This document shows positions 1 to 64,000 of a stretch of DNA of 64,000 nt, one piece after another. A program made the translations under genes and the position numbers. The stretch is from positions 682,001 through 746,000 of the forward strand of contig NZ_LR134440.1 of NCBI RefSeq assembly GCF_900637855.1, in the 5' to 3' direction. The notes beneath the pieces are model-generated. The model saw only the letters and a program-made list of their open reading frames with translations. It had not been told where the DNA came from and did not search any database. The stretch's first letter is position 1. Each line of letters starts with the position of its first letter. This DNA is from Neisseria animaloris (GTDB lineage Bacteria > Pseudomonadota > Gammaproteobacteria > Burkholderiales > Neisseriaceae).

Positions 1-2
1 CC

Positions 3-344
3 GCGCTGATTGCCGCGATGCGCCATGATTTCAAACAGCCCAGCCCAAACGTATTTACCGAAGAAGCCGACTGGTTTGCCGCCCGCATTATCGTTTTAGG
101 CGTGCGCCGCTTCCACCTCGACATTACCCTACTGCCGATGCTGAATCTGGCCAACCGGCGTGCCCAAGCCTTCGCCGCCGCCCGCAAGCTGCCGTTTGTG
201 CCTGCCGAAATGCGCATGAGCCTGCATGCGGGCCGGCCGTCCAATCTTTTGATTGTGGAAACCGAATGCCATCTGGCAAGCAGCGGAAACATTGTGGCCG
301 ACAGCATTGCCCTCGCCGGCCGCCTGCCTAAATTTTCCGGCTGA
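3..344 (+). CDS. C-terminal part of an unrecognised protein (5' end outside window)
   Basis: The reading frame is open from the first bases of the window and ends at a TGA, so only about the last 113 residues are present. I do not recognise the family. The fragment is mildly basic and has no obvious membrane segment or signal. Its C-terminal part (MRMSLHAGRPSNLLIVETE, then a run ending in GRLPKFSG) alternates beta-like and short loop stretches, as in a small alpha/beta or hotdog-type fold, but that is only an impression. An internal ATG at 18 is not a convincing start because the frame continues upstream without interruption. An uptake sequence lies immediately after the stop codon, as is common at gene ends in this genome. 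Confidence 0.6.
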   Translation, partial: ALIAAMRHDFKQPSPNVFTEEADWFAARIIVLGVRRFHLDITLLPMLNLANRRAQAFAAARKLPFVPAEMRMSLHAGRPSNLLIVETECHLASSGNIVADSIALAGRLPKFSG

Positions 345-541
345 CTTCAGACGGCCTTCAGAAAAAAATCACATTCCTGATACCGTCTGTCCGCTCAAAC
401 CGTCAGTAGCCGTTTATTCACCGTCAGCCATTTACACTCCGGTATGGTATTAAGGCGGTTTTTAAGTGGATTAACTATACCGGTTTCGCTATTCCGCCTT
501 TAACTCAACAAGCGAACCAAGGCCGTCTGAAAACAACAAAA

Positions 542-550
542 TGCTATAAT
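542..550 (+). promoter_or_regulatory. Extended -10 promoter for rep
   Basis: TGCTATAAT combines a perfect -10 hexamer with the TGN extension. It lies 32 bases before the rep start codon, and no good -35 hexamer is visible at the usual distance. The uptake sequence directly before the ATG takes up the place of a normal ribosome binding site, so translation initiation on rep is probably weak. Confidence 0.5.
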
Positions 551-582
551 CTGCCCCGCATTTCTTTCAGACGGCCTCTTCT

Positions 583-2595
583 ATGAAACTCAATCCCCAG
601 CAACAACAAGCCGTGCAATATCTTGGCGGCCCCCTGCTCGTTTTGGCAGGTGCGGGCAGCGGCAAAACCGGTGTGATTACCCAGAAAATCAAATACCTGA
701 TTACCCAAGTAAATTATCCCGCCCACCACATCGCCGCCATCACGTTTACCAACAAAGCCGCTAAAGAAATGCAGGAGCGTGTGGGCAAAATGCTGCCGAA
801 AAGCCAAACGCGCGGCCTGACCATATGTACTTTCCATTCGCTCGGTATGCGCATTTTGCGTGAAGAAGCCGCCAACATCGGCTACAAGAAAAACTTTTCC
901 ATTCTCGACGGCACCGACAGTGCCAAAATCATCAACGAGCTGCTCGGCAGCACCGGCAAAGAAGCGGTGTTCAAAGCCCAGCATCAGATTTCTTTGTGGA
1001 AAAACGATTTGAAAACGCCCGAAGAAATTTTTCAGACGGCCTCCAACGAGTGGGAAAGCCAAATGGCGAAAGTGTATGCCGGCTATCAGGCCACGCTGGA
1101 GAGCTATCAGGCCGTTGATTTCGACGACTTAATCCGCCTGCCTGCCGTGCTGTTGCAGCAAAACAGCGAAGTGCGCCACAAATGGCAGCTCCGCCTGCGC
1201 TATCTGCTGGTGGACGAATGCCAAGACACCAATGCCTGCCAATACACTTTGATGAAGCTGCTCACCGGCGCGGAAGGCATGTTTACCGCCGTGGGCGACG
1301 ACGACCAATCCATCTACGCATGGCGCGGCGCAAACATGGAAAACCTGCGCCAAATGCAGGAAGATTATCCGCAGATGAAGGTAATCAAGCTGGAGCAAAA
1401 CTACCGCTCCACCGCGCGGATATTGAAAGTGGCCAACAAGGTGATTGAAAACAACCCCAAGCTGTTTAAAAAAACCTTGTGGTCGCAGTTCGGCATGGGC
1501 GAACACATCAAAATCGTCGCCTGCCAGCATGAACAGCACGAAGCCGAATGGGTGGTAAGCCAGATTGTGAAACAAAAACTGGTGGGCGGCGACAAAACCC
1601 GATACGCCGATTTCGCCGTCCTCTACCGCGGCAACCATCAGGCGCGGGTGTTTGAAGAAGCCTTGCGCAGCGCGCGCGTGCCTTACCAGCTTTCAGGCGG
1701 CCAGAGTTTTTTTGATAAGGCCGAAATCAAAGACGTATTGTCCTACATCCGCCTGCTCGCCAACCCCAACGACGACCCCGCCTTTTTACGCGCCGTTACC
1801 ACACCCAAACGCGGCATCGGTGAAGCCACGCTCGGCAAACTTAACGCCTATGCCCACAGCCACGAATGCAGCCTGTATGAAGCGGCGTTAAACCCCGAAG
1901 CACAGGCCGTCTTAAACGCCCAAAACCGCGAGCACCTGCAACAATTCATGGCCTTGATGGAAGATTACCGCGCCCGTGCCGAACACGACGACGCGGGCGA
2001 ACTCGTCAACGACCTGCTGGCCGACATCGCCTACGAAGCCCATCTGCTCGGCAGCGAAGAAGGCAAAGCCGGCGAAATCAAATGGCGCAACGTTACCGAC
2101 CTCACCGACTGGCTGGCGCGCAAAGGCGAGCAAGACGGCAAAAACATCATCGAAATCGCCCAAACCATTGCCCTGATGACGCTGCTAGAAGGCAAAAACG
2201 AAGAAGAAACAGATGCGGTTAAACTTTCTACCCTCCACGCCTCCAAAGGCTTGGAATATCCGTATGTGTTTCTTGTAGGCTGCGAAGAAGGCATGCTGCC
2301 CCACGCCGACAGCATCGAAGAGAGTAACGTCGAGGAAGAGCGGCGCTTGATGTATGTAGGCATCACCCGTGCCAAACGCCAGCTCACGCTCACCCACTGT
2401 GTGAAGCGCAAACGGCAAGGCACATGGCAGTTTCCCGACCCCAGCCGCTTTATCGACGAAATGCCGCAGGAAGATTTGAAAATCCTCGGCAGAAAAGGCG
2501 GCGAGCCGATTGTGAGTAAGGAAGAAGGCAAGAGCAATCTAGCCGGTTTGCAGGCGATGCTGGCCTCGAAAGCCAAAAGCGGCAATACGCGATAA
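583..2595 (+). CDS. rep: ATP-dependent DNA helicase Rep (UvrD/Rep superfamily 1)
   Basis: A 3'-5' single-stranded DNA translocase and helicase that clears proteins ahead of replication forks and helps restart stalled ones. At 670 residues it has the usual Rep length. Superfamily 1 motifs appear in order: Walker A AGAGSGKT at residues 22-29, DECQDT (motif II), GDDDQSIYAWRGA (motif III), QNYRST (motif IV), HASKGLEYPYVFL (motif V) and YVGITRAKR (motif VI). The start is the first ATG in frame, beginning MKLNPQQQQAV as in other Rep proteins. One uptake sequence is embedded and encodes FQTAS near residue 150. UvrD and PcrA share these motifs; the length and N-terminus favour Rep. The gene stands alone, with its own promoter and a hairpin directly behind it. 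Confidence 0.95.
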   Translation: MKLNPQQQQAVQYLGGPLLVLAGAGSGKTGVITQKIKYLITQVNYPAHHIAAITFTNKAAKEMQERVGKMLPKSQTRGLTICTFHSLGMRILREEAANIGYKKNFSILDGTDSAKIINELLGSTGKEAVFKAQHQISLWKNDLKTPEEIFQTASNEWESQMAKVYAGYQATLESYQAVDFDDLIRLPAVLLQQNSEVRHKWQLRLRYLLVDECQDTNACQYTLMKLLTGAEGMFTAVGDDDQSIYAWRGANMENLRQMQEDYPQMKVIKLEQNYRSTARILKVANKVIENNPKLFKKTLWSQFGMGEHIKIVACQHEQHEAEWVVSQIVKQKLVGGDKTRYADFAVLYRGNHQARVFEEALRSARVPYQLSGGQSFFDKAEIKDVLSYIRLLANPNDDPAFLRAVTTPKRGIGEATLGKLNAYAHSHECSLYEAALNPEAQAVLNAQNREHLQQFMALMEDYRARAEHDDAGELVNDLLADIAYEAHLLGSEEGKAGEIKWRNVTDLTDWLARKGEQDGKNIIEIAQTIALMTLLEGKNEEETDAVKLSTLHASKGLEYPYVFLVGCEEGMLPHADSIEESNVEEERRLMYVGITRAKRQLTLTHCVKRKRQGTWQFPDPSRFIDEMPQEDLKILGRKGGEPIVSKEEGKSNLAGLQAMLASKAKSGNTR

Positions 2596-2603
2596 CCGCC
2601 GGC

Positions 2604-2635
2604 AGGCCGTCTGAAAGTTTGTTTTCAGACGGCCT
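2604..2635 (+). terminator. Uptake-sequence inverted pair after rep
   Basis: AGGCCGTCTGAAA and its reverse complement are separated by about six bases and begin nine bases after the rep stop. The stem of about 13 bp ends in a short pyrimidine run. Such inverted uptake-sequence pairs are accepted as Neisseria terminators. Confidence 0.65.
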
Positions 2636-2703
2636 CTTCCCTACCCGCTACCGCCCGCCGCTTCCCCTTAACTTGCCTTACATCAAAATGCCGTCTGAAA
2701 AAA

Positions 2704-2733
2704 TTGCCTGCGCTTTTTCCGCAACTTTATAAT
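2704..2733 (+). promoter_or_regulatory. Sigma-70 promoter for the cupin-like gene
   Basis: TTGCCT and a perfect TATAAT are separated by 18 bases. The -10 ends 37 bases before the ATG at 2771, and AAAGG lies before the start as ribosome binding site. Confidence 0.6.
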
Positions 2734-2770
2734 TCCGGCTGTAATTTTCTTTCCCATCAAAGGTAAAACC

Positions 2771-3109
2771 ATGAAGCAATACACTCTCGATCCCCACGCC
2801 TTAATCGGCGGCGTGATTGCCGAAGACAACGACCAACAAATCGTGCAGCTTTCCCTTCAGAAAGACAACGAAATCCCTACCTACGAAACCGATGCCATCC
2901 TCCTGCTGATCGTGCTCAACGGCAGCGCGCAAATCATCACCGAAAAAGAAACGCTCGATACCAAAGGTCTGCAAGTGGTGCGCTTGGAACCGCACGAAGC
3001 CCACAGCATCCGCGCACTGGAAAACAACACCAATATTCTGGTGTTCAAACAGCTCACCCACGAGCTGGTGTTCAGCAAAAAACTGCGTTTCGGCAGCTGC
3101 TGCATGTAA
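2771..3109 (+). CDS. Small cupin-like protein
   Basis: A 112-residue protein with the pattern of a single small cupin barrel: a central strand-rich stretch (AILLLIVLNGSAQII), then a turn and the segment RLEPHEAHSIRAL, which resembles the second cupin motif with its histidines. The sequence ends in a Cys-Cys pair (GSCCM), which might bind metal or be redox-active; that is inference. No signal peptide or membrane segment is visible. It has its own promoter and is flanked by hairpins, so it appears monocistronic. The function is unknown; small cupins of this kind occur as sugar- or metal-binding proteins, and no substrate can be assigned here. Confidence 0.7.
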   Translation: MKQYTLDPHALIGGVIAEDNDQQIVQLSLQKDNEIPTYETDAILLLIVLNGSAQIITEKETLDTKGLQVVRLEPHEAHSIRALENNTNILVFKQLTHELVFSKKLRFGSCCM

Positions 3110-3124
3110 GCGTCTGTAATCCGT

Positions 3125-3160
3125 AAAAAAGGCCGTCTGAAACTTTTCAGACGGCCTTTT
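3125..3160. terminator. Bidirectional uptake-sequence hairpin between convergent genes
   Basis: An inverted AGGCCGTCTGAA pair has A-rich sequence on the left and T-rich on the right, so it can end transcription from both sides: the cupin-like gene on + and the DUF465 gene on -. Confidence 0.7.
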
Positions 3161-3175
3161 CACATTATTCGGCAC

Positions 3176-3400
3176 TTACGCGTTTTCGGCTTCGGTTTTA
3201 CGCAAAATAGCGTATAACTGGTCTTTCAGATGCAGTTTTTGTTTTTTCAGCACCTCGATTTCATCCAAACCGCCGGTAACGGGATTATTGGTCAAACCGG
3301 TAATTTTGTCGTCCAAATCGTTGTGCTCGTCAAACAAACGGGCGAAGTGTGCGTCTTCCCGTCTCAGTTTAGCAATCAAATCACGGTATTCTGGAAACAT
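3176..3400 (-). CDS. DUF465 (YdcH-family) small protein
   Basis: A 74-residue, highly charged protein predicted to be an alpha-helical hairpin. It begins MFPEYRDLIAKLRREDAHF and continues with a DEHNDLDDKI segment and a C-terminal EIEVLKKQKLHLKDQL helix. This is the typical pattern of the DUF465/YdcH family (DUF465 = domain of unknown function), found singly in many proteobacteria. Its role is not established. The start codon is followed directly by the family-typical N-terminus, and an AAGGAAAA sequence precedes it on the minus strand. It converges with the cupin-like gene on a shared hairpin. Confidence 0.85.
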   Translation of the reverse strand: MFPEYRDLIAKLRREDAHFARLFDEHNDLDDKITGLTNNPVTGGLDEIEVLKKQKLHLKDQLYAILRKTEAENA

Positions 3401-3596
3401 TTTGTTTTCCTTTTTGAAATAACAAATTAAAAATAAAGCAGTTATGCCCTTCTGGTTTCAATTACATTTTATAACAAAGCAAGGATTGCCTGCCAGCTTT
3501 ATTTTATTTCAGACGGCCTCTGCCGCACGCCGCCCAACTGGACGTTTCCCCCTGCCGCGCATACAATCGCAGGCATCATCTGCAAAGGAAACTTCC

Positions 3597-4346
3597 ATGA
3601 AAAACGCCGTCGAAACCATCAAAAACCACCGCACCTACCGGCATTTCAAAAGCGGCTCCGCCCTGCCGGAAGAACATCTGCAAACCATTATCGACTGCGC
3701 CCGCCAAGCCCCTTCGTGGATGAACGGCCAGCACTACACCATCATCAACATCACCTCGCCCGAACTGCGTGCAAAAATCACCGCCCTGCAACCGGCCAAC
3801 CCGCAAATCGGTACATGCAGCACCTATCTGGTTTTCGTGGCCGACCTGCACCGCGCCGACTTATCCAGCCGCGCCTACAGCGGCACCTTCAGCGCGGCCG
3901 GCGAACCCGACAGCCTGATTACCGCCGTAACCGATACCGCGCTGGCCGCCCAAAACGCCGTGATTGCCGCCGAAAGCCTCGGCTACGCCACCTGCTACAC
4001 CGGCGGTATCCGCAATATCGCCGCCGAATTAATCGAACTGCTCAAACTGCCTAAAAACACCTTTCCGATTGTCGGCCTCTGCATCGGCATCCCCGACACC
4101 GACATGCGCATCAAACCGCGCCTGCCCGAAAGCGCCGTTTACGCCGAAAACGAATACCCGTGCGACCAAACGCTTTCAGACGGCCTCGAACAATACGAAC
4201 GCACCATGACCGCATTCGGCGAAGCGCGCGAAAAATTTCCTTTCCGCGAAAAATTCGCCCGTTATTACAGCAGCACTTACGCACCGAAAAACATTCCGTT
4301 GCTGCAACAACAGGGCTGGCTTACCAAAACCGTATCCGACAACTGA
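3597..4346 (+). CDS. NADPH-dependent flavin oxidoreductase, nitroreductase (NfsA-like)
   Basis: An FMN-dependent oxidoreductase of the nitroreductase superfamily; members reduce nitroaromatics, quinones or chromate with NAD(P)H. The protein has 249 residues. The N-terminal NHRTYRHF matches the RS(V/I)R.F FMN-binding motif of the family, and ARQAPSWMNGQHY matches the A.SS.N.Q segment. AAESLGYATCYTGGIRN and VGLCIGIP are the usual later motifs. The ATG at 3597 is chosen because AAAGGAAA stands seven bases before it and the family begins here; the open frame extends upstream without conserved sequence. An uptake sequence at about 4176 encodes LSDGL. The natural substrate cannot be told from sequence. 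Confidence 0.85.
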   Translation: MKNAVETIKNHRTYRHFKSGSALPEEHLQTIIDCARQAPSWMNGQHYTIINITSPELRAKITALQPANPQIGTCSTYLVFVADLHRADLSSRAYSGTFSAAGEPDSLITAVTDTALAAQNAVIAAESLGYATCYTGGIRNIAAELIELLKLPKNTFPIVGLCIGIPDTDMRIKPRLPESAVYAENEYPCDQTLSDGLEQYERTMTAFGEAREKFPFREKFARYYSSTYAPKNIPLLQQQGWLTKTVSDN

Positions 4347-4362
4347 AAAGGCCGTCTGAACC

Positions 4363-4719
4363 TTGAGAAAATTCAAACACGTCTACGGCCTGAACGGGCA
4401 GTTTGTCAAACTCGAAAACCGCCCTTACTGGCTGCAAGTCAATGATGCCGAATACCACCCCGACCATGCCGCGAGCACCGCATTCGGCTTGACGGGCGAA
4501 AACCTCTACGCACTCGAAGGCGACATGCCGCCCTTGAAGCTGCCCGACAACGTGCTGACTTTTTCCAAAGAAGCCGATGCCATCGAACGCAAAAAACTGG
4601 AAGCCGCCGCCTTAGCCGAAATTGCCAAAAATCTGAGTGCGGCGCAGGCGGAATACGAGCTGGAAAAATTGATAGAATCGATAGAATACTATCTTAAACA
4701 AGATGATTTATTTAAATAA
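4363..4719 (+). CDS. Hypothetical protein with C-terminal helix, TTG start
   Basis: A 118-residue protein I do not recognise. It must start at the TTG at 4363 because a stop codon lies in frame two codons before it; an uptake sequence occupies the gap to the nitroreductase stop 17 bases earlier. The N-terminal half (KHVYGLNGQFVKLENRPYWL) looks like a small beta-rich fold. The C-terminal half, about residues 70-118, is a charged helix of coiled-coil type ending in KQDDLFK. No signal or membrane segment is visible. The tight spacing suggests cotranscription with the nitroreductase. Confidence 0.6.
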   Translation: MRKFKHVYGLNGQFVKLENRPYWLQVNDAEYHPDHAASTAFGLTGENLYALEGDMPPLKLPDNVLTFSKEADAIERKKLEAAALAEIAKNLSAAQAEYELEKLIESIEYYLKQDDLFK

Positions 4720-4915
4720 TTCGATTTTCCCGTTTTCAGACGACCTCTGCCGGCATGAATGGATTTTGTTGACAATATCGCCGTTTTCATAAGCATAAAA
4801 CACAAAACTCGGCTACAATGCAGTCTTTCCGTTTAATCAGTTTTCAGATGGCCTCTGCGAGCCGGATCGAGGCCGTCTGAAATGTTCCCCACCCCGCCAT
4901 CCCAAAGGAACCAAC

Positions 4916-6166
4916 ATGTTTTCAAAAAGCGTAACCATTGAGAAATACGACCCCGAACTCGCCGCCGCGATTGCCAAAGAAGTGCAACGCCAGCAAGATC
5001 ACGTTGAGCTGATTGCTTCGGAAAACTACGTCAGCTGCGCCGTGATGGAAGCGCAAGGCAGCCAGCTTACCAACAAATACGCCGAAGGCTACCCCGCCAA
5101 ACGCTATTACGGCGGCTGCGAATACGTGGACATCGCCGAACAACTGGCCATCGACCGCGTGAAAAAACTCTTCGGTGCCGAATACGCCAACGTACAGCCG
5201 CATTCCGGCTCGCAAGCCAACCAAGCCGTGTACGCTTCGGTACTGAAACCCGGCGACACCATCCTCGGCATGAGCTTGGCACATGGCGGCCACTTGACCC
5301 ACGGCGCATCGGTCAACATTTCCGGCAAACTGTATAACGCGATTACTTACGGTTTGGATGAAAACGAAGTGCTGGATTACGCCGAAGTAGAACGCTTGGC
5401 TTTGGAACACAAACCGAAAATGATTGTGGCCGGCGCTTCCGCCTACGCTCTGCAAATCGACTGGGCCAAGTTCCGCGAAATCGCCGACAAAGTAGGCGCA
5501 TACTTGTTTGTAGACATGGCGCACTACGCAGGTTTGATAGCCGGCGGCGAATATCCCAACCCCGTGCCTTATGCCGACTTCGTTACCACCACCACCCATA
5601 AAACCCTGCGCGGCCCGCGCGGCGGCGTGATTTTGTGCCGCGACAACACGCACGAAAAGGCCCTCAATTCCGCTATTTTTCCGAGCCTGCAAGGCGGCCC
5701 GCTGATGCATGTGATTGCCGCCAAAGCTGTGGCCTTTAAAGAAGCGTTGGAGCCTGAATTCAAAGAATACGCCAAACAAGTGAAAATCAATGCCGCAGCC
5801 ATGGCGGAAGAGTTGGTGAAACGCGGTTTGCGCATCATTTCGGGCCGCACCGAAAGCCACGTTTTCTTGGTAGATTTGCGCTCGAAAAACATTACCGGCA
5901 AAGCCGCCGAAGAAGCCTTGGGCAAGGCGCACATCACCATCAATAAAAACGCCATTCCGAACGACCCCGAAAAACCGTTTGTCACTTCCGGCATCCGTGT
6001 CGGCACCGCCGCGATTACCACCCGCGGTTTCAGCGAAGCCGATGCCCGCGAGCTGGCCAACTTGGTTGCCGACGTGCTGGAAAATCCCGAAGACCAAGCC
6101 ACGCTGGAGCGTGTAGCCAAAGCCGCCACCGCCCTGTGTGAAAAAAATCCGGTTTACGGCGCTTGA
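4916..6166 (+). CDS. glyA: Serine hydroxymethyltransferase
   Basis: A pyridoxal-phosphate enzyme that converts serine and tetrahydrofolate to glycine and 5,10-methylene-tetrahydrofolate, the main source of one-carbon units. The protein has 416 residues, the normal bacterial length. Visible signatures are LIASENYVS (residues 32-40), [18 protein letters not shown], the D200-MAHYAG segment and the cofactor-binding Lys229 in [26 protein letters not shown] provides the ribosome binding site. A TTGACA at 4769 and a TACAAT at about 4814 are possible promoter parts but do not form a canonical pair with each other. A strong hairpin follows the gene. One-carbon supply links it to metX/metW and folC in the window. 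Confidence 0.97.
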
Positions 6167-6188
6167 TTCGATTGAAGCGGATAATGTG

Positions 6189-6228
6189 AAAGAGGCCGTC
6201 TGAAAACATGTTTTCAGACGGCCTCTTT
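6189..6228. terminator. Uptake-sequence hairpin between glyA and a small membrane protein gene
   Basis: AAAGAGGCCGTCTGAAAA, a two-base loop region and its reverse complement form a stem of about 18 bp, followed by T-rich sequence. It serves glyA on + and the 58-residue gene on -. Confidence 0.75.
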
Positions 6229-6238
6229 ATATAAAGCA

Positions 6239-6415
6239 TCAATAAATACTAAACAAATACCAGCCCAATGCCAACACCGCCGCCACCAAAAACACCCACG
6301 CGCTAATCTGCACCACTTCGCGCAGCGCACGTTTCTGTTTGCGGCTGAACAAACGGTTCACCACCAATCCGATTAATGCGATAAAAAAAACAATGCGTAA
6401 AATACGGCCTATCAT
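6239..6415 (-). CDS. Small two-helix membrane protein (58 residues)
   Basis: A short gene read on the minus strand from an ATG at 6415 to a TGA at 6239. The product begins MIGRILRIVFFIALIGLVV (first membrane segment), continues with a basic loop FSRKQKRALREVVQIS, and has a second hydrophobic stretch VFLVAAVLALGWYLF near the end. This gives a helical hairpin with a positively charged loop, so both ends probably face the periplasm. A hairpin lies just downstream. The function is unknown. The clean two-helix pattern and position between terminator and metX promoter argue that it is a real gene. Confidence 0.65.
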   Translation of the reverse strand: MIGRILRIVFFIALIGLVVNRLFSRKQKRALREVVQISAWVFLVAAVLALGWYLFSIY

Positions 6416-6528
6416 CTATCTTTTCCCACAGGCCGTCTGAAAACAACGGCCGGCAATTGCGGCTGTCCGGCATAAACCAAAACCGCCGCCGTTGGGCGGC
6501 GCGGTGGAATTATCCGGTTTCTTCACTA

Positions 6529-6534
6529 TATAAT
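6529..6534 (+). promoter_or_regulatory. -10 element for metX-metW
   Basis: A perfect TATAAT lies 31 bases before the metX start codon. No clear -35 hexamer is present at the usual distance. A GC-rich inverted repeat (CGCCGCC/GGGCGGCG) lies just upstream at about 6484-6501. Confidence 0.4.
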
Positions 6535-6565
6535 AACCGCTTTCCGTCTTTTCCGCCCGACTGCC

Positions 6566-7711
6566 ATGACCATACTCCCCGACGATCCATGGATTGTTAC
6601 CCCGCAGAAAATACCGTTTGAAACCCCGTTGGCATTGCAAAACGGCCAAGTGCTGCCCCGTTTCGATTTGATGGTGGAAACCTACGGCACCTTAAACGAG
6701 CAAAAATCGAATGCCGTCTTAATCTGCCACGCCCTTTCCGGCCACCACCACGTTGCCGGACGGCATCATCCCGACGACAAACACCCCGGCTGGTGGGACA
6801 GCATGGTCGGCCCGGGCAAACCTATCGATACCGAACGCTTTTTCGTCGTCGGTCTGAACAACCTCGGCGGCTGCCACGGCAGCACCGGCCCGTTGAGCAT
6901 CAACCCCGAAAGCGGCGAAGAATACGGTGCCGATTTTCCCGTGATCACCGTGAAAGACTGGATAAAAAGCCAAGCCCTGTTAGCCGATTATTTCGGCATC
7001 CGCCGATGGGCGGCGGTTGTCGGCGGCAGCTTGGGCGGCATGCAGGCATTGCAATGGACGATAGACTTCCCCGAACGGGTGAAAAACGCATTGGTCATCG
7101 CCTCTTCCACCCGTTTATCCGCCCAAAACATCGCGTTTAACGACGTGGCCCGCCAAGCCATCATCACCGACCCCGACTTCCACGACGGCCACTACCGCCG
7201 CCACAACACCGTACCGCGCCGCGGTCTGCGCATCGCCCGCATGATGGGGCACATCACCTATCTCGCCGAACAAGGCTTGGGCAGAAAGTTCGGCCGCAAC
7301 ATGCACAGCGACGGCTACCAATACGGCTACGGTGTCGAATTCGAAGTGGAATCCTACCTGCGCTACCAAGGCGACAAATTTGCCGAACGCTTCGATGCCA
7401 ACACCTACTTGCGCATGACCAAAGCCTTAGACTACTTCGCTCCCGCCGCCGACTTCGGTAACGACTTGACCGCCGCCTTAAAAACCGTGCAGGCCAAATT
7501 TTTTGTCGCCAGTTTCAGCACCGACTGGCGTTTCTCCCCCTCCCGCTCGCGCGCGCTGGTGAAGCATTTGGTGAAAGCCGGCAAAGACGTTCAATACATC
7601 GAAGTCGAATCCGCCCACGGCCACGATGCCTTTCTGATGACCGACGAACCCTACATCCGCGCCGTACAGGCCTATATGAACAACGTAGCCGAGGAATGCG
7701 CCCATGACTGA
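6566..7711 (+). CDS. metX: Homoserine O-acyltransferase MetX
   Basis: An alpha/beta-hydrolase-fold enzyme that acylates the hydroxyl of homoserine, the first committed step of methionine synthesis; the product is then thiolated. The protein has 381 residues. Signatures are [19 protein letters not shown] and the nucleophile elbow [12 protein letters not shown] with Ser155. The catalytic Asp lies in FSTDWRFSP and the His in SAHGHDAFL near the end. Acetyl versus succinyl donor is not decided by these motifs, so MetX here means the family. The gene overlaps metW by eight bases, the usual proteobacterial metX-metW arrangement. Confidence 0.93.
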
Positions 7712-8288
7712 ATTACGCGACGATTTACAACTGATTTACGACTGGATTCCCGCCGGCAGCCGCGTGCTCGATTTGGGTTGTGGCAACGGCGAATTGCTTT
7801 CCGCGCTGATCAAACATAAAAATTGCAGCGGCTACGGCGTAGAAATCGACACCGACGGCATCATCGCTTCGATGGAGCGCGGGGTAAACGTGATTCAGGC
7901 CGACTTGGAACAAGGTTTGCAGGATTTCGACGACAACAGCTTCGACATTCTGGTGCTCAGCCAAACCATACAGGCCATGCAGAACACCGAAACCATCCTG
8001 CGCGACCTTACCCGCGTGGCGAAACAGGCGATTGTGTCTTTCCCCAATTTCGGCTACTGGCGCAACCGCCTGCAAATCGGCCTGCTCGGACACATGCCCG
8101 TATCCGAACGCATGCCCTACCAGTGGTACAACACGCCGAACATCCATTGGTGCACCCTGCAAGATTTCGACCGCCTGTGTGCCAAAAACCACATCCGCGT
8201 GCTGGAACGCACCGTGATGACGGGCGGCAAACGCATCAACATGCTGCCCAACCTGCTCGGCAGCTTGGCCTTTTACCGGGTGGGATAG
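7704..8288 (+). CDS. metW: Methionine biosynthesis protein MetW
   Basis: A 194-residue protein with a class I S-adenosylmethionine-dependent methyltransferase fold: motif [13 protein letters not shown] at about residues 20-31, YGVEID after it, and [10 protein letters not shown] in the middle. MetW proteins are found next to metX in many beta- and gammaproteobacteria and are required for efficient methionine synthesis; the acting mechanism is thought to be activation of MetX. The ATG lies inside the 3' end of metX, so translation is probably coupled. Confidence 0.93.
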
Positions 8289-8300
8289 TTTGCATAGTCG

Positions 8301-8334
8301 AGAGGCCGTCTGAAAATACTTTCAGACGGCCTCT
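8301..8334. terminator. Uptake-sequence hairpin between metW and ybaB
   Basis: An inverted AGAGGCCGTCTGAA pair lies between two convergent genes, 13 bases after the metW stop; it probably ends both transcripts. Confidence 0.7.
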
Positions 8335-8366
8335 TTCAATATGTTAGTGCCGGTACGGCAAAACCG

Positions 8367-8702
8367 TTAACGGAAAAAGTCGCCCATTCCGGCAGGCAGT
8401 CCTTGGGTGAACGCGCCCATGGTTTTGTTGGTGGTTTCTTCGGCTTTATTGCCTGCGTCGTTGATGGCGGCCAGCACCAAATCTTCGAGCATTTCTTTAT
8501 CGTCGGCCGCTTCTTTAATCAAATCTTCGCTGATGTCGATTTTGCGGACAACGTGGTTGCAGGTCATGGTTACTTTAACCAAGCCGTTGCCTGCTTCGCC
8601 GTTCACTTCGGTTTCAGCCAGCTTGGCTTGCGCTTTTTTCATGTTTTCCTGCATTTGTTGAGCCTGCTTCATCAGGCCGCCTAATCCGGCTTTTCCGAAC
8701 AT
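8367..8702 (-). CDS. YbaB/EbfC nucleoid-associated protein
   Basis: A 111-residue DNA-binding protein of the YbaB/EbfC family, which acts as a homodimer. It begins [20 protein letters not shown], continues with a long charged helix and the conserved VKVTMTCNH strand, and ends in the family-typical glycine-rich tail [11 protein letters not shown]. The ATG at 8702 is chosen because AGGAG lies eight bases before it and the family starts here; an upstream extension of the frame is not conserved. It follows dnaX on the same strand after about 220 bases, the same order as dnaX-ybaB-recR elsewhere, but recR is not present here. Confidence 0.93.
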
Positions 8703-8920
8703 GGTTTTACTCCTGGTTAAAAAGGGTTTGATGATACCTTTTGAATGGGAAGACGGCAATACGGCGCGGCTTTTCAGAAGGGTTTATATAAGCCTGCACA
8801 CGGCAGCCGGCAAACCAACAGTAATATCAAACAGAATATGAACGTTTCAGGCCGTCTGAAAGTGAGCTTTGCGCACTTCGCTAAAACTTTTAAATGCTGT
8901 TTTCAGACGGCCTCGATGCT

Positions 8921-11245
8921 TTATTCCTGCGACTCGGCCAGTTTGAGTGTGTCGGGCAGCCACTCGGCTTCAAAAAGGTCGAGAATCTGCCGTGCGGTTT
9001 GGTCGGCCTCAAGCAGGTCTTGCGCTTTTTGGCGGCCTTCGAGTTGCAGGCGTTTGCTGCGCATGGCAGGGGTTTCCCAACCGGCATCGTCGCGCCACGG
9101 CTCGGTTTGCAGCTTCAGTTGCAAACCGTAGGCATCGGCAAGGGTGTTTTGGATTTTGTCGAGACGCTCTTTATTGGTAACGGCGCGAGCCTCGCCCGAT
9201 AGTGACAACAGCATCAAGCCTTTTTCGGCATCGTAGCCGGTCCAGGCGGCGTGTTGGGTCAGCATTTGCGCCGCGCCGAGTTTGGCGGCAAAGCGTTTGG
9301 CGATGGCCGCCCAGTTTTCGGGGGCGAACTCGGGCAGCGGGGTGAAGCCTGCTTCGTCTTCATCGTCGGGCGGCGTTTCGTCCTGCTCTGTTTGTGCATT
9401 ATCCGTTTTTTCGTGGTGTTCAGACGGCATCACCGGCGCATCGTATTCGGGATAGCCGTATTCTTCGGGAAAATACGGCGGCTCGTCTGCATCGGGATAA
9501 GGCGGCACATCGGCATATTCGGGCGGATAATCCGAGGCCGTCTGAAAAGCGGTTTCGGCGGTTTCAGACGGCATGGTTTGCGGGCTGTGCACTTCGCTTA
9601 ACGGAGAGGCCGTCTGAATATGGGCCGTGCTTGCTGCCGGTGTTGCCGCTTCGGCCTCAAGGCTTTCCATGCTTTCAGACGGCATGGCGGCTTCGGGTTG
9701 GCCGGTTTGAGGCGTTTCAGGTGCGGTTGGTTCTTGTGCGGCAATTTGTTCGCCTGCCGTTTCAGACGGCTTTACTGTCGGCATTGAGGCCGTCTGAAAA
9801 TGCTCTGTTGCCACGGCAGGTGTTTCCTGCGCGTGATTGTGCAAAGGTGCTTCTTCTGCCTGAGCCGCTGTTTGCGTTTCAATTTTTTCAGACGGCCTGA
9901 TCTCTTCGGAAGCCGTCTGAAAGCCGTTCTCTGCCGTTTCAGGTGTTTGCGGTGCATCTTCCCACGGCGGGGTGTCTTCTGCCTGAACAACCGCATCAGG
10001 CTTTTCAGACGGCCTCACAGCGGGTGCGGGCGGTTTTTGGGCGGCAGGCGGTGTAGTTTGTGTTTCAGGCAGAATCAGCGGCTTTTTTGCGGCAGGTTCC
10101 GCCGCTTCGGGGTTGTGCAGTTGCGTGCCTTCAATCACGCCGTCGGGGTCGTGCGCTTTCGCGGCAATCGGGGCGAACGCGAGCATACGCAACAGCGTCA
10201 TCACGAAACCGGCGTATTCGTCGGGCGCAAGGCTCAAATCCTGTTTGCCATGGATGGCGCACTGGTAGTAAAGCTGGATTTGTTCGCCGCTTAAATATTG
10301 CGATAAGCGCAGCAGCGTTTCGTGTTCGGGGTCGTCGGCAATGGCGGCAGGAACGGTTTTCGCCAAGGCCAACCGTTGCAGCAGCATAGCCAACTCGCTC
10401 AGGGCGTTGTCGAAACCGATGGCGCGGGCGGCCATTTCCTGTGCTTTGCGCAGCAGTTCTTCGCCGTCTTGGTTCACGATGCCTTGCAGCAGTTCGTAAA
10501 GATAGCGTTTGTCGACTGCGCCAATCATCTGGCGGACATCATGTTCGGTAACGCTGCCCGAACCCATCGCAATCGCTTGGTCGAGCAGGCTCAAGGCATC
10601 GCGCATCGAACCCATGGCGGCGCGGCCGAGCAGTTGCAGCGCGGGCGGCTCGAACGGAATCTGCTCCTCCGTCAGCACATGCGCCAAATGGTCGGCCACT
10701 TGCTGCGTGGTCATGTTGCGCAGCACGAATTGCAGGCAGCGGCTCAATACGGTAATCGGCACTTTGTGCGGGTCGGTGGTGGCGAGAATGAATTTTACAT
10801 GCTCGGGCGGCTCTTCCAGCGTTTTCAGCATGGCATTGAACGCGCTTTTGGAAAGCATGTGCACTTCGTCGATGATATAGACTTTGTATTTGCCGGCGGT
10901 GGGCGCGTATTGGGCGTTTTCGAGCACTTCGCGGATGTTGTCGATGCCGGTGTTGGAAGCCGCGTCGATTTCGAGCAAGTCGACGTAACGCCCCGCGTCG
11001 ATTTGGGTGCAGCTTTGGCACACGCCGCAAGGCTCGCCGTGGTTGGCGTTTTCGCAGTTGAGACTTTTTGCCAGAATGCGGGCGATGGTGGTTTTGCCCA
11101 CCCCGCGCGTGCCGGTAAGCAGATAGGCATGGTGCAGGCGGCCTTCGTCGAGCGCATTGCGCAGGGCTTTGACAACGTGTTCCTGTCCGACCAAATCGGC
11201 AAAGGTTTTAGGCCGCCACTTACGGGCGAGAACTTGGTAAGCCAT
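8921..11245 (-). CDS. dnaX: DNA polymerase III subunits gamma and tau
   Basis: The clamp-loader ATPase subunit that also, as tau, holds the polymerase cores and helicase together at the fork. The protein has 774 residues. Domain I has Walker A GTRGVGKTT at residues 45-53, the zinc-binding cysteines 64, 73, 76 and 79, and DEVHMLSKSAFNAMLKTLEE. Domain III follows to about residue 365. Residues 385-640 form a low-complexity Pro/Ala/Glu/Thr linker in which ten uptake-sequence cores are embedded, encoding recurring peptides such as RPSEK and FQTAS. The last 130 residues (from about PENWAAIAKRF) are a globular tau C-terminal domain. I see no clear A-run slippage site, so a separate gamma form is unproven. 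The start begins MAYQVLARKWRP as in the family. Confidence 0.95.
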   Translation of the reverse strand: MAYQVLARKWRPKTFADLVGQEHVVKALRNALDEGRLHHAYLLTGTRGVGKTTIARILAKSLNCENANHGEPCGVCQSCTQIDAGRYVDLLEIDAASNTGIDNIREVLENAQYAPTAGKYKVYIIDEVHMLSKSAFNAMLKTLEEPPEHVKFILATTDPHKVPITVLSRCLQFVLRNMTTQQVADHLAHVLTEEQIPFEPPALQLLGRAAMGSMRDALSLLDQAIAMGSGSVTEHDVRQMIGAVDKRYLYELLQGIVNQDGEELLRKAQEMAARAIGFDNALSELAMLLQRLALAKTVPAAIADDPEHETLLRLSQYLSGEQIQLYYQCAIHGKQDLSLAPDEYAGFVMTLLRMLAFAPIAAKAHDPDGVIEGTQLHNPEAAEPAAKKPLILPETQTTPPAAQKPPAPAVRPSEKPDAVVQAEDTPPWEDAPQTPETAENGFQTASEEIRPSEKIETQTAAQAEEAPLHNHAQETPAVATEHFQTASMPTVKPSETAGEQIAAQEPTAPETPQTGQPEAAMPSESMESLEAEAATPAASTAHIQTASPLSEVHSPQTMPSETAETAFQTASDYPPEYADVPPYPDADEPPYFPEEYGYPEYDAPVMPSEHHEKTDNAQTEQDETPPDDEDEAGFTPLPEFAPENWAAIAKRFAAKLGAAQMLTQHAAWTGYDAEKGLMLLSLSGEARAVTNKERLDKIQNTLADAYGLQLKLQTEPWRDDAGWETPAMRSKRLQLEGRQKAQDLLEADQTARQILDLFEAEWLPDTLKLAESQE
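9418..10015. repeat. Cluster of ten uptake-sequence cores inside dnaX
   Basis: Ten exact copies of GCCGTCTGAA or its reverse complement lie in about 600 bases (near 9420, 9538, 9563, 9609, 9674, 9761, 9789, 9888, 9911 and 10004). Both orientations occur. Several carry the AG prefix of the full AG-type signal and several the AT prefix. All lie in frame within the tau linker coding sequence. Confidence 0.9.
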
Positions 11246-11395
11246 AGATTATCTTTTGTTTGAATTCGCTGAAGGAAGGCAGGTATGCGGCCGCACGGCA
11301 GGCAAGGATGCACGCGCTGTTTTTATAATCGGGCCGTCGGTTTCATGCCTTGAAGATTCGGTATTCTAACATTTTTTACCTGCCGCCAAACACAT

Positions 11396-11433
11396 GAAAA
11401 CCGCCGCCGTTATCGCACGGGCAGCGGTTTTTT
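11396..11433 (-). terminator. Hairpin downstream of mltB
   Basis: AAAACCGCCGCC and GGGCAGCGGTTTT form an imperfect stem around a TTATCGCAC loop. It is flanked by A and T runs and lies 25 bases after the mltB stop on the minus strand. It contains no uptake sequence, unlike most terminators in this window. Confidence 0.6.
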
Positions 11434-11458
11434 TATGCACGGCGGCAATATCGAACCG

Positions 11459-12526
11459 TTACAAACGGTAGTTGCCGCCTACGCCGTTGGCAATATCGCG
11501 CACGGCGGTTACATACATGCGGCTGTGGTTGTATTGCCATACGGTGTAGAAGTTATTCAGGCCGATATAGTATTCATACACGCCCGGCGCGGTTTCAAGT
11601 CGGTAGAGCACGGCTTTTTCATTGTCGGCCACCACTTCCTGCGGCATCACGCCCAAACGTTTGAGTTCACCCACTGTACGGGTGAGCGCGGTTTTTTCGT
11701 CGATGATGTTTTGCAGTTCTTGCGTGATGGTGAGCGTAACCGGCACCACCATTTTGCCGTTGGTTTGCCAGCCGTGTGCTTTCATGTAGTTCGCCACCGA
11801 AGCTGCCACGTCGCCGACGTTGTTCCAAATATCGCGCAAGCCGTCGCCGTCGTAATCGACCGCATATTTACGAAAGCTCGAAGGTATAAACTGCGGCATG
11901 CCCATTGCGCCGGCATAGCTGCCTTTAAAACTGAATACGTCGCGCTTCTCTTCTTTCGCCATCAGCAGAAATTCATGCAGTTCTTTTTGGAAAAACTCGG
12001 CACGGCGAGGATAGTCGAATGCCAGCGTACTCAAAGAATCCGCCAAACGGAAGCTGCCCATATTGTTGCCGTAGTTGGTTTCGATGCCGATGATGGCCAC
12101 AATCAGCTCGGCCGGTACGCCGTAGCTGCGCGCCACGGCATCGATGGTGGTTTTGTGCTGTTGGTAGAAGCGCTTGCCGTTATTGATTTTGGCTTCGCCG
12201 GAGTTGCCCGTGCGGAATTCATACCACGGGCGCGACGTACCCGGGCGGTTCATGATGTTGATAATGTTGCCTCTGTAAATCACGCCGTCGAAAAAGCTCT
12301 GCAATTCGCTTTCGGTAAACTTGCCGCTTGCCACTTCATGCGCGATAAAACGCTGCACGTCGGCGTTACCGTTGAAACCGCTGATGGCCACCGAGTCGGC
12401 CGCTCGGTCTAAAGACGGGCGTTTGGGAACGGGTTTGACTGGTGTTTCCGGTGTCGTTTGCGTGGCAGTACATGATGCCAATATCAAAGCGGCGGCCAGC
12501 AGAACTGCATTTTTTTTCATTTTCAT
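11459..12526 (-). CDS. mltB: Membrane-bound lytic murein transglycosylase B
   Basis: An outer-membrane-anchored enzyme that cleaves peptidoglycan between MurNAc and GlcNAc, leaving a 1,6-anhydro end. It has 355 residues from the ATG at 12526 and begins with a lipoprotein signal MKMKKNAVLLAAALILASC, lipobox LASC. The catalytic Glu is in IIGIETNYGNNMGSF. YAGAMGMPQFIPSSF and the later DYDGDGLRDIWNNVGDVAAS stretch are classical MltB signatures. An ATG 18 bases further upstream is possible but would put MKTDSS before the signal; the inner start has a GGA at a suitable distance and gives a better signal peptide. Confidence 0.93.
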   Translation of the reverse strand: MKMKKNAVLLAAALILASCTATQTTPETPVKPVPKRPSLDRAADSVAISGFNGNADVQRFIAHEVASGKFTESELQSFFDGVIYRGNIINIMNRPGTSRPWYEFRTGNSGEAKINNGKRFYQQHKTTIDAVARSYGVPAELIVAIIGIETNYGNNMGSFRLADSLSTLAFDYPRRAEFFQKELHEFLLMAKEEKRDVFSFKGSYAGAMGMPQFIPSSFRKYAVDYDGDGLRDIWNNVGDVAASVANYMKAHGWQTNGKMVVPVTLTITQELQNIIDEKTALTRTVGELKRLGVMPQEVVADNEKAVLYRLETAPGVYEYYIGLNNFYTVWQYNHSRMYVTAVRDIANGVGGNYRL

Positions 12527-12589
12527 CGAGGAATCCGTTTTCATTATCAGATGGTGTGAATGCGGAGTTTATCAAATTTGCAAAGCCCG

Positions 12590-14944
12590 TTAAAGCAAAG
12601 ATTTTATTGCCGTTTCTTTTGAAATTTTATGCTCTTTCAACAGCCAGCCCGCAAAAATCAGATTGAACGCCACCCCTGCCGCCACGCTGATGCCGAATGC
12701 GGCCACGGCAGGCGTGCCGCTCATACCGAGCAAGGCAAACGAAATGCCCGTGGTCATGGCCGCCAACATCATCCCGCCGAGGCGGGCGGGAGCGGAATGC
12801 TTGGCGGCTACGGCGTAAACGGCATAATCCACCCCGATGGCGGAAACCAGCAGCAGGCCGAACATGGCGAACAGGCTGATCGGAATGCCCAGCCAGCCGA
12901 GCACGGCAACGGTGCAGCCGGCGGCGGCCAGCGGCACGGCCAAAATCTGTATGCTGCGCTTGGTGCCGAACATGCGCCACAGCAAAAACCACGCCAGCGC
13001 ATAAGAAGCCAGCTTCAGCCACACAGCCTGATTGCGGGTGTGCAGAAACAGTTCGTTCAAATGGGCGCGTTTATCCGCCCAATGTACCCCTTCCATATTT
13101 TTTAAGACGGCCTGAACGGAAGTCGCGTCCCGAATACCGTTCAGACGCACGATAGAGGCAAAGCGGTTCGGTGAAACTTCTCCTAGATACAGCAGCTGCC
13201 AGCCTTCGGAAATCTGCGTTTGCAGGCCGTCTGAAAGCGTTTGCGCGGGCATTTCGGCAGCTTCCTGCAAGGCTGCACTCATGGCTTCGTCGGGCACGCC
13301 GATTTCACGCATGACCGCCCATGTTTCCGACCGTTCAGACAAGCCGCGCAAACGGTTTTGCAGCGATTTCTGCTCCGACACCGGCATTATCCATTGGTCG
13401 AGCGATTGGATACCGGCGAGTTTCCGTTGCGCCATCAGCGGCTGCAAACGGCTGTGCACTTCGGCATTGCGTTGCAGCAGCGCATCTTGGTTTCCGGCCT
13501 CGACCAGCACATATTGGCCGCCGAATTCCGTGCCGCTCAACTCGCCGATTCTGCGTGCCTCCGCAAGCATTTCAGGCGACAAAGCCGTCCATTGGCGGAT
13601 GTCGTCGCGCCAATCGCTGCGCCACAACCCGAACGCAGCCAACACCAGCAACACTGCCAGCGGCAGCGGTTTGAACACCATGTTTTTCAGACGGCCTACC
13701 GTTCGATCGAGGCCGTACATCATTGCCGTAAACGGCACTTCTTTGCTGCGGTAATGCTTAAACAGCACCGGCAGCCACAGCACTGTCGCCCCGAACGCGC
13801 CCACCAGCGCAAAGCCCGAAAACACGGCAGTCTGGCGTAACACCGGCAGCGGCGTAAACCACAGCAAAGCATAGCCTAGCACGGTAATCAGCAGGCTCAC
13901 AGCAAAAGTCGGCAGCACATGGCGCATGGCAGGCACCGGCCGCCAACCGCTTTCAGACGGCCTTCCGGCAAACACCGACGGAGTCAGCCAATGCAACGGA
14001 AAATCCGCCAGCATACCCACTAAGCTCGTGCCGATCACAATCGTTAAAATATGCACTTCGCCGAACACCAGCAAAGCCGCCGCCAGCCCCGTGAGCAACC
14101 CTGCCGCTAAAGGCAGGGTAAGCCAAAACACACGTGCGCTGCGGAACACCCACAGTAACAGCGTAAACGTCAGCAGCAGCCCCGCCACCGCCATCAGGCG
14201 GCTTTCACGTTCCGCTCCCGCTTTGGCCGCTGCCGCAAACACCGCCCCGCCCGCACTCAGCGTTTCCACTCCACGCTGCGCCGCCATTTCACGGCTGCGT
14301 TCCAACAGCGACAACAGGCCTGCACTGCCGTTGGCGATGTGGTTGCTTTCTGGCAGCCTGCCGCGCAACCATACCCATGTTTTGCCGTTTTCTTCGCTGA
14401 ACAACATGCCGTTGTCGGCGTTCCACTGCAAACGGCTCTGCGGTGCGGCACGTTCCATCACAAACCGCCCGAAACCCAGCCAATCCTGTTCCAAGGGCAG
14501 CGGCGACACAGCGGAAAACGGATTCACCACCGCCTCGGCACGCGCTTGGAAATACTGCTGCGGGTTATCCGCAAGCAATTTCCGCTGTTCGGGCGGCAGC
14601 ACCGCCAGCCCCAACCGCCGAACATCTTGGCGGATTTGCGCCAAGTCGGGCGAAGCGCTGCTGTCCACCTCTGCAAATACCCCGCTTTTGCGCCATGCTT
14701 CGGCAATGTCGGAGGCCGTCTGAAAAGCCTTTTCCGCATCATCACTGCCTGCAAGCAATACCACTTGGCCGTTCAACTGCTTTTCGATAAATTTGTCGGC
14801 CGTTTCCAGCAGCACGTCCGGCGTTTGCTCCGCCGGCAGCAAGGCGGTCAAATCGGTTTGCAGCCATGTGCGGGTAGCAAAGGTATAAGCGAGAAAAGCG
14901 GCAAGCAGCAGAATGGCAAGCGTGTAAAGATAGCGGAATTTCAT
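12590..14944 (-). CDS. MMPL/RND-type exporter (COG4258-like)
   Basis: A large inner-membrane protein of about 784 residues with the duplicated layout of RND/MMPL transporters. One N-terminal membrane helix is followed by a periplasmic domain (about residues 30-240) and a block of five to six helices; a second periplasmic domain comes next, then another block of helices to the C-terminus. Such predicted exporters often serve lipid or aryl-polyene export in proteobacteria, but no matching biosynthetic genes are near, so the substrate is unknown. The ATG at 14944 is preferred over a TTG nine bases upstream. At least four uptake sequences are embedded (near 13213, 13686, 13950 and 14713). An Sfp-type carrier-protein activator lies 7 kb away and is not obviously linked. 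Confidence 0.8.
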   Translation of the reverse strand: MKFRYLYTLAILLLAAFLAYTFATRTWLQTDLTALLPAEQTPDVLLETADKFIEKQLNGQVVLLAGSDDAEKAFQTASDIAEAWRKSGVFAEVDSSASPDLAQIRQDVRRLGLAVLPPEQRKLLADNPQQYFQARAEAVVNPFSAVSPLPLEQDWLGFGRFVMERAAPQSRLQWNADNGMLFSEENGKTWVWLRGRLPESNHIANGSAGLLSLLERSREMAAQRGVETLSAGGAVFAAAAKAGAERESRLMAVAGLLLTFTLLLWVFRSARVFWLTLPLAAGLLTGLAAALLVFGEVHILTIVIGTSLVGMLADFPLHWLTPSVFAGRPSESGWRPVPAMRHVLPTFAVSLLITVLGYALLWFTPLPVLRQTAVFSGFALVGAFGATVLWLPVLFKHYRSKEVPFTAMMYGLDRTVGRLKNMVFKPLPLAVLLVLAAFGLWRSDWRDDIRQWTALSPEMLAEARRIGELSGTEFGGQYVLVEAGNQDALLQRNAEVHSRLQPLMAQRKLAGIQSLDQWIMPVSEQKSLQNRLRGLSERSETWAVMREIGVPDEAMSAALQEAAEMPAQTLSDGLQTQISEGWQLLYLGEVSPNRFASIVRLNGIRDATSVQAVLKNMEGVHWADKRAHLNELFLHTRNQAVWLKLASYALAWFLLWRMFGTKRSIQILAVPLAAAGCTVAVLGWLGIPISLFAMFGLLLVSAIGVDYAVYAVAAKHSAPARLGGMMLAAMTTGISFALLGMSGTPAVAAFGISVAAGVAFNLIFAGWLLKEHKISKETAIKSLL

Positions 14945-15102
14945 ATTGGGCAAAGGCCGCCTTTTCAGACGGCCTCAAGGCTTGGAAAGGAAAACAACAA
15001 AATTATATAGCAAAGAAACTTAAATTTTGCCACGGCGTTGCCGCACCCGGCTTAAATAAACCCTTCAAACGGCCCGAACTCTTTACTTCGCTTGTAAACT
15101 TC

Positions 15103-15133
15103 TTGACCCCGCCCCTATATTAAGGTTTATAGT
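15103..15133 (+). promoter_or_regulatory. MerR/CueR-type promoter of copZ-copA
   Basis: TTGACC (15103-15108) and TATAGT (15128-15133) are separated by 19 bases rather than 17. The spacer contains a partial dyad with GACC on the left and AAGGTTT on the right, placed with the same spacing as in the Escherichia coli copA promoter. A long spacer with this dyad is the signature of promoters untwisted by MerR-family metal sensors such as CueR. No regulator gene lies nearby. Confidence 0.65.
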
Positions 15134-15173
15134 TCTTCAGAATCACTCAACGATATTTATCAGGAGAATTTCT

Positions 15174-15383
15174 ATGGAAACCATCAACATCAAAATCGGC
15201 GGTATGACCTGCGGCGGCTGTGTGAAAAGTGTTACCAAAGTGCTGGAAGCATTGAACGGCGTAACAAAAGCCGAAGTGGATTTGGCATCTTCCTCTGCAC
15301 AAGTCACGTTTGATCCGGCAAAAGTGCAAACTGCTGCTTTAATCGAAACCATTGAAGATGCAGGATTTGACGCGGCTTTATAA
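15174..15383 (+). CDS. copZ: Copper chaperone, heavy-metal-associated domain
   Basis: A 69-residue soluble protein made of one ferredoxin-like heavy-metal-associated domain. The copper-binding motif GMTCGGC occupies residues 11-17, and the domain ends with the typical IEDAGFDA. It is expected to carry Cu(I) to the CopA ATPase encoded 34 bases downstream. CAGGAG lies nine bases before the ATG. It is transcribed from the CueR-type promoter immediately upstream. Confidence 0.92.
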   Translation: METINIKIGGMTCGGCVKSVTKVLEALNGVTKAEVDLASSSAQVTFDPAKVQTAALIETIEDAGFDAAL

Positions 15384-15417
15384 GGCCGCCTGAACATATC
15401 GATAAAGAGTTTCCGCC

Positions 15418-17589
15418 ATGCAACAAAAAGCCCGTTTCCAAATCGACGGCATGACCTGCCAAGCCTGTGCCAGCCGTATCGAAAAAGTGTTAAACAAAAA
15501 AGATTTTGTTCAGACGGCCTCGGTGAATTTTGCCGGCGAAGAAGCGCAGGTCGTGTTCGACGACAGCCGCACCGATGCCGATGCGCTGATTCATATCATT
15601 GAAAAAGCAGGCTTTAACGCTATGCTGAAAACCGACGCTCTGCCGCGAATCGAAGCAGAAACGCATATCGGCTGGCGGCTGTGGTTGTTGCTGGCGATTA
15701 ACGTGCCGTTTTTGTTCGGCATGGCGGGCATGATGATCGGGCGGCACGATTGGATGATGCCGCCGGTGTGGCAGTTTGTGCTGGCGAGCATCGTGCAGCT
15801 TTGGCTGGCCATTCCTTTCTATAAAAGTGCGTGGGCGAGCATCAGGGGCGGGCTGGCGAATATGGACGTGCTGGTAACGGTCGGCACGGCGGCGATTTAC
15901 CTCTACTCGGTATTTATGCTGTTTTTCCACCCGCACGCGCATCACGGCGACATGGCGCATGTGTATTTTGAAGCGGGCGTGATGGTGGTGGGCTTTGTGA
16001 GCTTGGGCAAATTTCTCGAACACCGCGCCAAGAAAAACAGCCTCAACAGTTTGGGATTGTTGTTGAGACTCACGCCGCAGCGGGTCAGCGTGCAGCGCGG
16101 CGGGCAATGGCAGGAAACACCGCTCGACCAAGTGCAGATAGGCGATTTAATCCGTGCCAACCACGGCGAACGCATTGCGGCGGACGGCACGGTGGAAAGC
16201 GGCAACGGCTGGGCAGACGAAAGCCATCTCACCGGCGAATCCAACCCCGAAGCCAAAACCGTGGGCAGCAAAGTGCTGGCAGGTGCGGTGATGACCGACG
16301 GCAGCGTGGTTTACCGCGCCGAACAGCTCGGCAGCCAAACCCTGCTCGGCGACATGATGGCGGCTTTGTCCGAAGCGCAGGGTAGCAAAGCGCCGATTGC
16401 GCGCATTGCCGACAAAGTGGCGGGCGTGTTTGTGCCCGTGGTGGTAGGAATTGCCGTGTTAACTTTTTTGATTACATGGTATGTGAAAGCAGATTGGGTG
16501 ACTGCGTTGATAAACGCCGTGGCCGTACTGGTCATCGCCTGCCCGTGCGCGCTCGGCTTGGCCACGCCCGCCGCAATGATGGTCGGTATGGGCAAAGCGG
16601 TGAAGCACGGCATTTGGTTTAAAGATGCCGCAGCTATGGAAGAAGCAGCCCATGTGAACGCGGTGGTGCTGGATAAAACCGGTACGCTCACGCAAGGCAA
16701 ACCGCAAGTGGCGGCGGTGTGGTTGAGGCCGTCTGAAAAAAACGCCGCGATAGACGAAAACGAACTCTACCGCCTTGCTGCGGCAGTCGAACAAAACGCC
16801 ACCCATCCGCTGGCCGCAGCGATTGTTCAGACGGCCTTATCGCGCGGCATCGACATTCCCGAAGCCCGAAACGCACAAACCGCCGTCGGCGCAGGCATTT
16901 CCGCCGAAATTGACGGCGCGGGCTTAGTGAAAGTGGGCAAACCCGATTACTGCAATCTCGTACTGCCCGACAACCTTGATTCCGTATGGCGCATTGCTAC
17001 CATCGTGGCCGTGTCGGTCAACGACCGGCCCGTCGGCGCGTTCGCCCTTGCCGACGCGCTCAAAACCGACACACAGGAAGCCATAGGCCGTCTGAAAAAC
17101 CACGGCATCGACGTTTACATCATGAGCGGCGATAACCAAAACGTGGTCGGCTACATCGCCGGACAGCTCGGCATCGCCCACGCCTACGGCAACATGAGCC
17201 CGCGCGACAAAGCCGCCGAAGTGCAAAAATTGAAAAACGCCGGCAAGGTGGTTGCCATGGTCGGCGACGGCATCAACGATGCCCCCGCGCTCGCCGCCGC
17301 CAACGTGAGCTTTGCCATGAAAGACGGCGCCGATGTCGCCGAACACACTGCCTCCGCCACACTGATGCAGCATTCCGTCAACCAAATGGTCGATGCCCTG
17401 CTGATCTCCCGCGCCACTTTGAAAAACATCAAACAAAACCTGTTTTTCGCCTTTGTCTACAATACTTTGGGCATACCGTTGGCCGCACTCGGCTTTTTGA
17501 ATCCGATTATCGCAGGCGCGGCAATGGCGATGAGTTCAATATCTGTACTGGGGAATGCCTTGAGATTAAAGCAGGTGAAAATCCGATAA
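15418..17589 (+). CDS. copA: Copper-exporting P1B-type ATPase
   Basis: An inner-membrane pump that exports Cu(I) to the periplasm. The protein has 723 residues: one N-terminal metal-binding domain with GMTCQAC (Cys14, Cys17), then membrane helices, the actuator motif TGES at about 272-275, the intramembrane CPC at 375-377, and the phosphorylation motif DKTGT with Asp419. The P1B-specific HP pair lies at 463-464 and the hinge GDGINDAP at about residue 617. All catalytic residues are present. A histidine-rich loop HPHAHHGDMAH at 171-181 lies between the early helices. Four uptake sequences are embedded in the gene. It forms an operon with copZ. Confidence 0.96.
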   Translation: MQQKARFQIDGMTCQACASRIEKVLNKKDFVQTASVNFAGEEAQVVFDDSRTDADALIHIIEKAGFNAMLKTDALPRIEAETHIGWRLWLLLAINVPFLFGMAGMMIGRHDWMMPPVWQFVLASIVQLWLAIPFYKSAWASIRGGLANMDVLVTVGTAAIYLYSVFMLFFHPHAHHGDMAHVYFEAGVMVVGFVSLGKFLEHRAKKNSLNSLGLLLRLTPQRVSVQRGGQWQETPLDQVQIGDLIRANHGERIAADGTVESGNGWADESHLTGESNPEAKTVGSKVLAGAVMTDGSVVYRAEQLGSQTLLGDMMAALSEAQGSKAPIARIADKVAGVFVPVVVGIAVLTFLITWYVKADWVTALINAVAVLVIACPCALGLATPAAMMVGMGKAVKHGIWFKDAAAMEEAAHVNAVVLDKTGTLTQGKPQVAAVWLRPSEKNAAIDENELYRLAAAVEQNATHPLAAAIVQTALSRGIDIPEARNAQTAVGAGISAEIDGAGLVKVGKPDYCNLVLPDNLDSVWRIATIVAVSVNDRPVGAFALADALKTDTQEAIGRLKNHGIDVYIMSGDNQNVVGYIAGQLGIAHAYGNMSPRDKAAEVQKLKNAGKVVAMVGDGINDAPALAAANVSFAMKDGADVAEHTASATLMQHSVNQMVDALLISRATLKNIKQNLFFAFVYNTLGIPLAALGFLNPIIAGAAMAMSSISVLGNALRLKQVKIR

Positions 17590-17627
17590 CGCATCGAACG
17601 ATGTTTTCGTGCCTCAAACGCCGCCGG

Positions 17628-18656
17628 TTAAAAATAAGCATCTTTACGGTTGCTCTTGCCGAACACCGCTTCATGCGCCCGTCGGATACACAAGCGGTTG
17701 TAAACAATACGCTGGGTATGGTTGTTATCGACCACCGTAACCGGTATATCGGCACGCGGACGAAGCCGTTCGGCAAAATTTTCTTCAATGTTGCGCCAAT
17801 GCAAGCTTTGCAGATGCACAATCGCAAACATATCGGCGGCAACACTCACGCCCACGCTGAGCGTTTTTTCCGAATACTGCAAACAATAGCTGCTGTCGGC
17901 AAAAAAACAGTAGCCCGATTGATCGGGATAACGGTATAGCTCGATTTTTACCGCTTCGGGTTGGGCAAACAGCGCGGCAAACAAACGTTCAAACAGCGAC
18001 GGCTGCAATACGCCCTCGCTGAGCATGCCGTAGAGATTGGCCAACCAGCGCGTGTAACCGTCGGGCGTAAAGGCAAATTTTTTCAAAATCTTCCTCAAAC
18101 GCGGTTGCGGCCTCTGTGCAATCAGCGTAACAAATTCGGTGCTGATGTGCGGCAATTGCGCAAGAATGGCCTGATGCAGCCTGTGCACAAACAGATTATT
18201 GTGATTGTAAGGATTACGCAGAATGCCGAGCAATTTGAGCTGCAACACGCGCCATAAGGTTTTCGGCACTTTCTGCCTGCCCTGTTCGAGATGGCGCAAA
18301 TAGCAACAGGCTTCTTCATAACCGCCTTCGTGGCGGCTGAACCAGTCTTCCAGATTATATTGAATGCCGCCTGAGCCTTCGACGAAAGCCAGCGTATAAA
18401 GATTGTTTACTTCCAGATTGTTTTCGATGTTGACGCTGTCCGCCCTGCCGCGGCAACGTTCGCTGAATAACGACAACGGCCAGCGGTAAACGTTTTGGTT
18501 TTGCGGGTTGACATGGGAATTGAACGCATGCTGCCGCTGCTCGGTTTGTGCAATGAAATGGTGGCCTTTGGTGGGATTGGCCGTCAGCAGCGCATACGGC
18601 TTCTCCTCGCTTTCGGGCGGTTCGCAATCGCTGAGAATAAAAGCATGTTTCATCAT
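17628..18656 (-). CDS. Hypothetical protein, 342 residues
   Basis: I do not recognise this protein with confidence. It starts MMKHAFILSDCEPPESEEKP; the second Met is an equally good start and no clear ribosome binding site precedes either. The segment GHHFIAQTEQRQHAFN followed by an NVYRWPL strand resembles the N-terminus of DUF4238-type proteins, which begin with a similar HH-containing motif. The middle part is helical and rich in Leu, His and Arg, and the C-terminus is basic (GKSNRKDAYF). No signal or membrane segment is visible. It is flanked by copA (convergent) and an uptake sequence upstream. DUF4238 proteins sometimes occur in accessory or defence regions, but nothing else here supports that role. 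Confidence 0.65.
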   Translation of the reverse strand: MMKHAFILSDCEPPESEEKPYALLTANPTKGHHFIAQTEQRQHAFNSHVNPQNQNVYRWPLSLFSERCRGRADSVNIENNLEVNNLYTLAFVEGSGGIQYNLEDWFSRHEGGYEEACCYLRHLEQGRQKVPKTLWRVLQLKLLGILRNPYNHNNLFVHRLHQAILAQLPHISTEFVTLIAQRPQPRLRKILKKFAFTPDGYTRWLANLYGMLSEGVLQPSLFERLFAALFAQPEAVKIELYRYPDQSGYCFFADSSYCLQYSEKTLSVGVSVAADMFAIVHLQSLHWRNIEENFAERLRPRADIPVTVVDNNHTQRIVYNRLCIRRAHEAVFGKSNRKDAYF

Positions 18657-18846
18657 TTTTTCAGACGGCCTTATTATCCGAACAAAACATCATAACAAAA
18701 TGATTGGTTATCTTACGGCATACCGCTACCGTTATCTGCTATAAGCCTTTTCACTGCACCGACATCACTCCGACAGGCCGTCTGAAAAATAATTCACCGA
18801 CAAAACAATACCTTCAAAAAGTTTTTAAAATTTCCGCCAAAACAGC

Positions 18847-18875
18847 TTGCCAAAACCAAACAAGATAGGCATAAT
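18847..18875 (+). promoter_or_regulatory. Promoter of tRNA-Thr
   Basis: TTGCCA and CATAAT are separated by 17 bases. The -10 ends 13 bases before the mature tRNA, which fits a short leader. Confidence 0.6.
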
Positions 18876-18888
18876 GCGCACTTCTTCA

Positions 18889-18964
18889 GCCGGTATAGCT
18901 CAGTTGGTAGAGCAGCTGACTTGTAATCAGAAGGTCCCGAGTTCGACTCTTGGTGCCGGCACCA
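18889..18964 (+). tRNA. tRNA-Thr (TGT anticodon)
   Basis: A 76-base cloverleaf. The acceptor stem GCCGGTA pairs with TGCCGGC, the D arm is GCTC-AGTTGGTA-GAGC, the anticodon loop is CTTGTAA with anticodon TGT, and the T loop contains GTTCGACTC. The CCA end is encoded. The top pair of the anticodon stem is a G-A mismatch. Confidence 0.96.
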
Positions 18965-18971
18965 TAAAACA

Positions 18972-19004
18972 AAAACAGCCTGATCCCAGCGGTCAGGCTG
19001 TTTT
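18972..19004 (+). terminator. Terminator of tRNA-Thr
   Basis: AAAACAGCCTGA and TCAGGCTGTTTT form a 12-bp stem with a nine-base loop, directly behind the tRNA. Confidence 0.85.
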
Positions 19005-19082
19005 GCTTTGCTTGAAATTTTGCCGGGAATCTCCATAATTAATCCCGTTTAAATTAAACGCCGTCTGAAACGGAGCCTCATG

Positions 19083-19871
19083 ATGATTACTGTCAACACA
19101 CTGCAAAAAATGAAAGCAGAAGGCGAAAAAATCGCCATGCTCACCGCCTACGAAGCCAGCTTTGCCGCCTTGATGGACAATGCCGGCGTGGATGTTTTAC
19201 TGGTAGGCGATTCGCTCGGCATGACCGTACAGGGGCAAGCCTCCACCCTGCCCGTTTCCCTGCGCGATATGTGCTACCACACCGCAGCCGTCGCCCGCGG
19301 CACGAAAAACGCCATGATCGTGAGCGATCTGCCCTTCGGCGCATACCAGCAAAGCAAAGAGCAGGCGTTTGCCGCCGCTGCCGAACTGATGGCCGCCGGC
19401 GCGCACATGGTCAAGCTGGAAGGCGGCGTATGGATGGCGGAAACCACCGAATTTCTGCAACTACGCGGCATTCCCGTTTGCGCCCATATCGGCCTCACGC
19501 CGCAATCGGTACATGCTTTCGGCGGCTATAAAGTGCAAGGCAAAGGCGACAAAGCGCAAGCGTTGCTGAATGATGCCAAAGCGCACGACGAAGCCGGTGC
19601 CGCCATTATCTTGATGGAATGCGTGCCCGCTGCCCTCGGCAAACAAGTTACCGAAACCGTGAGCAGCCCCACCATCGGCATCGGCGCGGGCGTGGATTGC
19701 GACGGGCAAGTATTGGTGATGCACGACATGCTGGGCGTATTCCCCGGCAAAACCGCCAAATTCGTCAAAAACTTTATGGAAGGCCAAACCAGCATACAGG
19801 CTGCCGTAGCCGCTTATGTTGCCGCAGTCAAAAACAAAACCTTCCCTGCCGCCGAACATACTTTTTCATAA
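19083..19871 (+). CDS. panB: 3-methyl-2-oxobutanoate hydroxymethyltransferase
   Basis: First step of pantothenate synthesis: transfers a hydroxymethyl group from methylene-tetrahydrofolate to 2-oxoisovalerate, giving ketopantoate. The protein has 262 residues. Signatures are [27 protein letters not shown] with the Mg-binding Asp, [25 protein letters not shown] and [17 protein letters not shown] lies seven bases before the ATG at 19083; a second ATG directly before it would leave only four bases. It is followed by an uptake-sequence hairpin and panC 65 bases on. Confidence 0.96.
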
Positions 19872-19878
19872 TGTGAAC

Positions 19879-19911
19879 AGGCCGTCTGAAACCTTACTTT
19901 TCAGACGGCCT
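19879..19911 (+). terminator. Uptake-sequence hairpin between panB and panC
   Basis: An inverted AGGCCGTCTGAA pair followed by TTATT. It lies inside what is probably one transcription unit, so it may attenuate rather than end transcription. Confidence 0.5.
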
Positions 19912-19936
19912 TATTCAGTTGAAGGATAAATCCTCC

Positions 19937-20770
19937 ATGAAAATCATCCATACCATCAAAGAATTACGCGAATGGCGCAAAACCGCAGGCCGTGTGGCGT
20001 TTGTGCCTACCATGGGCAACCTGCATGAGGGCCATCTGGCTTTGGTACGCGAAGCCCGTCAACGCGCCGATCATGTGGTGGTCAGCATCTTCGTCAACCG
20101 CCTGCAATTCGGCCAAGGCGAAGACTTCGACAAATATCCGCGCACTTTGCAGCAAGACGCCGACAAGCTGTCTGCCGAAGGTGTGAGCGTGGTTTTTGCT
20201 CCCGATGAAAAAGAACTGTATCCGAACGTAGAACAACGTTACAACGTTGAGCCGCCTCATCTGCAAAACGAATTATGCGGCAAATTCCGCCCCGGCCATT
20301 TCCGCGGCGTAGCTACCGTGGTGAGCAAGCTTTTCAATATCGTCGAACCCGATACGGCCTGTTTCGGCAAAAAAGACTACCAGCAGCTTGCCATCATCAA
20401 AGGGCTGGTTGAAGACTTAAACATCAACGTGGAAATCGTGCCCGTCGATACCGGCCGCGCTTCAGACGGCCTCGCCCTCTCCAGCCGCAACCAATATTTA
20501 AGCGAGCAAGAACGCGCCGAAGCTCCTCGCCTCTACCGCGAGCTTCGCACCATTGCCGAAGCAATACGCAACGGCAATCTGGCCTACGCCGAATTGGAAA
20601 ACGCGGCCATACAGCATTTAACCGATACGGGCTGGTCGGTCGACTATGTTGAAGTCCGCCATGCCGGCAGTCTTGAAATCGCTCATGCCGGCGATAAAAA
20701 TCTAGTGGTTTTGGCCGCCGCGCGCTTAGGTTCTACACGCTTGATCGACAATATCGAAATACATCTGTAA
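19937..20770 (+). CDS. panC: Pantothenate synthetase
   Basis: ATP-dependent ligation of pantoate and beta-alanine, the last step of pantothenate synthesis. The protein has 277 residues from the ATG at 19937; GAAGGA precedes it, and an upstream TTG in the same frame is not conserved. [11 protein letters not shown] holds the HIGH-like nucleotidyl-transferase motif, and FGKKDYQQL and [10 protein letters not shown] hold further ATP- and pantoate-binding residues. Where enteric enzymes have FVNPMQF, this one has FVNRLQFGQ. An uptake sequence is embedded near residue 177 (ASDGLALS). Confidence 0.96.
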
Positions 20771-20775
20771 ACCAA

Positions 20776-20815
20776 CAAAAAAGGCTGTCTGAAATCTTAT
20801 TCAGACGGCCTTTTG
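20776..20815. terminator. Hairpin between panC and the Mip-like gene
   Basis: AAAAAAGGCTGTCTGAA is paired with TTCAGACGGCCTTTTG. One arm carries a C-to-T change in the uptake-sequence core that still pairs as G-U in RNA. A and T runs flank it, so it fits both convergent genes. Confidence 0.75.
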
Positions 20816-20830
20816 TTATTGGTGCCGAGC

Positions 20831-21604
20831 TTATTTGCCCGCAGATGCTTTTTCTACTTTCAACAGTTTCACATCAAAAACCAAGGTCGAATTCGGGCCG
20901 ATTTTTTCGCTGACGGCATTCTCTCCGTAAGCCAGCTCGGAAGGGATGAAGAATGTATATTCACTGCCTTCTTTCATCAACTGCATACCTTCGGTCCAAC
21001 CTCTGATTACTTGGTTCAGAGGGAAAGTGGCCGGTTGGCCGTGCTGTTTGCTGCTGTCGAACACCGTGCCGTCGATCAGGCGGCCTTCATATTCAACAGT
21101 AACCAAATCGGCGGCTTTCGGCTGTACACCGGTGCCTTCGGTTTTAACTTTATACTGCAAACCCGAAGCTGTGGTTTTCACGCCTTCTTTAGTGCCGTTT
21201 TCTTTCAGGAAGGCCTGACCTTTTTCCAAATTGGCTTTGGCATCCGCAATTATTTTAGCCTGTACTTTCTGCTGTTGCTCGGCAAGGAAAGCCATCATCA
21301 CTTCCTGAGCTTTTTGTTCGGTCAATTTCGGCTCTTTGCCGTCGAGCATGGTTTGCAGAGCTTCGTTGAACGCTTTGAGATCCACTTCCGTGCCGGCATC
21401 TTTCACCTGTTTCAACGAACGGCCGATGTCCATACCCATTGCATAGCTGGTTTGCTGGATAGACGAGCTGAATTCGGATGCCACCGCAGTTTTGTCTCCC
21501 GAAGCCGCCTCACCGCCGGTCGGTTTGTTTCCGTCTTTATTACATGCTGACAATGCAAATACGGCAGCCAGCGCCACCATACCCAATTTAAAAGTTTTAT
21601 TCAT
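20831..21604 (-). CDS. mip: FKBP-type peptidyl-prolyl isomerase lipoprotein (Mip/FkpA-like)
   Basis: An envelope-anchored proline isomerase and chaperone of the macrophage-infectivity-potentiator family. The protein has 257 residues. The lipoprotein signal MNKTFKLGMVALAAVFALSAC has its lipobox Cys at residue 21. Residues 45-135 are the helical dimerisation domain (SYAMGMDIGRSLKQ and following). Residues 150-255 are the FKBP domain, with VEYEGRLIDGTVFDSS, the VIRGWTEGMQLM segment and FFIPSELAYGE. In pathogenic Neisseria the homologue affects survival in macrophages; here it is probably a general folding factor. Confidence 0.93.
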   Translation of the reverse strand: MNKTFKLGMVALAAVFALSACNKDGNKPTGGEAASGDKTAVASEFSSSIQQTSYAMGMDIGRSLKQVKDAGTEVDLKAFNEALQTMLDGKEPKLTEQKAQEVMMAFLAEQQQKVQAKIIADAKANLEKGQAFLKENGTKEGVKTTASGLQYKVKTEGTGVQPKAADLVTVEYEGRLIDGTVFDSSKQHGQPATFPLNQVIRGWTEGMQLMKEGSEYTFFIPSELAYGENAVSEKIGPNSTLVFDVKLLKVEKASAGK

Positions 21605-21673
21605 GCTGTTCGCTTTCTGAGTAAATGAAAAGATGAAATGGTAATTATAGCGGAGTTTCTGTTAATTAAAATT

Positions 21674-21710
21674 AAGGCCGTCTGAAACTGTGTTTTTTCA
21701 GACGGCTTTT
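21674..21710 (-). terminator. Uptake-sequence hairpin downstream of the Sfp-type gene
   Basis: AAGGCCGTCTGAAA and its complement lie between the 5' end of the Mip-like gene and the 3' end of the phosphopantetheinyl transferase gene, both on the minus strand. It would end the transferase transcript. Confidence 0.55.
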
Positions 21711-21784
21711 ACAAAACGGTTATTTTTCAAACAATCGGGCGGATGGCCGCCGTTCCCAAAAGCCGGCACGGATATGCATTTACT

Positions 21785-22468
21785 CTAAATTTTAGATGGC
21801 TTTTCAAACACTTGAATATCAACGGGCTGCTGCCCCTGCCGTCTGAAACCACCGAAATATTGCCACTGAACCTGCATATTTTCCATTTGCCAAACGCATG
21901 CGGCTACCCAATCGGCACACACACAGGAAACGCCATGCCAATTTCCGTGAGGCGTTTGCAGGCAAACCGTTCCGTCCGGCAGCCAAGCCATGCCCGCTTG
22001 CGGCAAATCGGCGGGGAAATCCAAGCCGGCGGCTTTCACCAACGCTTCTTTCAACGTCCACAAACGGTAAAAATCAACGGCCCGCCATCCGCGCTGTGCC
22101 AACCATTGCCGCTCCCCGTCGTTGCACACCCAAGCAGCCAAAGCGGGAAAATCGCGTATACGGATTTTTTCAATGTCCACACCGATTTTTATATTTTCCT
22201 GCGATGCCGCCAGCAATGCCGCACCTTTGCTGTGTGATAACGACCGTACCGGCGCTTCGGCCTGCTGCTTCAAAAAACGGCTTACCCGCCAATCCGCCCG
22301 ATTCTCCAATGCGGGCTGCCTGCCGACACGGGCGGCATCGCTTTCATTGAGCCGTGCGGTGCAATAACGGGCGGCACATGATTCGTCCGCCAACATCAGG
22401 AAAACGGTAACGGGCGGTTCGTGCGGACGGTTGTCGAGGCCGTCTGAAAACGCTATGTCAACTGCCAC
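21785..22468 (-). CDS. 4'-phosphopantetheinyl transferase, Sfp type
   Basis: Transfers 4'-phosphopantetheine from coenzyme A to a serine of acyl or peptidyl carrier proteins. The protein has 227 residues. The key motifs are GVDIEKIR (Mg-binding Asp and Glu, about residue 130) and WTLKEALVKAAG (about residue 175). The only start compatible with full length is a GTG at 22468, which overlaps the end of the LysR gene by 16 bases. The first residues (VAVDIAFSDGL) are encoded by an uptake sequence, so the true start may lie further in. No polyketide or peptide synthetase is in the window; the target may be a fatty-acid-type carrier elsewhere. Its supply of coenzyme A depends on the panB-panC pathway upstream. 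Confidence 0.82.
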   Translation of the reverse strand: MAVDIAFSDGLDNRPHEPPVTVFLMLADESCAARYCTARLNESDAARVGRQPALENRADWRVSRFLKQQAEAPVRSLSHSKGAALLAASQENIKIGVDIEKIRIRDFPALAAWVCNDGERQWLAQRGWRAVDFYRLWTLKEALVKAAGLDFPADLPQAGMAWLPDGTVCLQTPHGNWHGVSCVCADWVAACVWQMENMQVQWQYFGGFRRQGQQPVDIQVFEKPSKI

Positions 22469-23337
22469 ACGCTCTCCACACAGTTTTTCAGCAGGTTCAA
22501 TACCGGGTCTTCATCGTATTCGTCCAAATAAATAAAGTGCAACGGCAGTGCTTGGCGGTATTCTTCAATGATTTTTATAGGCCTGCCGCTCTTGCGGGCG
22601 GATTCGGCTTTGTGCTCCGGTACCATGGCCACACCCGTGCCTTCGCATACGAGGTCGATGATGGTTTGCGGGTAATCGCAAATAATCTGATGTTTGGGCG
22701 AAATTTTATGTTCGCGCCAAAACTGCTTCATGTGTTTGCGGCTGCCGGACACGCCCGACATTTCAATCCATGCGCATTTTTCCAAGCTGGCAGGCAAGTC
22801 GGCGCACACTTCTTTTGCCTTTTCCGCCGGACAAATCAACGAATAGTGGATGTCTTCAAGAAAAATGCTGCGCAGGCTGCGGTGGATAACGGGGCCGAGA
22901 AAAAAGCCGCCGTGCAGTTGTTTGTCGAGCACGCGCTGTTCGATTTCTCCGCTCATACCGTATTGGATATGCAGTTGGATATCGGGTTCGCGTTTCAGAA
23001 TCTGCCGGGTGAGGCGGGTGATTTTTACGGGTGAGGCGGGATGGATCAAGCCTAATTCGGCATGCTCGACATAATGTTCCGAAAGGGTTTTGGCAAAACA
23101 ATCGAGCTTATGGTGATGTTGCAGCAGAGATTCGGCTTCGGGCAGGAACACTTCGCCGGCAAGGGTGAGAGCCATGCCGTTGGTGGTGCGTTTAAACAGG
23201 GTAACGTCCAGTTTTTTTTCGAGCGCTTTGATTTGGGCCGATACCGCCGGTTGCGAAAGATGCAGGCGGTCGGCCGCCTGTGTGAGGTTGCCGATGTGGG
23301 CGACAACAGTAAAGGTTTTCAGTTGTGTGTAGTCCAT
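22453..23337 (-). CDS. LysR-type transcriptional regulator
   Basis: A 294-residue regulator. The N-terminal winged helix-turn-helix is typical: MDYTQLKTFTVVAHIGNLTQ, then AADRLHLSQPAVSAQIKALE. The C-terminal two-lobed effector domain starts at about residue 90. It is divergent from DUF485-actP with 327 bases between the start codons, the layout in which LysR proteins usually control the neighbour. Acetate or another small carboxylate is therefore a reasonable but unproven effector. The downstream transferase gene overlaps its stop codon. Confidence 0.9.
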   Translation of the reverse strand: MDYTQLKTFTVVAHIGNLTQAADRLHLSQPAVSAQIKALEKKLDVTLFKRTTNGMALTLAGEVFLPEAESLLQHHHKLDCFAKTLSEHYVEHAELGLIHPASPVKITRLTRQILKREPDIQLHIQYGMSGEIEQRVLDKQLHGGFFLGPVIHRSLRSIFLEDIHYSLICPAEKAKEVCADLPASLEKCAWIEMSGVSGSRKHMKQFWREHKISPKHQIICDYPQTIIDLVCEGTGVAMVPEHKAESARKSGRPIKIIEEYRQALPLHFIYLDEYDEDPVLNLLKNCVESVWQLT

Positions 23338-23664
23338 AGTTCCTCTATCAGATTTCTTTATTATCTACTGATTTGATAATGACTTTGTAATGCCTGCGGT
23401 GTTCCGCATGTTTTGTTCTTTGCGCTTTTTAACATATTTCGAGGCCGTCTGAAAGCTTTTATAGGGTAAATTTTCTTTTCAAATCAAATTACTTACTGTT
23501 TGCTATCAGCAAAACGGATTGAATCTATCAAAAAATAAAATTAGCCAGCCGTTTTATTTTTCATTTTTAATGGCCCTACGTTTGATTGCCCGAATGCATA
23601 TCTTTGCAGCTGTTATTCCAACAATTTCAAAGAATAGCAAAGGGTTTTTACAAGGAGAAGAAAA
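23338..23664. promoter_or_regulatory. Divergent control region lysR / DUF485-actP
   Basis: The region holds 327 bases without a convincing gene. It is A+T-rich close to each start and has one uptake sequence at about 23442 and a strong ribosome binding site (AAGGAGAAG) before 23665. TATCAGATTTCTTTATTATCTACTGATTTGATAAT at 23346-23380 contains TATCAGAT and ATTTGATA, a partial dyad close to the regulator start. It is a candidate LysR site. Confidence 0.4.
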
Positions 23665-23979
23665 ATGGATAAGCAAACAGCCGAAAGGGTGCTCCAACAC
23701 CCTAAATTCCGCCGCATGGCACACCAAAAGGCTCTGATCGGATGGGGTTTTTCAGCAATCGTTTTTTTTATGTACGTTCTTTACATTTGGATGATCGGCG
23801 AATCGCCGGAAACATTTGCCCGCCCCGTATCCGAAGGCAGCATCACCACTTGGGGCATTTACGCCGGTTTGTTTGTGATTATCTTTTCGTTCATCACCAC
23901 AGGAATTTATGTGAGCATTGCCAACGGCAAATTTGAAGACATGACTAAAGAAGTTGTGCGGGAAGTTGAGGGAGAATAA
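23665..23979 (+). CDS. DUF485 membrane protein
   Basis: A 104-residue protein with two membrane helices (about residues 24-44 and 63-85) and a charged C-terminal tail [11 protein letters not shown]. It belongs to the DUF485 family (DUF485 = domain of unknown function; YjcH in Escherichia coli), nearly always encoded directly before actP. The helices start after the family-typical N-terminus [11 protein letters not shown]. The precise role with ActP is unknown; a helper or subunit function is inferred from gene order. The stop codon is four bases from the actP start. Confidence 0.9.
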
Positions 23980-23983
23980 ACGC

Positions 23984-25660
23984 ATGAACAAATTATTAAT
24001 CACCTTATCCGGTCTGCTGGTTTCGGGCAGCGTATGGGCCGATGCCTTCAGCGGCGAAGTGGAAAAACAACCTTTAAACATCGCGGCCATCGTGATGTTC
24101 CTGATTTTCGTGGGTGCCACCCTGTTCATTACCAAATGGGCGGCCAAACAAAACAAATCCACCAAAGACTTCTACACCGCCGGCGGCGGTATTTCCGGCT
24201 TTCAAAACGGCTTGGCGATTGCCGGCGACTACATGTCTGCCGCATCGTTTTTGGGTATTTCCGCCATGGTGTACACTACCGGTTACGACGGCCTGATCTA
24301 CTCCACCGGCTTCTTGGTGGGCTGGCCGATTGTATTGTTCCTCGTGGCCGAACGTTTGCGTAACTTGGGCAAATTTACCTTTTCCGACGTAGTTGCCTAC
24401 CGCCTGAAACAAAAACCCGTGCGCGTGTTTGCGGCCAGCGGCTCGCTGCTGGTGGTGATTCTGTATCTGATCGCGCAAGTGGTGGGTGCGGGCAAACTGA
24501 TTCAGTTGCTGTTCGGCATGAGCTACACTTCCGCGGTGATTATCGTGGGCGCGCTGATGGTGGCGTATGTATTGTTCGGCGGTATGTTGGCCACCACTTG
24601 GGTGCAAATCATCAAAGCCGTGCTGCTGCTTTCCGGTGCGACTTTCATGGCATTCATGATTCTGAAAGCCAGCGGTTTCAGCTTGGAAGGTATGTTCCTG
24701 AAAGCCACCGAAATCCATGAAAAAGGCACGGCGATTATGGCGCCGGGCGGCTTGGTGTCCAACCCGATTGATGCGCTCTCGTTGGGCTTGGCCTTGATGT
24801 TCGGTACGGCCGGTCTGCCGCACATTCTGATGCGTTTCTTTACCGTACCCGATGCCAAAGAAGCGCGTAAATCGGTGTTCGTGGCCACCGGCTTTATCGG
24901 CTACTTCTACCTGCTGACCTTTGTTATCGGTTTCGGTGCGATTATTTTCGTTACCAAAGACAACCCGCAATTCTTTACCACCATGATTCAAGACGGCAAA
25001 TCCGTTGTGGAAATGATCGGCGGCACCAATATGGCGGCGGTGCATTTGTCCGGCGCATTGGGCGGCAACCTGTTCTTGGGTTTTATTTCGGCCGTTGCGT
25101 TCGCTACCATTTTGGCGGTGGTTGCCGGTTTGACCCTCTCCGGTGCCTCTGCCGTCAGCCATGACCTGTATTCTTCGGTTATCCGTCAAGGCAAAGCCAC
25201 TCAAGAAGAAGAAATGCGCGTATCCCGCTTGGCCACTTTGGGCTTGGGTATTTTGGCGATTATCTTGGGCATTGCGTTTGAAAACCAAAACGTAGCGTTC
25301 ATGGTGGGCTTGGCGTTCGCACTGGCGGCTTCGGCCAACTTCCCGATCTTGGCTTTGTCGATGTTCTGGAAAGGCCTGACCACACGCGGCGCGGTTATCG
25401 GCGGTTTCTTAGGCTTGTTGGTTGCTTTCGTGCTGATTATTTTAGGCCCGACCGTTTGGGTGAAAGTGTTGCACAATAAAGAAGCCATCTTCCCGTACAG
25501 CAACCCTGCCCTGTTCTCGATTCCTCTGGCCTTTATCGCAGCTTGGTTCTTCTCGATTACCGACAAATCGAAACAGGCCGAATTGGATAAAGCAGGCTTC
25601 GAAGCTCAATATGTACGCTCGATGACCGGTATCGGCGCGGCGGAAGCCAGCGACCACTAA
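23984..25660 (+). CDS. actP: Cation/acetate symporter ActP
   Basis: An inner-membrane sodium:solute symporter that takes up acetate and other short monocarboxylates with a cation. The protein has 558 residues from the ATG at 23984. It begins with a cleavable-looking signal [19 protein letters not shown], as in Escherichia coli ActP, and then has about 13 membrane helices. Family motifs are [34 protein letters not shown] and [17 protein letters not shown]. The frame reaches further upstream, but that part overlaps DUF485. It is cotranscribed with DUF485 and probably controlled by the divergent LysR protein. Confidence 0.94.
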
Positions 25661-25683
25661 TAAACATCTTTCCATAGCATAAC

Positions 25684-25715
25684 AGGCCGTCTGAAAACGA
25701 TATTTCAGACGGCCT
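25684..25715 (+). terminator. Uptake-sequence hairpin after actP
   Basis: Inverted AGGCCGTCTGAAA pair with a six-base loop, 24 bases behind the actP stop. A further uptake sequence of the AT type follows at about 25731. Confidence 0.65.
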
Positions 25716-25764
25716 CAATATTGAGTACAATGCCGTCTGAAACAAACGCCCGTAAGGAAACTTC

Positions 25765-26124
25765 ATGTATTTTGTAGACCGCACCGCCGTGGTGCTGAAA
25801 CCCACCGCACACTTTCTGGCATGGCTCAAACAGGCCGACGACAACATGCCCGATTTAACCATCGAACAAATCCGCAGCAACTGCTCGGTATTTCTCGTGC
25901 CGCAATTTGACGAACCCGAAGCCGTGGTTTCCTATTTCGACGAGCGTTACCAGCAGATCTTTGAAGCCGAAATCGCCGGTTGGGACATCCCCAAAAACAA
26001 ATGGCCCGAAGACATGAGCCTGAAAGCATTTTGGGAATATTTCGAAGTGGAAATCCACGATATGGTGCTGGACATGGAAGATGCCGACATGACCATCAGC
26101 CCCGTGTTCGACAACATGATGTAA
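25765..26124 (+). CDS. Conserved hypothetical protein, acidic, 119 residues
   Basis: A soluble acidic protein without signal or membrane segment, beginning MYFVDRTAVVLKPTAHFLAWL. Its pattern (SCSVFLVPQF, then a helix DERYQQIFEAEIAGW, then WP and a helix FWEYFEVEIHDMVLDMEDAD) matches small conserved proteins found singly in beta- and gammaproteobacteria, whose role I do not know. GGAAAC precedes the ATG. It is followed after three bases by a small membrane protein gene, so the two are probably cotranscribed. Confidence 0.75.
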   Translation: MYFVDRTAVVLKPTAHFLAWLKQADDNMPDLTIEQIRSNCSVFLVPQFDEPEAVVSYFDERYQQIFEAEIAGWDIPKNKWPEDMSLKAFWEYFEVEIHDMVLDMEDADMTISPVFDNMM

Positions 26125-26127
26125 ACC

Positions 26128-26550
26128 ATGCAGGCTTTTCAGACGGCCCTCAAGCCCTCGAAAACCGGCCTCGTGCTCACCGTTTTACTGCACATCTGGG
26201 CGGCCGCCGCCTGTTTGTTTGCCTTTTACGGCGCGTTCCGCATCGTCGGCCTACTGCTTTTATCCGCCGCATTCGCATGGGCTTGGCAGACGCAAAAACT
26301 GCGCCGACACGATGCCGTACACAAAATCGCCGTCAGCAGGCAGGGAAAAGCCGCCGTTTTCGTCGGCAGCGAACAAACCGCCTTTACCGCCGGCCTGTGC
26401 GCAGGCAGCCTGATTTCCCGCTACGCCCTGTTTTTAAAATGGGACTTGGGCGACCGGCAGATTCGGCAGTTCATTCTGCCCGACATGACCGACCGCGAAA
26501 GCTACCGCCGCCTGCTCGTATGGGCGCGCTGGGGGCAACCGAAAACATAA
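26128..26550 (+). CDS. Small membrane protein, YgfX-like
   Basis: A 140-residue protein with two closely spaced N-terminal membrane helices (about residues 15-35 and 38-55), followed by a soluble beta-rich domain. The end, LLVWARWG, and the LFLKWDLGDRQIRQF stretch recall the YgfX family, small inner-membrane proteins linked with cell-shape or flavinylation functions in enterics. The resemblance is weak and no partner (YgfY/SdhE) gene is adjacent, so the assignment stays open. The start Met is followed by QAFQTAL, encoded by a near-perfect uptake sequence. Confidence 0.6.
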   Translation: MQAFQTALKPSKTGLVLTVLLHIWAAAACLFAFYGAFRIVGLLLLSAAFAWAWQTQKLRRHDAVHKIAVSRQGKAAVFVGSEQTAFTAGLCAGSLISRYALFLKWDLGDRQIRQFILPDMTDRESYRRLLVWARWGQPKT

Positions 26551-26552
26551 AC

Positions 26553-26592
26553 AGGCCGTCTGAAACCCGCTCTGCGTGTTTTCAGACGGCCT
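26553..26592 (+). terminator. Uptake-sequence hairpin before folC
   Basis: Inverted AGGCCGTCTGAAA pair with a loop of about 14 bases, two bases after the previous stop and 22 before the folC start. Confidence 0.6.
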
Positions 26593-26614
26593 CACACACC
26601 AACGCAACACCATC

Positions 26615-27901
26615 ATGAAAACACTCAACGACTGGTTATCACATCTCGAAACCGCACACAGCGCAGGCTTGATCGACATGGGTTTGTCGCGCGTGGGCGA
26701 AGTCAAAACCGCCATGAACCTCAACCCGCAATGCCCCGTGATTGTTGTGGCAGGCACCAACGGCAAAGGTTCGGTTTGCGCCTTTCTCACGCAAATCTAC
26801 AAACAGGCGGGCTTCAAAGTAGGCACCCTCACCAGCCCGCACCTGCTCACATTCAACGAACGCATCGCCGTCAACGCCGAGCCGGTGAGCGACGAAACCA
26901 TCGTCGCATCGTTCGAGCGCATCGAAGCCGCTCGCGGCGATATTTCGCTGACTTATTTCGAGTTCAACACCTTAGCCGCCGTCGATATTTTCATGCGCGA
27001 ACAAGTCGACGTGATGGTGCTCGAAGTCGGCTTGGGCGGCCGCTTGGATGCCGTCAACATCTTCGATGCCGACTGCGCCGTCGTTACCAGCATCGATTTA
27101 GACCACCAATCCTTCTTGGGCGACACCGTCGAACAAGTCGGCTACGAAAAAGCAGGCGTGTTCCGCAGCGGCAAACCCGCCATCTGCGGCCAAAACCCGC
27201 CGCCCGAATCCCTACGCCGACATGCCGAAAACATCGGCGCGGAACTGCTGCTGATCAAGCGCGATTTCGATTTCAGCAAACTCGAACAGCAGCAATGGTC
27301 GTTCCATTTCCACCCGCAATCCGGCCAAGTGTTTTCAGACGGCCTCAAACGCAACCGCAACGCCCTGCCGATTCCCGCCCTGCGCGGCGCATACCAATTG
27401 AACAACGCCGCCTGCGCGCTGTCCGTTATCGAATGCTTAAACGACAAACTGCCCATCGACATCGGCTCTATCAAACGCGGCCTGCTGCTGGTGAGTAACC
27501 CCGGCCGCTTCCAAGTGCTGCCCGGCCGCCCGCTGGTGATTCTCGACGTAGGCCACAACCCGCATGCCGCCCGCGCCTTGCGGCAAGGGCTGATGGCGTT
27601 GCCGTTCGCCCAAAAACGCACCGCCGTGTTCAGCATCTTGGCCGACAAAGACATCGACCAAGTGCTCGACATCGTTAAAGATCAGTTCGACGAATGGTAC
27701 ATCGCCCCGCTGCACCTGCCGCGCGGCATGGATATAGATTCATTAAGCCGGAAACTGGCCGAACACAACATCGAAAACATAACCTGTTTCAACAATATTC
27801 AGACGGCCTTCCAAGCAGCTTTGGCGGCTTCTTCGGAAAATGATAGAATTACCGTTTTCGGTTCATTCCACACCGTTGCCGAGGTTATGGCAACGTTGTA
27901 A
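26615..27901 (+). CDS. folC: Bifunctional dihydrofolate/folylpolyglutamate synthase
   Basis: Joins glutamate to dihydropteroate and lengthens the polyglutamate tail of folates. The protein has 428 residues. It shows the P-loop AGTNGKGSVCAFL (residues 46-58), the TSPHLLTFNERI loop, EVGLGGRLDAVN and the DVGHNPHAAR motif of Mur-ligase-type enzymes. The ATG at 26615 is taken because the protein then begins MKTLNDWLSHLE, as in the family; upstream codons are uptake-sequence derived. Two uptake sequences are embedded (near 27332 and 27800). It heads the folC-dedD-cvpA-purF cluster. Confidence 0.94.
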   Translation: MKTLNDWLSHLETAHSAGLIDMGLSRVGEVKTAMNLNPQCPVIVVAGTNGKGSVCAFLTQIYKQAGFKVGTLTSPHLLTFNERIAVNAEPVSDETIVASFERIEAARGDISLTYFEFNTLAAVDIFMREQVDVMVLEVGLGGRLDAVNIFDADCAVVTSIDLDHQSFLGDTVEQVGYEKAGVFRSGKPAICGQNPPPESLRRHAENIGAELLLIKRDFDFSKLEQQQWSFHFHPQSGQVFSDGLKRNRNALPIPALRGAYQLNNAACALSVIECLNDKLPIDIGSIKRGLLLVSNPGRFQVLPGRPLVILDVGHNPHAARALRQGLMALPFAQKRTAVFSILADKDIDQVLDIVKDQFDEWYIAPLHLPRGMDIDSLSRKLAEHNIENITCFNNIQTAFQAALAASSENDRITVFGSFHTVAEVMATL

Positions 27902-27913
27902 CAGGGTTCAGAT

Positions 27914-29089
27914 ATGGCAAACCACCGCAACCGCTTAAGCTCTTTGAGCGAATACGAACAGCTGAAACGCAAAAACCGCCGCCGCTTGGTCGGTGCTTCG
28001 GTATTGGTTGTGCTGGCAGGTATCCTGCTGGCAAAAGTTTTGAACCAAGACAGTGAGCAGGATGAAGCCGCCCGAAACATCAGCATTGAAAAACCCGCCT
28101 CATCTGTTCAGACGGCCTCAGAAGATGTGCCGAAAATCTCCATTGATAACCGGCCTGCCGCCGAAGACGACGCTTCCGATTTATCACCTGCCGTCGTGCT
28201 GGAGCCCGCTCCTGCCGGCAACACCAAACAAACCGAATTGAACAACCCTTTGCTTGAGCAGCATGAAACGGCACAGCCCGCACCCGAACCGGTGTCGGAA
28301 CCTATGCCTGATACCGTTCCGGAAAAAACGGTTCCCTCCAAACCAACCGTACCACCGGAAACCGCCGAGCAAGCCGAACCGGTCAAACCGCCCAAACCGA
28401 AACCCGTTGAGCCTAAACCTGCCGAAGCCGAGGAAGACAACGCGCCTCCGCCGGTAGTCGTTATCAATAACCGTGTAGAGCCGGACTCAAAAGCACAGGC
28501 GGAACACAAAGCCGCCGAAGCAAAAAAAGCCGCCGAACGCGCCGCAGCCAGAAAACAAGCCGAACAGAAACAGGCGGCAGCCGCGCAACAAAAATCAAAC
28601 GGCCAGAAAAAAGCCGAAGAAGCCAAACAGCAAAAAGCCCGGGAACAGGCAACCAAAGAAGCGGAGCGCAAAAAACAGGCCGAACGCGAAGCAAACCGCC
28701 TGAAAGCGAAAGCAGAAGCCGACAAACGTGCAGCGGAAGCCGCCAAGAAAAAACAGCAGGCGGAAAGCCGGAAAAACGCAGAAGACGCTTTAAACAACAA
28801 ATCCGGGCCGTCTGAAAAAAGCGATCCCAAAACCATTTTGGAAGGCAAACAGGCTTCAAGCGGCAAAGCCATCATTCAGGCCGGAGCATACAGCAACCGC
28901 GATCAGGCCAAACACATACAGCAAAAACTCGCCGATGCCGGTGTAAGCGCATATGTCAGCGAAGCCCAAACCAGCAAAGGTAAAATCTACCGCGTACGCA
29001 CGGGCAGCTACCCCGATCGGGATGCGGCAAACCGTGCCCTGAGCAAACTCCGCCAAAAAGGGTTGGACGGCATCGTGATTGGTCAATAA
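27914..29089 (+). CDS. dedD: SPOR-domain cell-division protein (DedD-like)
   Basis: A bitopic inner-membrane protein of 391 residues. It has a short cytoplasmic N-terminus, one membrane helix at about residues 26-42 (LVGASVLVVLAGILLAKVL), and a long periplasmic linker: first Pro/Glu-rich, then from about residue 195 an Ala/Lys/Glu/Gln-rich helical stretch. The C-terminal SPOR domain spans about residues 315-391 (GKAIIQAGAYSNRDQAK and following). SPOR domains bind glycan strands stripped of stem peptides at the septum. The order folC-dedD-cvpA-purF supports DedD; FtsN has the same layout and cannot be excluded by architecture alone. One uptake sequence in the linker encodes VQTAS. Confidence 0.85.
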   Translation: MANHRNRLSSLSEYEQLKRKNRRRLVGASVLVVLAGILLAKVLNQDSEQDEAARNISIEKPASSVQTASEDVPKISIDNRPAAEDDASDLSPAVVLEPAPAGNTKQTELNNPLLEQHETAQPAPEPVSEPMPDTVPEKTVPSKPTVPPETAEQAEPVKPPKPKPVEPKPAEAEEDNAPPPVVVINNRVEPDSKAQAEHKAAEAKKAAERAAARKQAEQKQAAAAQQKSNGQKKAEEAKQQKAREQATKEAERKKQAEREANRLKAKAEADKRAAEAAKKKQQAESRKNAEDALNNKSGPSEKSDPKTILEGKQASSGKAIIQAGAYSNRDQAKHIQQKLADAGVSAYVSEAQTSKGKIYRVRTGSYPDRDAANRALSKLRQKGLDGIVIGQ

Positions 29090-29091
29090 AA

Positions 29092-29589
29092 ATGGCAATA
29101 TTCGATATTCTCGCTTTGGGTGTGATCGCCGCCAGCATCATCGTTTCCATGGTGCGCGGCGTAATTACCGAAATAGCCTCGCTGCTCACATGGATTGCGG
29201 CTTTCATCATCGCTAAAATGTTTGCCGCGCCTTTTGCCGACATCGCCTTCAGTTCGGTAAGCCCGCACGGGTTGGCTGTAGCCTTATCTTTTGTATTATT
29301 GTTTTTTGCTGCATGGCTTGTGCAGCATTTTTTACGCTCGCTGCTCACTTCTGCGGTATCGGCAATGGGTTTGGGTAGCATCAACCGCATGCTCGGCGGG
29401 GTTTTCGGCGCGGCCAAAGGCGTTTTGCTGGTTACTTTGGCCGTCTTAATCTGCTCGTTCACCGATTTGCCGCAAACATCCGACTGGCAGCAATCGTTCA
29501 GCGCAGTATATTTCGAAGCCTTGGCGCAGCTCGCCGTGCCTTATCTGCCGCCGGCGGTGGCCGATAAAATTCAGTATCCGACGCTTTAA
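29092..29589 (+). CDS. cvpA: CvpA family membrane protein
   Basis: A 165-residue protein with four predicted membrane helices, starting MAIFDILALGVIAASIIVSM and containing the conserved glycine-rich stretch INRMLGGVFGAAKGVLLV. CvpA is needed for colicin V production in Escherichia coli and is linked to envelope homeostasis; its molecular role is not settled. The start lies two bases after the dedD stop, and purF follows after 20 bases, so the genes are cotranscribed. Confidence 0.93.
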   Translation: MAIFDILALGVIAASIIVSMVRGVITEIASLLTWIAAFIIAKMFAAPFADIAFSSVSPHGLAVALSFVLLFFAAWLVQHFLRSLLTSAVSAMGLGSINRMLGGVFGAAKGVLLVTLAVLICSFTDLPQTSDWQQSFSAVYFEALAQLAVPYLPPAVADKIQYPTL

Positions 29590-29609
29590 CCTTTGGAGAA
29601 CCTTAAAAA

Positions 29610-31154
29610 ATGTGTGGCGTATTAGGTCTGGTAGGACATCAACCCGTAAACCAAAGCCTGTATGACGGCTTGCAAATGCTGCAACACCGCGGCCAGGATG
29701 CGGCAGGCATCGTTACTGCCGAAGGCAATATTTTCCACATGCACAAAGGTAAAGGCATGGTGCGCGATGTCTTCCGCACCCGCAATATGCGCGAATTAAC
29801 CGGCAATGCAGGCATTGCCCACGTCCGCTACCCTACTGCGGGCAATGCGGGCAGCAGCGCAGAATCGCAGCCGTTTTACGTCAGCTCGCCTTTCGGCATC
29901 GTGCTGGCACACAACGGCAACCTCACCAACACCGACGAGCTGTATGAAAACGTCTGCAACAAACATCTGCGCCATATCAATACCCGCTCCGATTCCGAAG
30001 TACTGCTCAACGTATTTGCCCACGAATTACGCCGCGAGGTCAGCGGGTCGGCCGGCAACATATTGAGTGTGGATAATATTTTTAATGCAGTGTCCGAATT
30101 GCACAAACGGGTACGCGGCGCATACGGTGTGGTGGCCTTGATTGCAGGCTACGGCATGGTAGCCTTCCGCGATCCTTACGGTATCCGTCCGCTCACTTTA
30201 GGTACGCAAACCGACGAAAACGGCAAAATATCTTATGCTGTTGCGTCCGAATCGGTAGCATTCAACAGCCTGGCTTTCGACTTGGAACGCGACATTGCCC
30301 CCGGAGAAGCCGTGTTCGTCACTTTCGAAGGAGAATTTTTCTCACGCCAATGTGCTGAAAATCCCAAACTCAGCCCTTGTTTGTTTGAATATGTTTACTT
30401 TGCCCGCCCCGATTCGGTTATCGACGGCGTATCTGTATATCAGGCGCGCTTGAATATGGGCGTTACACTTGCCGAAAAAGTAAAGCAAGAGCTGCCTATC
30501 GATGACATTGATGTCGTTATGCCCGTGCCCGACACCAGCCGTCCCAGTGCAATGGAGCTCGCCCACCATTTGGGTAAGCCTTACCGCGAAGGGCTGATTA
30601 AAAACCGTTACATCGGCCGTACCTTTATCATGCCCGGCCAAGCCACCCGCAAAAAATCGGTACGCCAAAAACTCAGCCCGATGGAATGCGAATTCAAGGG
30701 CAAAAGTGTTTTACTGGTCGACGATTCCATTGTCCGCGGTACCACCAGCCGTGAAATCGTAGAAATGGTGCGCTCATCCGGTGCACGCAAAGTTTATTTT
30801 GCTTCCGCCGCTCCTGAAGTGCGCTTTCCCAACGTTTACGGCATCGATATGCCTACCCGTGAAGAATTGATTGCCAACGGCCGCAGTGTCAGCGAAATAG
30901 CACGTGAAATCAGTGCAGACGGCTGTGTGTTTCAAAATTTGGATGAGTTGGAACAAGTAATCCGGCAGCTCAACCCCGATATTGACGGTTTCGATGCATC
31001 ATGCTTCAGCGGCTGTTACTTAACCGGCAACATCGATGAAAACTACCTGCAACGATTGTCGGCAGGCAGATTGTCGGCTGTTGTTACCCATCAGCCCACG
31101 GGAAAAGTTGAATCCGGCATCCAGATCAGCAATGAAATTGATGACGACGAATAA
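29610..31154 (+). CDS. purF: Amidophosphoribosyltransferase
   Basis: First committed step of purine synthesis: replaces the pyrophosphate of PRPP with ammonia from glutamine. The protein has 514 residues. Cys2 (after Met1 removal) is the glutaminase nucleophile in MCGVLGLVGH. The phosphoribosyltransferase domain has the PRPP-binding loop VLLVDDSIVRGTT at about residues 370-382. There is no propeptide, as usual in proteobacteria. GGAG stands nine bases before the ATG. Confidence 0.97.
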   Translation: MCGVLGLVGHQPVNQSLYDGLQMLQHRGQDAAGIVTAEGNIFHMHKGKGMVRDVFRTRNMRELTGNAGIAHVRYPTAGNAGSSAESQPFYVSSPFGIVLAHNGNLTNTDELYENVCNKHLRHINTRSDSEVLLNVFAHELRREVSGSAGNILSVDNIFNAVSELHKRVRGAYGVVALIAGYGMVAFRDPYGIRPLTLGTQTDENGKISYAVASESVAFNSLAFDLERDIAPGEAVFVTFEGEFFSRQCAENPKLSPCLFEYVYFARPDSVIDGVSVYQARLNMGVTLAEKVKQELPIDDIDVVMPVPDTSRPSAMELAHHLGKPYREGLIKNRYIGRTFIMPGQATRKKSVRQKLSPMECEFKGKSVLLVDDSIVRGTTSREIVEMVRSSGARKVYFASAAPEVRFPNVYGIDMPTREELIANGRSVSEIAREISADGCVFQNLDELEQVIRQLNPDIDGFDASCFSGCYLTGNIDENYLQRLSAGRLSAVVTHQPTGKVESGIQISNEIDDDE

Positions 31155-31206
31155 ATGCCGTATCCGGCGCCCCGTTTACCAATCCCGACCTTTTGCCTGA
31201 CAAAAC

Positions 31207-31236
31207 GCCAGTTGCATCCGCATACTGGCTTTTTAA
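31207..31236 (+). terminator. Terminator of purF
   Basis: GCCAGT and ACTGGC form a stem around an 11-base loop, extended by flanking A-T pairs and followed by TTTTT. It lies 52 bases after the purF stop and is not built from uptake sequences. Confidence 0.7.
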
Positions 31237-31248
31237 TATTAAATTTCG

Positions 31249-31887
31249 TCAACTTCCTTTCGGAAACAGACTGAACACTTGCCGCAACAAACCATAAGCC
31301 AGATAAAACATCATTATGGCAATCAGGCTGTCGAGTATCCGCCAAATCCGCTCGCGGCGGAACAAAGGTTGTAATAGGCGTGCTCCGTAGCCCAGTCCTG
31401 CGAACCACACCCCTGAAGCCGTTACCGCGCCAATAAGGAATTTCAATTTATCCGCTGCGGACAAACCGGCCGCACTGCCGCCAATCAATATCACGGTATC
31501 CAAGTAAACATGCGGGTTAAGCAAAGTCAACGCAAGCGTGGCGGCTGCCGCCTGCAGCGCCGACGGAGTAGCCGTATCCGCCTCGCCCGCTATCGAAAGA
31601 TGCCCGCCACCTTTGTAAGCACGTCTGAAGCTGAGTGCGCCATAACCCAGCAAAAACAATCCTCCGGCCAGCGATAAGGCGGCAGTTGCATATACGTTAT
31701 CGGAAAGCAGCGCGGAAATACCGAATACCCCCAAACCGATAAGTGCCAAATCGCACAACCAGCACAAGGAAACCACCACGCCTACATTTTGTTTCAGCAG
31801 CCCTTTTCGCAATACAAACGCATTTTGTGCGCCGATGGCAACGATCAAACCTGCCGAAATCATGAATCCGTTTAAAAAAGCCGTCAT
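31249..31887 (-). CDS. LysE/ArgO-type amino acid exporter
   Basis: A 212-residue inner-membrane protein with six predicted helices. The signature IVAIGAQNAFVLRKGL at about residues 15-30 is typical of LysE/ArgO exporters of basic amino acids; TLLNPHVYLDT is the second conserved motif. Lysine or arginine export is likely, but the substrate is not proven by the motif. It lies alone on the minus strand, convergent with purF and 26 bases downstream of recD, whose stop codon it follows. Confidence 0.88.
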   Translation of the reverse strand: MTAFLNGFMISAGLIVAIGAQNAFVLRKGLLKQNVGVVVSLCWLCDLALIGLGVFGISALLSDNVYATAALSLAGGLFLLGYGALSFRRAYKGGGHLSIAGEADTATPSALQAAAATLALTLLNPHVYLDTVILIGGSAAGLSAADKLKFLIGAVTASGVWFAGLGYGARLLQPLFRRERIWRILDSLIAIMMFYLAYGLLRQVFSLFPKGS

Positions 31888-31913
31888 CTTAAAAGTTTTC
31901 CTTCTAACCTGTT

Positions 31914-33683
31914 TTACCGTCCGGCTCTCTCGCCGTTTTCCGCATAATCTGCAAAGCGTTCGGCTATCATTTCACGCAAAGCACTCCGCCTGTTGCAGCT
32001 TTCCCGGCAGGCCGTCTGAAAACCGTCCTGAGTGCCCCAAAACACAAACCGCCCGCGGGCACGGGTAACGGCGGTATAAAGCAAGGCTCTGGAAAAACCT
32101 TCTGCACTGCCGCGATTTTCTACCGAAGGCGGCAACAGCCACACTTCGCGATACTCCGAACCTTGGCTTTTATGCACGGTAAGCGCAAATGCGGTTTCGT
32201 GTTCAGGCAGACGGCTGAGGGCGATTTTGCGGTAGCCTTCCACACTTGGAAAATAAGCTGCCAACATGTCAGGAGCGGTATCATCAGGCATTACCAAACC
32301 GACATCGCCATTAAACAAGTCCAGTGCGTAATCATTACGCGTAATCATCACCGCCTGCCCCGCAAACCACGGCACATCGGCACCGGCACGCCCGTAGCGT
32401 TGCAGGCAGCGGCGGTATTCCTCGTTAAAGGCCGCCGCATCATCGCGCCATGCCGCCAACACTACTGCGTCGGTTTGATGTTCAAACGCCTTTTTCACAT
32501 CGCCCGCGTCGACAGCCTGCCAATAATCGGCGTGCTTGTCGCACAGCCATTCCGCCTGCTGCCTGCTGCTGCCCGTGCATACTTCCAACTCGTCAGGGAA
32601 ACGGGCAAACTGCGCCCATGCGGTTTCAGCATCACCCTCCACTACCGCCCGAGCCAAACAGCCGATACCGCTGTTTTCACCAAAACGGTGGCTGGTTTTC
32701 AGACGGCCTACGTTCTGCGACAACGGCGGCGGATGATCGGCAACGGTAAATCCGTGCTGCGGCAACATGGCGGCAAGCTCTTGCGCCGTATCCGAATCCA
32801 GCACCGTTTCTTGTGCCAATTCCGCCAGCACCGCACCCGCACCCACCGAAGGTAACTGGTTTTCATCGCCCAGCAAAATCACACGACACCCCTGAGGCAC
32901 GGCACGCAGCAAATGCAATAGCAGCGACACATCCAACATCGAGGCTTCATCTACCACCAGAATATCCAGCGGTAACGGTTGTTCACCATTAAACAGCGGC
33001 TGCATCTGCGGCGGCCTTAACTTGAGCAGGCGGTGAACGGTTTGGCCTTCGAGTTGCAGCAAATGCCGCTTAGCTTTTTCGGGCAGTTCAAATCGGTTTA
33101 ACGCTTTATGCAACGCCCGTGCCATGTGCGCGGCAGCTTTACCCGTGGGTGCCGCCAGTGCGATTCGGGGCAGTTGCGTATTGCTACCGCACAAAAGGCC
33201 GAGCAGCTTAGCCACCGTAGTGGTTTTACCCGTGCCGGGGCCACCACTGATCAGCATAAACGGCTGTAATAACGCCAAAGCCGCTGCATCGCGTTGGCCT
33301 TCGCTGCCTTTTTCACCGAACCATTCCGCCAAGTTCCGCCCTGCCTGCAACCAGTCTACCGCTTCAACTTCCGCTACCGCCAACCGCACGATTTCCGCCG
33401 CCAAATCGCGTTCGAGCTGCCACATTCTGCCGAGAAAAAGCCGTTTTCCTTCCAACACCAGCGGCATGCCCTCTCCCTTGCCGACCACATTTGAGGCCGC
33501 TGCCAACTCCGCCGCTTCGCGGTTGTCCAACCAAATAAAGGAATGTCCGTCCTGCAAGGCGGCAAACAGGCGCGGAATATAAGGAGCGGCAACGGCGGTA
33601 TCGGCGGGAGCATGGCGTTCGAGAAAAGCAACGGCAGCTTCGGCGGCGGCTTGGTCGGAATCGGATGGCAAAGCAGTAGTCAT
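31914..33683 (-). CDS. recD: Exodeoxyribonuclease V subunit alpha (RecD)
   Basis: The 5'-3' helicase subunit of RecBCD, which processes double-strand breaks and degrades linear DNA. The protein has 589 residues, with Walker A GGPGTGKTT at 147-155, VVDEASMLDVSLL for Walker B, LGDENQLPSVGAG for motif III, and HKSQGSEY and YTAVTRAR near the C-terminus for motifs V and VI. recB and recC are not in the window. Two uptake sequences are embedded. In naturally transformable Neisseria, RecBCD also takes part in recombining imported DNA. Confidence 0.94.
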   Translation of the reverse strand: MTTALPSDSDQAAAEAAVAFLERHAPADTAVAAPYIPRLFAALQDGHSFIWLDNREAAELAAASNVVGKGEGMPLVLEGKRLFLGRMWQLERDLAAEIVRLAVAEVEAVDWLQAGRNLAEWFGEKGSEGQRDAAALALLQPFMLISGGPGTGKTTTVAKLLGLLCGSNTQLPRIALAAPTGKAAAHMARALHKALNRFELPEKAKRHLLQLEGQTVHRLLKLRPPQMQPLFNGEQPLPLDILVVDEASMLDVSLLLHLLRAVPQGCRVILLGDENQLPSVGAGAVLAELAQETVLDSDTAQELAAMLPQHGFTVADHPPPLSQNVGRLKTSHRFGENSGIGCLARAVVEGDAETAWAQFARFPDELEVCTGSSRQQAEWLCDKHADYWQAVDAGDVKKAFEHQTDAVVLAAWRDDAAAFNEEYRRCLQRYGRAGADVPWFAGQAVMITRNDYALDLFNGDVGLVMPDDTAPDMLAAYFPSVEGYRKIALSRLPEHETAFALTVHKSQGSEYREVWLLPPSVENRGSAEGFSRALLYTAVTRARGRFVFWGTQDGFQTACRESCNRRSALREMIAERFADYAENGERAGR

Positions 33684-33704
33684 TTCTTTATCTCTGAATA
33701 CAAA

Positions 33705-33732
33705 AGGCCGTCTGAAAAGTTTCAGACGGCCT
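33705..33732 (-). terminator. Uptake-sequence hairpin behind the OFA transporter gene
   Basis: AGGCCGTCTGAAA and TTTCAGACGGCCT with almost no loop, between the end of the transporter gene and the start of recD on the minus strand. Confidence 0.6.
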
Positions 33733-33762
33733 GAATTATAGCTGAAGAAGGCAAGGTAAAAG

Positions 33763-35304
33763 TTAGCGGAACAAATCCATCACTTTCGCAAACACCATCA
33801 CTACGCCATAGCTGAGCGGCACGGCAGCCAACGCCCAGCGCGACCATACTTTCATGCCGCCGTGCGATACCCTGTCTACCGCCAGATAAGCATCGGAAAG
33901 CGTGGTTTCATCGGAAGGATTATGGCTTTCCGCCGCTTCTTTCACGCTTTTATCGTGGTGTTTTTCATGCACGGGTTTTACCCACAAATTGCACAGCAAC
34001 CCGGCAACCAACAAAGCCGCCATAATATACATGGTAATGCTGTAAGCCTGTGCCGCAGGTACGCCGCTGTCAATCTGGCTTTGGCGGATATAGTTCACCA
34101 GCACGGGACCGAGCACGGCGGCGGCAGACCATGCCAGCAATAAACGGCCGTGAATCGCACCTACCTGCAACGTGCCGAACAAATCTTTCAGATAAGCCGG
34201 AATCGCCGCAAACCCGCCGCCATACATCGACATAATCACGCAGAAACCGATAACGAACAGCGTTTTGTTTCCGCTCTCGCCCAAAGAAGGCACGGCGAAA
34301 TACAACAGCGAACCCAGCACGAAAAACACCGTATAAGTATTTTTACGGCCGATTTTGTCGGAAATACTCGACCAGAAAAAGCGGCCGCCCATATTGAACA
34401 GACTGAGCAAACCTACAAAACCCGCCGCCGCTGCCGCACTAACCGCCGCACTTTTGCCGACCGATGTTTCGGAAAACAATTCCTGAATCATCACCGAAGC
34501 CTGCCCCAACACACCGATACCGGCAGTTACGTTCAGGCATAAAATCCAAAACAGCAGCCAAAACTGTGGGGTTTTTACCGCTTGGGCTGCATTCACATGG
34601 TTTTTACTGACCAATTTTTTGCTCTTTACCGGCGGCACAAAACCTTTAGGCCGCCAGTTTTCGGCAGGCACGCGGATGGTAAACACGCCGAACATCATAA
34701 AAACAAAATAAAAAACCCCCAGCACCACAAATGTTTCGGCCACGCCGGTGGAAACCGGGCTGCCAAAGAAATTCATCAACGCCACAGAAAGCGGCGAAGC
34801 CAGCATCGCGCCGCCGCCGAAGCCCATAATGGCCAAGCCGGTTGCCATGCCGGGTTTGTCGGGAAACCATTTCATTAAGGTCGACACCGGCCCGATATAG
34901 CCCAACCCCAAACCCACGCCGCCGAGCACACCGTTACCCAAATACAGCAGCCAAAGATTATGCGTGTGCACGCCCAAAGCGGCAACCAAAAAACCCGAGC
35001 CGAAACAACATGCAGCCACAAACATTGCTTTACGCGGACCTACACGCTCCATCCAAGTGCCGAACAACGCAGCCGACGCACCCAACACCGCCAGCGCAAT
35101 ACTGAAAATCCATCCCACAGTAGCCAGCTTCCAATCACCGGAAGCCGGTTCGGTGATACCGATGATTTTGGTTAACGGTGCATTGAACACGGAATAGGCA
35201 TAAATCTGCCCGATGGATAAATGAACCGCCAATGCCGCGGGCGGAACCAGCCAACGGTTGAAATCCCCTTTGGCAACGGTATTTTCCCTGTCTAAAAAAG
35301 ACAT
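33763..35304 (-). CDS. OFA-family major facilitator transporter
   Basis: A 513-residue inner-membrane transporter with 12 predicted helices, related to the oxalate/formate antiporter family. The N-terminal WLVPPAALAVHLSIGQIYAY, with the conserved GQ.YA(Y/F)S and FNAPL, is typical of YhjX/OFA members, and the loop LFGTWMERVGPRKAM holds the MFS motif A. The C-terminal cytoplasmic tail (PVHEKHHDKSVKEAAESHN and following) is long and charged before the last helix. Substrates in the family include oxalate, formate, lactate and pyruvate; none can be chosen here. Confidence 0.88.
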   Translation of the reverse strand: MSFLDRENTVAKGDFNRWLVPPAALAVHLSIGQIYAYSVFNAPLTKIIGITEPASGDWKLATVGWIFSIALAVLGASAALFGTWMERVGPRKAMFVAACCFGSGFLVAALGVHTHNLWLLYLGNGVLGGVGLGLGYIGPVSTLMKWFPDKPGMATGLAIMGFGGGAMLASPLSVALMNFFGSPVSTGVAETFVVLGVFYFVFMMFGVFTIRVPAENWRPKGFVPPVKSKKLVSKNHVNAAQAVKTPQFWLLFWILCLNVTAGIGVLGQASVMIQELFSETSVGKSAAVSAAAAAGFVGLLSLFNMGGRFFWSSISDKIGRKNTYTVFFVLGSLLYFAVPSLGESGNKTLFVIGFCVIMSMYGGGFAAIPAYLKDLFGTLQVGAIHGRLLLAWSAAAVLGPVLVNYIRQSQIDSGVPAAQAYSITMYIMAALLVAGLLCNLWVKPVHEKHHDKSVKEAAESHNPSDETTLSDAYLAVDRVSHGGMKVWSRWALAAVPLSYGVVMVFAKVMDLFR

Positions 35305-35678
35305 GATTTTCCTTGTAAAAATGTGTGTGTAAACAAAAGGCTTTGCGAAACGGCAGAAATTTTACCAAAAACCGACTAGCCTCCGCACAAAAGCGGGCTT
35401 GATTTATTTGCACTTCCAACGCGCAGAAAATTCATATTCGGCCGTGAAAAACTAAATCGAGCAACCGTAACAGCCACACCGTTCACACGGAGGCTGTCGT
35501 TATAATCGTCAACAAACTTTTATCATGGTCTATTATGCCGGGCTTGCCCCGAAGATGGCGTATGTTATTTTCAAGCTGCCTCTCTCATAGAGGCCGTCTG
35601 AAAACCCGCCGCCTTTTCAGACGGCCTCGAATCACGTTATATTTACACTTTTACCGCTTACCGCCCGAAAGGAACACC
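35305..35678. other. Intergenic region before nadE
   Basis: The region holds 374 bases with no convincing gene. It contains a TATAAT at 35501-35506, an inverted repeat (AACAGCC / GGCTGT around 35469-35497), and an uptake-sequence hairpin at 35589-35629 whose position suggests the end of a short transcript starting at the TATAAT. The nadE ribosome binding site (GAAAGGAAC) closes the region. Confidence 0.4.
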
Positions 35679-36470
35679 ATGCAAACCCAAGCCGTTATCG
35701 ACCACATCACCGGTTGGTTGAAAGATTATGCCGCCGCAGCCCGCGCCAAAGGCTTTATCGTCGGTGTTTCAGGCGGCATCGATTCTGCCGTGGTATCCAT
35801 TCTCGCCGCCCGCACCGGCCTGCCTACGCTGCTTTTGGAAATGCCCATCCGCCAAAAAACCGACCAAGTCGACCGCGCCCAAGCGCATATCGACGATTTG
35901 AAACGCCGTTTTCCCAACGTGCGCGGCGAACGCATCGACCTCACCCCCACCTTTGATACTTTCGCCCAAACCGTGGACGTGGACGAAACCGACTATCCGG
36001 CCAAACAGCTCGCCCTTGCCAACGCCCGTTCCCGCCTGCGTATGGTTACACTTTATTACTACGGCCAAATCAACGGCCTGCTCGTTACCGGCACCGGTAA
36101 TAAAGTGGAAGATTTCGGCGTGGGCTTCTTTACCAAATACGGCGATGGCGGCGTGGACATCAGCCCGATTGCCGACCTGCTGAAAACGCAAATCTACACG
36201 CTGGCTGCCGCACTGAACGTTATCGAATCCATCCAAACCGCCGTGCCTACCGACGGTTTGTGGGATACCGAACGCACCGACGAACAGCAAATGGGCGCAA
36301 GCTACTCCGAGCTTGAATGGGCGATGACGGTTTACGGCAAATACGGCCCCGAAGAATTTGAAGGCCGCCAACGCGAAGTGCTGAAAATCTACACCCGCCT
36401 GCACCGCGCCATGCAGCATAAAGTCAACCCCATTCCCATTTGCCCGATTCCGCCCGAGCTGCTGGCCTGA
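35679..36470 (+). CDS. nadE: Ammonia-dependent NAD+ synthetase
   Basis: Last step of NAD synthesis: amidates deamido-NAD using ATP and ammonia. The protein has 263 residues, a length without the glutaminase domain, so ammonia is the donor. The P-loop of the N-type ATP pyrophosphatases is SGGIDSAVV at residues 31-39; TGTGNKVEDFGVGFFTKYGD and PTDGLWD are conserved substrate-binding segments. The frame extends upstream, but the ATG at 35679 has the ribosome binding site and family N-terminus. Confidence 0.95.
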   Translation: MQTQAVIDHITGWLKDYAAAARAKGFIVGVSGGIDSAVVSILAARTGLPTLLLEMPIRQKTDQVDRAQAHIDDLKRRFPNVRGERIDLTPTFDTFAQTVDVDETDYPAKQLALANARSRLRMVTLYYYGQINGLLVTGTGNKVEDFGVGFFTKYGDGGVDISPIADLLKTQIYTLAAALNVIESIQTAVPTDGLWDTERTDEQQMGASYSELEWAMTVYGKYGPEEFEGRQREVLKIYTRLHRAMQHKVNPIPICPIPPELLA

Positions 36471-36495
36471 CCCATCAAACATCGAAACAGCCCTC

Positions 36496-36542
36496 AGGCC
36501 GTCTGAAAACATATCCGCCAACCCATCTTTTTCAGACGGCCT
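36496..36542 (+). terminator. Uptake-sequence hairpin between nadE and tadA
   Basis: Inverted AGGCCGTCTGAAA pair with a loop of about 20 bases, 25 bases after nadE. Confidence 0.6.
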
Positions 36543-36569
36543 CAAACCACTTCAAACAACACTCCCGCC

Positions 36570-37286
36570 ATGCAGCTCACCACTCCGCCCCTTGCCCCCA
36601 AAACCCTGCAAACCCTCCGTACACTCGATATCCGCACACTTGAAGATTTGCACAAGCACGGAGCGGTACAAACTTTCCTGTTGCTCAAAGCAGCAGGGCT
36701 AACCGTTACCCGCAGCACCTTATGGCAGCTTGCCGCCCTTTCGAACGAAACCCGCCCCCAAGATTTAAGCCTTGCAGAAAAAAACGACCTGCTCGAAGCC
36801 GTCCGCCGACACCCGCCCGTCGACATCTTCCCGATGCCGTCTGAAATGGAACACTTTATGCAAACGGCCCTGCAACAAGCAGGGCAATCCGCCGCCTTGG
36901 GCGAAATACCGGTCGGTGCCGTCGTCGTAAAAAACGGCACACTAATCGCCGCCGCACACAACACCTGCATTCACAGCCGCAACATCAGCCATCACGCCGA
37001 AATACGCGCCCTTGCCGCTGCGGGAGAAGTTTTGCAAAACTACCGTCTCGACGGCTGCGATGTCTACGTTACGCTCGAACCGTGCAGCATGTGCGCCAGC
37101 GCCCTCATCCAAGCCCGCGTGCGGCGTGTGATTTACGGTGCGGCCGAACCGAAAACCGGAGCCGCCGGCAGTATCATCAACCTGTTTGCCGACACACGGC
37201 TCAACCGACACACCACCGTAAAAGGCGGCATATTGGCCGAAGAATGCGGCGCATTACTGCAAACATTCTTTCAAAACCGCCGCTAA
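36570..37286 (+). CDS. tadA: tRNA-specific adenosine deaminase with N-terminal TfoX-C-like domain
   Basis: Deaminates A34 to inosine in tRNA-Arg. The deaminase domain covers about residues 91-238, with the zinc and catalytic motif HAEIRAL (His and Glu) and LEPCSMCASAL with the two zinc cysteines. The first about 70 residues are additional: LAPKTLQTLRTLDIRTLEDL, then HKHGAVQTFLLLKAAGL, which match the helical C-terminal domain of the competence regulator TfoX (helix-hairpin-helix-like). The joint between the two parts holds an AT-type uptake sequence encoding MPSEME. At 238 residues it is some 80 longer than stand-alone TadA. The deaminase assignment is firm; the purpose of the added domain is unknown. 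Confidence 0.92.
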   Translation: MQLTTPPLAPKTLQTLRTLDIRTLEDLHKHGAVQTFLLLKAAGLTVTRSTLWQLAALSNETRPQDLSLAEKNDLLEAVRRHPPVDIFPMPSEMEHFMQTALQQAGQSAALGEIPVGAVVVKNGTLIAAAHNTCIHSRNISHHAEIRALAAAGEVLQNYRLDGCDVYVTLEPCSMCASALIQARVRRVIYGAAEPKTGAAGSIINLFADTRLNRHTTVKGGILAEECGALLQTFFQNRR

Positions 37287-37310
37287 CCCGGTTCTTACCC
37301 GCCATATGAA

Positions 37311-37343
37311 AGAGGCCGTCTGAAAACTTTTCAGACGGCCTCT
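37311..37343. terminator. Uptake-sequence hairpin between tadA and greA
   Basis: AGAGGCCGTCTGAAAA and its complement with a very short loop, between two convergent genes. Confidence 0.7.
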
Positions 37344-37367
37344 CCCGATCGATTCGATTCAAACCAA

Positions 37368-37844
37368 TCAAATATATTCCACAGCCACAATATCATACTC
37401 GCGCAAACCGCTCGGAGCCTGCACCTCGGCCACATCGCCTTCTTCTTTACCGATTAAAGCGCGGGCGATAGGCGAACCGACATAAATTTTATTAAGTTTG
37501 ATATCGGCTTCATCCTCACCCACGATTTGGTAACGTACCTGCTCTTCAGTATTCAAATCTTCCAAAGTAACGGTTGCGCCGAACACCACCTTACCTTCGG
37601 CATGAATCTCGGCAGGATTGATGATATGAGCGCGGGCAAGTTTATGCTCCACATCGGCAATACGGCCCTCAATGAAACCCTGACGCTCCTTAGCAGCCTC
37701 ATATTCGGCATTCTCCGACAAATCACCATGCGATCGCGCTTCTGCAATCGCCTCGATAACAGCTGGACGCGCCACACTTTTCAGATGTTGCAATTCTTCT
37801 TTCAATAATTCGGCACCACGCACGGTTAAAGGAATTTTCTGCAT
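37368..37844 (-). CDS. greA: Transcription elongation factor GreA
   Basis: Rescues backtracked RNA polymerase by promoting transcript cleavage. The protein has 158 residues from the ATG at 37844, which has GGAGAG at the right distance. The N-terminal coiled coil carries [19 protein letters not shown], with the acidic tip residues (D and E) that act in the polymerase channel, and the C-terminal FKBP-like domain ends with IVAVEYI. The frame continues upstream by over 90 codons, but that part is not GreA-like. Confidence 0.96.
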
Positions 37845-38222
37845 GTTTCTCTCCAAAAAAACGGCTTCATACCCGAATAAGAAAGCACAACCATCATGCA
37901 AAGCAAAATGCTCTACAATCAATCTGCAACCTTCCCCGATATACGCCGTAATCAATCCGGTTCTGTAAATAAAAATACAAGCCGCCCGAATCCGGCGGCT
38001 TGTTTGACTTTTGTTAAACGGCATTGTACCAAAGAAGGCAGAAAAAGCAACATCGTTACCCGCTTTAAGAGGCCGTCTGAAAAAACCTGTGGGCTTATCT
38101 ATACAGTTTTCAGACAATCAACCCTGTCAGGTTGATAACTACCTATAGTAAAAAGAGAAACTTTATGCCGTTCCGGTTTCTCTTTTTGCGGTATCCTTCT
38201 ATATTTTATGCTGAAGAAAATT
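37845..38222. other. Region between greA and ssb: two hairpins, no gene
   Basis: The region holds 378 bases. A GC-rich hairpin CAAGCCGCC/GGCGGCTTG at 37978-38002 with T-rich sequence on its minus-strand side could be a terminator. An uptake sequence lies at about 38071. The ssb terminator occupies 38150-38187 and is listed separately. Confidence 0.5.
38150..38187 (-). terminator. Terminator of ssb
   Basis: AAAAAGAGAAAC and GTTTCTCTTTTT form a long stem around a GGAACGGCATAAA-type loop on the minus strand, followed by T-rich sequence, 35 bases behind ssb. Confidence 0.75.
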
Positions 38223-38744
38223 CTAGAACGGAATATCGTCGTCAATATCATCCACAGGAGCTGCCGGCGCAACCGGAGCTTGACGGCGTGGCGCGGCAGG
38301 CGGTGCGCTTGGCGCTTCCTGCTGGTAAGCAGGAGCACTTTGATAAGGCTGCTGCGAAGCAGATTGCTGATAACCACCTTGCCCGCCGTCGTATTCAGCC
38401 GAGCCGCCGCTGCGCGCGCCCAGCATTTTCATTTCGCTGCCGATAATATCGTAAGCCGTGCGCTCGATTCCGTCTTTGCCTACATATTTTCGGCTTTGGA
38501 TACGGCCTTCGATATACACGGAACTGCCTTTACGCAAGTATTGGCCTGCCACTTCTGCCAAACGGCGGTAAAGTGTGATGTTGTGCCATTCCGTGCGTTC
38601 TTGACGTTGGCCGCTGTTACGGTCATTCCAAACTTCGCTGGTTGCAATGCTGAAATTACACACGGCTTCGCCGTTCGGCATATACCGCACTTCGGGATCG
38701 CGCCCCAGATTGCCGATAAGAATCACTTTATTTAATGATGACAT
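38223..38744 (-). CDS. ssb: Single-stranded DNA-binding protein
   Basis: Protects single-stranded DNA and recruits partner proteins during replication, repair and transformation. The protein has 173 residues: an OB fold to about residue 110 ([17 protein letters not shown], the RTEWHNI strand), a Gly/Gln/Pro-rich linker and the acidic tip DDIDDDIPF that binds partners. Start ATG at 38744 with AGGAG before it; its A overlaps the TAA stop of the preceding MFS transporter gene (TAATG), so the two are translationally coupled. Confidence 0.97.
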
Positions 38745-40129
38745 TACTTTACTCCTGAGATAATTTTTTCGGCGGCTGTCTGGTCGAATCCTTTCTGCAA
38801 CGCCTTGATATAAACGGTTTGTTCGTCCACGCTGAAGCTCACGGCTTCCGTGCCCTGCAAGGTGGCGAGTGCGGCATGCAAATCTGCTGTACGCCCTTGC
38901 CACTCTGTCGGCACGGTAAATGCGATATTCTTAACAGGCTTGGGAGCAGGCGCGAACATTGCTATCAACATCCACAACAGCATCAACGATGTACAAAATG
39001 CAAACACCCCGCCGAAACCGTAATGCTGGAAAATCCAACCGCCCAATGCCCCGCCTGCAAACAGACCTACTGACTGCATAGTATTGTAAACACCCATTGC
39101 CGTGCCTTTTAAATCCGCTGGGGCGATTTTCGATACTATCGAAGGCAAGCTTGCTTCCAATACATTAAATCCGATGAAGTAGATAGTCAGATATACGGCA
39201 ATCATCCATATTGATTCCAAACCATACAGCAATCCCATTTGCGCGGCGGCAATACAGCCGATACCGCCCAAAAACACTTGCTTTAACTTATTGCGCGTTT
39301 CACCGATGATAATCAACGGCACCATCAAAATCAGCCCGATAATGGTTGCGGGCAGATAGATTTTCCAATGTTGGATTTTATCCAGCCCTAAATGTTCCAA
39401 AGCGAAAGGCAACGAAATAAACAGAGCCATTTGTGAGGCATGAAGGGCGAAGATACCGAAATCCAAACTCAGCAACTGGGTGTTTTTTAATACTTCGCCG
39501 ATTCGGGAAGGCTGTGCTTGGGTGTCTTCATGCAACTTTGATTTAACCGGATCGGGTGTAACCCATGCGACGACCGCAATGCTTATTACCGTCAGTACGC
39601 CTGTCAGCATAAATAGACCAGGTACACCGATAATCCCTGATAATGCGGGAGCCAACACCAAGCTGGCTGAGAATGTTAAGCCTATACTCAACCCTATCAT
39701 GGCCATACCGCGGGTGCGTACTTCATCGCGGGTTAAGTCGGCCAGAAGCGCAGTAACCGCCGCACTGATGGCACCCGCTCCCTGCAAAGCCCGCGCCACT
39801 ACGAGCATTTCCAAAGTATTGGCGGCGGCAGCCAAAAAACTGCCTGCTGCAAACACAATCAACCCGACGTAAATTACCCTTTTGCGCCCGAACTTATCCG
39901 AAGCTATCCCCAAGGGCAGCTGCAAAGCGGCTTGCGTCAAGCCGTACATGCCCATCGCCAGACCAACCAAGGTTTTGTTATTTTCGGCTCCCGGCAAAGT
40001 GGCGGCATAGAGGGCAAGCACCGGCAGTACTAAAAACATGCCGAGCATACGCAATGCATATACGCCCGCCAGAGAGCTGCTGGCACGCCATTCGAGAGGG
40101 AGCATCTGTGTGCGGTTTTGTTTTGACAT
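38744..40129 (-). CDS. YajR-like major facilitator transporter with C-terminal YAM-type domain
   Basis: A 461-residue inner-membrane transporter: 12 helices to about residue 380, MFS motif [17 protein letters not shown], and [13 protein letters not shown] in helix 4-5 as in drug/H+ antiporters. After the last helix a small soluble domain of about 65 residues follows (from [12 protein letters not shown] to the end), with the beta-alpha-beta-beta-alpha-beta pattern of the YAM domain known from YajR. The substrate is unknown. The stop codon overlaps the ssb start. Confidence 0.85.
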
Positions 40130-40453
40130 AATGATATTGTATTGTTGAGGCCGTCTGAAAATGAACAGGTTGGTTAATGGGGCGATTATACAACGATTGT
40201 CTGTTTCTGTTTCAGACGGCCTGAAGATTAAACAGATAAACTTTTATCGTTGCTGCGAAATCCGATGGCCTTGCAGAGCCGTCCGCCACAGCCTTAAACA
40301 GGCGGTTTTATAAACCGCGGCACGGTAGCGGAATCGGTATGTCCGCCGCTTGCAGTCCCATACTTGTCATGATTATTTGTGTTTCACGGATTATAAAGCC
40401 GTCTGAAAAACTGCTTTTCTTTCAGACGGCTTCTCTTGAAAATACTTACAACA
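40130..40453. other. Intergenic region with hairpins, no gene
   Basis: The region holds 324 bases. It contains an uptake sequence at about 40150 (before the transporter gene), another at about 40212, an inverted repeat GCGGTTTTATAAACCGC at about 40302-40318, and a terminator-like pair AAGCCGTCTGAAA/TTTCAGACGGCTT at 40396-40432 directly behind the lytic transglycosylase gene on the minus strand. Confidence 0.5.
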
Positions 40454-41083
40454 TTATCCCCACTGCCAACGGTTGCGCCATGCGCCCAAGACTGCGTTCG
40501 GATATTTGTTGCTGCCCAAACTGCCGTTAAAACGAGCTAGTGCCCGTACCAAATTGCCTCGCTCGACATTATTGTAATGGCGCAAAATAGTACAGCCGTA
40601 ACGCAGGTTGGTGCGGATATCGAAAAGATTATGCGAAGGCTTGCCGATATAGTTCTTCCAAAACGGCATTACCTGCATCAATCCGCGTGCACCGACGTTA
40701 CTGATGGCGTATTGGCGAAACGCGCTTTCTACTTCAATCAGACCCAATACAACCTGTGTATCCAAACCGGCACGGCTTGATTCATATTGTATGTTGATAA
40801 GCAAACGCCGGCGTTCCCCTTCATCAGGCACATAGCGCGCCAAACGGGACGACATATCTTTCAACCAACGCTCTCCGTCTTCGGCACGGGTAAAAACCAA
40901 GCGCGGCGGATTTACATTGTTGATGGAACTGCGCATCACCGAAGCCACGTCGTCAGACAAGGTTTCTTCACGCTGCGCTCCGGCCAGCAGCAATTTCGGA
41001 CTCAATAAACATGCACCGCCGGCAATCAGTAAGCGGCGGCGGTCTACGGATTCGGGAAAAAGAATAGAGGTTTTGCCATTCAT
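40454..41083 (-). CDS. Lytic transglycosylase, SLT domain, Tat-type signal
   Basis: A periplasmic peptidoglycan-cleaving enzyme of 209 residues. The N-terminus SVDRRRLLIAGGACLLSPKLL has twin arginines before a hydrophobic stretch, resembling a Tat signal. The SLT domain covers about residues 95-205: IEVESAFRQYAISNVGARGL has the catalytic Glu (in VESAF), followed by LMQVMPFWKNYIG and a RYGCTILRHY segment. The lysozyme-like fold and size fit the small soluble transglycosylases of Neisseria. Which of the Neisseria Ltg proteins it corresponds to cannot be fixed here. Confidence 0.88.
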   Translation of the reverse strand: MNGKTSILFPESVDRRRLLIAGGACLLSPKLLLAGAQREETLSDDVASVMRSSINNVNPPRLVFTRAEDGERWLKDMSSRLARYVPDEGERRRLLINIQYESSRAGLDTQVVLGLIEVESAFRQYAISNVGARGLMQVMPFWKNYIGKPSHNLFDIRTNLRYGCTILRHYNNVERGNLVRALARFNGSLGSNKYPNAVLGAWRNRWQWG

Positions 41084-41107
41084 AATGTGTCAGGTTTACG
41101 GTTGGTA

Positions 41108-41137
41108 CAGGCCGTCTGAAAAGTTTCAGACGGCCTG
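41108..41137 (-). terminator. Uptake-sequence hairpin before the transglycosylase gene
   Basis: CAGGCCGTCTGAAA/TTTCAGACGGCCTG with minimal loop, between ftsK and the transglycosylase gene (both minus strand); a plausible end of the ftsK transcript. Confidence 0.6.
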
Positions 41138-41178
41138 TACGGTTCATTTTTTATTCAATACAAAAGCATTCCGATATA

Positions 41179-41212
41179 TTTCAGACGGCCTTCTTCCAAG
41201 AGGCCGTCTGAA
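41179..41212 (-). repeat. Second inverted uptake-sequence pair, opposite arrangement
   Basis: TTTCAGACGGCCT, an eight-base spacer and AGGCCGTCTGAAA: the pair points tail to tail, the reverse of the usual order, and also forms a strong hairpin. It ends five bases from the ftsK stop codon. Confidence 0.6.
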
Positions 41213-41216
41213 ACCA

Positions 41217-44200
41217 TTAATCAAGGTGTTCGCTACTTTGCGCCAATACGGTACGGTTGCCGTTGGCCTCCGGAGCCGAAACGATACCGTCGGCTTCCAT
41301 TTGGTCGATCAAACGGGCGGCACGGTTGTAGCCGATGCGCAAATAACGCTGCACCGATGAAATGGTTGCTTTACGGGTTTTAATCACACAGGCAACGGCA
41401 TCGTCATACATCGGATCTTGTTCTTCATCACTGCTTCGTCCGCTGTTGGCATTGCTGAACAGATCATCACCGCCCACTCCGGCAGTCAGAATATCGTCGA
41501 TATAATTCGGCTCTCCGAACTGTTTGAGATATTCGACAACACGATGAACTTCATCATCCGCAACAAAGGCACCGTGCACACGCTTCGGGTAACCGGTGCC
41601 CGGCGGCAGAAACAGCATATCACCTTGCCCCAATAGATTTTCAGCCCCCATCTGGTCAAGAATCGTGCGGCTGTCGACTTTGCTGGAAACCTGAAATGCA
41701 ATGCGCGTCGGAATATTGGCTTTAATCAAACCGGTAATCACATCCACACTCGGGCGCTGGGTAGCCAAAATCAAGTGGATACCCGCTGCGCGGGCTTTCT
41801 GCGCCAAACGTGCAATCAACTCTTCGATTTTCTTGCCTGCCGTCATCATCAAGTCGGCAAACTCATCCACCACCACTACGATAAACGGCAGTTTTTCCAA
41901 CGGTTCGGGTTCGGAAGGCGTTAAGCTGAACGGATTAGCCATGATTTCACCGCGAGCCGCCGCTTCGGCCACTTTTTGATTAAAGCCCGCCAAATTACGC
42001 ACACCGACATGGCTCATCAAACGGTAACGCTTTTCCATCTCGTTCACACACCATGTCAGCGCATTGGCGGCTAGCTTCATATCGGTAACCACCGGTGCAA
42101 GCAGATGGGGGATTCCCTCGTAAATACTCAGCTCCAGCATTTTCGGGTCTATCATAATCATGCGGACTTCATCAGGCGTTGCTTTAAACAACATTGATAA
42201 AATCATCGAATTCACGCCAACCGATTTACCCGATCCGGTCGTACCCGCCACCAATAGATGCGGTGCTTTGGCCAAATCGGTTACCACCGGTTCACCGGTA
42301 ATGTCTTGCCCCAAAGCAAGCGTCAGTTTGGATTTGGATTCCTGAAAAGCAGGCGAATTGAAAATTTCACTCAAACGTATCATCTGCCGCTTGGGGTTTG
42401 GTAACTCCAAGCCCATGCAGGTTTTGCCCGGTATGGTTTCAACCACACGGATAGAAGCTACTCCTAAGGAGCGTGCCAAATCTTTTTCAAGATTCAATAC
42501 AGCATTCCCACGTACGCCGACATCCGGCTCAATTTCATAGCGGGTGATAACAGGGCCAGAATAAGCATCCATCACCTTCACTTTTACTTTAAACTCAGCC
42601 AACTTTTCTTCAATGGTAATGCTGTTTTCCAACAATGCTTCTTCCGTTTGCGTTGCTGTCGGATCAAATTGCGGCGGTTGCAGCAAGTCGACTGCGGGCA
42701 AATGAGATTCGCCTTTTGAAACGGTAACGACACGCGGAATCGGCCTTACAGAGGCTGCTGTAACTGTTGTCGTTTCAGACGGCCTCACCAAATCTTCTGC
42801 CGATTGCTTCGAGGCATGCTCAAAAACTGCAGCAGTCGCTTTGTCTGTTTCATCCGAGGCCGTCTGAAAACCTTCTTTATCTGTAACTATCGGAGCGGAT
42901 TCACTGATCAAACGGTCTGTAATCGTCCAGTGCGGAGCATCACTGATGTGAGCATTGACCGCAGACACTTCTGCTTCTTCATATAACATCACTCGCGGAG
43001 AAGAAACAGCAGCAGTGTTATGAAATACCGGTGGCTCGGGAATATCAATCACTTGTCGTTCCACTTCAGGCATGAAAGGAGGTTCCACAACGGTTGTCAT
43101 TGAATCGGGCGCAGCAGCATAAGGCGTAAAACGGGTAGATATGGGAGATGTTCCGGCTATTTTCGGCGGCTGGAGTTTGGCCACATGACTTTGTTCGACA
43201 CGCGCTGCATCAGGAATCACGCTTTCACGCATTGCCATATTAATGCGGCGGATACGTTGACGATTAACAGGTGAATCGGTTTTTGCCAAATTAGCAAACA
43301 CTTCACCTTCCGGAATCACTTTCGGCTGAAGCACTTGCACTGGAGTTTGAGCCGCAACTTGACGGCGACGGGCTAAACGTTGACGCAGCAAATTGGCACG
43401 GATATCTTCCACCCCAATGGTTTCGGGAGAATTTAATGCCTGTTCGACCGATTGTATTATTTCAGTACGAGGTATCGTATGCGAAGAAATTTGTCGTACT
43501 TCTGACAACACACGTTCACGCGTCCGTTTTAACGCAGGATCATCCAAACCAATTGTTTTTAATTCAACCACAGGTTTAGGTGGCTCGATTTCTTCCAATG
43601 CGGGTCTGAACTGCCAATTAATCTCAACCACTTCCATGTCAGACGTAGGTTTGGAAATAGACGGTTGCAGTTTCGTTTCCTGCGGTTCGATATCTATCAG
43701 CGGTGTTTCCCGCAATGCACGGGTAGCCTCTTCCAAGGTAATAACCGGCAAGGAAGAATCTGTCATCTTGGCAGGGAGATATTCCCCATCTTCAAAATCC
43801 AAATAAGGTGCGGGAGCAATTGATTTTCCCGTTGCACGCAATGGTTTCTGCTCTGAAGAAATGGGCACTTCCGGCAACACTGCACCAAACATTGGAATAT
43901 TATTTCCTTCTTCATCATCCGAATCAGACTGAATTGCCTCGTTTAATGAGAAAACTTGTATTTTTTCAACCTCATTCACATCCGCAAATTCATGTTGACT
44001 ATCTTCTGTTATTTCTACAACATGTTTTACCTCAGACGCAGAGGCAAAGATAGGCAATTCATTCAAACCATCATCTTTATTTCCATCACGAACCATTCCT
44101 GACGTAGCATCCAACTTACGGCTGTGCTTCGGAGACAAAGCCCGAAATTTCTCTACGGTTTTATCGTACACCGCCTTAGCCTCTTCCGCCGCCTTATAAA

Positions 44201-44411
44201 TTTGGCGTGTGTTTTTCAGATTTGGATCAACACCTCGCAATGCTTTCAGTTGTTTTCCATCCGAGGTATCAGATTCAACACCGTTATCTGTTTCTTCATG
44301 ACGGCTAAGATAAGTAAGTTCCAGTAGCCACTCTTGTTCTTGGCGACGACGGATCCACAGCATACCGGCAATAGCACATAACAGCAAAATCAGTAAAAAT
44401 GTCCACAACAT
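41217..44411 (-). CDS. ftsK: DNA translocase FtsK with one membrane segment
   Basis: A hexameric DNA pump that clears the chromosome terminus from the septum and activates dimer resolution. The protein has 1064 residues from an ATG at 44411, chosen because it gives the N-terminus [20 protein letters not shown] that I recall in related Neisseria proteins; an upstream TTG is less likely. Only this one membrane helix is present, not the four of enteric FtsK. Residues 40-560 are a variable, charged linker. The motor has Walker A GTTGSGKS at about 723-730 and Walker [10 protein letters not shown] near 845-853. The gamma domain at the end ([19 protein letters not shown]) reads KOPS-type orienting sequences. 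Two uptake sequences lie in the linker. Confidence 0.92.
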
Positions 44412-44811
44412 AAACACAATGGCCTTGATTGGTTTCGGCAAAGTTGTTATTTTAACTTGTTTCAGCCTTCACTTGAAGAAATTGTTTTTATTCAAATTAC
44501 TATTGGTGCATAGTGTAGAAAAATATGGCAATCAGACTTAAATAATCCCATAACACTTTTCCTAAATACATAAAATATCCGGCATGAAAATTAATCATGC
44601 CAGATAAATTTCATACCCTCTATATTGCATGCTTCGTCCATACGGTCAGGTCGGGTGTTGAGCCCGCTTTCATGACAGGACTTCATCAACACCCACGACA
44701 TTATCCCTCCCAACCTCCATTATCACCCTCTTTCCTGCCACATCGGCCTCTCCCACAAACGCCAAAGGCTGCGGAGTCACCCCCACAGCCCCAACATCCT
44801 TCCAGGCTTCC
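44412..44811. other. Region between ftsK and comE: no gene seen
   Basis: About 400 bases. The part next to ftsK is A+T-rich and probably carries its promoter. A short hairpin GGCATGA/TCATGCC lies at about 44580-44604. The part next to comE is rich in C on the plus strand and contains GGCTG/CAGCC arms at about 44766-44788, which could end the comE transcript. Confidence 0.4.
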
Positions 44812-45105
44812 TTACTTCTTCAGCACCGGCTGCGCCTTCCCTTTCGCCGATCCATGACCGGATACCACCGCCTCCACTTTCAGCTTCGACAATATCCCCT
44901 CACCGATTCCCTTTACATTCTTCAACTCGTCCACACTCTTGAACTTGCCGTTCTGCGTCCGGTATTCCACTATCGCCGCCGCCTTCGACGGCCCGATTCC
45001 CGGCAGTGCCTTCAATTCTTCCGCCGTCGCCGTATTGATGTTCACCGCCGCCAACGACCACGCCGATACCAGCAGACCCACCAGAGCCAATACATACCGT
45101 TTCAT
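44812..45105 (-). CDS. comE: Competence DNA-binding protein ComE (ComEA family)
   Basis: A periplasmic DNA-binding protein that pulls incoming DNA through the outer membrane during natural transformation. The protein has 97 residues: a signal peptide MKRYVLALVGLLVSAWSLAA, then a helix-hairpin-helix domain (VNINTATAEELKALPGIGPS, then VKGIGEGILSKL) and a basic tail KGKAQPVLKK. The ATG at 45105 follows AAGGGAAAA. It lies about 250 bases downstream of the 5S rRNA gene on the same strand; in gonococcus several identical comE copies sit behind rRNA operons in this way. Confidence 0.93.
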   Translation of the reverse strand: MKRYVLALVGLLVSAWSLAAVNINTATAEELKALPGIGPSKAAAIVEYRTQNGKFKSVDELKNVKGIGEGILSKLKVEAVVSGHGSAKGKAQPVLKK

Positions 45106-45311
45106 GTTTTCCCTTTCATAATATGAATTCAAATAATCTTATTGCTGTCAATAACCGCACGAATCCGGAAACATACTTCCATATCGCAGAAACAGCTGCG
45201 CTATCATAAGCATATTTCCCCTCCCGCTCAAACATTTTCAGCGCAACGCTGCCGACCCACTCCCCCACTGTCGCCCTCCCGCGACAACACCCACGTCCCT
45301 CCCCTCCAAGT

Positions 45312-45344
45312 AAAAACCCCCGATACTTCTCAGTATCAGGGGTT
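45312..45344 (-). terminator. Terminator of the rRNA operon
   Basis: AACCCCTGATACT, a short loop and AGTATCGGGGGTT on the minus strand, followed by TTTTT, ten bases behind 5S rRNA. Confidence 0.85.
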
Positions 45345-45353
45345 AGCAATGAG

Positions 45354-45469
45354 TGTCTGGCAGTGACCTACTTTCACATGGGTATCCACACTATCATCGG
45401 CGCTGAGTCGTTTCACGGTCCTGTTCGGGATGGGAAGGCGTGGGACCAACTCGCTATGGCCGCCAGACG
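45354..45469 (-). rRNA. rrf: 5S ribosomal RNA
   Basis: About 116 bases. On the minus strand it begins TCTGGCGGCCATAGCGAG and contains the conserved CCCATCCCGAAC loop; the ends pair (GTCTGGC with GCCAGAC). End positions are approximate by a few bases. Confidence 0.93.
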
Positions 45470-45619
45470 TAAACTGTACAAATCGGGAAAGCCGTCAGGG
45501 AAATGCATCCCTTCTCTTTATTCTTCAATCAACGGTGATGGGTATCGTCTTCAAGACTGATATAAGCTTTATTTTCGAAGCCTCAACACCCACTACGGTG
45601 CAAAAGTCCTTCAAATGAT

Positions 45620-48510
<2,891 letters not shown>

Positions 48511-48880
48511 ATTTGAAGTACCTTTTTGACTTCGTTGCTACAGCGTTGACTACCTTCGCAACTTAAAGGCCTCTACTTTGATAAAACTTACTGCTTGTTG
48601 TGTACCGAACTGTGCCTTTTGTCTTTCACAGCCCGGTCGATACAATCATCACCCAAATACTGCGGCTTACCTGTTACGGCAAGCCGACATTGTCTTTGTT
48701 TGTTGATTTCGGCTTTCCAATTTGTTAAAGATCGATGCGCTTCTTAAAAAAAGGAATAAGTAAACTTTTCCTTCTCTAACCTACACAAATTAAAATATTC
48801 TTTACTTCATCTTTATCTATTCAGATGCCAAACATCTAAAGACTAAAGACAAACAAAAATACTTTGATTTGCAAAGTATT
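48511..48880 (-). other. 16S-23S internal spacer, part between tRNA-Ala and 23S
   Basis: 370 bases of transcribed spacer. It holds one arm of the 23S processing stem next to 23S and a boxA-like antitermination element on the minus strand (GATCTTTAACA, at about 48723-48733). No gene is present. Confidence 0.7.
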
Positions 48881-48956
48881 TGGTGGAGGCAAACGGGATC
48901 GAACCGATGACCCCCTGCTTGCAAAGCAGGTGCTCTACCAACTGAGCTATGCCCCC
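48881..48956 (-). tRNA. tRNA-Ala (TGC anticodon)
   Basis: On the minus strand: GGGGGCATAGCTCAGTTGGT, anticodon loop TTTGCAA with TGC, T loop GGTTCGATCC, and encoded CCA. It lies in the 16S-23S spacer beside tRNA-Ile. Confidence 0.97.
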
Positions 48957-48964
48957 CAATCTCT

Positions 48965-49041
<77 letters not shown>

Positions 49042-49139
49042 AGATTACTCCAACTTCGTCGGGATTCTCCCAACCAGTCTTGCATCTTTAATACACAGTT
49101 TACCGATAAGTGTGAATGCGACCAAACCTCTTTTTTCTC

Positions 49140-50684
<1,545 letters not shown>

Positions 50685-50798
50685 ATCTCTAACTTTAACT
50701 TCTGGTCTGCTTCAAAGAAACCGACAAAGATATTTATCTTGTCTGTTTTTGTCGCAGTGTGAGGCCCAATCGCACTCACACTTATCGGTAATCTGTTC

Positions 50799-50809
50799 TG
50801 TTAAAGAGC
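50799..50809 (-). promoter_or_regulatory. rRNA leader boxA antitermination element
   Basis: GCTCTTTAACA on the minus strand, a close match to the boxA consensus that loads the NusB/NusE antitermination complex, 115 bases before 16S. Confidence 0.7.
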
Positions 50810-50902
50810 GTCCCGAACATCATCACAACCAATACTGCCTAACGCAAAATCTGTTATAATGAATATTCGCTTTCAAACACCGCCGAAGCAGCGAAGAACC
50901 GA

Positions 50903-50932
50903 ACTATACCCGCCCTCCCCCAATAACGTCAA
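50903..50932 (-). promoter_or_regulatory. rRNA operon promoter
   Basis: On the minus strand TTGACG and TATAGT are separated by 18 bases with a very G-rich spacer, followed by a discriminator TCGGTTC. Strongly A+T-rich sequence upstream (50940-51050) fits an UP element. The leader to 16S is about 210 bases. The flanking region to hemB has no other gene. Confidence 0.7.
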
Positions 50933-51077
50933 CCCCACAGCAGAAAAATCCGACCGAAAAACAAACAGACCACTGTTTTATCAAGAAATTTTATTTAGCA
51001 TAGATTTTATACAATTGATTTTTTACTCTTTAAAAAACTAAACCACTTACTTTTACCTTTTACAAAATAATTTTTAA

Positions 51078-52115
<1,038 letters not shown>

Positions 52116-52158
52116 CTGCATTTTTCTTGAAATTTGGAAGATATTATTTAATTATTTA

Positions 52159-52258
52159 AGCCGTCTGAAATATTGTTCCGACGGCTAAATTAATCTTTAT
52201 TTCTTATAATATTAAGGAAGAGTAAAAATAAGCCGCCTAAATTTTAGACGGCTTTTAG
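52159..52258. terminator. Two degenerate uptake-sequence hairpins between hemB and rseA
   Basis: AAGCCGTCTGAA with GTTCCGACGGCTA at 52159-52189, and AAGCCGCCTAAA with TTTAGACGGCTT at 52233-52258. Both are imperfect uptake-sequence pairs that still form stems and lie between convergent genes. They look like decayed signals kept for terminator function. Confidence 0.6.
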
Positions 52259-52287
52259 AGAATCAATAGCAACTTTCCATAAACTGA

Positions 52288-52878
52288 TTAATGTGCGGCA
52301 CTGGCAGTACTATTTCCTGCCGACAATTTTTCTACTCTCACAGCAGTCTGCTTTTCAACTGTTTCCGTTGCTTGAGCAGCCTTTGCAGCATTGGGAACTA
52401 CGGTGCCTTGCGCCTCAGCATTAGCTACTGCATTATTTTTTGCCGCTGCATTTCCGCCCACTGAAACAATTTCCGTTTGAGTCGGTTTTGCAGGAGTAGA
52501 CTGCTCAACAACATTAGCCTCACTTTCAGCATTCATTTGCGGCCAGAACTGCCATACACCAACGGCTACAGCCAATATACTGGCAGCCACAGCAAAACCG
52601 CGGAAAGCATGATTAGACGCAGAAGCGACAGGGCGTGCAACAAAAACCTGTTTGCCTTCTGCCGTAGCAGATTGTGTTAAAAGAATTTTTTCATTTGTCA
52701 ATTCAATATCTTTACCTACAGCCGATTTAGCATGTTGCATATAATCGCGAATCAAATGATATTCATACCATTTTTGCTGAGCATCACTATCAGATAGCAA
52801 TTTATCAAGTGCTTCTTCTGATAAGTTGTCATCATCCATGGCGGCAGATACAAATTCGAAATCTTTGTTTTGGTTCAT
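52288..52878 (-). CDS. Sigma-E anti-sigma factor, RseA/MucA-like
   Basis: A 196-residue bitopic inner-membrane protein. Residues 1-80 resemble the RseA N-terminal domain that binds the sigma factor (VSAAMDDDNLSEEALDKLL, then WYEYHLIRDYM). One membrane helix lies at about residues 93-111 (GFAVAASILAVAVGVWQFW). The periplasmic tail is low-complexity, Ala/Thr/Val-rich, without a clear RseA C-terminal domain. It follows rpoE by four bases, so it is the cognate anti-sigma factor. No rseB or degP gene is next to it. Confidence 0.85.
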   Translation of the reverse strand: MNQNKDFEFVSAAMDDDNLSEEALDKLLSDSDAQQKWYEYHLIRDYMQHAKSAVGKDIELTNEKILLTQSATAEGKQVFVARPVASASNHAFRGFAVAASILAVAVGVWQFWPQMNAESEANVVEQSTPAKPTQTEIVSVGGNAAAKNNAVANAEAQGTVVPNAAKAAQATETVEKQTAVRVEKLSAGNSTASAAH

Positions 52879-52882
52879 TATT

Positions 52883-53482
52883 TTACCACCTTTGGTCTTC
52901 AGACGTATCCAACAACGGCCTTAAATCTTTAGCGATTACCTCGCGTGCTCTAAAAATTCGCGAGCGTACGGTACCGATAGGACAGTCCATTATCTGAGCA
53001 ATTTCCTCGTAAGACAAACCTTCCATCTCTCGCAAAGAGATGGCTTTCCGTAAATCATCCGGCAATTTGGCAATGGCTGCCTCTACCGTTTCTAAAATCT
53101 CCCGATTCATCATCTCAGCTTCCGGTGTGTGATGATCGGCAAGCTGATCGGCTAAATCGAGAACATCCCCTTCGTCATTTGCGACATCGGCGCTTACAAA
53201 AGGCCGTTTGCCGGAAGTAACCAAAAAGTTTTTAGCCGTATTGATACCAATACGATAAAGCCATGTATAAAAAGCACTTTCACCTCGAAAATTAGGCAAG
53301 GCTCTATACGCTTTTATCAAGGCTTCTTGTGCCACGTCGTTTACTTCGTGCTCGTCCTTAATAAAACGAGACAATAAACGGGTAAGACGACGCTGGTATT
53401 TTGATACCAGTAATTCAAACGCTTTATGTTCGCCTTTTTGCGCACGCTCTACCAATGCTTGATCGATTTTACGATCATTCAT
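52883..53482 (-). CDS. rpoE: RNA polymerase sigma-E factor (RpoE/AlgU type)
   Basis: An extracytoplasmic-function sigma factor for envelope stress, 199 residues. Region 2 reads DQALVERAQKGEHKAFELLV to about residue 95, with the DVAQEALIKAYRAL core-binding helix. Region 4 from about residue 135 holds LREMEGLSYEEIAQIMDCPI and GTVRSRIFRAREVI, the helix-turn-helix for the -35. Similarity to enteric RpoE and Pseudomonas AlgU is much higher than to the short ECF factors of pathogenic Neisseria, by my reading. It forms an operon with the anti-sigma gene. Confidence 0.93.
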   Translation of the reverse strand: MNDRKIDQALVERAQKGEHKAFELLVSKYQRRLTRLLSRFIKDEHEVNDVAQEALIKAYRALPNFRGESAFYTWLYRIGINTAKNFLVTSGKRPFVSADVANDEGDVLDLADQLADHHTPEAEMMNREILETVEAAIAKLPDDLRKAISLREMEGLSYEEIAQIMDCPIGTVRSRIFRAREVIAKDLRPLLDTSEDQRW

Positions 53483-53552
53483 GTCAGACCTTTATTTTAC
53501 GAGATTACAAACATAGAAAAGGTAAAGCACACATTGTTGAACATAAGACACT

Positions 53553-54920
53553 TTACCTCTGCTTTGGTTCCAAAACAAAGCAATTAAATTTGTCGAAAAC
53601 AGGCAGTACCCCATTTTGACAGCCATAATGAACGCTTACCCAAATATTGGCAATAGCCAAACATTTATTTTGGCTATCCGTTACAATCGGCCAATATTTC
53701 CTCACAAAGGATGGAATCTTGCATTCTTGTAAAATTTTCCGAACACTTTTATGACCAACGGTCAATGCAATGACATCATCGGCATTTGCCGCTCTAATGC
53801 ACCCTTGACCATCTAACAATTCTTCACAAATTCCAAACAAATTACGCCTCAAGGTAAAACCGTTTTCCGGCAATATTTTTTTCAGACGGCCTGCCAAAAT
53901 CTGCTCGTTTCCAATCCATGCGCATTCTTTTTCCCAGCCGTTTTTTTGAACAAACAAACGGTTTTGATAGGCATAAATCCGCCCGTCCGGCAGTTGCCAT
54001 TCCGCAGAGGCTGTCTGAATACTATTTAGTACACGTGAAAAATCGGCGATACTTTCTGCTGTCGGCACACCCAATTCGTGAATCTTGGCAAAATACCATA
54101 ATTGTTGCCGACGACGCACTTCACTCAAACTGCGCCAACGTTGCAAATCAAATGTTCCTGTGGCGCAGATATATTGATGATCTTGCTGCACAATTTCATC
54201 CAACAAGGCAAGCTCATTCTGCAATGACGCGATACTGCCGATTATATGGTTGTCGAGATGCGGTAGGCGGGAGCGCCAAACGGGCAAAGCATCGTTACGT
54301 AACCAATTGCGTAGAAAGCCCGAGTCTTGGTTGCTGGAATCTTCAACATAAATCAAATCGTGCATGTCGGCATAGTCGGCCAGTTGTTCACGTGTGAACC
54401 CCAGAAGCGGCCGCCATATTTGCGTGCGTTCATTCAACGCCCTCCACTCTGGCATGGCCGACAACGCACGCAATCCTCCGCCGCGCATGGCTGCCAACAT
54501 AAATGTTTCCACTTGATCGCCGCGATGATGGGCCAATGCCACGATATCGCTCCGGCCGTCTGAAAAAATACGATAGCGTTCTTTTCGCGCTGCGGCTTCT
54601 ATGCCCAAGCCGTTTTTCTCAACGCACACTTTTTCCAGCCGAAGCGGAATATCCAACCGATCGCATAAGGTGTTGCAAAAAGCAGCCCATTCGTCTGCTT
54701 TTTCATTCAACCCGTGGTGGACATGCACTGCCTTCAAAACAAATCTGAACCGTTTGCGCATACATGACAATAAATGCAGCAACACAACGGAATCCAAACC
54801 GCCGCTCAATCCGACTTCAATCACCGTCTGAGGCGGCAAATGCTGCGGCCATGCGTCGGCCACCTGTTCCAACAGGTTATTTGCATGGGGATGTTTACAC
54901 TTTGTTTGGGAGTTGTTCAT
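53553..54920 (-). CDS. tilS: tRNA(Ile)-lysidine synthase
   Basis: Attaches lysine to C34 of the CAT-anticodon tRNA-Ile so it reads AUA. The protein has 455 residues. The ATP-pyrophosphatase P-loop is SGGLDS at 39-44, followed by the HVHHGLNEKAD segment and the HHRGDQVETFMLAAMRGGG motif. The C-terminal part (to residue 455) is the tRNA-binding domain of long-form TilS. Uptake sequences near 53881 and 54557 and a variant near 54008 are embedded. It stands alone between rpoE and the phosphate transporter gene. Confidence 0.94.
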   Translation of the reverse strand: MNNSQTKCKHPHANNLLEQVADAWPQHLPPQTVIEVGLSGGLDSVVLLHLLSCMRKRFRFVLKAVHVHHGLNEKADEWAAFCNTLCDRLDIPLRLEKVCVEKNGLGIEAAARKERYRIFSDGRSDIVALAHHRGDQVETFMLAAMRGGGLRALSAMPEWRALNERTQIWRPLLGFTREQLADYADMHDLIYVEDSSNQDSGFLRNWLRNDALPVWRSRLPHLDNHIIGSIASLQNELALLDEIVQQDHQYICATGTFDLQRWRSLSEVRRRQQLWYFAKIHELGVPTAESIADFSRVLNSIQTASAEWQLPDGRIYAYQNRLFVQKNGWEKECAWIGNEQILAGRLKKILPENGFTLRRNLFGICEELLDGQGCIRAANADDVIALTVGHKSVRKILQECKIPSFVRKYWPIVTDSQNKCLAIANIWVSVHYGCQNGVLPVFDKFNCFVLEPKQR

Positions 54921-54965
54921 GAATCGGAAACAATGGTTTGGGTGTTAAGCCGGTATTATATCGTG

Positions 54966-54998
54966 GAGGCCGTCTGAAAGATGTTTTTCAGACGGCCT
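54966..54998 (-). terminator. Uptake-sequence hairpin behind the Na/Pi cotransporter gene
   Basis: Inverted AGGCCGTCTGAAA pair with a six-base loop, five bases after the transporter stop codon on the minus strand. Confidence 0.65.
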
Positions 54999-55002
54999 GC
55001 TT

Positions 55003-56778
55003 TCATGCTGCAAGCTGCTCTTTCGATGAGAAATCCAAATCGGCCGTATGGATAATTTCCTGCATTCCCCAACCGATACGGCGTGCATAGTTGATATCAT
55101 TCATCAACGAAGAAGTTTGCCAGCCGCTAATTCGCTTATTACGCAGTTTTACCAATATACGGGCGCGGAGATTTTCCAAAGAATCAATATGTTTGGAAAA
55201 TTTATCCACTTCTTCCTCCCATTCCGGGGTATTGATGGGCAATGCCGTAACACGGCGGAATAAGATTAACGTTTTAAACAAATGGCGGCGCAAACGCATA
55301 TAGTCGTTAAATGCCGGCGAACCGGGCTGCTGCAAATAAATCTGCATATTCTTCTGCAAATGCTTGCTTTCTTTAACAATTTCCACCATTTGAAACGCTG
55401 CCATATGTGCCGTAGTGAGCCGTTGCTGCTGTTCTGCACCGTCAATATCGATTTTGCTGGTAAAGTCCAACACATCACTGTATAGAGGCTTCACTTGGCT
55501 TTCATAATACGCCTGAACATCCAAATGTAGCGGCGGCTCGGGGGGAGGCAATTCTTCATCCGGATCGACATTACTCTGATATAACCGCTCCACCGATATA
55601 AACAGCACATGGCAGATAACTTCCAAGCTCAACGCGCTCAGGTGGTTAATTTCCTTAAACACTGCCCGCAAAGCCGTATCTCCTGCACGCAGCATATTGT
55701 CGTTCAAATAACGGGCACGGACGGGCTTGCTGTCTTCCGGTAACAATTCGGCTTCTGCTCTTTCCGGCAACCATCTCAGAAGTTTTTCCGCAAGTTGATT
55801 TTGCAACTTCCAAAATACCGCGAGTCCCAAGCCGTTGAATAACGTGTGAAATAAAGCCAGTTGCAATAGCACGCCCATTCCTGTCCATGCAGCAAGCAAA
55901 GTAACGAATTTGGTTAGCGGCAACCACAGCAACAATGACAACACCGCGGTAACCACATTAAATAGCAGATGTGCCAATACCAAACGCTGGCTGCTCCGTT
56001 CACTGCCGAGCATGCCGACAAAAGCGGTTGAAATGCTACTGCCCACGTTAGAACCGACCGCAATGGCAAAACCTTGCACCAAGCTGATTTGTCCGCCGGC
56101 CAAAGCCGCTAAAGTAAGAATCAATGTGGCATGTGAAGATTGCAAAACAATCGTCAACAGCAAACCTATACCACTGAAAATGGCAATTTCTGCCACACCG
56201 CTTACCTGAATAGAAGCAAAATCGACCTGCCCGCCCAAATCTCGGAAGCCGTTTTTAATGGCATCAATTCCGATAAAAATCAGTGAAATACCTACCAACA
56301 CTCTTCCGACGGCTTTGGCTTTGTTATTAAAGAAGCCCGCCAGAATGCCGAACACCAGCATGGGTATGGCAATAGGGCTCAAGCTGATGCTCTGCCCTGC
56401 TATGGCCAACAGCCAAATGCCGCTGGTCGCCCCCAAGTTCGTACCTAAAATCACGGCGATGCCGCCGGCCAACGTAATCAAACCGGTACTTAAAAAGGCA
56501 ATCGTCAGCAAAGACACCAAAGTACTTGATTGCAAAATAAAAGTGGCACCGATACCGAAAAACAAACCTTTGCCCGGCGTTGCGGTGCTTTTCGCCATCA
56601 ACCGCTCCAATGTACCGCCGGCCGCATTATGCAAACCTTCTTCAATACACTGCATACCGAACAAAAATAAGGCCAAACCGTAGCAGAGCTTCAGCCAAGG
56701 CGCGCTATACCAAAAACTATAAGCCAACACGGTGAGCAATAAGGCAACTAACAATGGCTTCCAGACGTTTTTTCTCAT
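55003..56778 (-). CDS. Na/Pi cotransporter family protein with PhoU-like tail
   Basis: An inner-membrane protein of about 591 residues. The first about 340 carry eight to ten helices with the repeated QSS motif of the NptA/NaPi-II family (TFILQSSTLVSLLTIAF and TIVLQSSHATLILTLAA). The rest is a helical PhoU-like cytoplasmic domain. Family members move sodium and phosphate; some act in other roles, so phosphate is the likely but untested substrate. The start at 56778 has AGGGA before it; 14 upstream codons in frame look non-coding. Confidence 0.88.
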   Translation of the reverse strand: MRKNVWKPLLVALLLTVLAYSFWYSAPWLKLCYGLALFLFGMQCIEEGLHNAAGGTLERLMAKSTATPGKGLFFGIGATFILQSSTLVSLLTIAFLSTGLITLAGGIAVILGTNLGATSGIWLLAIAGQSISLSPIAIPMLVFGILAGFFNNKAKAVGRVLVGISLIFIGIDAIKNGFRDLGGQVDFASIQVSGVAEIAIFSGIGLLLTIVLQSSHATLILTLAALAGGQISLVQGFAIAVGSNVGSSISTAFVGMLGSERSSQRLVLAHLLFNVVTAVLSLLLWLPLTKFVTLLAAWTGMGVLLQLALFHTLFNGLGLAVFWKLQNQLAEKLLRWLPERAEAELLPEDSKPVRARYLNDNMLRAGDTALRAVFKEINHLSALSLEVICHVLFISVERLYQSNVDPDEELPPPEPPLHLDVQAYYESQVKPLYSDVLDFTSKIDIDGAEQQQRLTTAHMAAFQMVEIVKESKHLQKNMQIYLQQPGSPAFNDYMRLRRHLFKTLILFRRVTALPINTPEWEEEVDKFSKHIDSLENLRARILVKLRNKRISGWQTSSLMNDINYARRIGWGMQEIIHTADLDFSSKEQLAA

Positions 56779-56949
56779 GTATTTCCCTAAAGTTATTAGA
56801 CAGTTATAAAAATGGGGCAATTATAGCCAACTATTTTGTTACTCTTAAATAGCCGTTAAAGTTAATTTATTTTCCAAAACGGCAACGCGTAGGCAATAGC
56901 CAAAGGTTCAACGAGCAACGGTTTGCTGACATTCTTAAAACCGATATAT

Positions 56950-57050
56950 GAGGCCGTCTGAAAACTCGTTTCAGACGGCCTCATAGCATTCTTTTCTTAT
57001 TTTAAGAAAAGGCCGTCTGAAAACCCAAATTCGTGTTTTCAGACGGCCTT
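56950..57050 (-). terminator. Two tandem uptake-sequence hairpins after nlpD
   Basis: Two complete inverted AGGCCGTCTGAA pairs (56950-56982 and 57008-57050) lie one behind the other between nlpD and the Na/Pi gene. Four uptake sequences in 100 bases is unusually dense for an intergenic region. Confidence 0.7.
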
Positions 57051-57068
57051 CCTAGAAAAGTTACTTAA

Positions 57069-58004
57069 TTAAAATGCAACAAACTGCGTAGGATTCACGG
57101 GTTTGCCACTTTGACGCACTTCAAAATGAAGTTTGACACGGTCGGCATCGGTATTTCCCATACGCGCGATGGTTTGGCCGCGTTTCACAGTCTGGCCTTC
57201 TTTTACCAACAGATTTTGGTTATGACCGTAAGCAGTTAGGAACATAGTATTGTGCTGAACGATAACCAGATTACCGTAACCGCGCAGGCCGGAGCCGGCA
57301 TAAACCACCTTACCGTCGGCAGCCGAAACCACAGCTTGACCCGCAGTGCCTGCAATATCGACACCTTTGCTGCCACCGCCGAATTGAGTGATGATATTAC
57401 CTGCGGTAGGGCGCTGCCAAGTGATGCCGGAAACAGTGCGCGTACTGCCTGTCGATACGGTCGGAGTCTTTGCCGGCTCAGTAGTAGAGGGGGCAGGTTT
57501 GGGCTGCGTTGCAACCGGAGCAGGTTTAGATGCAGGCGTAGAAGCAGAAGGCGCATCGGCAGGCGCAACATAACCTGCGGGTTTCACACGCAGAGTTTGA
57601 CCTACGCTGATGGTGTTGTCAGCCAGATTATTCCATTCGCGCAAATTGTCTTGGGTAATGTTGTAGCGTTTAGCGATGTTGTAAACCGTGTCGCCACGTA
57701 CAACGGTATGGGTGGCGGCATTGGTGTCGACCGGCGCATTAGAAGGTATGTAAGCACCGCCACTACTGGCCGGAGCACCGCCGGCAGTGGGCGGAGTATA
57801 AGGCTCAGGCGCTGCAGCACTTGCACCTGCCGCATTCGGCTCATAGGGCGTTGCGCCATACGGATTGCTTTGACCGGCCTGCGAAGATGCCGAACTTGAT
57901 GTACCTGACGTAACGGGAGCTGCGGGCTGTTGAAGCCAAGAACATGCCCCCAACATTAAAACCAGGGCAGCCGAACCGGCGCGAAATGCGGTTTTTTTCA
58001 ACAT
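57069..58004 (-). CDS. nlpD: NlpD-type lipoprotein, LysM and degenerate M23 domain
   Basis: An outer-membrane lipoprotein of 311 residues that, in the family, activates cell-wall amidases during division. The lipobox is LGAC (Cys21). A LysM peptidoglycan-binding domain covers about residues 98-143 (HTVVRGDTVYNIAKRYNITQ). The M23 domain covers about 205-311: it has GVDIAGTAG where active enzymes carry H...D, and keeps HFEVR. The first zinc ligand appears lost, which fits a catalytically dead activator. Between LysM and M23 lies a Pro/Ala/Thr-rich linker. It is downstream of pcm and surE. Confidence 0.92.
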   Translation of the reverse strand: MLKKTAFRAGSAALVLMLGACSWLQQPAAPVTSGTSSSASSQAGQSNPYGATPYEPNAAGASAAAPEPYTPPTAGGAPASSGGAYIPSNAPVDTNAATHTVVRGDTVYNIAKRYNITQDNLREWNNLADNTISVGQTLRVKPAGYVAPADAPSASTPASKPAPVATQPKPAPSTTEPAKTPTVSTGSTRTVSGITWQRPTAGNIITQFGGGSKGVDIAGTAGQAVVSAADGKVVYAGSGLRGYGNLVIVQHNTMFLTAYGHNQNLLVKEGQTVKRGQTIARMGNTDADRVKLHFEVRQSGKPVNPTQFVAF

Positions 58005-58088
58005 ATTTTCTTACCTTCTGTTTGGTTTGAATTTGGAATCGCGGCATATCATAAAACAAATTATGCCCTGCTCTCAAGTCTTTACGAT

Positions 58089-58748
58089 TTAAGTATCCAT
58101 ACCGCTGACCAGCGGTACAAAGTTGGCTTCCTGTACGCAGGTTTCACGGTATCCCTGCGGTGTTTTTTCAATCAGCCACAAATACTGCACGCCGCCTTCG
58201 TCGAGCGGCAATACCATACGCCCGCCAACAGCAAGCTGCTGCAAAAGCGCCAGCGGGATTTCTGCGGGAGCGGCCGTAACCAATATGCCGTCGAACGGGG
58301 CGACTTCGGGCAAACCCAAGTAACCGTCGCCGCACACCGTACGGGCTTTGGCCAACAACCCGGCCGCGCGCAAATGCTGCTTGGCACGCTCGTGCAGGGG
58401 GCGGAGGCGCTCCACCGAATAGATTTCCGGCAGGTCTAACGCCAGCAAAACAGCCGTCTGATAGCCGCACCCCGTGCCGATTTCGAGTACGCGCCGCATA
58501 TTTTGCGATGAACCGCCCAACAGCAGCTCCGTCATCTTGGCCACGGTGTAAGGCTGGGAGATGGTCTGCCCCAAGCCTAAGGGCAGCGACATTTCATCGT
58601 AAGCGCGGGTTTGCAGGGCTTCTTCAACAAAAAGATGGCGCGGCACACGATCCATGGCCTGTAAAACCCGCGTGCCTATGCCCATTCTCGCCAAACGCTC
58701 TATCATACGGCGGCGGCGGTTTTCAAAGCCTGTCCAGTTTCCCTGCAT
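58089..58748 (-). CDS. pcm: Protein-L-isoaspartate O-methyltransferase
   Basis: Repairs isoaspartyl residues in aged proteins with S-adenosylmethionine. The protein has 219 residues. MERVPRHLF-type sequence (DRVPRHLFVEEAL), then QTISQPYTVAKMTELL, and motif I LEIGTGCGYQTAVLL at about residue 90 are typical. The start ATG overlaps the surE stop by one base (TAATG), so translation is coupled. Confidence 0.95.
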   Translation of the reverse strand: MQGNWTGFENRRRRMIERLARMGIGTRVLQAMDRVPRHLFVEEALQTRAYDEMSLPLGLGQTISQPYTVAKMTELLLGGSSQNMRRVLEIGTGCGYQTAVLLALDLPEIYSVERLRPLHERAKQHLRAAGLLAKARTVCGDGYLGLPEVAPFDGILVTAAPAEIPLALLQQLAVGGRMVLPLDEGGVQYLWLIEKTPQGYRETCVQEANFVPLVSGMDT

Positions 58749-59500
58749 TACGGCATCACTCCCTGCCAGAAATCTGCCACTTGGTCCATTTTTTCGTAAT
58801 CGGTCAAATCAATCTGCAACGGCGTAACGGTGATGTAGCCGGCTTCGCTTTCGGCAAAATCGGTGCCGCCGTTGCGGTCGGAAATGTCGCCTATCGGGCC
58901 GATCCAGTAAACCGATTCTCCGCGCGGGTTGCGTGCCGGCACGATGCTTTGCACATGATGCCGCTTGCCCAAACGGGTAATTTTACAACCCTGAATATCT
59001 TCGGGTGCAACGGCGGGAATGTTCACATTCCATAAAATCGGCTGTTCGGGCGGATTTTTCAGCAAGTGTTCCAACATAATCCAAGCGGCTCTTTCGGCGG
59101 TTTCCCAATAGCGTCCGCTGAAATCGTTTAAAGAAAACGCGACAGCAGGAATACCCAACAAATAAGCCTCGGTTGCTGCGGCCACCGTGCCGGAATATAA
59201 CGTGTCGTCGCCCATGTTGGCACCGTTGTTGATGCCGGAAAGCACCAAATCGGGCTGAAACTCAGGCAAAGCATGCAAAGCCAGATGAATGCAGTCGGTC
59301 GGCGTGCCGCTCACATAATAAAAGCCGTTGTCGGCCTCTCGGATACGCAAGGGGAGGTCGAGCGTAAGAGAATTGCTGACCCCGCTGCGGTCGCGTTCGG
59401 GCGCAACCACGCGCACGTTGGCAAATTCTGCGGCCACCCGTGCAAGAATAGCGATGCCCGGGGAAAGATAGCCGTCGTCATTACAAATCAGAATATTCAT
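58748..59500 (-). CDS. surE: 5'/3'-nucleotidase SurE
   Basis: A metal-dependent nucleotidase active in stationary phase and stress, 250 residues. The N-terminus [15 protein letters not shown] has the metal-binding Asp8-Asp9; [20 protein letters not shown] holds the conserved Asn. First gene of the surE-pcm-nlpD unit on the minus strand; in enterics rpoS follows nlpD, here it does not. Confidence 0.96.
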
Positions 59501-59759
59501 GGTTTCCCTTATTTTCAGACGGCATCAATTCTACCGACTGTGGTTATCGGTGTCTATTTAGTCCCGCCGGAGTAAAAAGCAGTTTGATGCAACCTGCGTG
59601 AATCATAACCCAAAATGTATATGCCGTTCGCCAAATCCGGCTGTCTTTCCGGCTGCATATAGACCAAGCCCTGTGCAATAAGTTTTCAGACGGCCTCAAA
59701 TATAAAAGGCCGTCTGAAACAGGTATAATCCCGCCAATCCCTAACAGAACTGCTTAAAG

Positions 59760-60908
59760 ATGAACCACGAAATCCTGATTATCGGCGGCGGGTTGGTCGG
59801 TGCCGCCGCCGCAGTCGCCCTCAAACAGCAAGGGCGGGATGTTGCCCTGCTGGAAATCCGCCCTCCCGAAACCGATTTCACCAAACTCGAAACCGGTTGG
59901 GACGCACGGATTTACGCCATCAGCCCAACCAATCAAAGCCTGCTCCAATCCTTAGGCGCATGGCCGTCTGAAAGCCGTATCCAACCCGTTTCACGCATGG
60001 ACGTGCGCGGCGACAACGGCGGCCGCATCGAGTTCACAGCCGCCGACATTGACGCACCCCGCCTCACCTGCATCGCCGAAAACCGCTGGCTGCTCGCCGG
60101 CCTGTGGCAGCAAATCCGCGCATTAGAAATACCCGTAATTACCGAAGCCGCCGAAAAACTCGAAACCAACGTTCAGACGGCCTCGCTATCCCTTAAAAAC
60201 GGTGAAACGCTGCAAGCCAAACTGATTATCGGCGCAGACGGTGCCAACTCATGGGTGCGCAGCCAAGCAGGCATCTCCGTTAAAGAAGACCCCTACCGCC
60301 AGCACGGCGTAGTCGCCAACTTCCGCACCGAGCAAGACCACCACGGCACCGCCTTCCAATGGTTCAAAAACGGCGACGTGCTTGCCTACCTGCCGCTGCC
60401 CGACAAAAAAATTTCCATCGTATGGAGCACCCGTGAGCCTGAAAAACTTACCGGCCTCAACCCCGAAGACCTGGCCGCCGCCGTTACCGCGCAAGGCGAA
60501 AACGTACTCGGCCAACTCTCACCCCTCTCCCCCGCCTTCGCCTTCGATTTAATCCTGCGCCGCCCCGAATCCACCGTAGCCCAACGCATTTTACTGATGG
60601 GCGATGCAGCGCATACCATCCACCCGCTCGCCGGACAAGGCGTGAACCTCGGCTTCGGCGACGTGATTGAATTCACACGCCTCAGTCGCAACGCACCCGA
60701 TGTCGGTGCACACCAGCTGTTGAAACAATACGCCCGCAACCGCCTGGAACCCGTCCGCACCATGCAGCTCGGCTGCGACGGCCTGTTTCATCTGTTCAAC
60801 GAACAACACCTCCCCGCCCTGCCCTGGCTGCGCAACACCGGCCTGAATCTGGTCAACGCCACCCCCGCCGTCAAAAACCGCTTGATTAAACATGCGATGG
60901 GGCTATAA
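59760..60908 (+). CDS. FAD-dependent ubiquinone-biosynthesis hydroxylase (UbiH/COQ6 family)
   Basis: A flavin monooxygenase of 382 residues that hydroxylates the ring of ubiquinone precursors. The FAD motif GGGLVGAAAAV lies at about residues 8-18, the ADGANSWVRSQAGI segment (DG motif) near 162, and LMGDAAHTIHPLAGQGVN near 280. UbiH, UbiI, UbiF and the Neisseria UbiM share these motifs, and the single member here could be any of them; UbiM is a reasonable guess for a Neisseriaceae. One uptake sequence encodes VQTAS near residue 140. Confidence 0.85.
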   Translation: MNHEILIIGGGLVGAAAAVALKQQGRDVALLEIRPPETDFTKLETGWDARIYAISPTNQSLLQSLGAWPSESRIQPVSRMDVRGDNGGRIEFTAADIDAPRLTCIAENRWLLAGLWQQIRALEIPVITEAAEKLETNVQTASLSLKNGETLQAKLIIGADGANSWVRSQAGISVKEDPYRQHGVVANFRTEQDHHGTAFQWFKNGDVLAYLPLPDKKISIVWSTREPEKLTGLNPEDLAAAVTAQGENVLGQLSPLSPAFAFDLILRRPESTVAQRILLMGDAAHTIHPLAGQGVNLGFGDVIEFTRLSRNAPDVGAHQLLKQYARNRLEPVRTMQLGCDGLFHLFNEQHLPALPWLRNTGLNLVNATPAVKNRLIKHAMGL

Positions 60909-60922
60909 ACACCAAGCCCTCG

Positions 60923-60961
60923 GAGGCCGTCTGAAAACCCGGTACACCATTCAGACGGCCT
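60923..60961 (+). terminator. Uptake-sequence hairpin after the hydroxylase gene
   Basis: Inverted AGGCCGTCTGAA pair with a loop of about 14 bases, 14 bases after the stop. Confidence 0.65.
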
Positions 60962-61066
60962 TATCTTGAATTTTCAAACGGCAGCCCATTTTTAATTGGA
61001 AATAGAATATTATTGCAACAACCGCTTAAACTGTTATCCGGCTTAAACGGGAAACGGAAATTTTAT

Positions 61067-61663
61067 ATGCGCATCACACTCAGCATCTTAGTATTGACCT
61101 TAAGCTGTTTCGCTCGGGCGGAACAACTGCCCGCCGGTACAAATACCAAACCTTTGGGCTGGGCCACCGTTGTTAAACGCGATGCCAACCTCTACCGCGT
61201 CGACCATTTGCTGTTCCGCAGCGAACAACCGGTAAACGACGATGTGGCCACCATTGAAAAACTGGGTATCAAAAGCGTAGTAAACCTGCGCTTTTTCGAC
61301 CGCAACAACAACGACACCCTTTTGGCAAACCGCAATATCGCCTTAATCAACAGCCCCCTGCTGACATGGCGTATCCGCCCGCAAGATATTGCCCAAACGC
61401 TGTTTCTAATCGAGCAGCAACAGAAAAAAGGCCCTGTGTTGGTACACTGTTACCATGGGGCGGACCGCACGGGCTTGATTTCGGGAATGTACCGCATCGT
61501 TTACCACGGCTGGACGGTTGACCAAGCCAAAGCCGAAATGCTGCAAGGCCCCTACGGTTTCCACAGCATTTGGAAAAACATCGAAAGCCTGTTCAGCCAC
61601 GACACTGTAGAACAAGTAAAAATCCATCTGAAAGCATTACGGGAACAATCAAAAAATAATTAA
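61067..61663 (+). CDS. Secreted protein-tyrosine/dual-specificity-type phosphatase
   Basis: A 198-residue protein with a signal peptide MRITLSILVLTLSCFARA and the P-loop of cysteine phosphatases HCYHGADRTG at residues 127-136, with nucleophile Cys128 and Arg134. The upstream LGIKSVVNLRFFDRN segment is typical of the bacterial dual-specificity group. The preferred ATG at 61067 has a GGAAA before it; the 18 codons upstream are not signal-like. Secretion to the periplasm is expected; the substrate (phospho-protein, phosphoinositide or other) is unknown. It precedes the acyltransferase gene by 123 bases. Confidence 0.85.
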   Translation: MRITLSILVLTLSCFARAEQLPAGTNTKPLGWATVVKRDANLYRVDHLLFRSEQPVNDDVATIEKLGIKSVVNLRFFDRNNNDTLLANRNIALINSPLLTWRIRPQDIAQTLFLIEQQQKKGPVLVHCYHGADRTGLISGMYRIVYHGWTVDQAKAEMLQGPYGFHSIWKNIESLFSHDTVEQVKIHLKALREQSKNN

Positions 61664-61786
61664 CGGAGAACACAACCGGCTTGCCTGCCGCCCTGCCTGA
61701 CAGATATTGACCGACAAACTGCAACCCGCCGCCTTCACCATGCGGTTTTCCATTAACCGAAGACAGGCCGTCTGAAAGGAGAAAAC

Positions 61787-63475
61787 ATGCCCCCGCTCCC
61801 CCGTTTGCCCATTCCCGATCTCAACGAAACCTGCGAACGTTATCTGAAGCAAGTACGGCCGCTGCTGACCGACGAAGAATACAAAAAAACCGTAGCCGCC
61901 ACCCGCTATTTCAAATCCGCCCGCGGCAAAGGCCCCGAACTGCAAGCGACCCTTCAAAAATTTGATAACAAAGCCGAAAAAAGCTGGCTGATTGATGTAT
62001 GGCTGGAAAGCTATTTAAAAATCCGTACCCCCCTTCCGCTAACCAGCAATGTGGGGTTTACCGTTCAAACGTTCGACAAAGGACTGGCGGAATGGACTGC
62101 CGCACTGGCTTCCGTATGCGCCGACTACCATCACAACCGCATTCCGACACCGAAAACGCCGCAAGGCACGCCCGTCTGCATGGAGCAATGGAAAATTCTG
62201 CAAGGAGCCTGCCGCGTTCCCCGTCAGGGAACCGACCGCTATCATTTCGCCCCGCAAGGCGGCCGCCATATCGGGATATTGCACAACGGCTTTTACTACC
62301 GCATTACCGCGCTCGACGAGCAATTCGAAGCCTATCATCCCGATACGTTCAAACAGGCTTTCGGGCAGATTCTGGCCGATTCCGACAACAATCCTTTCCC
62401 CGTCGCCGTTCCCTGCTATTTGGGCGGGGACGGAACCGCAACCGTATACGAAGCCCTGCGTTTAGAGGCCGATAACGCCGAGCTGGTCAAGTATATCGAA
62501 AACGACCTGTTCCACATCAGCATCAACCAAGAAGACCTCGATGCCGATGCCGACCTCACCCTCGCCACCTTCGTGCCGCAACAAAACGTGTGGTGTTACA
62601 AACCCACAACTTATTGTTACAACACCGTTACCCGACGTTTATTCCTACATTGCGAACACGCTTGGGAAGATGGCGGCGCACTCAAAGGCATCGTCGTGCG
62701 TGCTGCGGAGCATCTAAACAAACCCGCCGGCCAAACCATACAACCGGCGGTCAACCGTTACCAATGGCAGTTGGACGAAACCCTTCAACAGAACTGGGCG
62801 CAATGGCAGAAAAACTATGCCGCCCGCGCCGCCAAAATGAGCGTGCTCAGCATCACCGTTCCGTTTAACGGTTACAAAATCCCCGAAGGCATCAGCCAAG
62901 ATGCTTTGATGCAGTTTTTGCTGCAATATGCGCAGCTTTCCACTTACGGCGATGTCCGCAACACTTACGAAGCTGTCGATGTCAGCCATTTTCAAAGCGG
63001 TCGTACGGAGTGCGTGCGCCCTATCTCCGATGAATCGCTAGCTTTCGTAACCGGCCTGCTGCGTGAACAACCCAATAAGGAAGCATTGAGTGCCGCGCTT
63101 GCCGAACACAAAGCCCGCATCAAAACCGCTAAACAAGGGCTCGGAGCCAACCGGCACCTGCTCGGACTACAACTGATGGTGCCTGAAGTTTGCAGCCGCG
63201 TGCCGACATTCTTCCGCAACGAAGGATACAAAATCTTCACCACCGATTTTCTGTCCACCTCCACCCTCGGCGACGATACCAACACTCTCAATTTTGCCTT
63301 CGCCCCCACGTTAGCGGGCGGCTTGGGCATCAATTACACGGTAACGTGCGAAGGATGGCTGTTTACCGTCAGCCATCTATCCAGCCAGAAGCAGGAAGCC
63401 GGCATCTTTCTCGAATCGGTCAAACAAGGCGGCGAGCGCTTACTGACTTTTCTCAATTCTAAAATAAAAGAGTAA
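61787..63475 (+). CDS. Choline/carnitine O-acyltransferase family protein
   Basis: A 562-residue protein that matches the eukaryotic carnitine/choline acyltransferase family along its length. The N-terminus (LPIPDLNETCERYLKQVRPL) corresponds to the typical P.P.L..T...YL start. The catalytic His is His291 in CEHAWEDG. GRTECVRPISDESLAF at 405-420 matches GRTDxIRSASxxSL; Thr407 and Arg456 (in NRHLLGL) occupy the positions that bind the carnitine carboxylate in animal carnitine acetyltransferase, where choline acetyltransferases have Val and Asn. Ser490-Thr-Ser492 matches the STS motif, and the Arg456-Ser490 distance (34) equals that in the animal enzyme as I recall it. Carnitine rather than choline is the likely acceptor; acyl length is unknown. 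No signal peptide; probably cytoplasmic. An uptake sequence and GGAG precede the ATG. Confidence 0.88.
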   Translation: MPPLPRLPIPDLNETCERYLKQVRPLLTDEEYKKTVAATRYFKSARGKGPELQATLQKFDNKAEKSWLIDVWLESYLKIRTPLPLTSNVGFTVQTFDKGLAEWTAALASVCADYHHNRIPTPKTPQGTPVCMEQWKILQGACRVPRQGTDRYHFAPQGGRHIGILHNGFYYRITALDEQFEAYHPDTFKQAFGQILADSDNNPFPVAVPCYLGGDGTATVYEALRLEADNAELVKYIENDLFHISINQEDLDADADLTLATFVPQQNVWCYKPTTYCYNTVTRRLFLHCEHAWEDGGALKGIVVRAAEHLNKPAGQTIQPAVNRYQWQLDETLQQNWAQWQKNYAARAAKMSVLSITVPFNGYKIPEGISQDALMQFLLQYAQLSTYGDVRNTYEAVDVSHFQSGRTECVRPISDESLAFVTGLLREQPNKEALSAALAEHKARIKTAKQGLGANRHLLGLQLMVPEVCSRVPTFFRNEGYKIFTTDFLSTSTLGDDTNTLNFAFAPTLAGGLGINYTVTCEGWLFTVSHLSSQKQEAGIFLESVKQGGERLLTFLNSKIKE

Positions 63476-63486
63476 AAACATCATGA

Positions 63487-63526
63487 AACAGGCCGTCTGA
63501 ATCACTTTTCGGACGGCCTGTTTTTA
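63487..63526 (+). terminator. Uptake-sequence hairpin after the acyltransferase gene
   Basis: AACAGGCCGTCTGAA and TTCGGACGGCCTGTTTTT: one arm carries A-to-G in the core, a change that still allows G-U pairing. A run of five T follows. Confidence 0.75.
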
Positions 63527-63584
63527 CACCTCACAATGATAGTGCTAACATGCCCATACACCATATAAATACAAAGGAAGAAAA

Positions 63585-64000
63585 ATGACTACTCTGCCCC
63601 GCCCCGAGGTCGACGGAAACGGCCTGCTCGAATATTCGGTCGTTTACACCGACCGCGCCTTAAACCATATGTCGCAAAAATTTCAGACGGCCTTACGCTA
63701 TATTTCCGCCACGTTGAAAAAAGTCTACAACGCCGAACATGTCGCCATGATTCCCGGCAGCGGCTCGTCAGGCATGGAAGCGGTTGCCCGCCAGCTTGCC
63801 CGCGACGAAAAATGTCTGATTGTGCGCAACGGCTTCTTCAGCTTCCGCTGGACACAGATTCTCGAAAAAGGCCGCATCGCTGCCGATACAAAGGTGTTGA
63901 CCGCCAAACAGCCTATCGATGAAGCTCATGCACCATTTGCGCCTGCTCCAATTGAAGCGGTATGTGCAGAAATTGCTGCTTACAAACCCGCGGTTGTGTT
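63585..64000 (+). CDS. Class V aminotransferase, N-terminal part (3' end outside window)
   Basis: The first 138 residues of a pyridoxal-phosphate enzyme of the alanine-glyoxylate/serine-pyruvate aminotransferase group; the frame is open to the window end. VAMIPGSGSSGMEAVARQL holds the phosphate-binding loop typical of the group. AAGGAAG lies seven bases before the ATG. FQTAL in the protein is encoded by an embedded uptake sequence. The catalytic lysine lies beyond the window. Substrates (alanine, serine, glyoxylate or another) cannot be fixed from this part. Confidence 0.8.
   Translation, partial: MTTLPRPEVDGNGLLEYSVVYTDRALNHMSQKFQTALRYISATLKKVYNAEHVAMIPGSGSSGMEAVARQLARDEKCLIVRNGFFSFRWTQILEKGRIAADTKVLTAKQPIDEAHAPFAPAPIEAVCAEIAAYKPAVV

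What the first reader, a model, noticed from the sequence alone, without database searches (positions are those of the whole stretch)
61787..63475. Bacterial carnitine acyltransferase with apparently intact active site
Seen: the protein has the catalytic EHA..(E/D)G motif (His291), GRT.C.R (Thr407), NRHLLG (Arg456) and STS (490-492), and the spacing between Arg456 and the STS motif is 34 residues. Known: in animal carnitine acetyltransferase the equivalents are His343, Thr465, Arg518 and Ser552-Thr-Ser554 (numbers from memory), with Val and Asn replacing Thr and Arg in choline acetyltransferases. Inference: a working carnitine-type enzyme. The family is known mainly from eukaryotes and only sporadically in bacteria, so transfer from a host or other eukaryote is possible. 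It could let the cell use or make acylcarnitines in an animal mucosa.
Basis: partly seen in the sequence, partly recalled or inferred. Interest (0 to 1): 0.8.

Follow-up and report, generated by a model that had tools for sequence, protein, structure and literature searches.

The report
Bacterial carnitine acyltransferase with transporter partner
A Neisseria-family bacterium carries an apparently intact cousin of the mitochondrial carnitine acetyltransferase, old in bacteria rather than recently taken from an animal, and related bacteria keep it together with one particular transporter and an unrecognised membrane protein of about 42 residues, which points to a small module for handling acylcarnitines.

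Summary

New: one BCCT transporter subfamily occurs in 21 of 83 family genomes, all of which carry the enzyme gene (split in one); 59 have neither, 3 the enzyme gene or a remnant alone. In 300 order genomes both are in the same 4. In 17 of 23 loci they are neighbours; in the window's genome they lie apart. Behind the transporter, in 23 of 23 loci, sits an undescribed one-helix protein of about 42 residues under purifying selection.

Departures from animal enzymes: never Gly at Met564 (short-chain prediction) and no Lys423, one of two CoA-phosphate lysines (0 of 31). Best reading: a short-chain acylcarnitine uptake-and-transfer module. Activity and direction are inferred.

The parts
61787..63475 (+). 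Gene for a carnitine acyltransferase, 562 aa, stop codon included
   Evidence: open frame; PF00755 337 bits; model matches CrAT, CPT2, COT and ChAT structures
61776..61782 (+). AAGGAGA, a likely ribosome binding site 4 bases before the ATG
   Evidence: read directly from the sequence; inference
62657..62659 (+). Codon of the catalytic His291 (CrAT His343)
   Evidence: alignment; His in 31 of 31 clade rows
62870..62896 (+). Loop G362-S370, two residues shorter than in mouse CrAT; CrAT Lys419 and Lys423 have no aligned lysine here (Lys364 lies one place off)
   Evidence: alignments; Lys423 kept in 0 of 31 clade rows
62966..62971 (+). Codons of Tyr394 and Glu395 (CrAT Tyr452, Glu453)
   Evidence: 31 of 31 clade rows
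63005..63007 (+). Codon of Thr407 (CrAT Thr465; Val in rat ChAT)
   Evidence: 31 of 31 clade rows; ChAT seen
63110..63112 (+). Codon of Lys442 (CrAT position 504), basic throughout the clade
   Evidence: Lys or Arg in 31 of 31 clade rows; role inferred
63152..63154 (+). Codon of Arg456 (CrAT Arg518; Asn in rat ChAT)
   Evidence: 31 of 31 clade rows, 9 of 20 other bacterial rows
63254..63262 (+). Ser490-Thr-Ser492 motif (CrAT Ser552-Thr-Ser554)
63293..63295 (+). Codon of Phe503, at the place of CrAT Met564, counted back from the conserved Pro507
   Evidence: never Gly in 31 clade rows
61767..61776 (+). Neisseria-type DNA uptake word GCCGTCTGAA just before the gene
   Evidence: 102 copies in the window, 0.14 expected
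63492..63501 (+). Neisseria-type DNA uptake word GCCGTCTGAA just after the gene

Best explanation
The gene encodes a cytosolic, short-chain (most likely acetyl) carnitine acyltransferase of an old bacterial clade. It is the enzymatic half of a module whose other half is a membrane unit: a distinct BCCT-family transporter plus a co-encoded one-helix protein of about 42 residues. In the window's genome that unit lies elsewhere, at G000:C1:126026-127711 (outside the window); in most relatives the three genes are adjacent in the order transporter, small protein, enzyme. Proposed working: the transporter brings in an acylcarnitine from outside; the enzyme moves the acyl group to CoA, giving acetyl-CoA without spending ATP; free carnitine is left for exchange or export. 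The small protein is an accessory or regulator of the transporter. Shown here: gene, predicted fold, residues, clade, purifying selection, co-occurrence, adjacency, the small gene. Inferred: activity, substrate, chain length, direction, transport coupling and the small protein's role.
For: Residues for catalysis and carnitine binding in 31 of 31 clade rows. Model fold. One BCCT subfamily in 21 of 83 family genomes, all with the enzyme gene, 59 with neither (Fisher p 8e-17 without correction for kinship), and in the same 4 of 300 order genomes; adjacent in 17 of 23 loci. Where unlinked, the two still diverge in step (r 0.85 over 96 pairs of an unlinked with a linked genome). Small protein behind the transporter in 23 of 23, pN/pS 0.30. 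A bulky or at least non-Gly residue at Met564 in 31 of 31. No CaiB in 46 of 46 genus genomes and a strong 3HCDH_N match in 3 of 21 enzyme-bearing ones, not in G000, so long acyl groups have no evident use in most. Trp box of the transporter in 23 of 23. A parallel: in A. baumannii a choline- and carnitine-importing BCCT gene stands beside an acylcarnitine hydrolase gene (PMC6562126, passages, discussion).
Against: No activity data. The CoA-phosphate lysine Lys423 is gone in 31 of 31 clade rows, so CoA may not be the partner or may be held otherwise. The transporter has neither CaiT's Arg262 and Met331 nor BetP's full sodium sites, so exchange is not shown. Three family genomes have the enzyme gene (G038, G081) or a remnant (G013) without this transporter, and it is not beside the distant enzymes of G569 and G490. 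The window enzyme's dN/dS against G027, 0.19, is higher than that of four neighbouring genes (0.07-0.13) and of the transporter (0.02). Co-occurrence was not corrected for kinship.
Confidence: 0.6

Rival explanations
1. Reverse direction: the transporter brings in free carnitine (as compatible solute or carrier) and the enzyme loads it with acetyl groups, buffering acetyl-CoA against free CoA and perhaps exporting acetylcarnitine.
For: The reaction is reversible in CrAT (abstract of PMC11852590). The transporter's TM3 motif GIGVG resembles the GMGIG said to be typical of glycine betaine importers and absent from CaiT (PMC6562126).
Against: Such buffering needs no dedicated transporter tied to the enzyme this tightly; nothing here tests direction.
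Confidence: 0.22
2. A different substrate pair: the acceptor is another betaine, or the acyl carrier is not ordinary CoA (a carrier protein or a form without the 3'-phosphate).
For: Lys423 is absent in 31 of 31 clade rows and Lys419 in 29 of 31, with a shorter loop; CrAT itself has a much higher Km for 3'-dephospho acetyl-CoA (1300 uM against 25-240 uM in the table of PMC11852590). The transporter has W366 replaced by Tyr in 23 of 23.
Against: Asp430, Glu453, Thr465 and Arg518 are unchanged; Lys419 is also absent in 16 of 28 eukaryotic and 10 of 20 other bacterial rows, so it is not essential to the family; a basic residue at 504 in 31 of 31 may stand in.
Confidence: 0.13
3. Recent transfer of the gene from an animal host or another eukaryote.
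For: The family is rare in bacteria: 3 of 398 phylum genomes, 4 of 300 order genomes.
Against: In the protein search the named eukaryotic proteins rank below the bacterial ones, at 24-29% identity (one at 34% over a third of the length). Trees put the window in a bacterial group at 100/100 and eukaryotes on another branch at 99/97; Neisseriales with Lautropia plus eukaryotes as one clade costs 373 log units, AU p 1e-5.
Confidence: 0.02

Closest known systems
Animal carnitine O-acetyltransferase (CrAT; PDB 1nm8, 1ndb)
   Different: About 23-25% identity; Lys419 and Lys423 absent, loop two residues shorter; clade with bacteria only; gene tied to a BCCT transporter.
CPT2, COT and ChAT (PDB 2h4t, 1xl7, 2fy2)
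   Different: Rat ChAT has Val and Asn at the Thr465 and Arg518 places, the window Thr and Arg. Gly at the Met564 place in 11 of 28 eukaryotic rows, 0 of 31 clade rows.
E. coli CaiT, L-carnitine/gamma-butyrobetaine antiporter, with the cai operon
   Same: BCCT family; Trp142, Trp147, Trp323 and Trp324 places kept; transporter gene beside genes for its substrate's metabolism.
   Different: Arg262 to Thr, Met331 to Val, Trp316 to Tyr, Tyr327 to Trp in 23 of 23; no CaiB-type protein in 46 of 46 genus genomes.
A. baumannii Aci01347, choline and carnitine BCCT beside an acylcarnitine hydrolase gene (PMC6562126)
   Same: A BCCT next to an enzyme that acts on acylcarnitines.
   Different: There a hydrolase, here a transferase that would keep the acyl group activated; a small one-helix partner is not mentioned in the parts I read.
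Small proteins that act on transporters (MgtS, MntS, AcrZ and others, reviewed in PMC10710835)
   Same: A protein of under about 70 residues tied to one transporter.
   Different: No Pfam or NCBIfam match above cut-off; in the passages I saw (12 of 21 places) no small partner of a BCCT transporter is named.

Membership tests
Choline/carnitine O-acyltransferase family (PF00755) | Full-length profile match over the gathering score | tested here: met
   337.1 bits against 22.3, profile 1-572 of 574
Choline/carnitine O-acyltransferase family (PF00755) | Catalytic His and the two-domain fold | tested here: met
Carnitine (not choline) type | Thr465 and Arg518 places Thr and Arg | tested here: met
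   Thr407 and Arg456; 31 of 31 clade rows each; ChAT contrast
Carnitine (not choline) type | Acyl transfer to L-carnitine | not testable with these tools
   no assay
Short-chain (CrAT-like) specificity | Non-Gly residue at the Met564 place | tested here: met
   Phe503 by alignment from Pro507; one-residue insertion nearby, so the register is not certain; coordinates not inspected
Animal-type CoA site | Lys419 and Lys423 for the 3'-phosphate | tested here: not met
   no aligned lysine in the window; Lys423 0 of 31, Lys419 2 of 31 clade rows; feature from PMC11852590
BCCT transporters (partner gene, L087:9158-10711) | PF02028 match over the full length | tested here: met
   383 bits, profile 2-484 of 485
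BCCT transporters (partner gene) | A named NCBIfam subfamily (betaine, BetT, CaiT and others) | tested here: not met
   five models match, none reaches its cut-off
CaiT-type antiporter (partner gene) | Arg262 and Met331 (role recalled) | tested here: not met
   Thr and Val in 23 of 23
BetP-type sodium symporter (partner gene) | Na1 (T246, T250, F380) and Na2 (A147, M150, F464, T467, S468) | tested here: not met
   F380, F464 and T467 kept; T246 to Ile, T250 to Val, A147 to Thr, M150 to Ile in 23 of 23; S468 Thr in 21, Ser in 2; site list from PMC6562126

The most novel reading that the evidence does not exclude
Neisseria-family bacteria run a bacterial counterpart of the mitochondrial carnitine shuttle: a BCCT transporter of a new subfamily, working with an obligate one-helix subunit of about 42 residues (the first such partner of a BCCT that I know of), exchanges host acetylcarnitine for carnitine, and a transferase with a different way of holding CoA converts it into acetyl-CoA at no ATP cost.
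Probability: 0.25. Interest if true: 0.85.

Novelty: new variant of a known kind. Interest (0 to 1): 0.62.

Why it matters
It turns a lone 'eukaryote-like' gene into a testable three-part module: enzyme, dedicated transporter and an overlooked small protein. If right, it would show a route by which host-associated bacteria tap acylcarnitines while keeping the energy of the acyl bond, would give a BCCT transporter a small subunit, and would show a carnitine acyltransferase without the lysine at Lys423 that the animal enzymes use for CoA. It also bears on where eukaryotic carnitine acyltransferases came from, since a second bacterial group lies on the eukaryotes' side of the tree.

Full report

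Residues. I aligned the window with 78 relatives and mouse CrAT: 31 rows of the window's bacterial clade, window included ('group I'), 20 other bacterial rows ('group II') and 28 eukaryotic rows (24 named, 4 unnamed that nest among them in the tree). In group I, His343, Asp at 347, Asp430, Tyr452, Glu453, Thr465, Arg518 and Ser552 are 31 of 31; Ser554 is Ser in 23 and Thr in 8. Group II keeps Arg518 in 9 of 20 and Thr465 in 15 of 20. The place of Met564, counted from the conserved Pro because of a one-residue insertion, is F19, Y5, V3, M2, C1, L1 in group I and Gly in 11 of 28 eukaryotic rows. From what is known of CrAT (recalled; the titles of the M564G entries 1t7n and 2h3w, the latter with hexanoylcarnitine, are), a bulky residue here shuts the longer-chain pocket, so a short-chain enzyme is predicted. 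A departure: Lys419 and Lys423, which a recent review says hold the 3'-phosphate of CoA and are conserved in the enzymes it compared (PMC11852590, its section 3, first of two parts read), have no counterpart: Lys423 in 0 of 31, Lys419 in 2 of 31, with a loop two residues shorter in the window. Lys423 is kept in 19 of 20 group II and 23 of 28 eukaryotic rows; Lys419 only in 10 of 20 and 12 of 28, so the contrast rests on Lys423. Group I has Lys or Arg at position 504 in 31 of 31; that it replaces the clamp is inference.

Origin. A 79-row tree (quick) and a 65-row tree without 14 long or redundant rows (careful) agree. In the second, group I is one side of a branch at 100/100 (28 rows), eukaryotes at 99/97 (21 rows), and Neisseria, Uruburuella, Conchiformibius and Lautropia with three unnamed rows at 100/99 (14 rows). 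Group II (with Magnetococcales, Desulfobacterales, Clostridia, Streptomyces and Mycobacteriales; names) lies on the eukaryotes' side of the main branch. Holding Neisseriales, Lautropia and eukaryotes together costs 373 log units, AU p 1e-5. So the gene did not come recently from a host.

Distribution. PF00755 is found in 21 of 46 genomes of the genus (19 full length and unbroken, one in two pieces, G042, one remnant, G013), 24 of 83 of the family, 4 of 300 of the order, 3 of 398 of the phylum and 0 of 14 control genomes. The window copy is under purifying selection, dN/dS 0.19 against G027 and 0.15 against G025, but the first is higher than in neighbouring genes (ubiH 0.11, class-V aminotransferase 0.13, mltG 0.08, phosphatase-like 0.07) and in the partner transporter (0.02).

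Partner transporter. Neighbourhood comparison showed a BCCT-family gene directly upstream of the enzyme in most loci, while flanks further out often differ between genomes. In the window's genome and its sister (L001, the same as G027) the enzyme stands between the phosphatase-like ORF and the class-V aminotransferase. The same BCCT type is nevertheless in G000, at C1:126161-127711 (-), and likewise unlinked in G027, G045, G010, G011 and G020. Full-length members are 71-100% identical to the one from L002; the other BCCTs fetched are at most 34%. Searched by itself over the 83 family genomes, the type is in 21 (71% or more to the window genome's copy; next 33% or less), and all 21 carry the enzyme gene, in 20 unbroken and in G042 in two pieces. 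Three genomes have an enzyme gene without it: G038, G081 (a very divergent copy) and G013 (remnant). The other 59 have neither (Fisher p 8e-17 over 83 and 5e-11 over the 46 of the genus, not corrected for kinship). In the order searches of 300 genomes, whose listed rows are the same, both are in the same four, G000, G026, G044 and G373. In the phylum search the type is in 1 of 396; it is not beside the enzymes of G569 and G490 in the 18 and 12 kb fetched, their whole genomes not being settled. In 17 of 23 loci with this transporter (21 family genomes and 2 Lautropia) it is next to the enzyme gene, in 6 not. Transporter and enzyme diverge in step (r 0.89 over 231 pairs of 22 genomes; 0.85 over the 96 pairs of an unlinked with a linked genome), which shared descent alone could also give.

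What the transporter looks like. PF02028 383 bits, but none of five matching NCBIfam models reaches its cut-off. The Trp box is kept (BetP W189, W194, W371, W373, W374, W377 in 23 of 23; W366 is Tyr) and the glycine motif reads GIGVG. CaiT's Arg262 and Met331 are Thr and Val in 23 of 23. BetP's Na1 residues Thr246 and Thr250 are Ile and Val in 23 of 23; of Na2, Phe464 and Thr467 are kept (site list from PMC6562126). Substrate and coupling stay open; a trimethylammonium substrate is likely.

The small gene. Between transporter and enzyme lies an ORF too short for my ORF lists. It follows the transporter in 23 of 23 loci, also where the enzyme is elsewhere; in 15 of 23 it starts 3-4 bases after the stop codon (the search asked for a motif read off the first examples and took the longest reading, so some starts are uncertain; 41-69 residues as read). 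In G000 it is C1:126026-126154 (-), 42 residues. It has one hydrophobic stretch and 12 invariant residues over the 16 sequences aligned. Codon changes are mostly silent: pN/pS 0.30, pN below pS in 250 of 253 pairs; read in the two shifted frames the ratio is 0.85 and 1.7. No Pfam or NCBIfam match above cut-off for the 3 tried. The protein search found 72 relatives; those with a name are 'hypothetical protein', where an organism is given Neisseria, Lautropia or Conchiformibius. No trace was found in five enzyme loci without this transporter (L047, L053, L097, L098, L050). Of 37 other BCCT ORFs, 4 have some small hydrophobic ORF behind them, none alike by eye.

Metabolic setting. No CaiB-type protein (PF02515) in 46 of 46 genus genomes, while E. 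coli and four other controls ring. 3HCDH_N above 100 bits in 6 of 46, three of them enzyme-bearing, not G000. Acyl-CoA dehydrogenase: one weak match in G000 (43 bits), none in 7 of the 21 enzyme-bearing genus genomes. So most carriers have no evident beta-oxidation for long acyl groups; acetyl or other short groups fit better.

Mechanism. Committed reading: uptake of a short-chain acylcarnitine through the BCCT and small-protein unit and acyl transfer to CoA by the enzyme, with carnitine left over for exchange or export. The reverse use (acetylating imported carnitine) and an unusual donor or acceptor are the main rivals. A known parallel is the A. baumannii BCCT gene beside an acylcarnitine hydrolase gene (PMC6562126).

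Novelty. The enzyme in Neisseria is already named by automatic annotation (names). The tie to this transporter subfamily, the small protein and the missing CoA lysine I saw in none of the papers listed by the nine searches named under Tried and rejected, which cover open papers only and were partly cut lists.

Noticed in passing
L087:9026-9154 (-), i.e. G000:C1:126026-126154, outside the window: Unannotated-looking one-helix protein of 42 residues behind the partner BCCT; conserved in 23 of 23 such loci.
   Followed up: yes
L087:9158-10711 (-), i.e. G000:C1:126158-127711, outside the window: BCCT transporter of a subfamily that reaches no NCBIfam cut-off and lacks BetP's Na1 threonines.
   Followed up: yes
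Group II bacterial rows (for example P0145, P0146, P0160, P0163): Other bacterial PF00755 proteins (Clostridia, Streptomyces and others) have Gln or Gly at the carnitine-binding Arg518 in 11 of 20 rows, so they may not use carnitine.
   Followed up: no
L050 (G013) and L049 (G042): Enzyme gene reduced to short pieces in G013 and read in two overlapping pieces in G042; G013 also lacks the partner transporter. Signs of loss, or in G042 perhaps of assembly error.
   Followed up: partly
L053 (G081) 7624-9387: A very divergent PF00755 protein (29% identity) in another genus of the family, without the partner transporter; electron-transfer-flavoprotein-like and CoA-transferase-like ORFs follow (by eye).
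   Followed up: no
L097 (G490) 1879-3726: A PF00755 gene next to methyltransferase-like ORFs and a 2169-residue ORF that looks like a peptide synthetase (by eye).
   Followed up: no
G030:C6:36677-37189 and G033:C130:1218-1742: 3HCDH_N matches in open frames of about 340 codons, unlike the 800-codon FadB-type frames of four other genomes; the G030 one has a stop inside. Carnitine dehydrogenases are of this kind (recalled).
   Followed up: no
window 42869-52159: No uptake word GCCGTCTGAA in over 9 kb around the rRNA operon (45355-50683), against 102 copies in the rest of the window.
   Followed up: no
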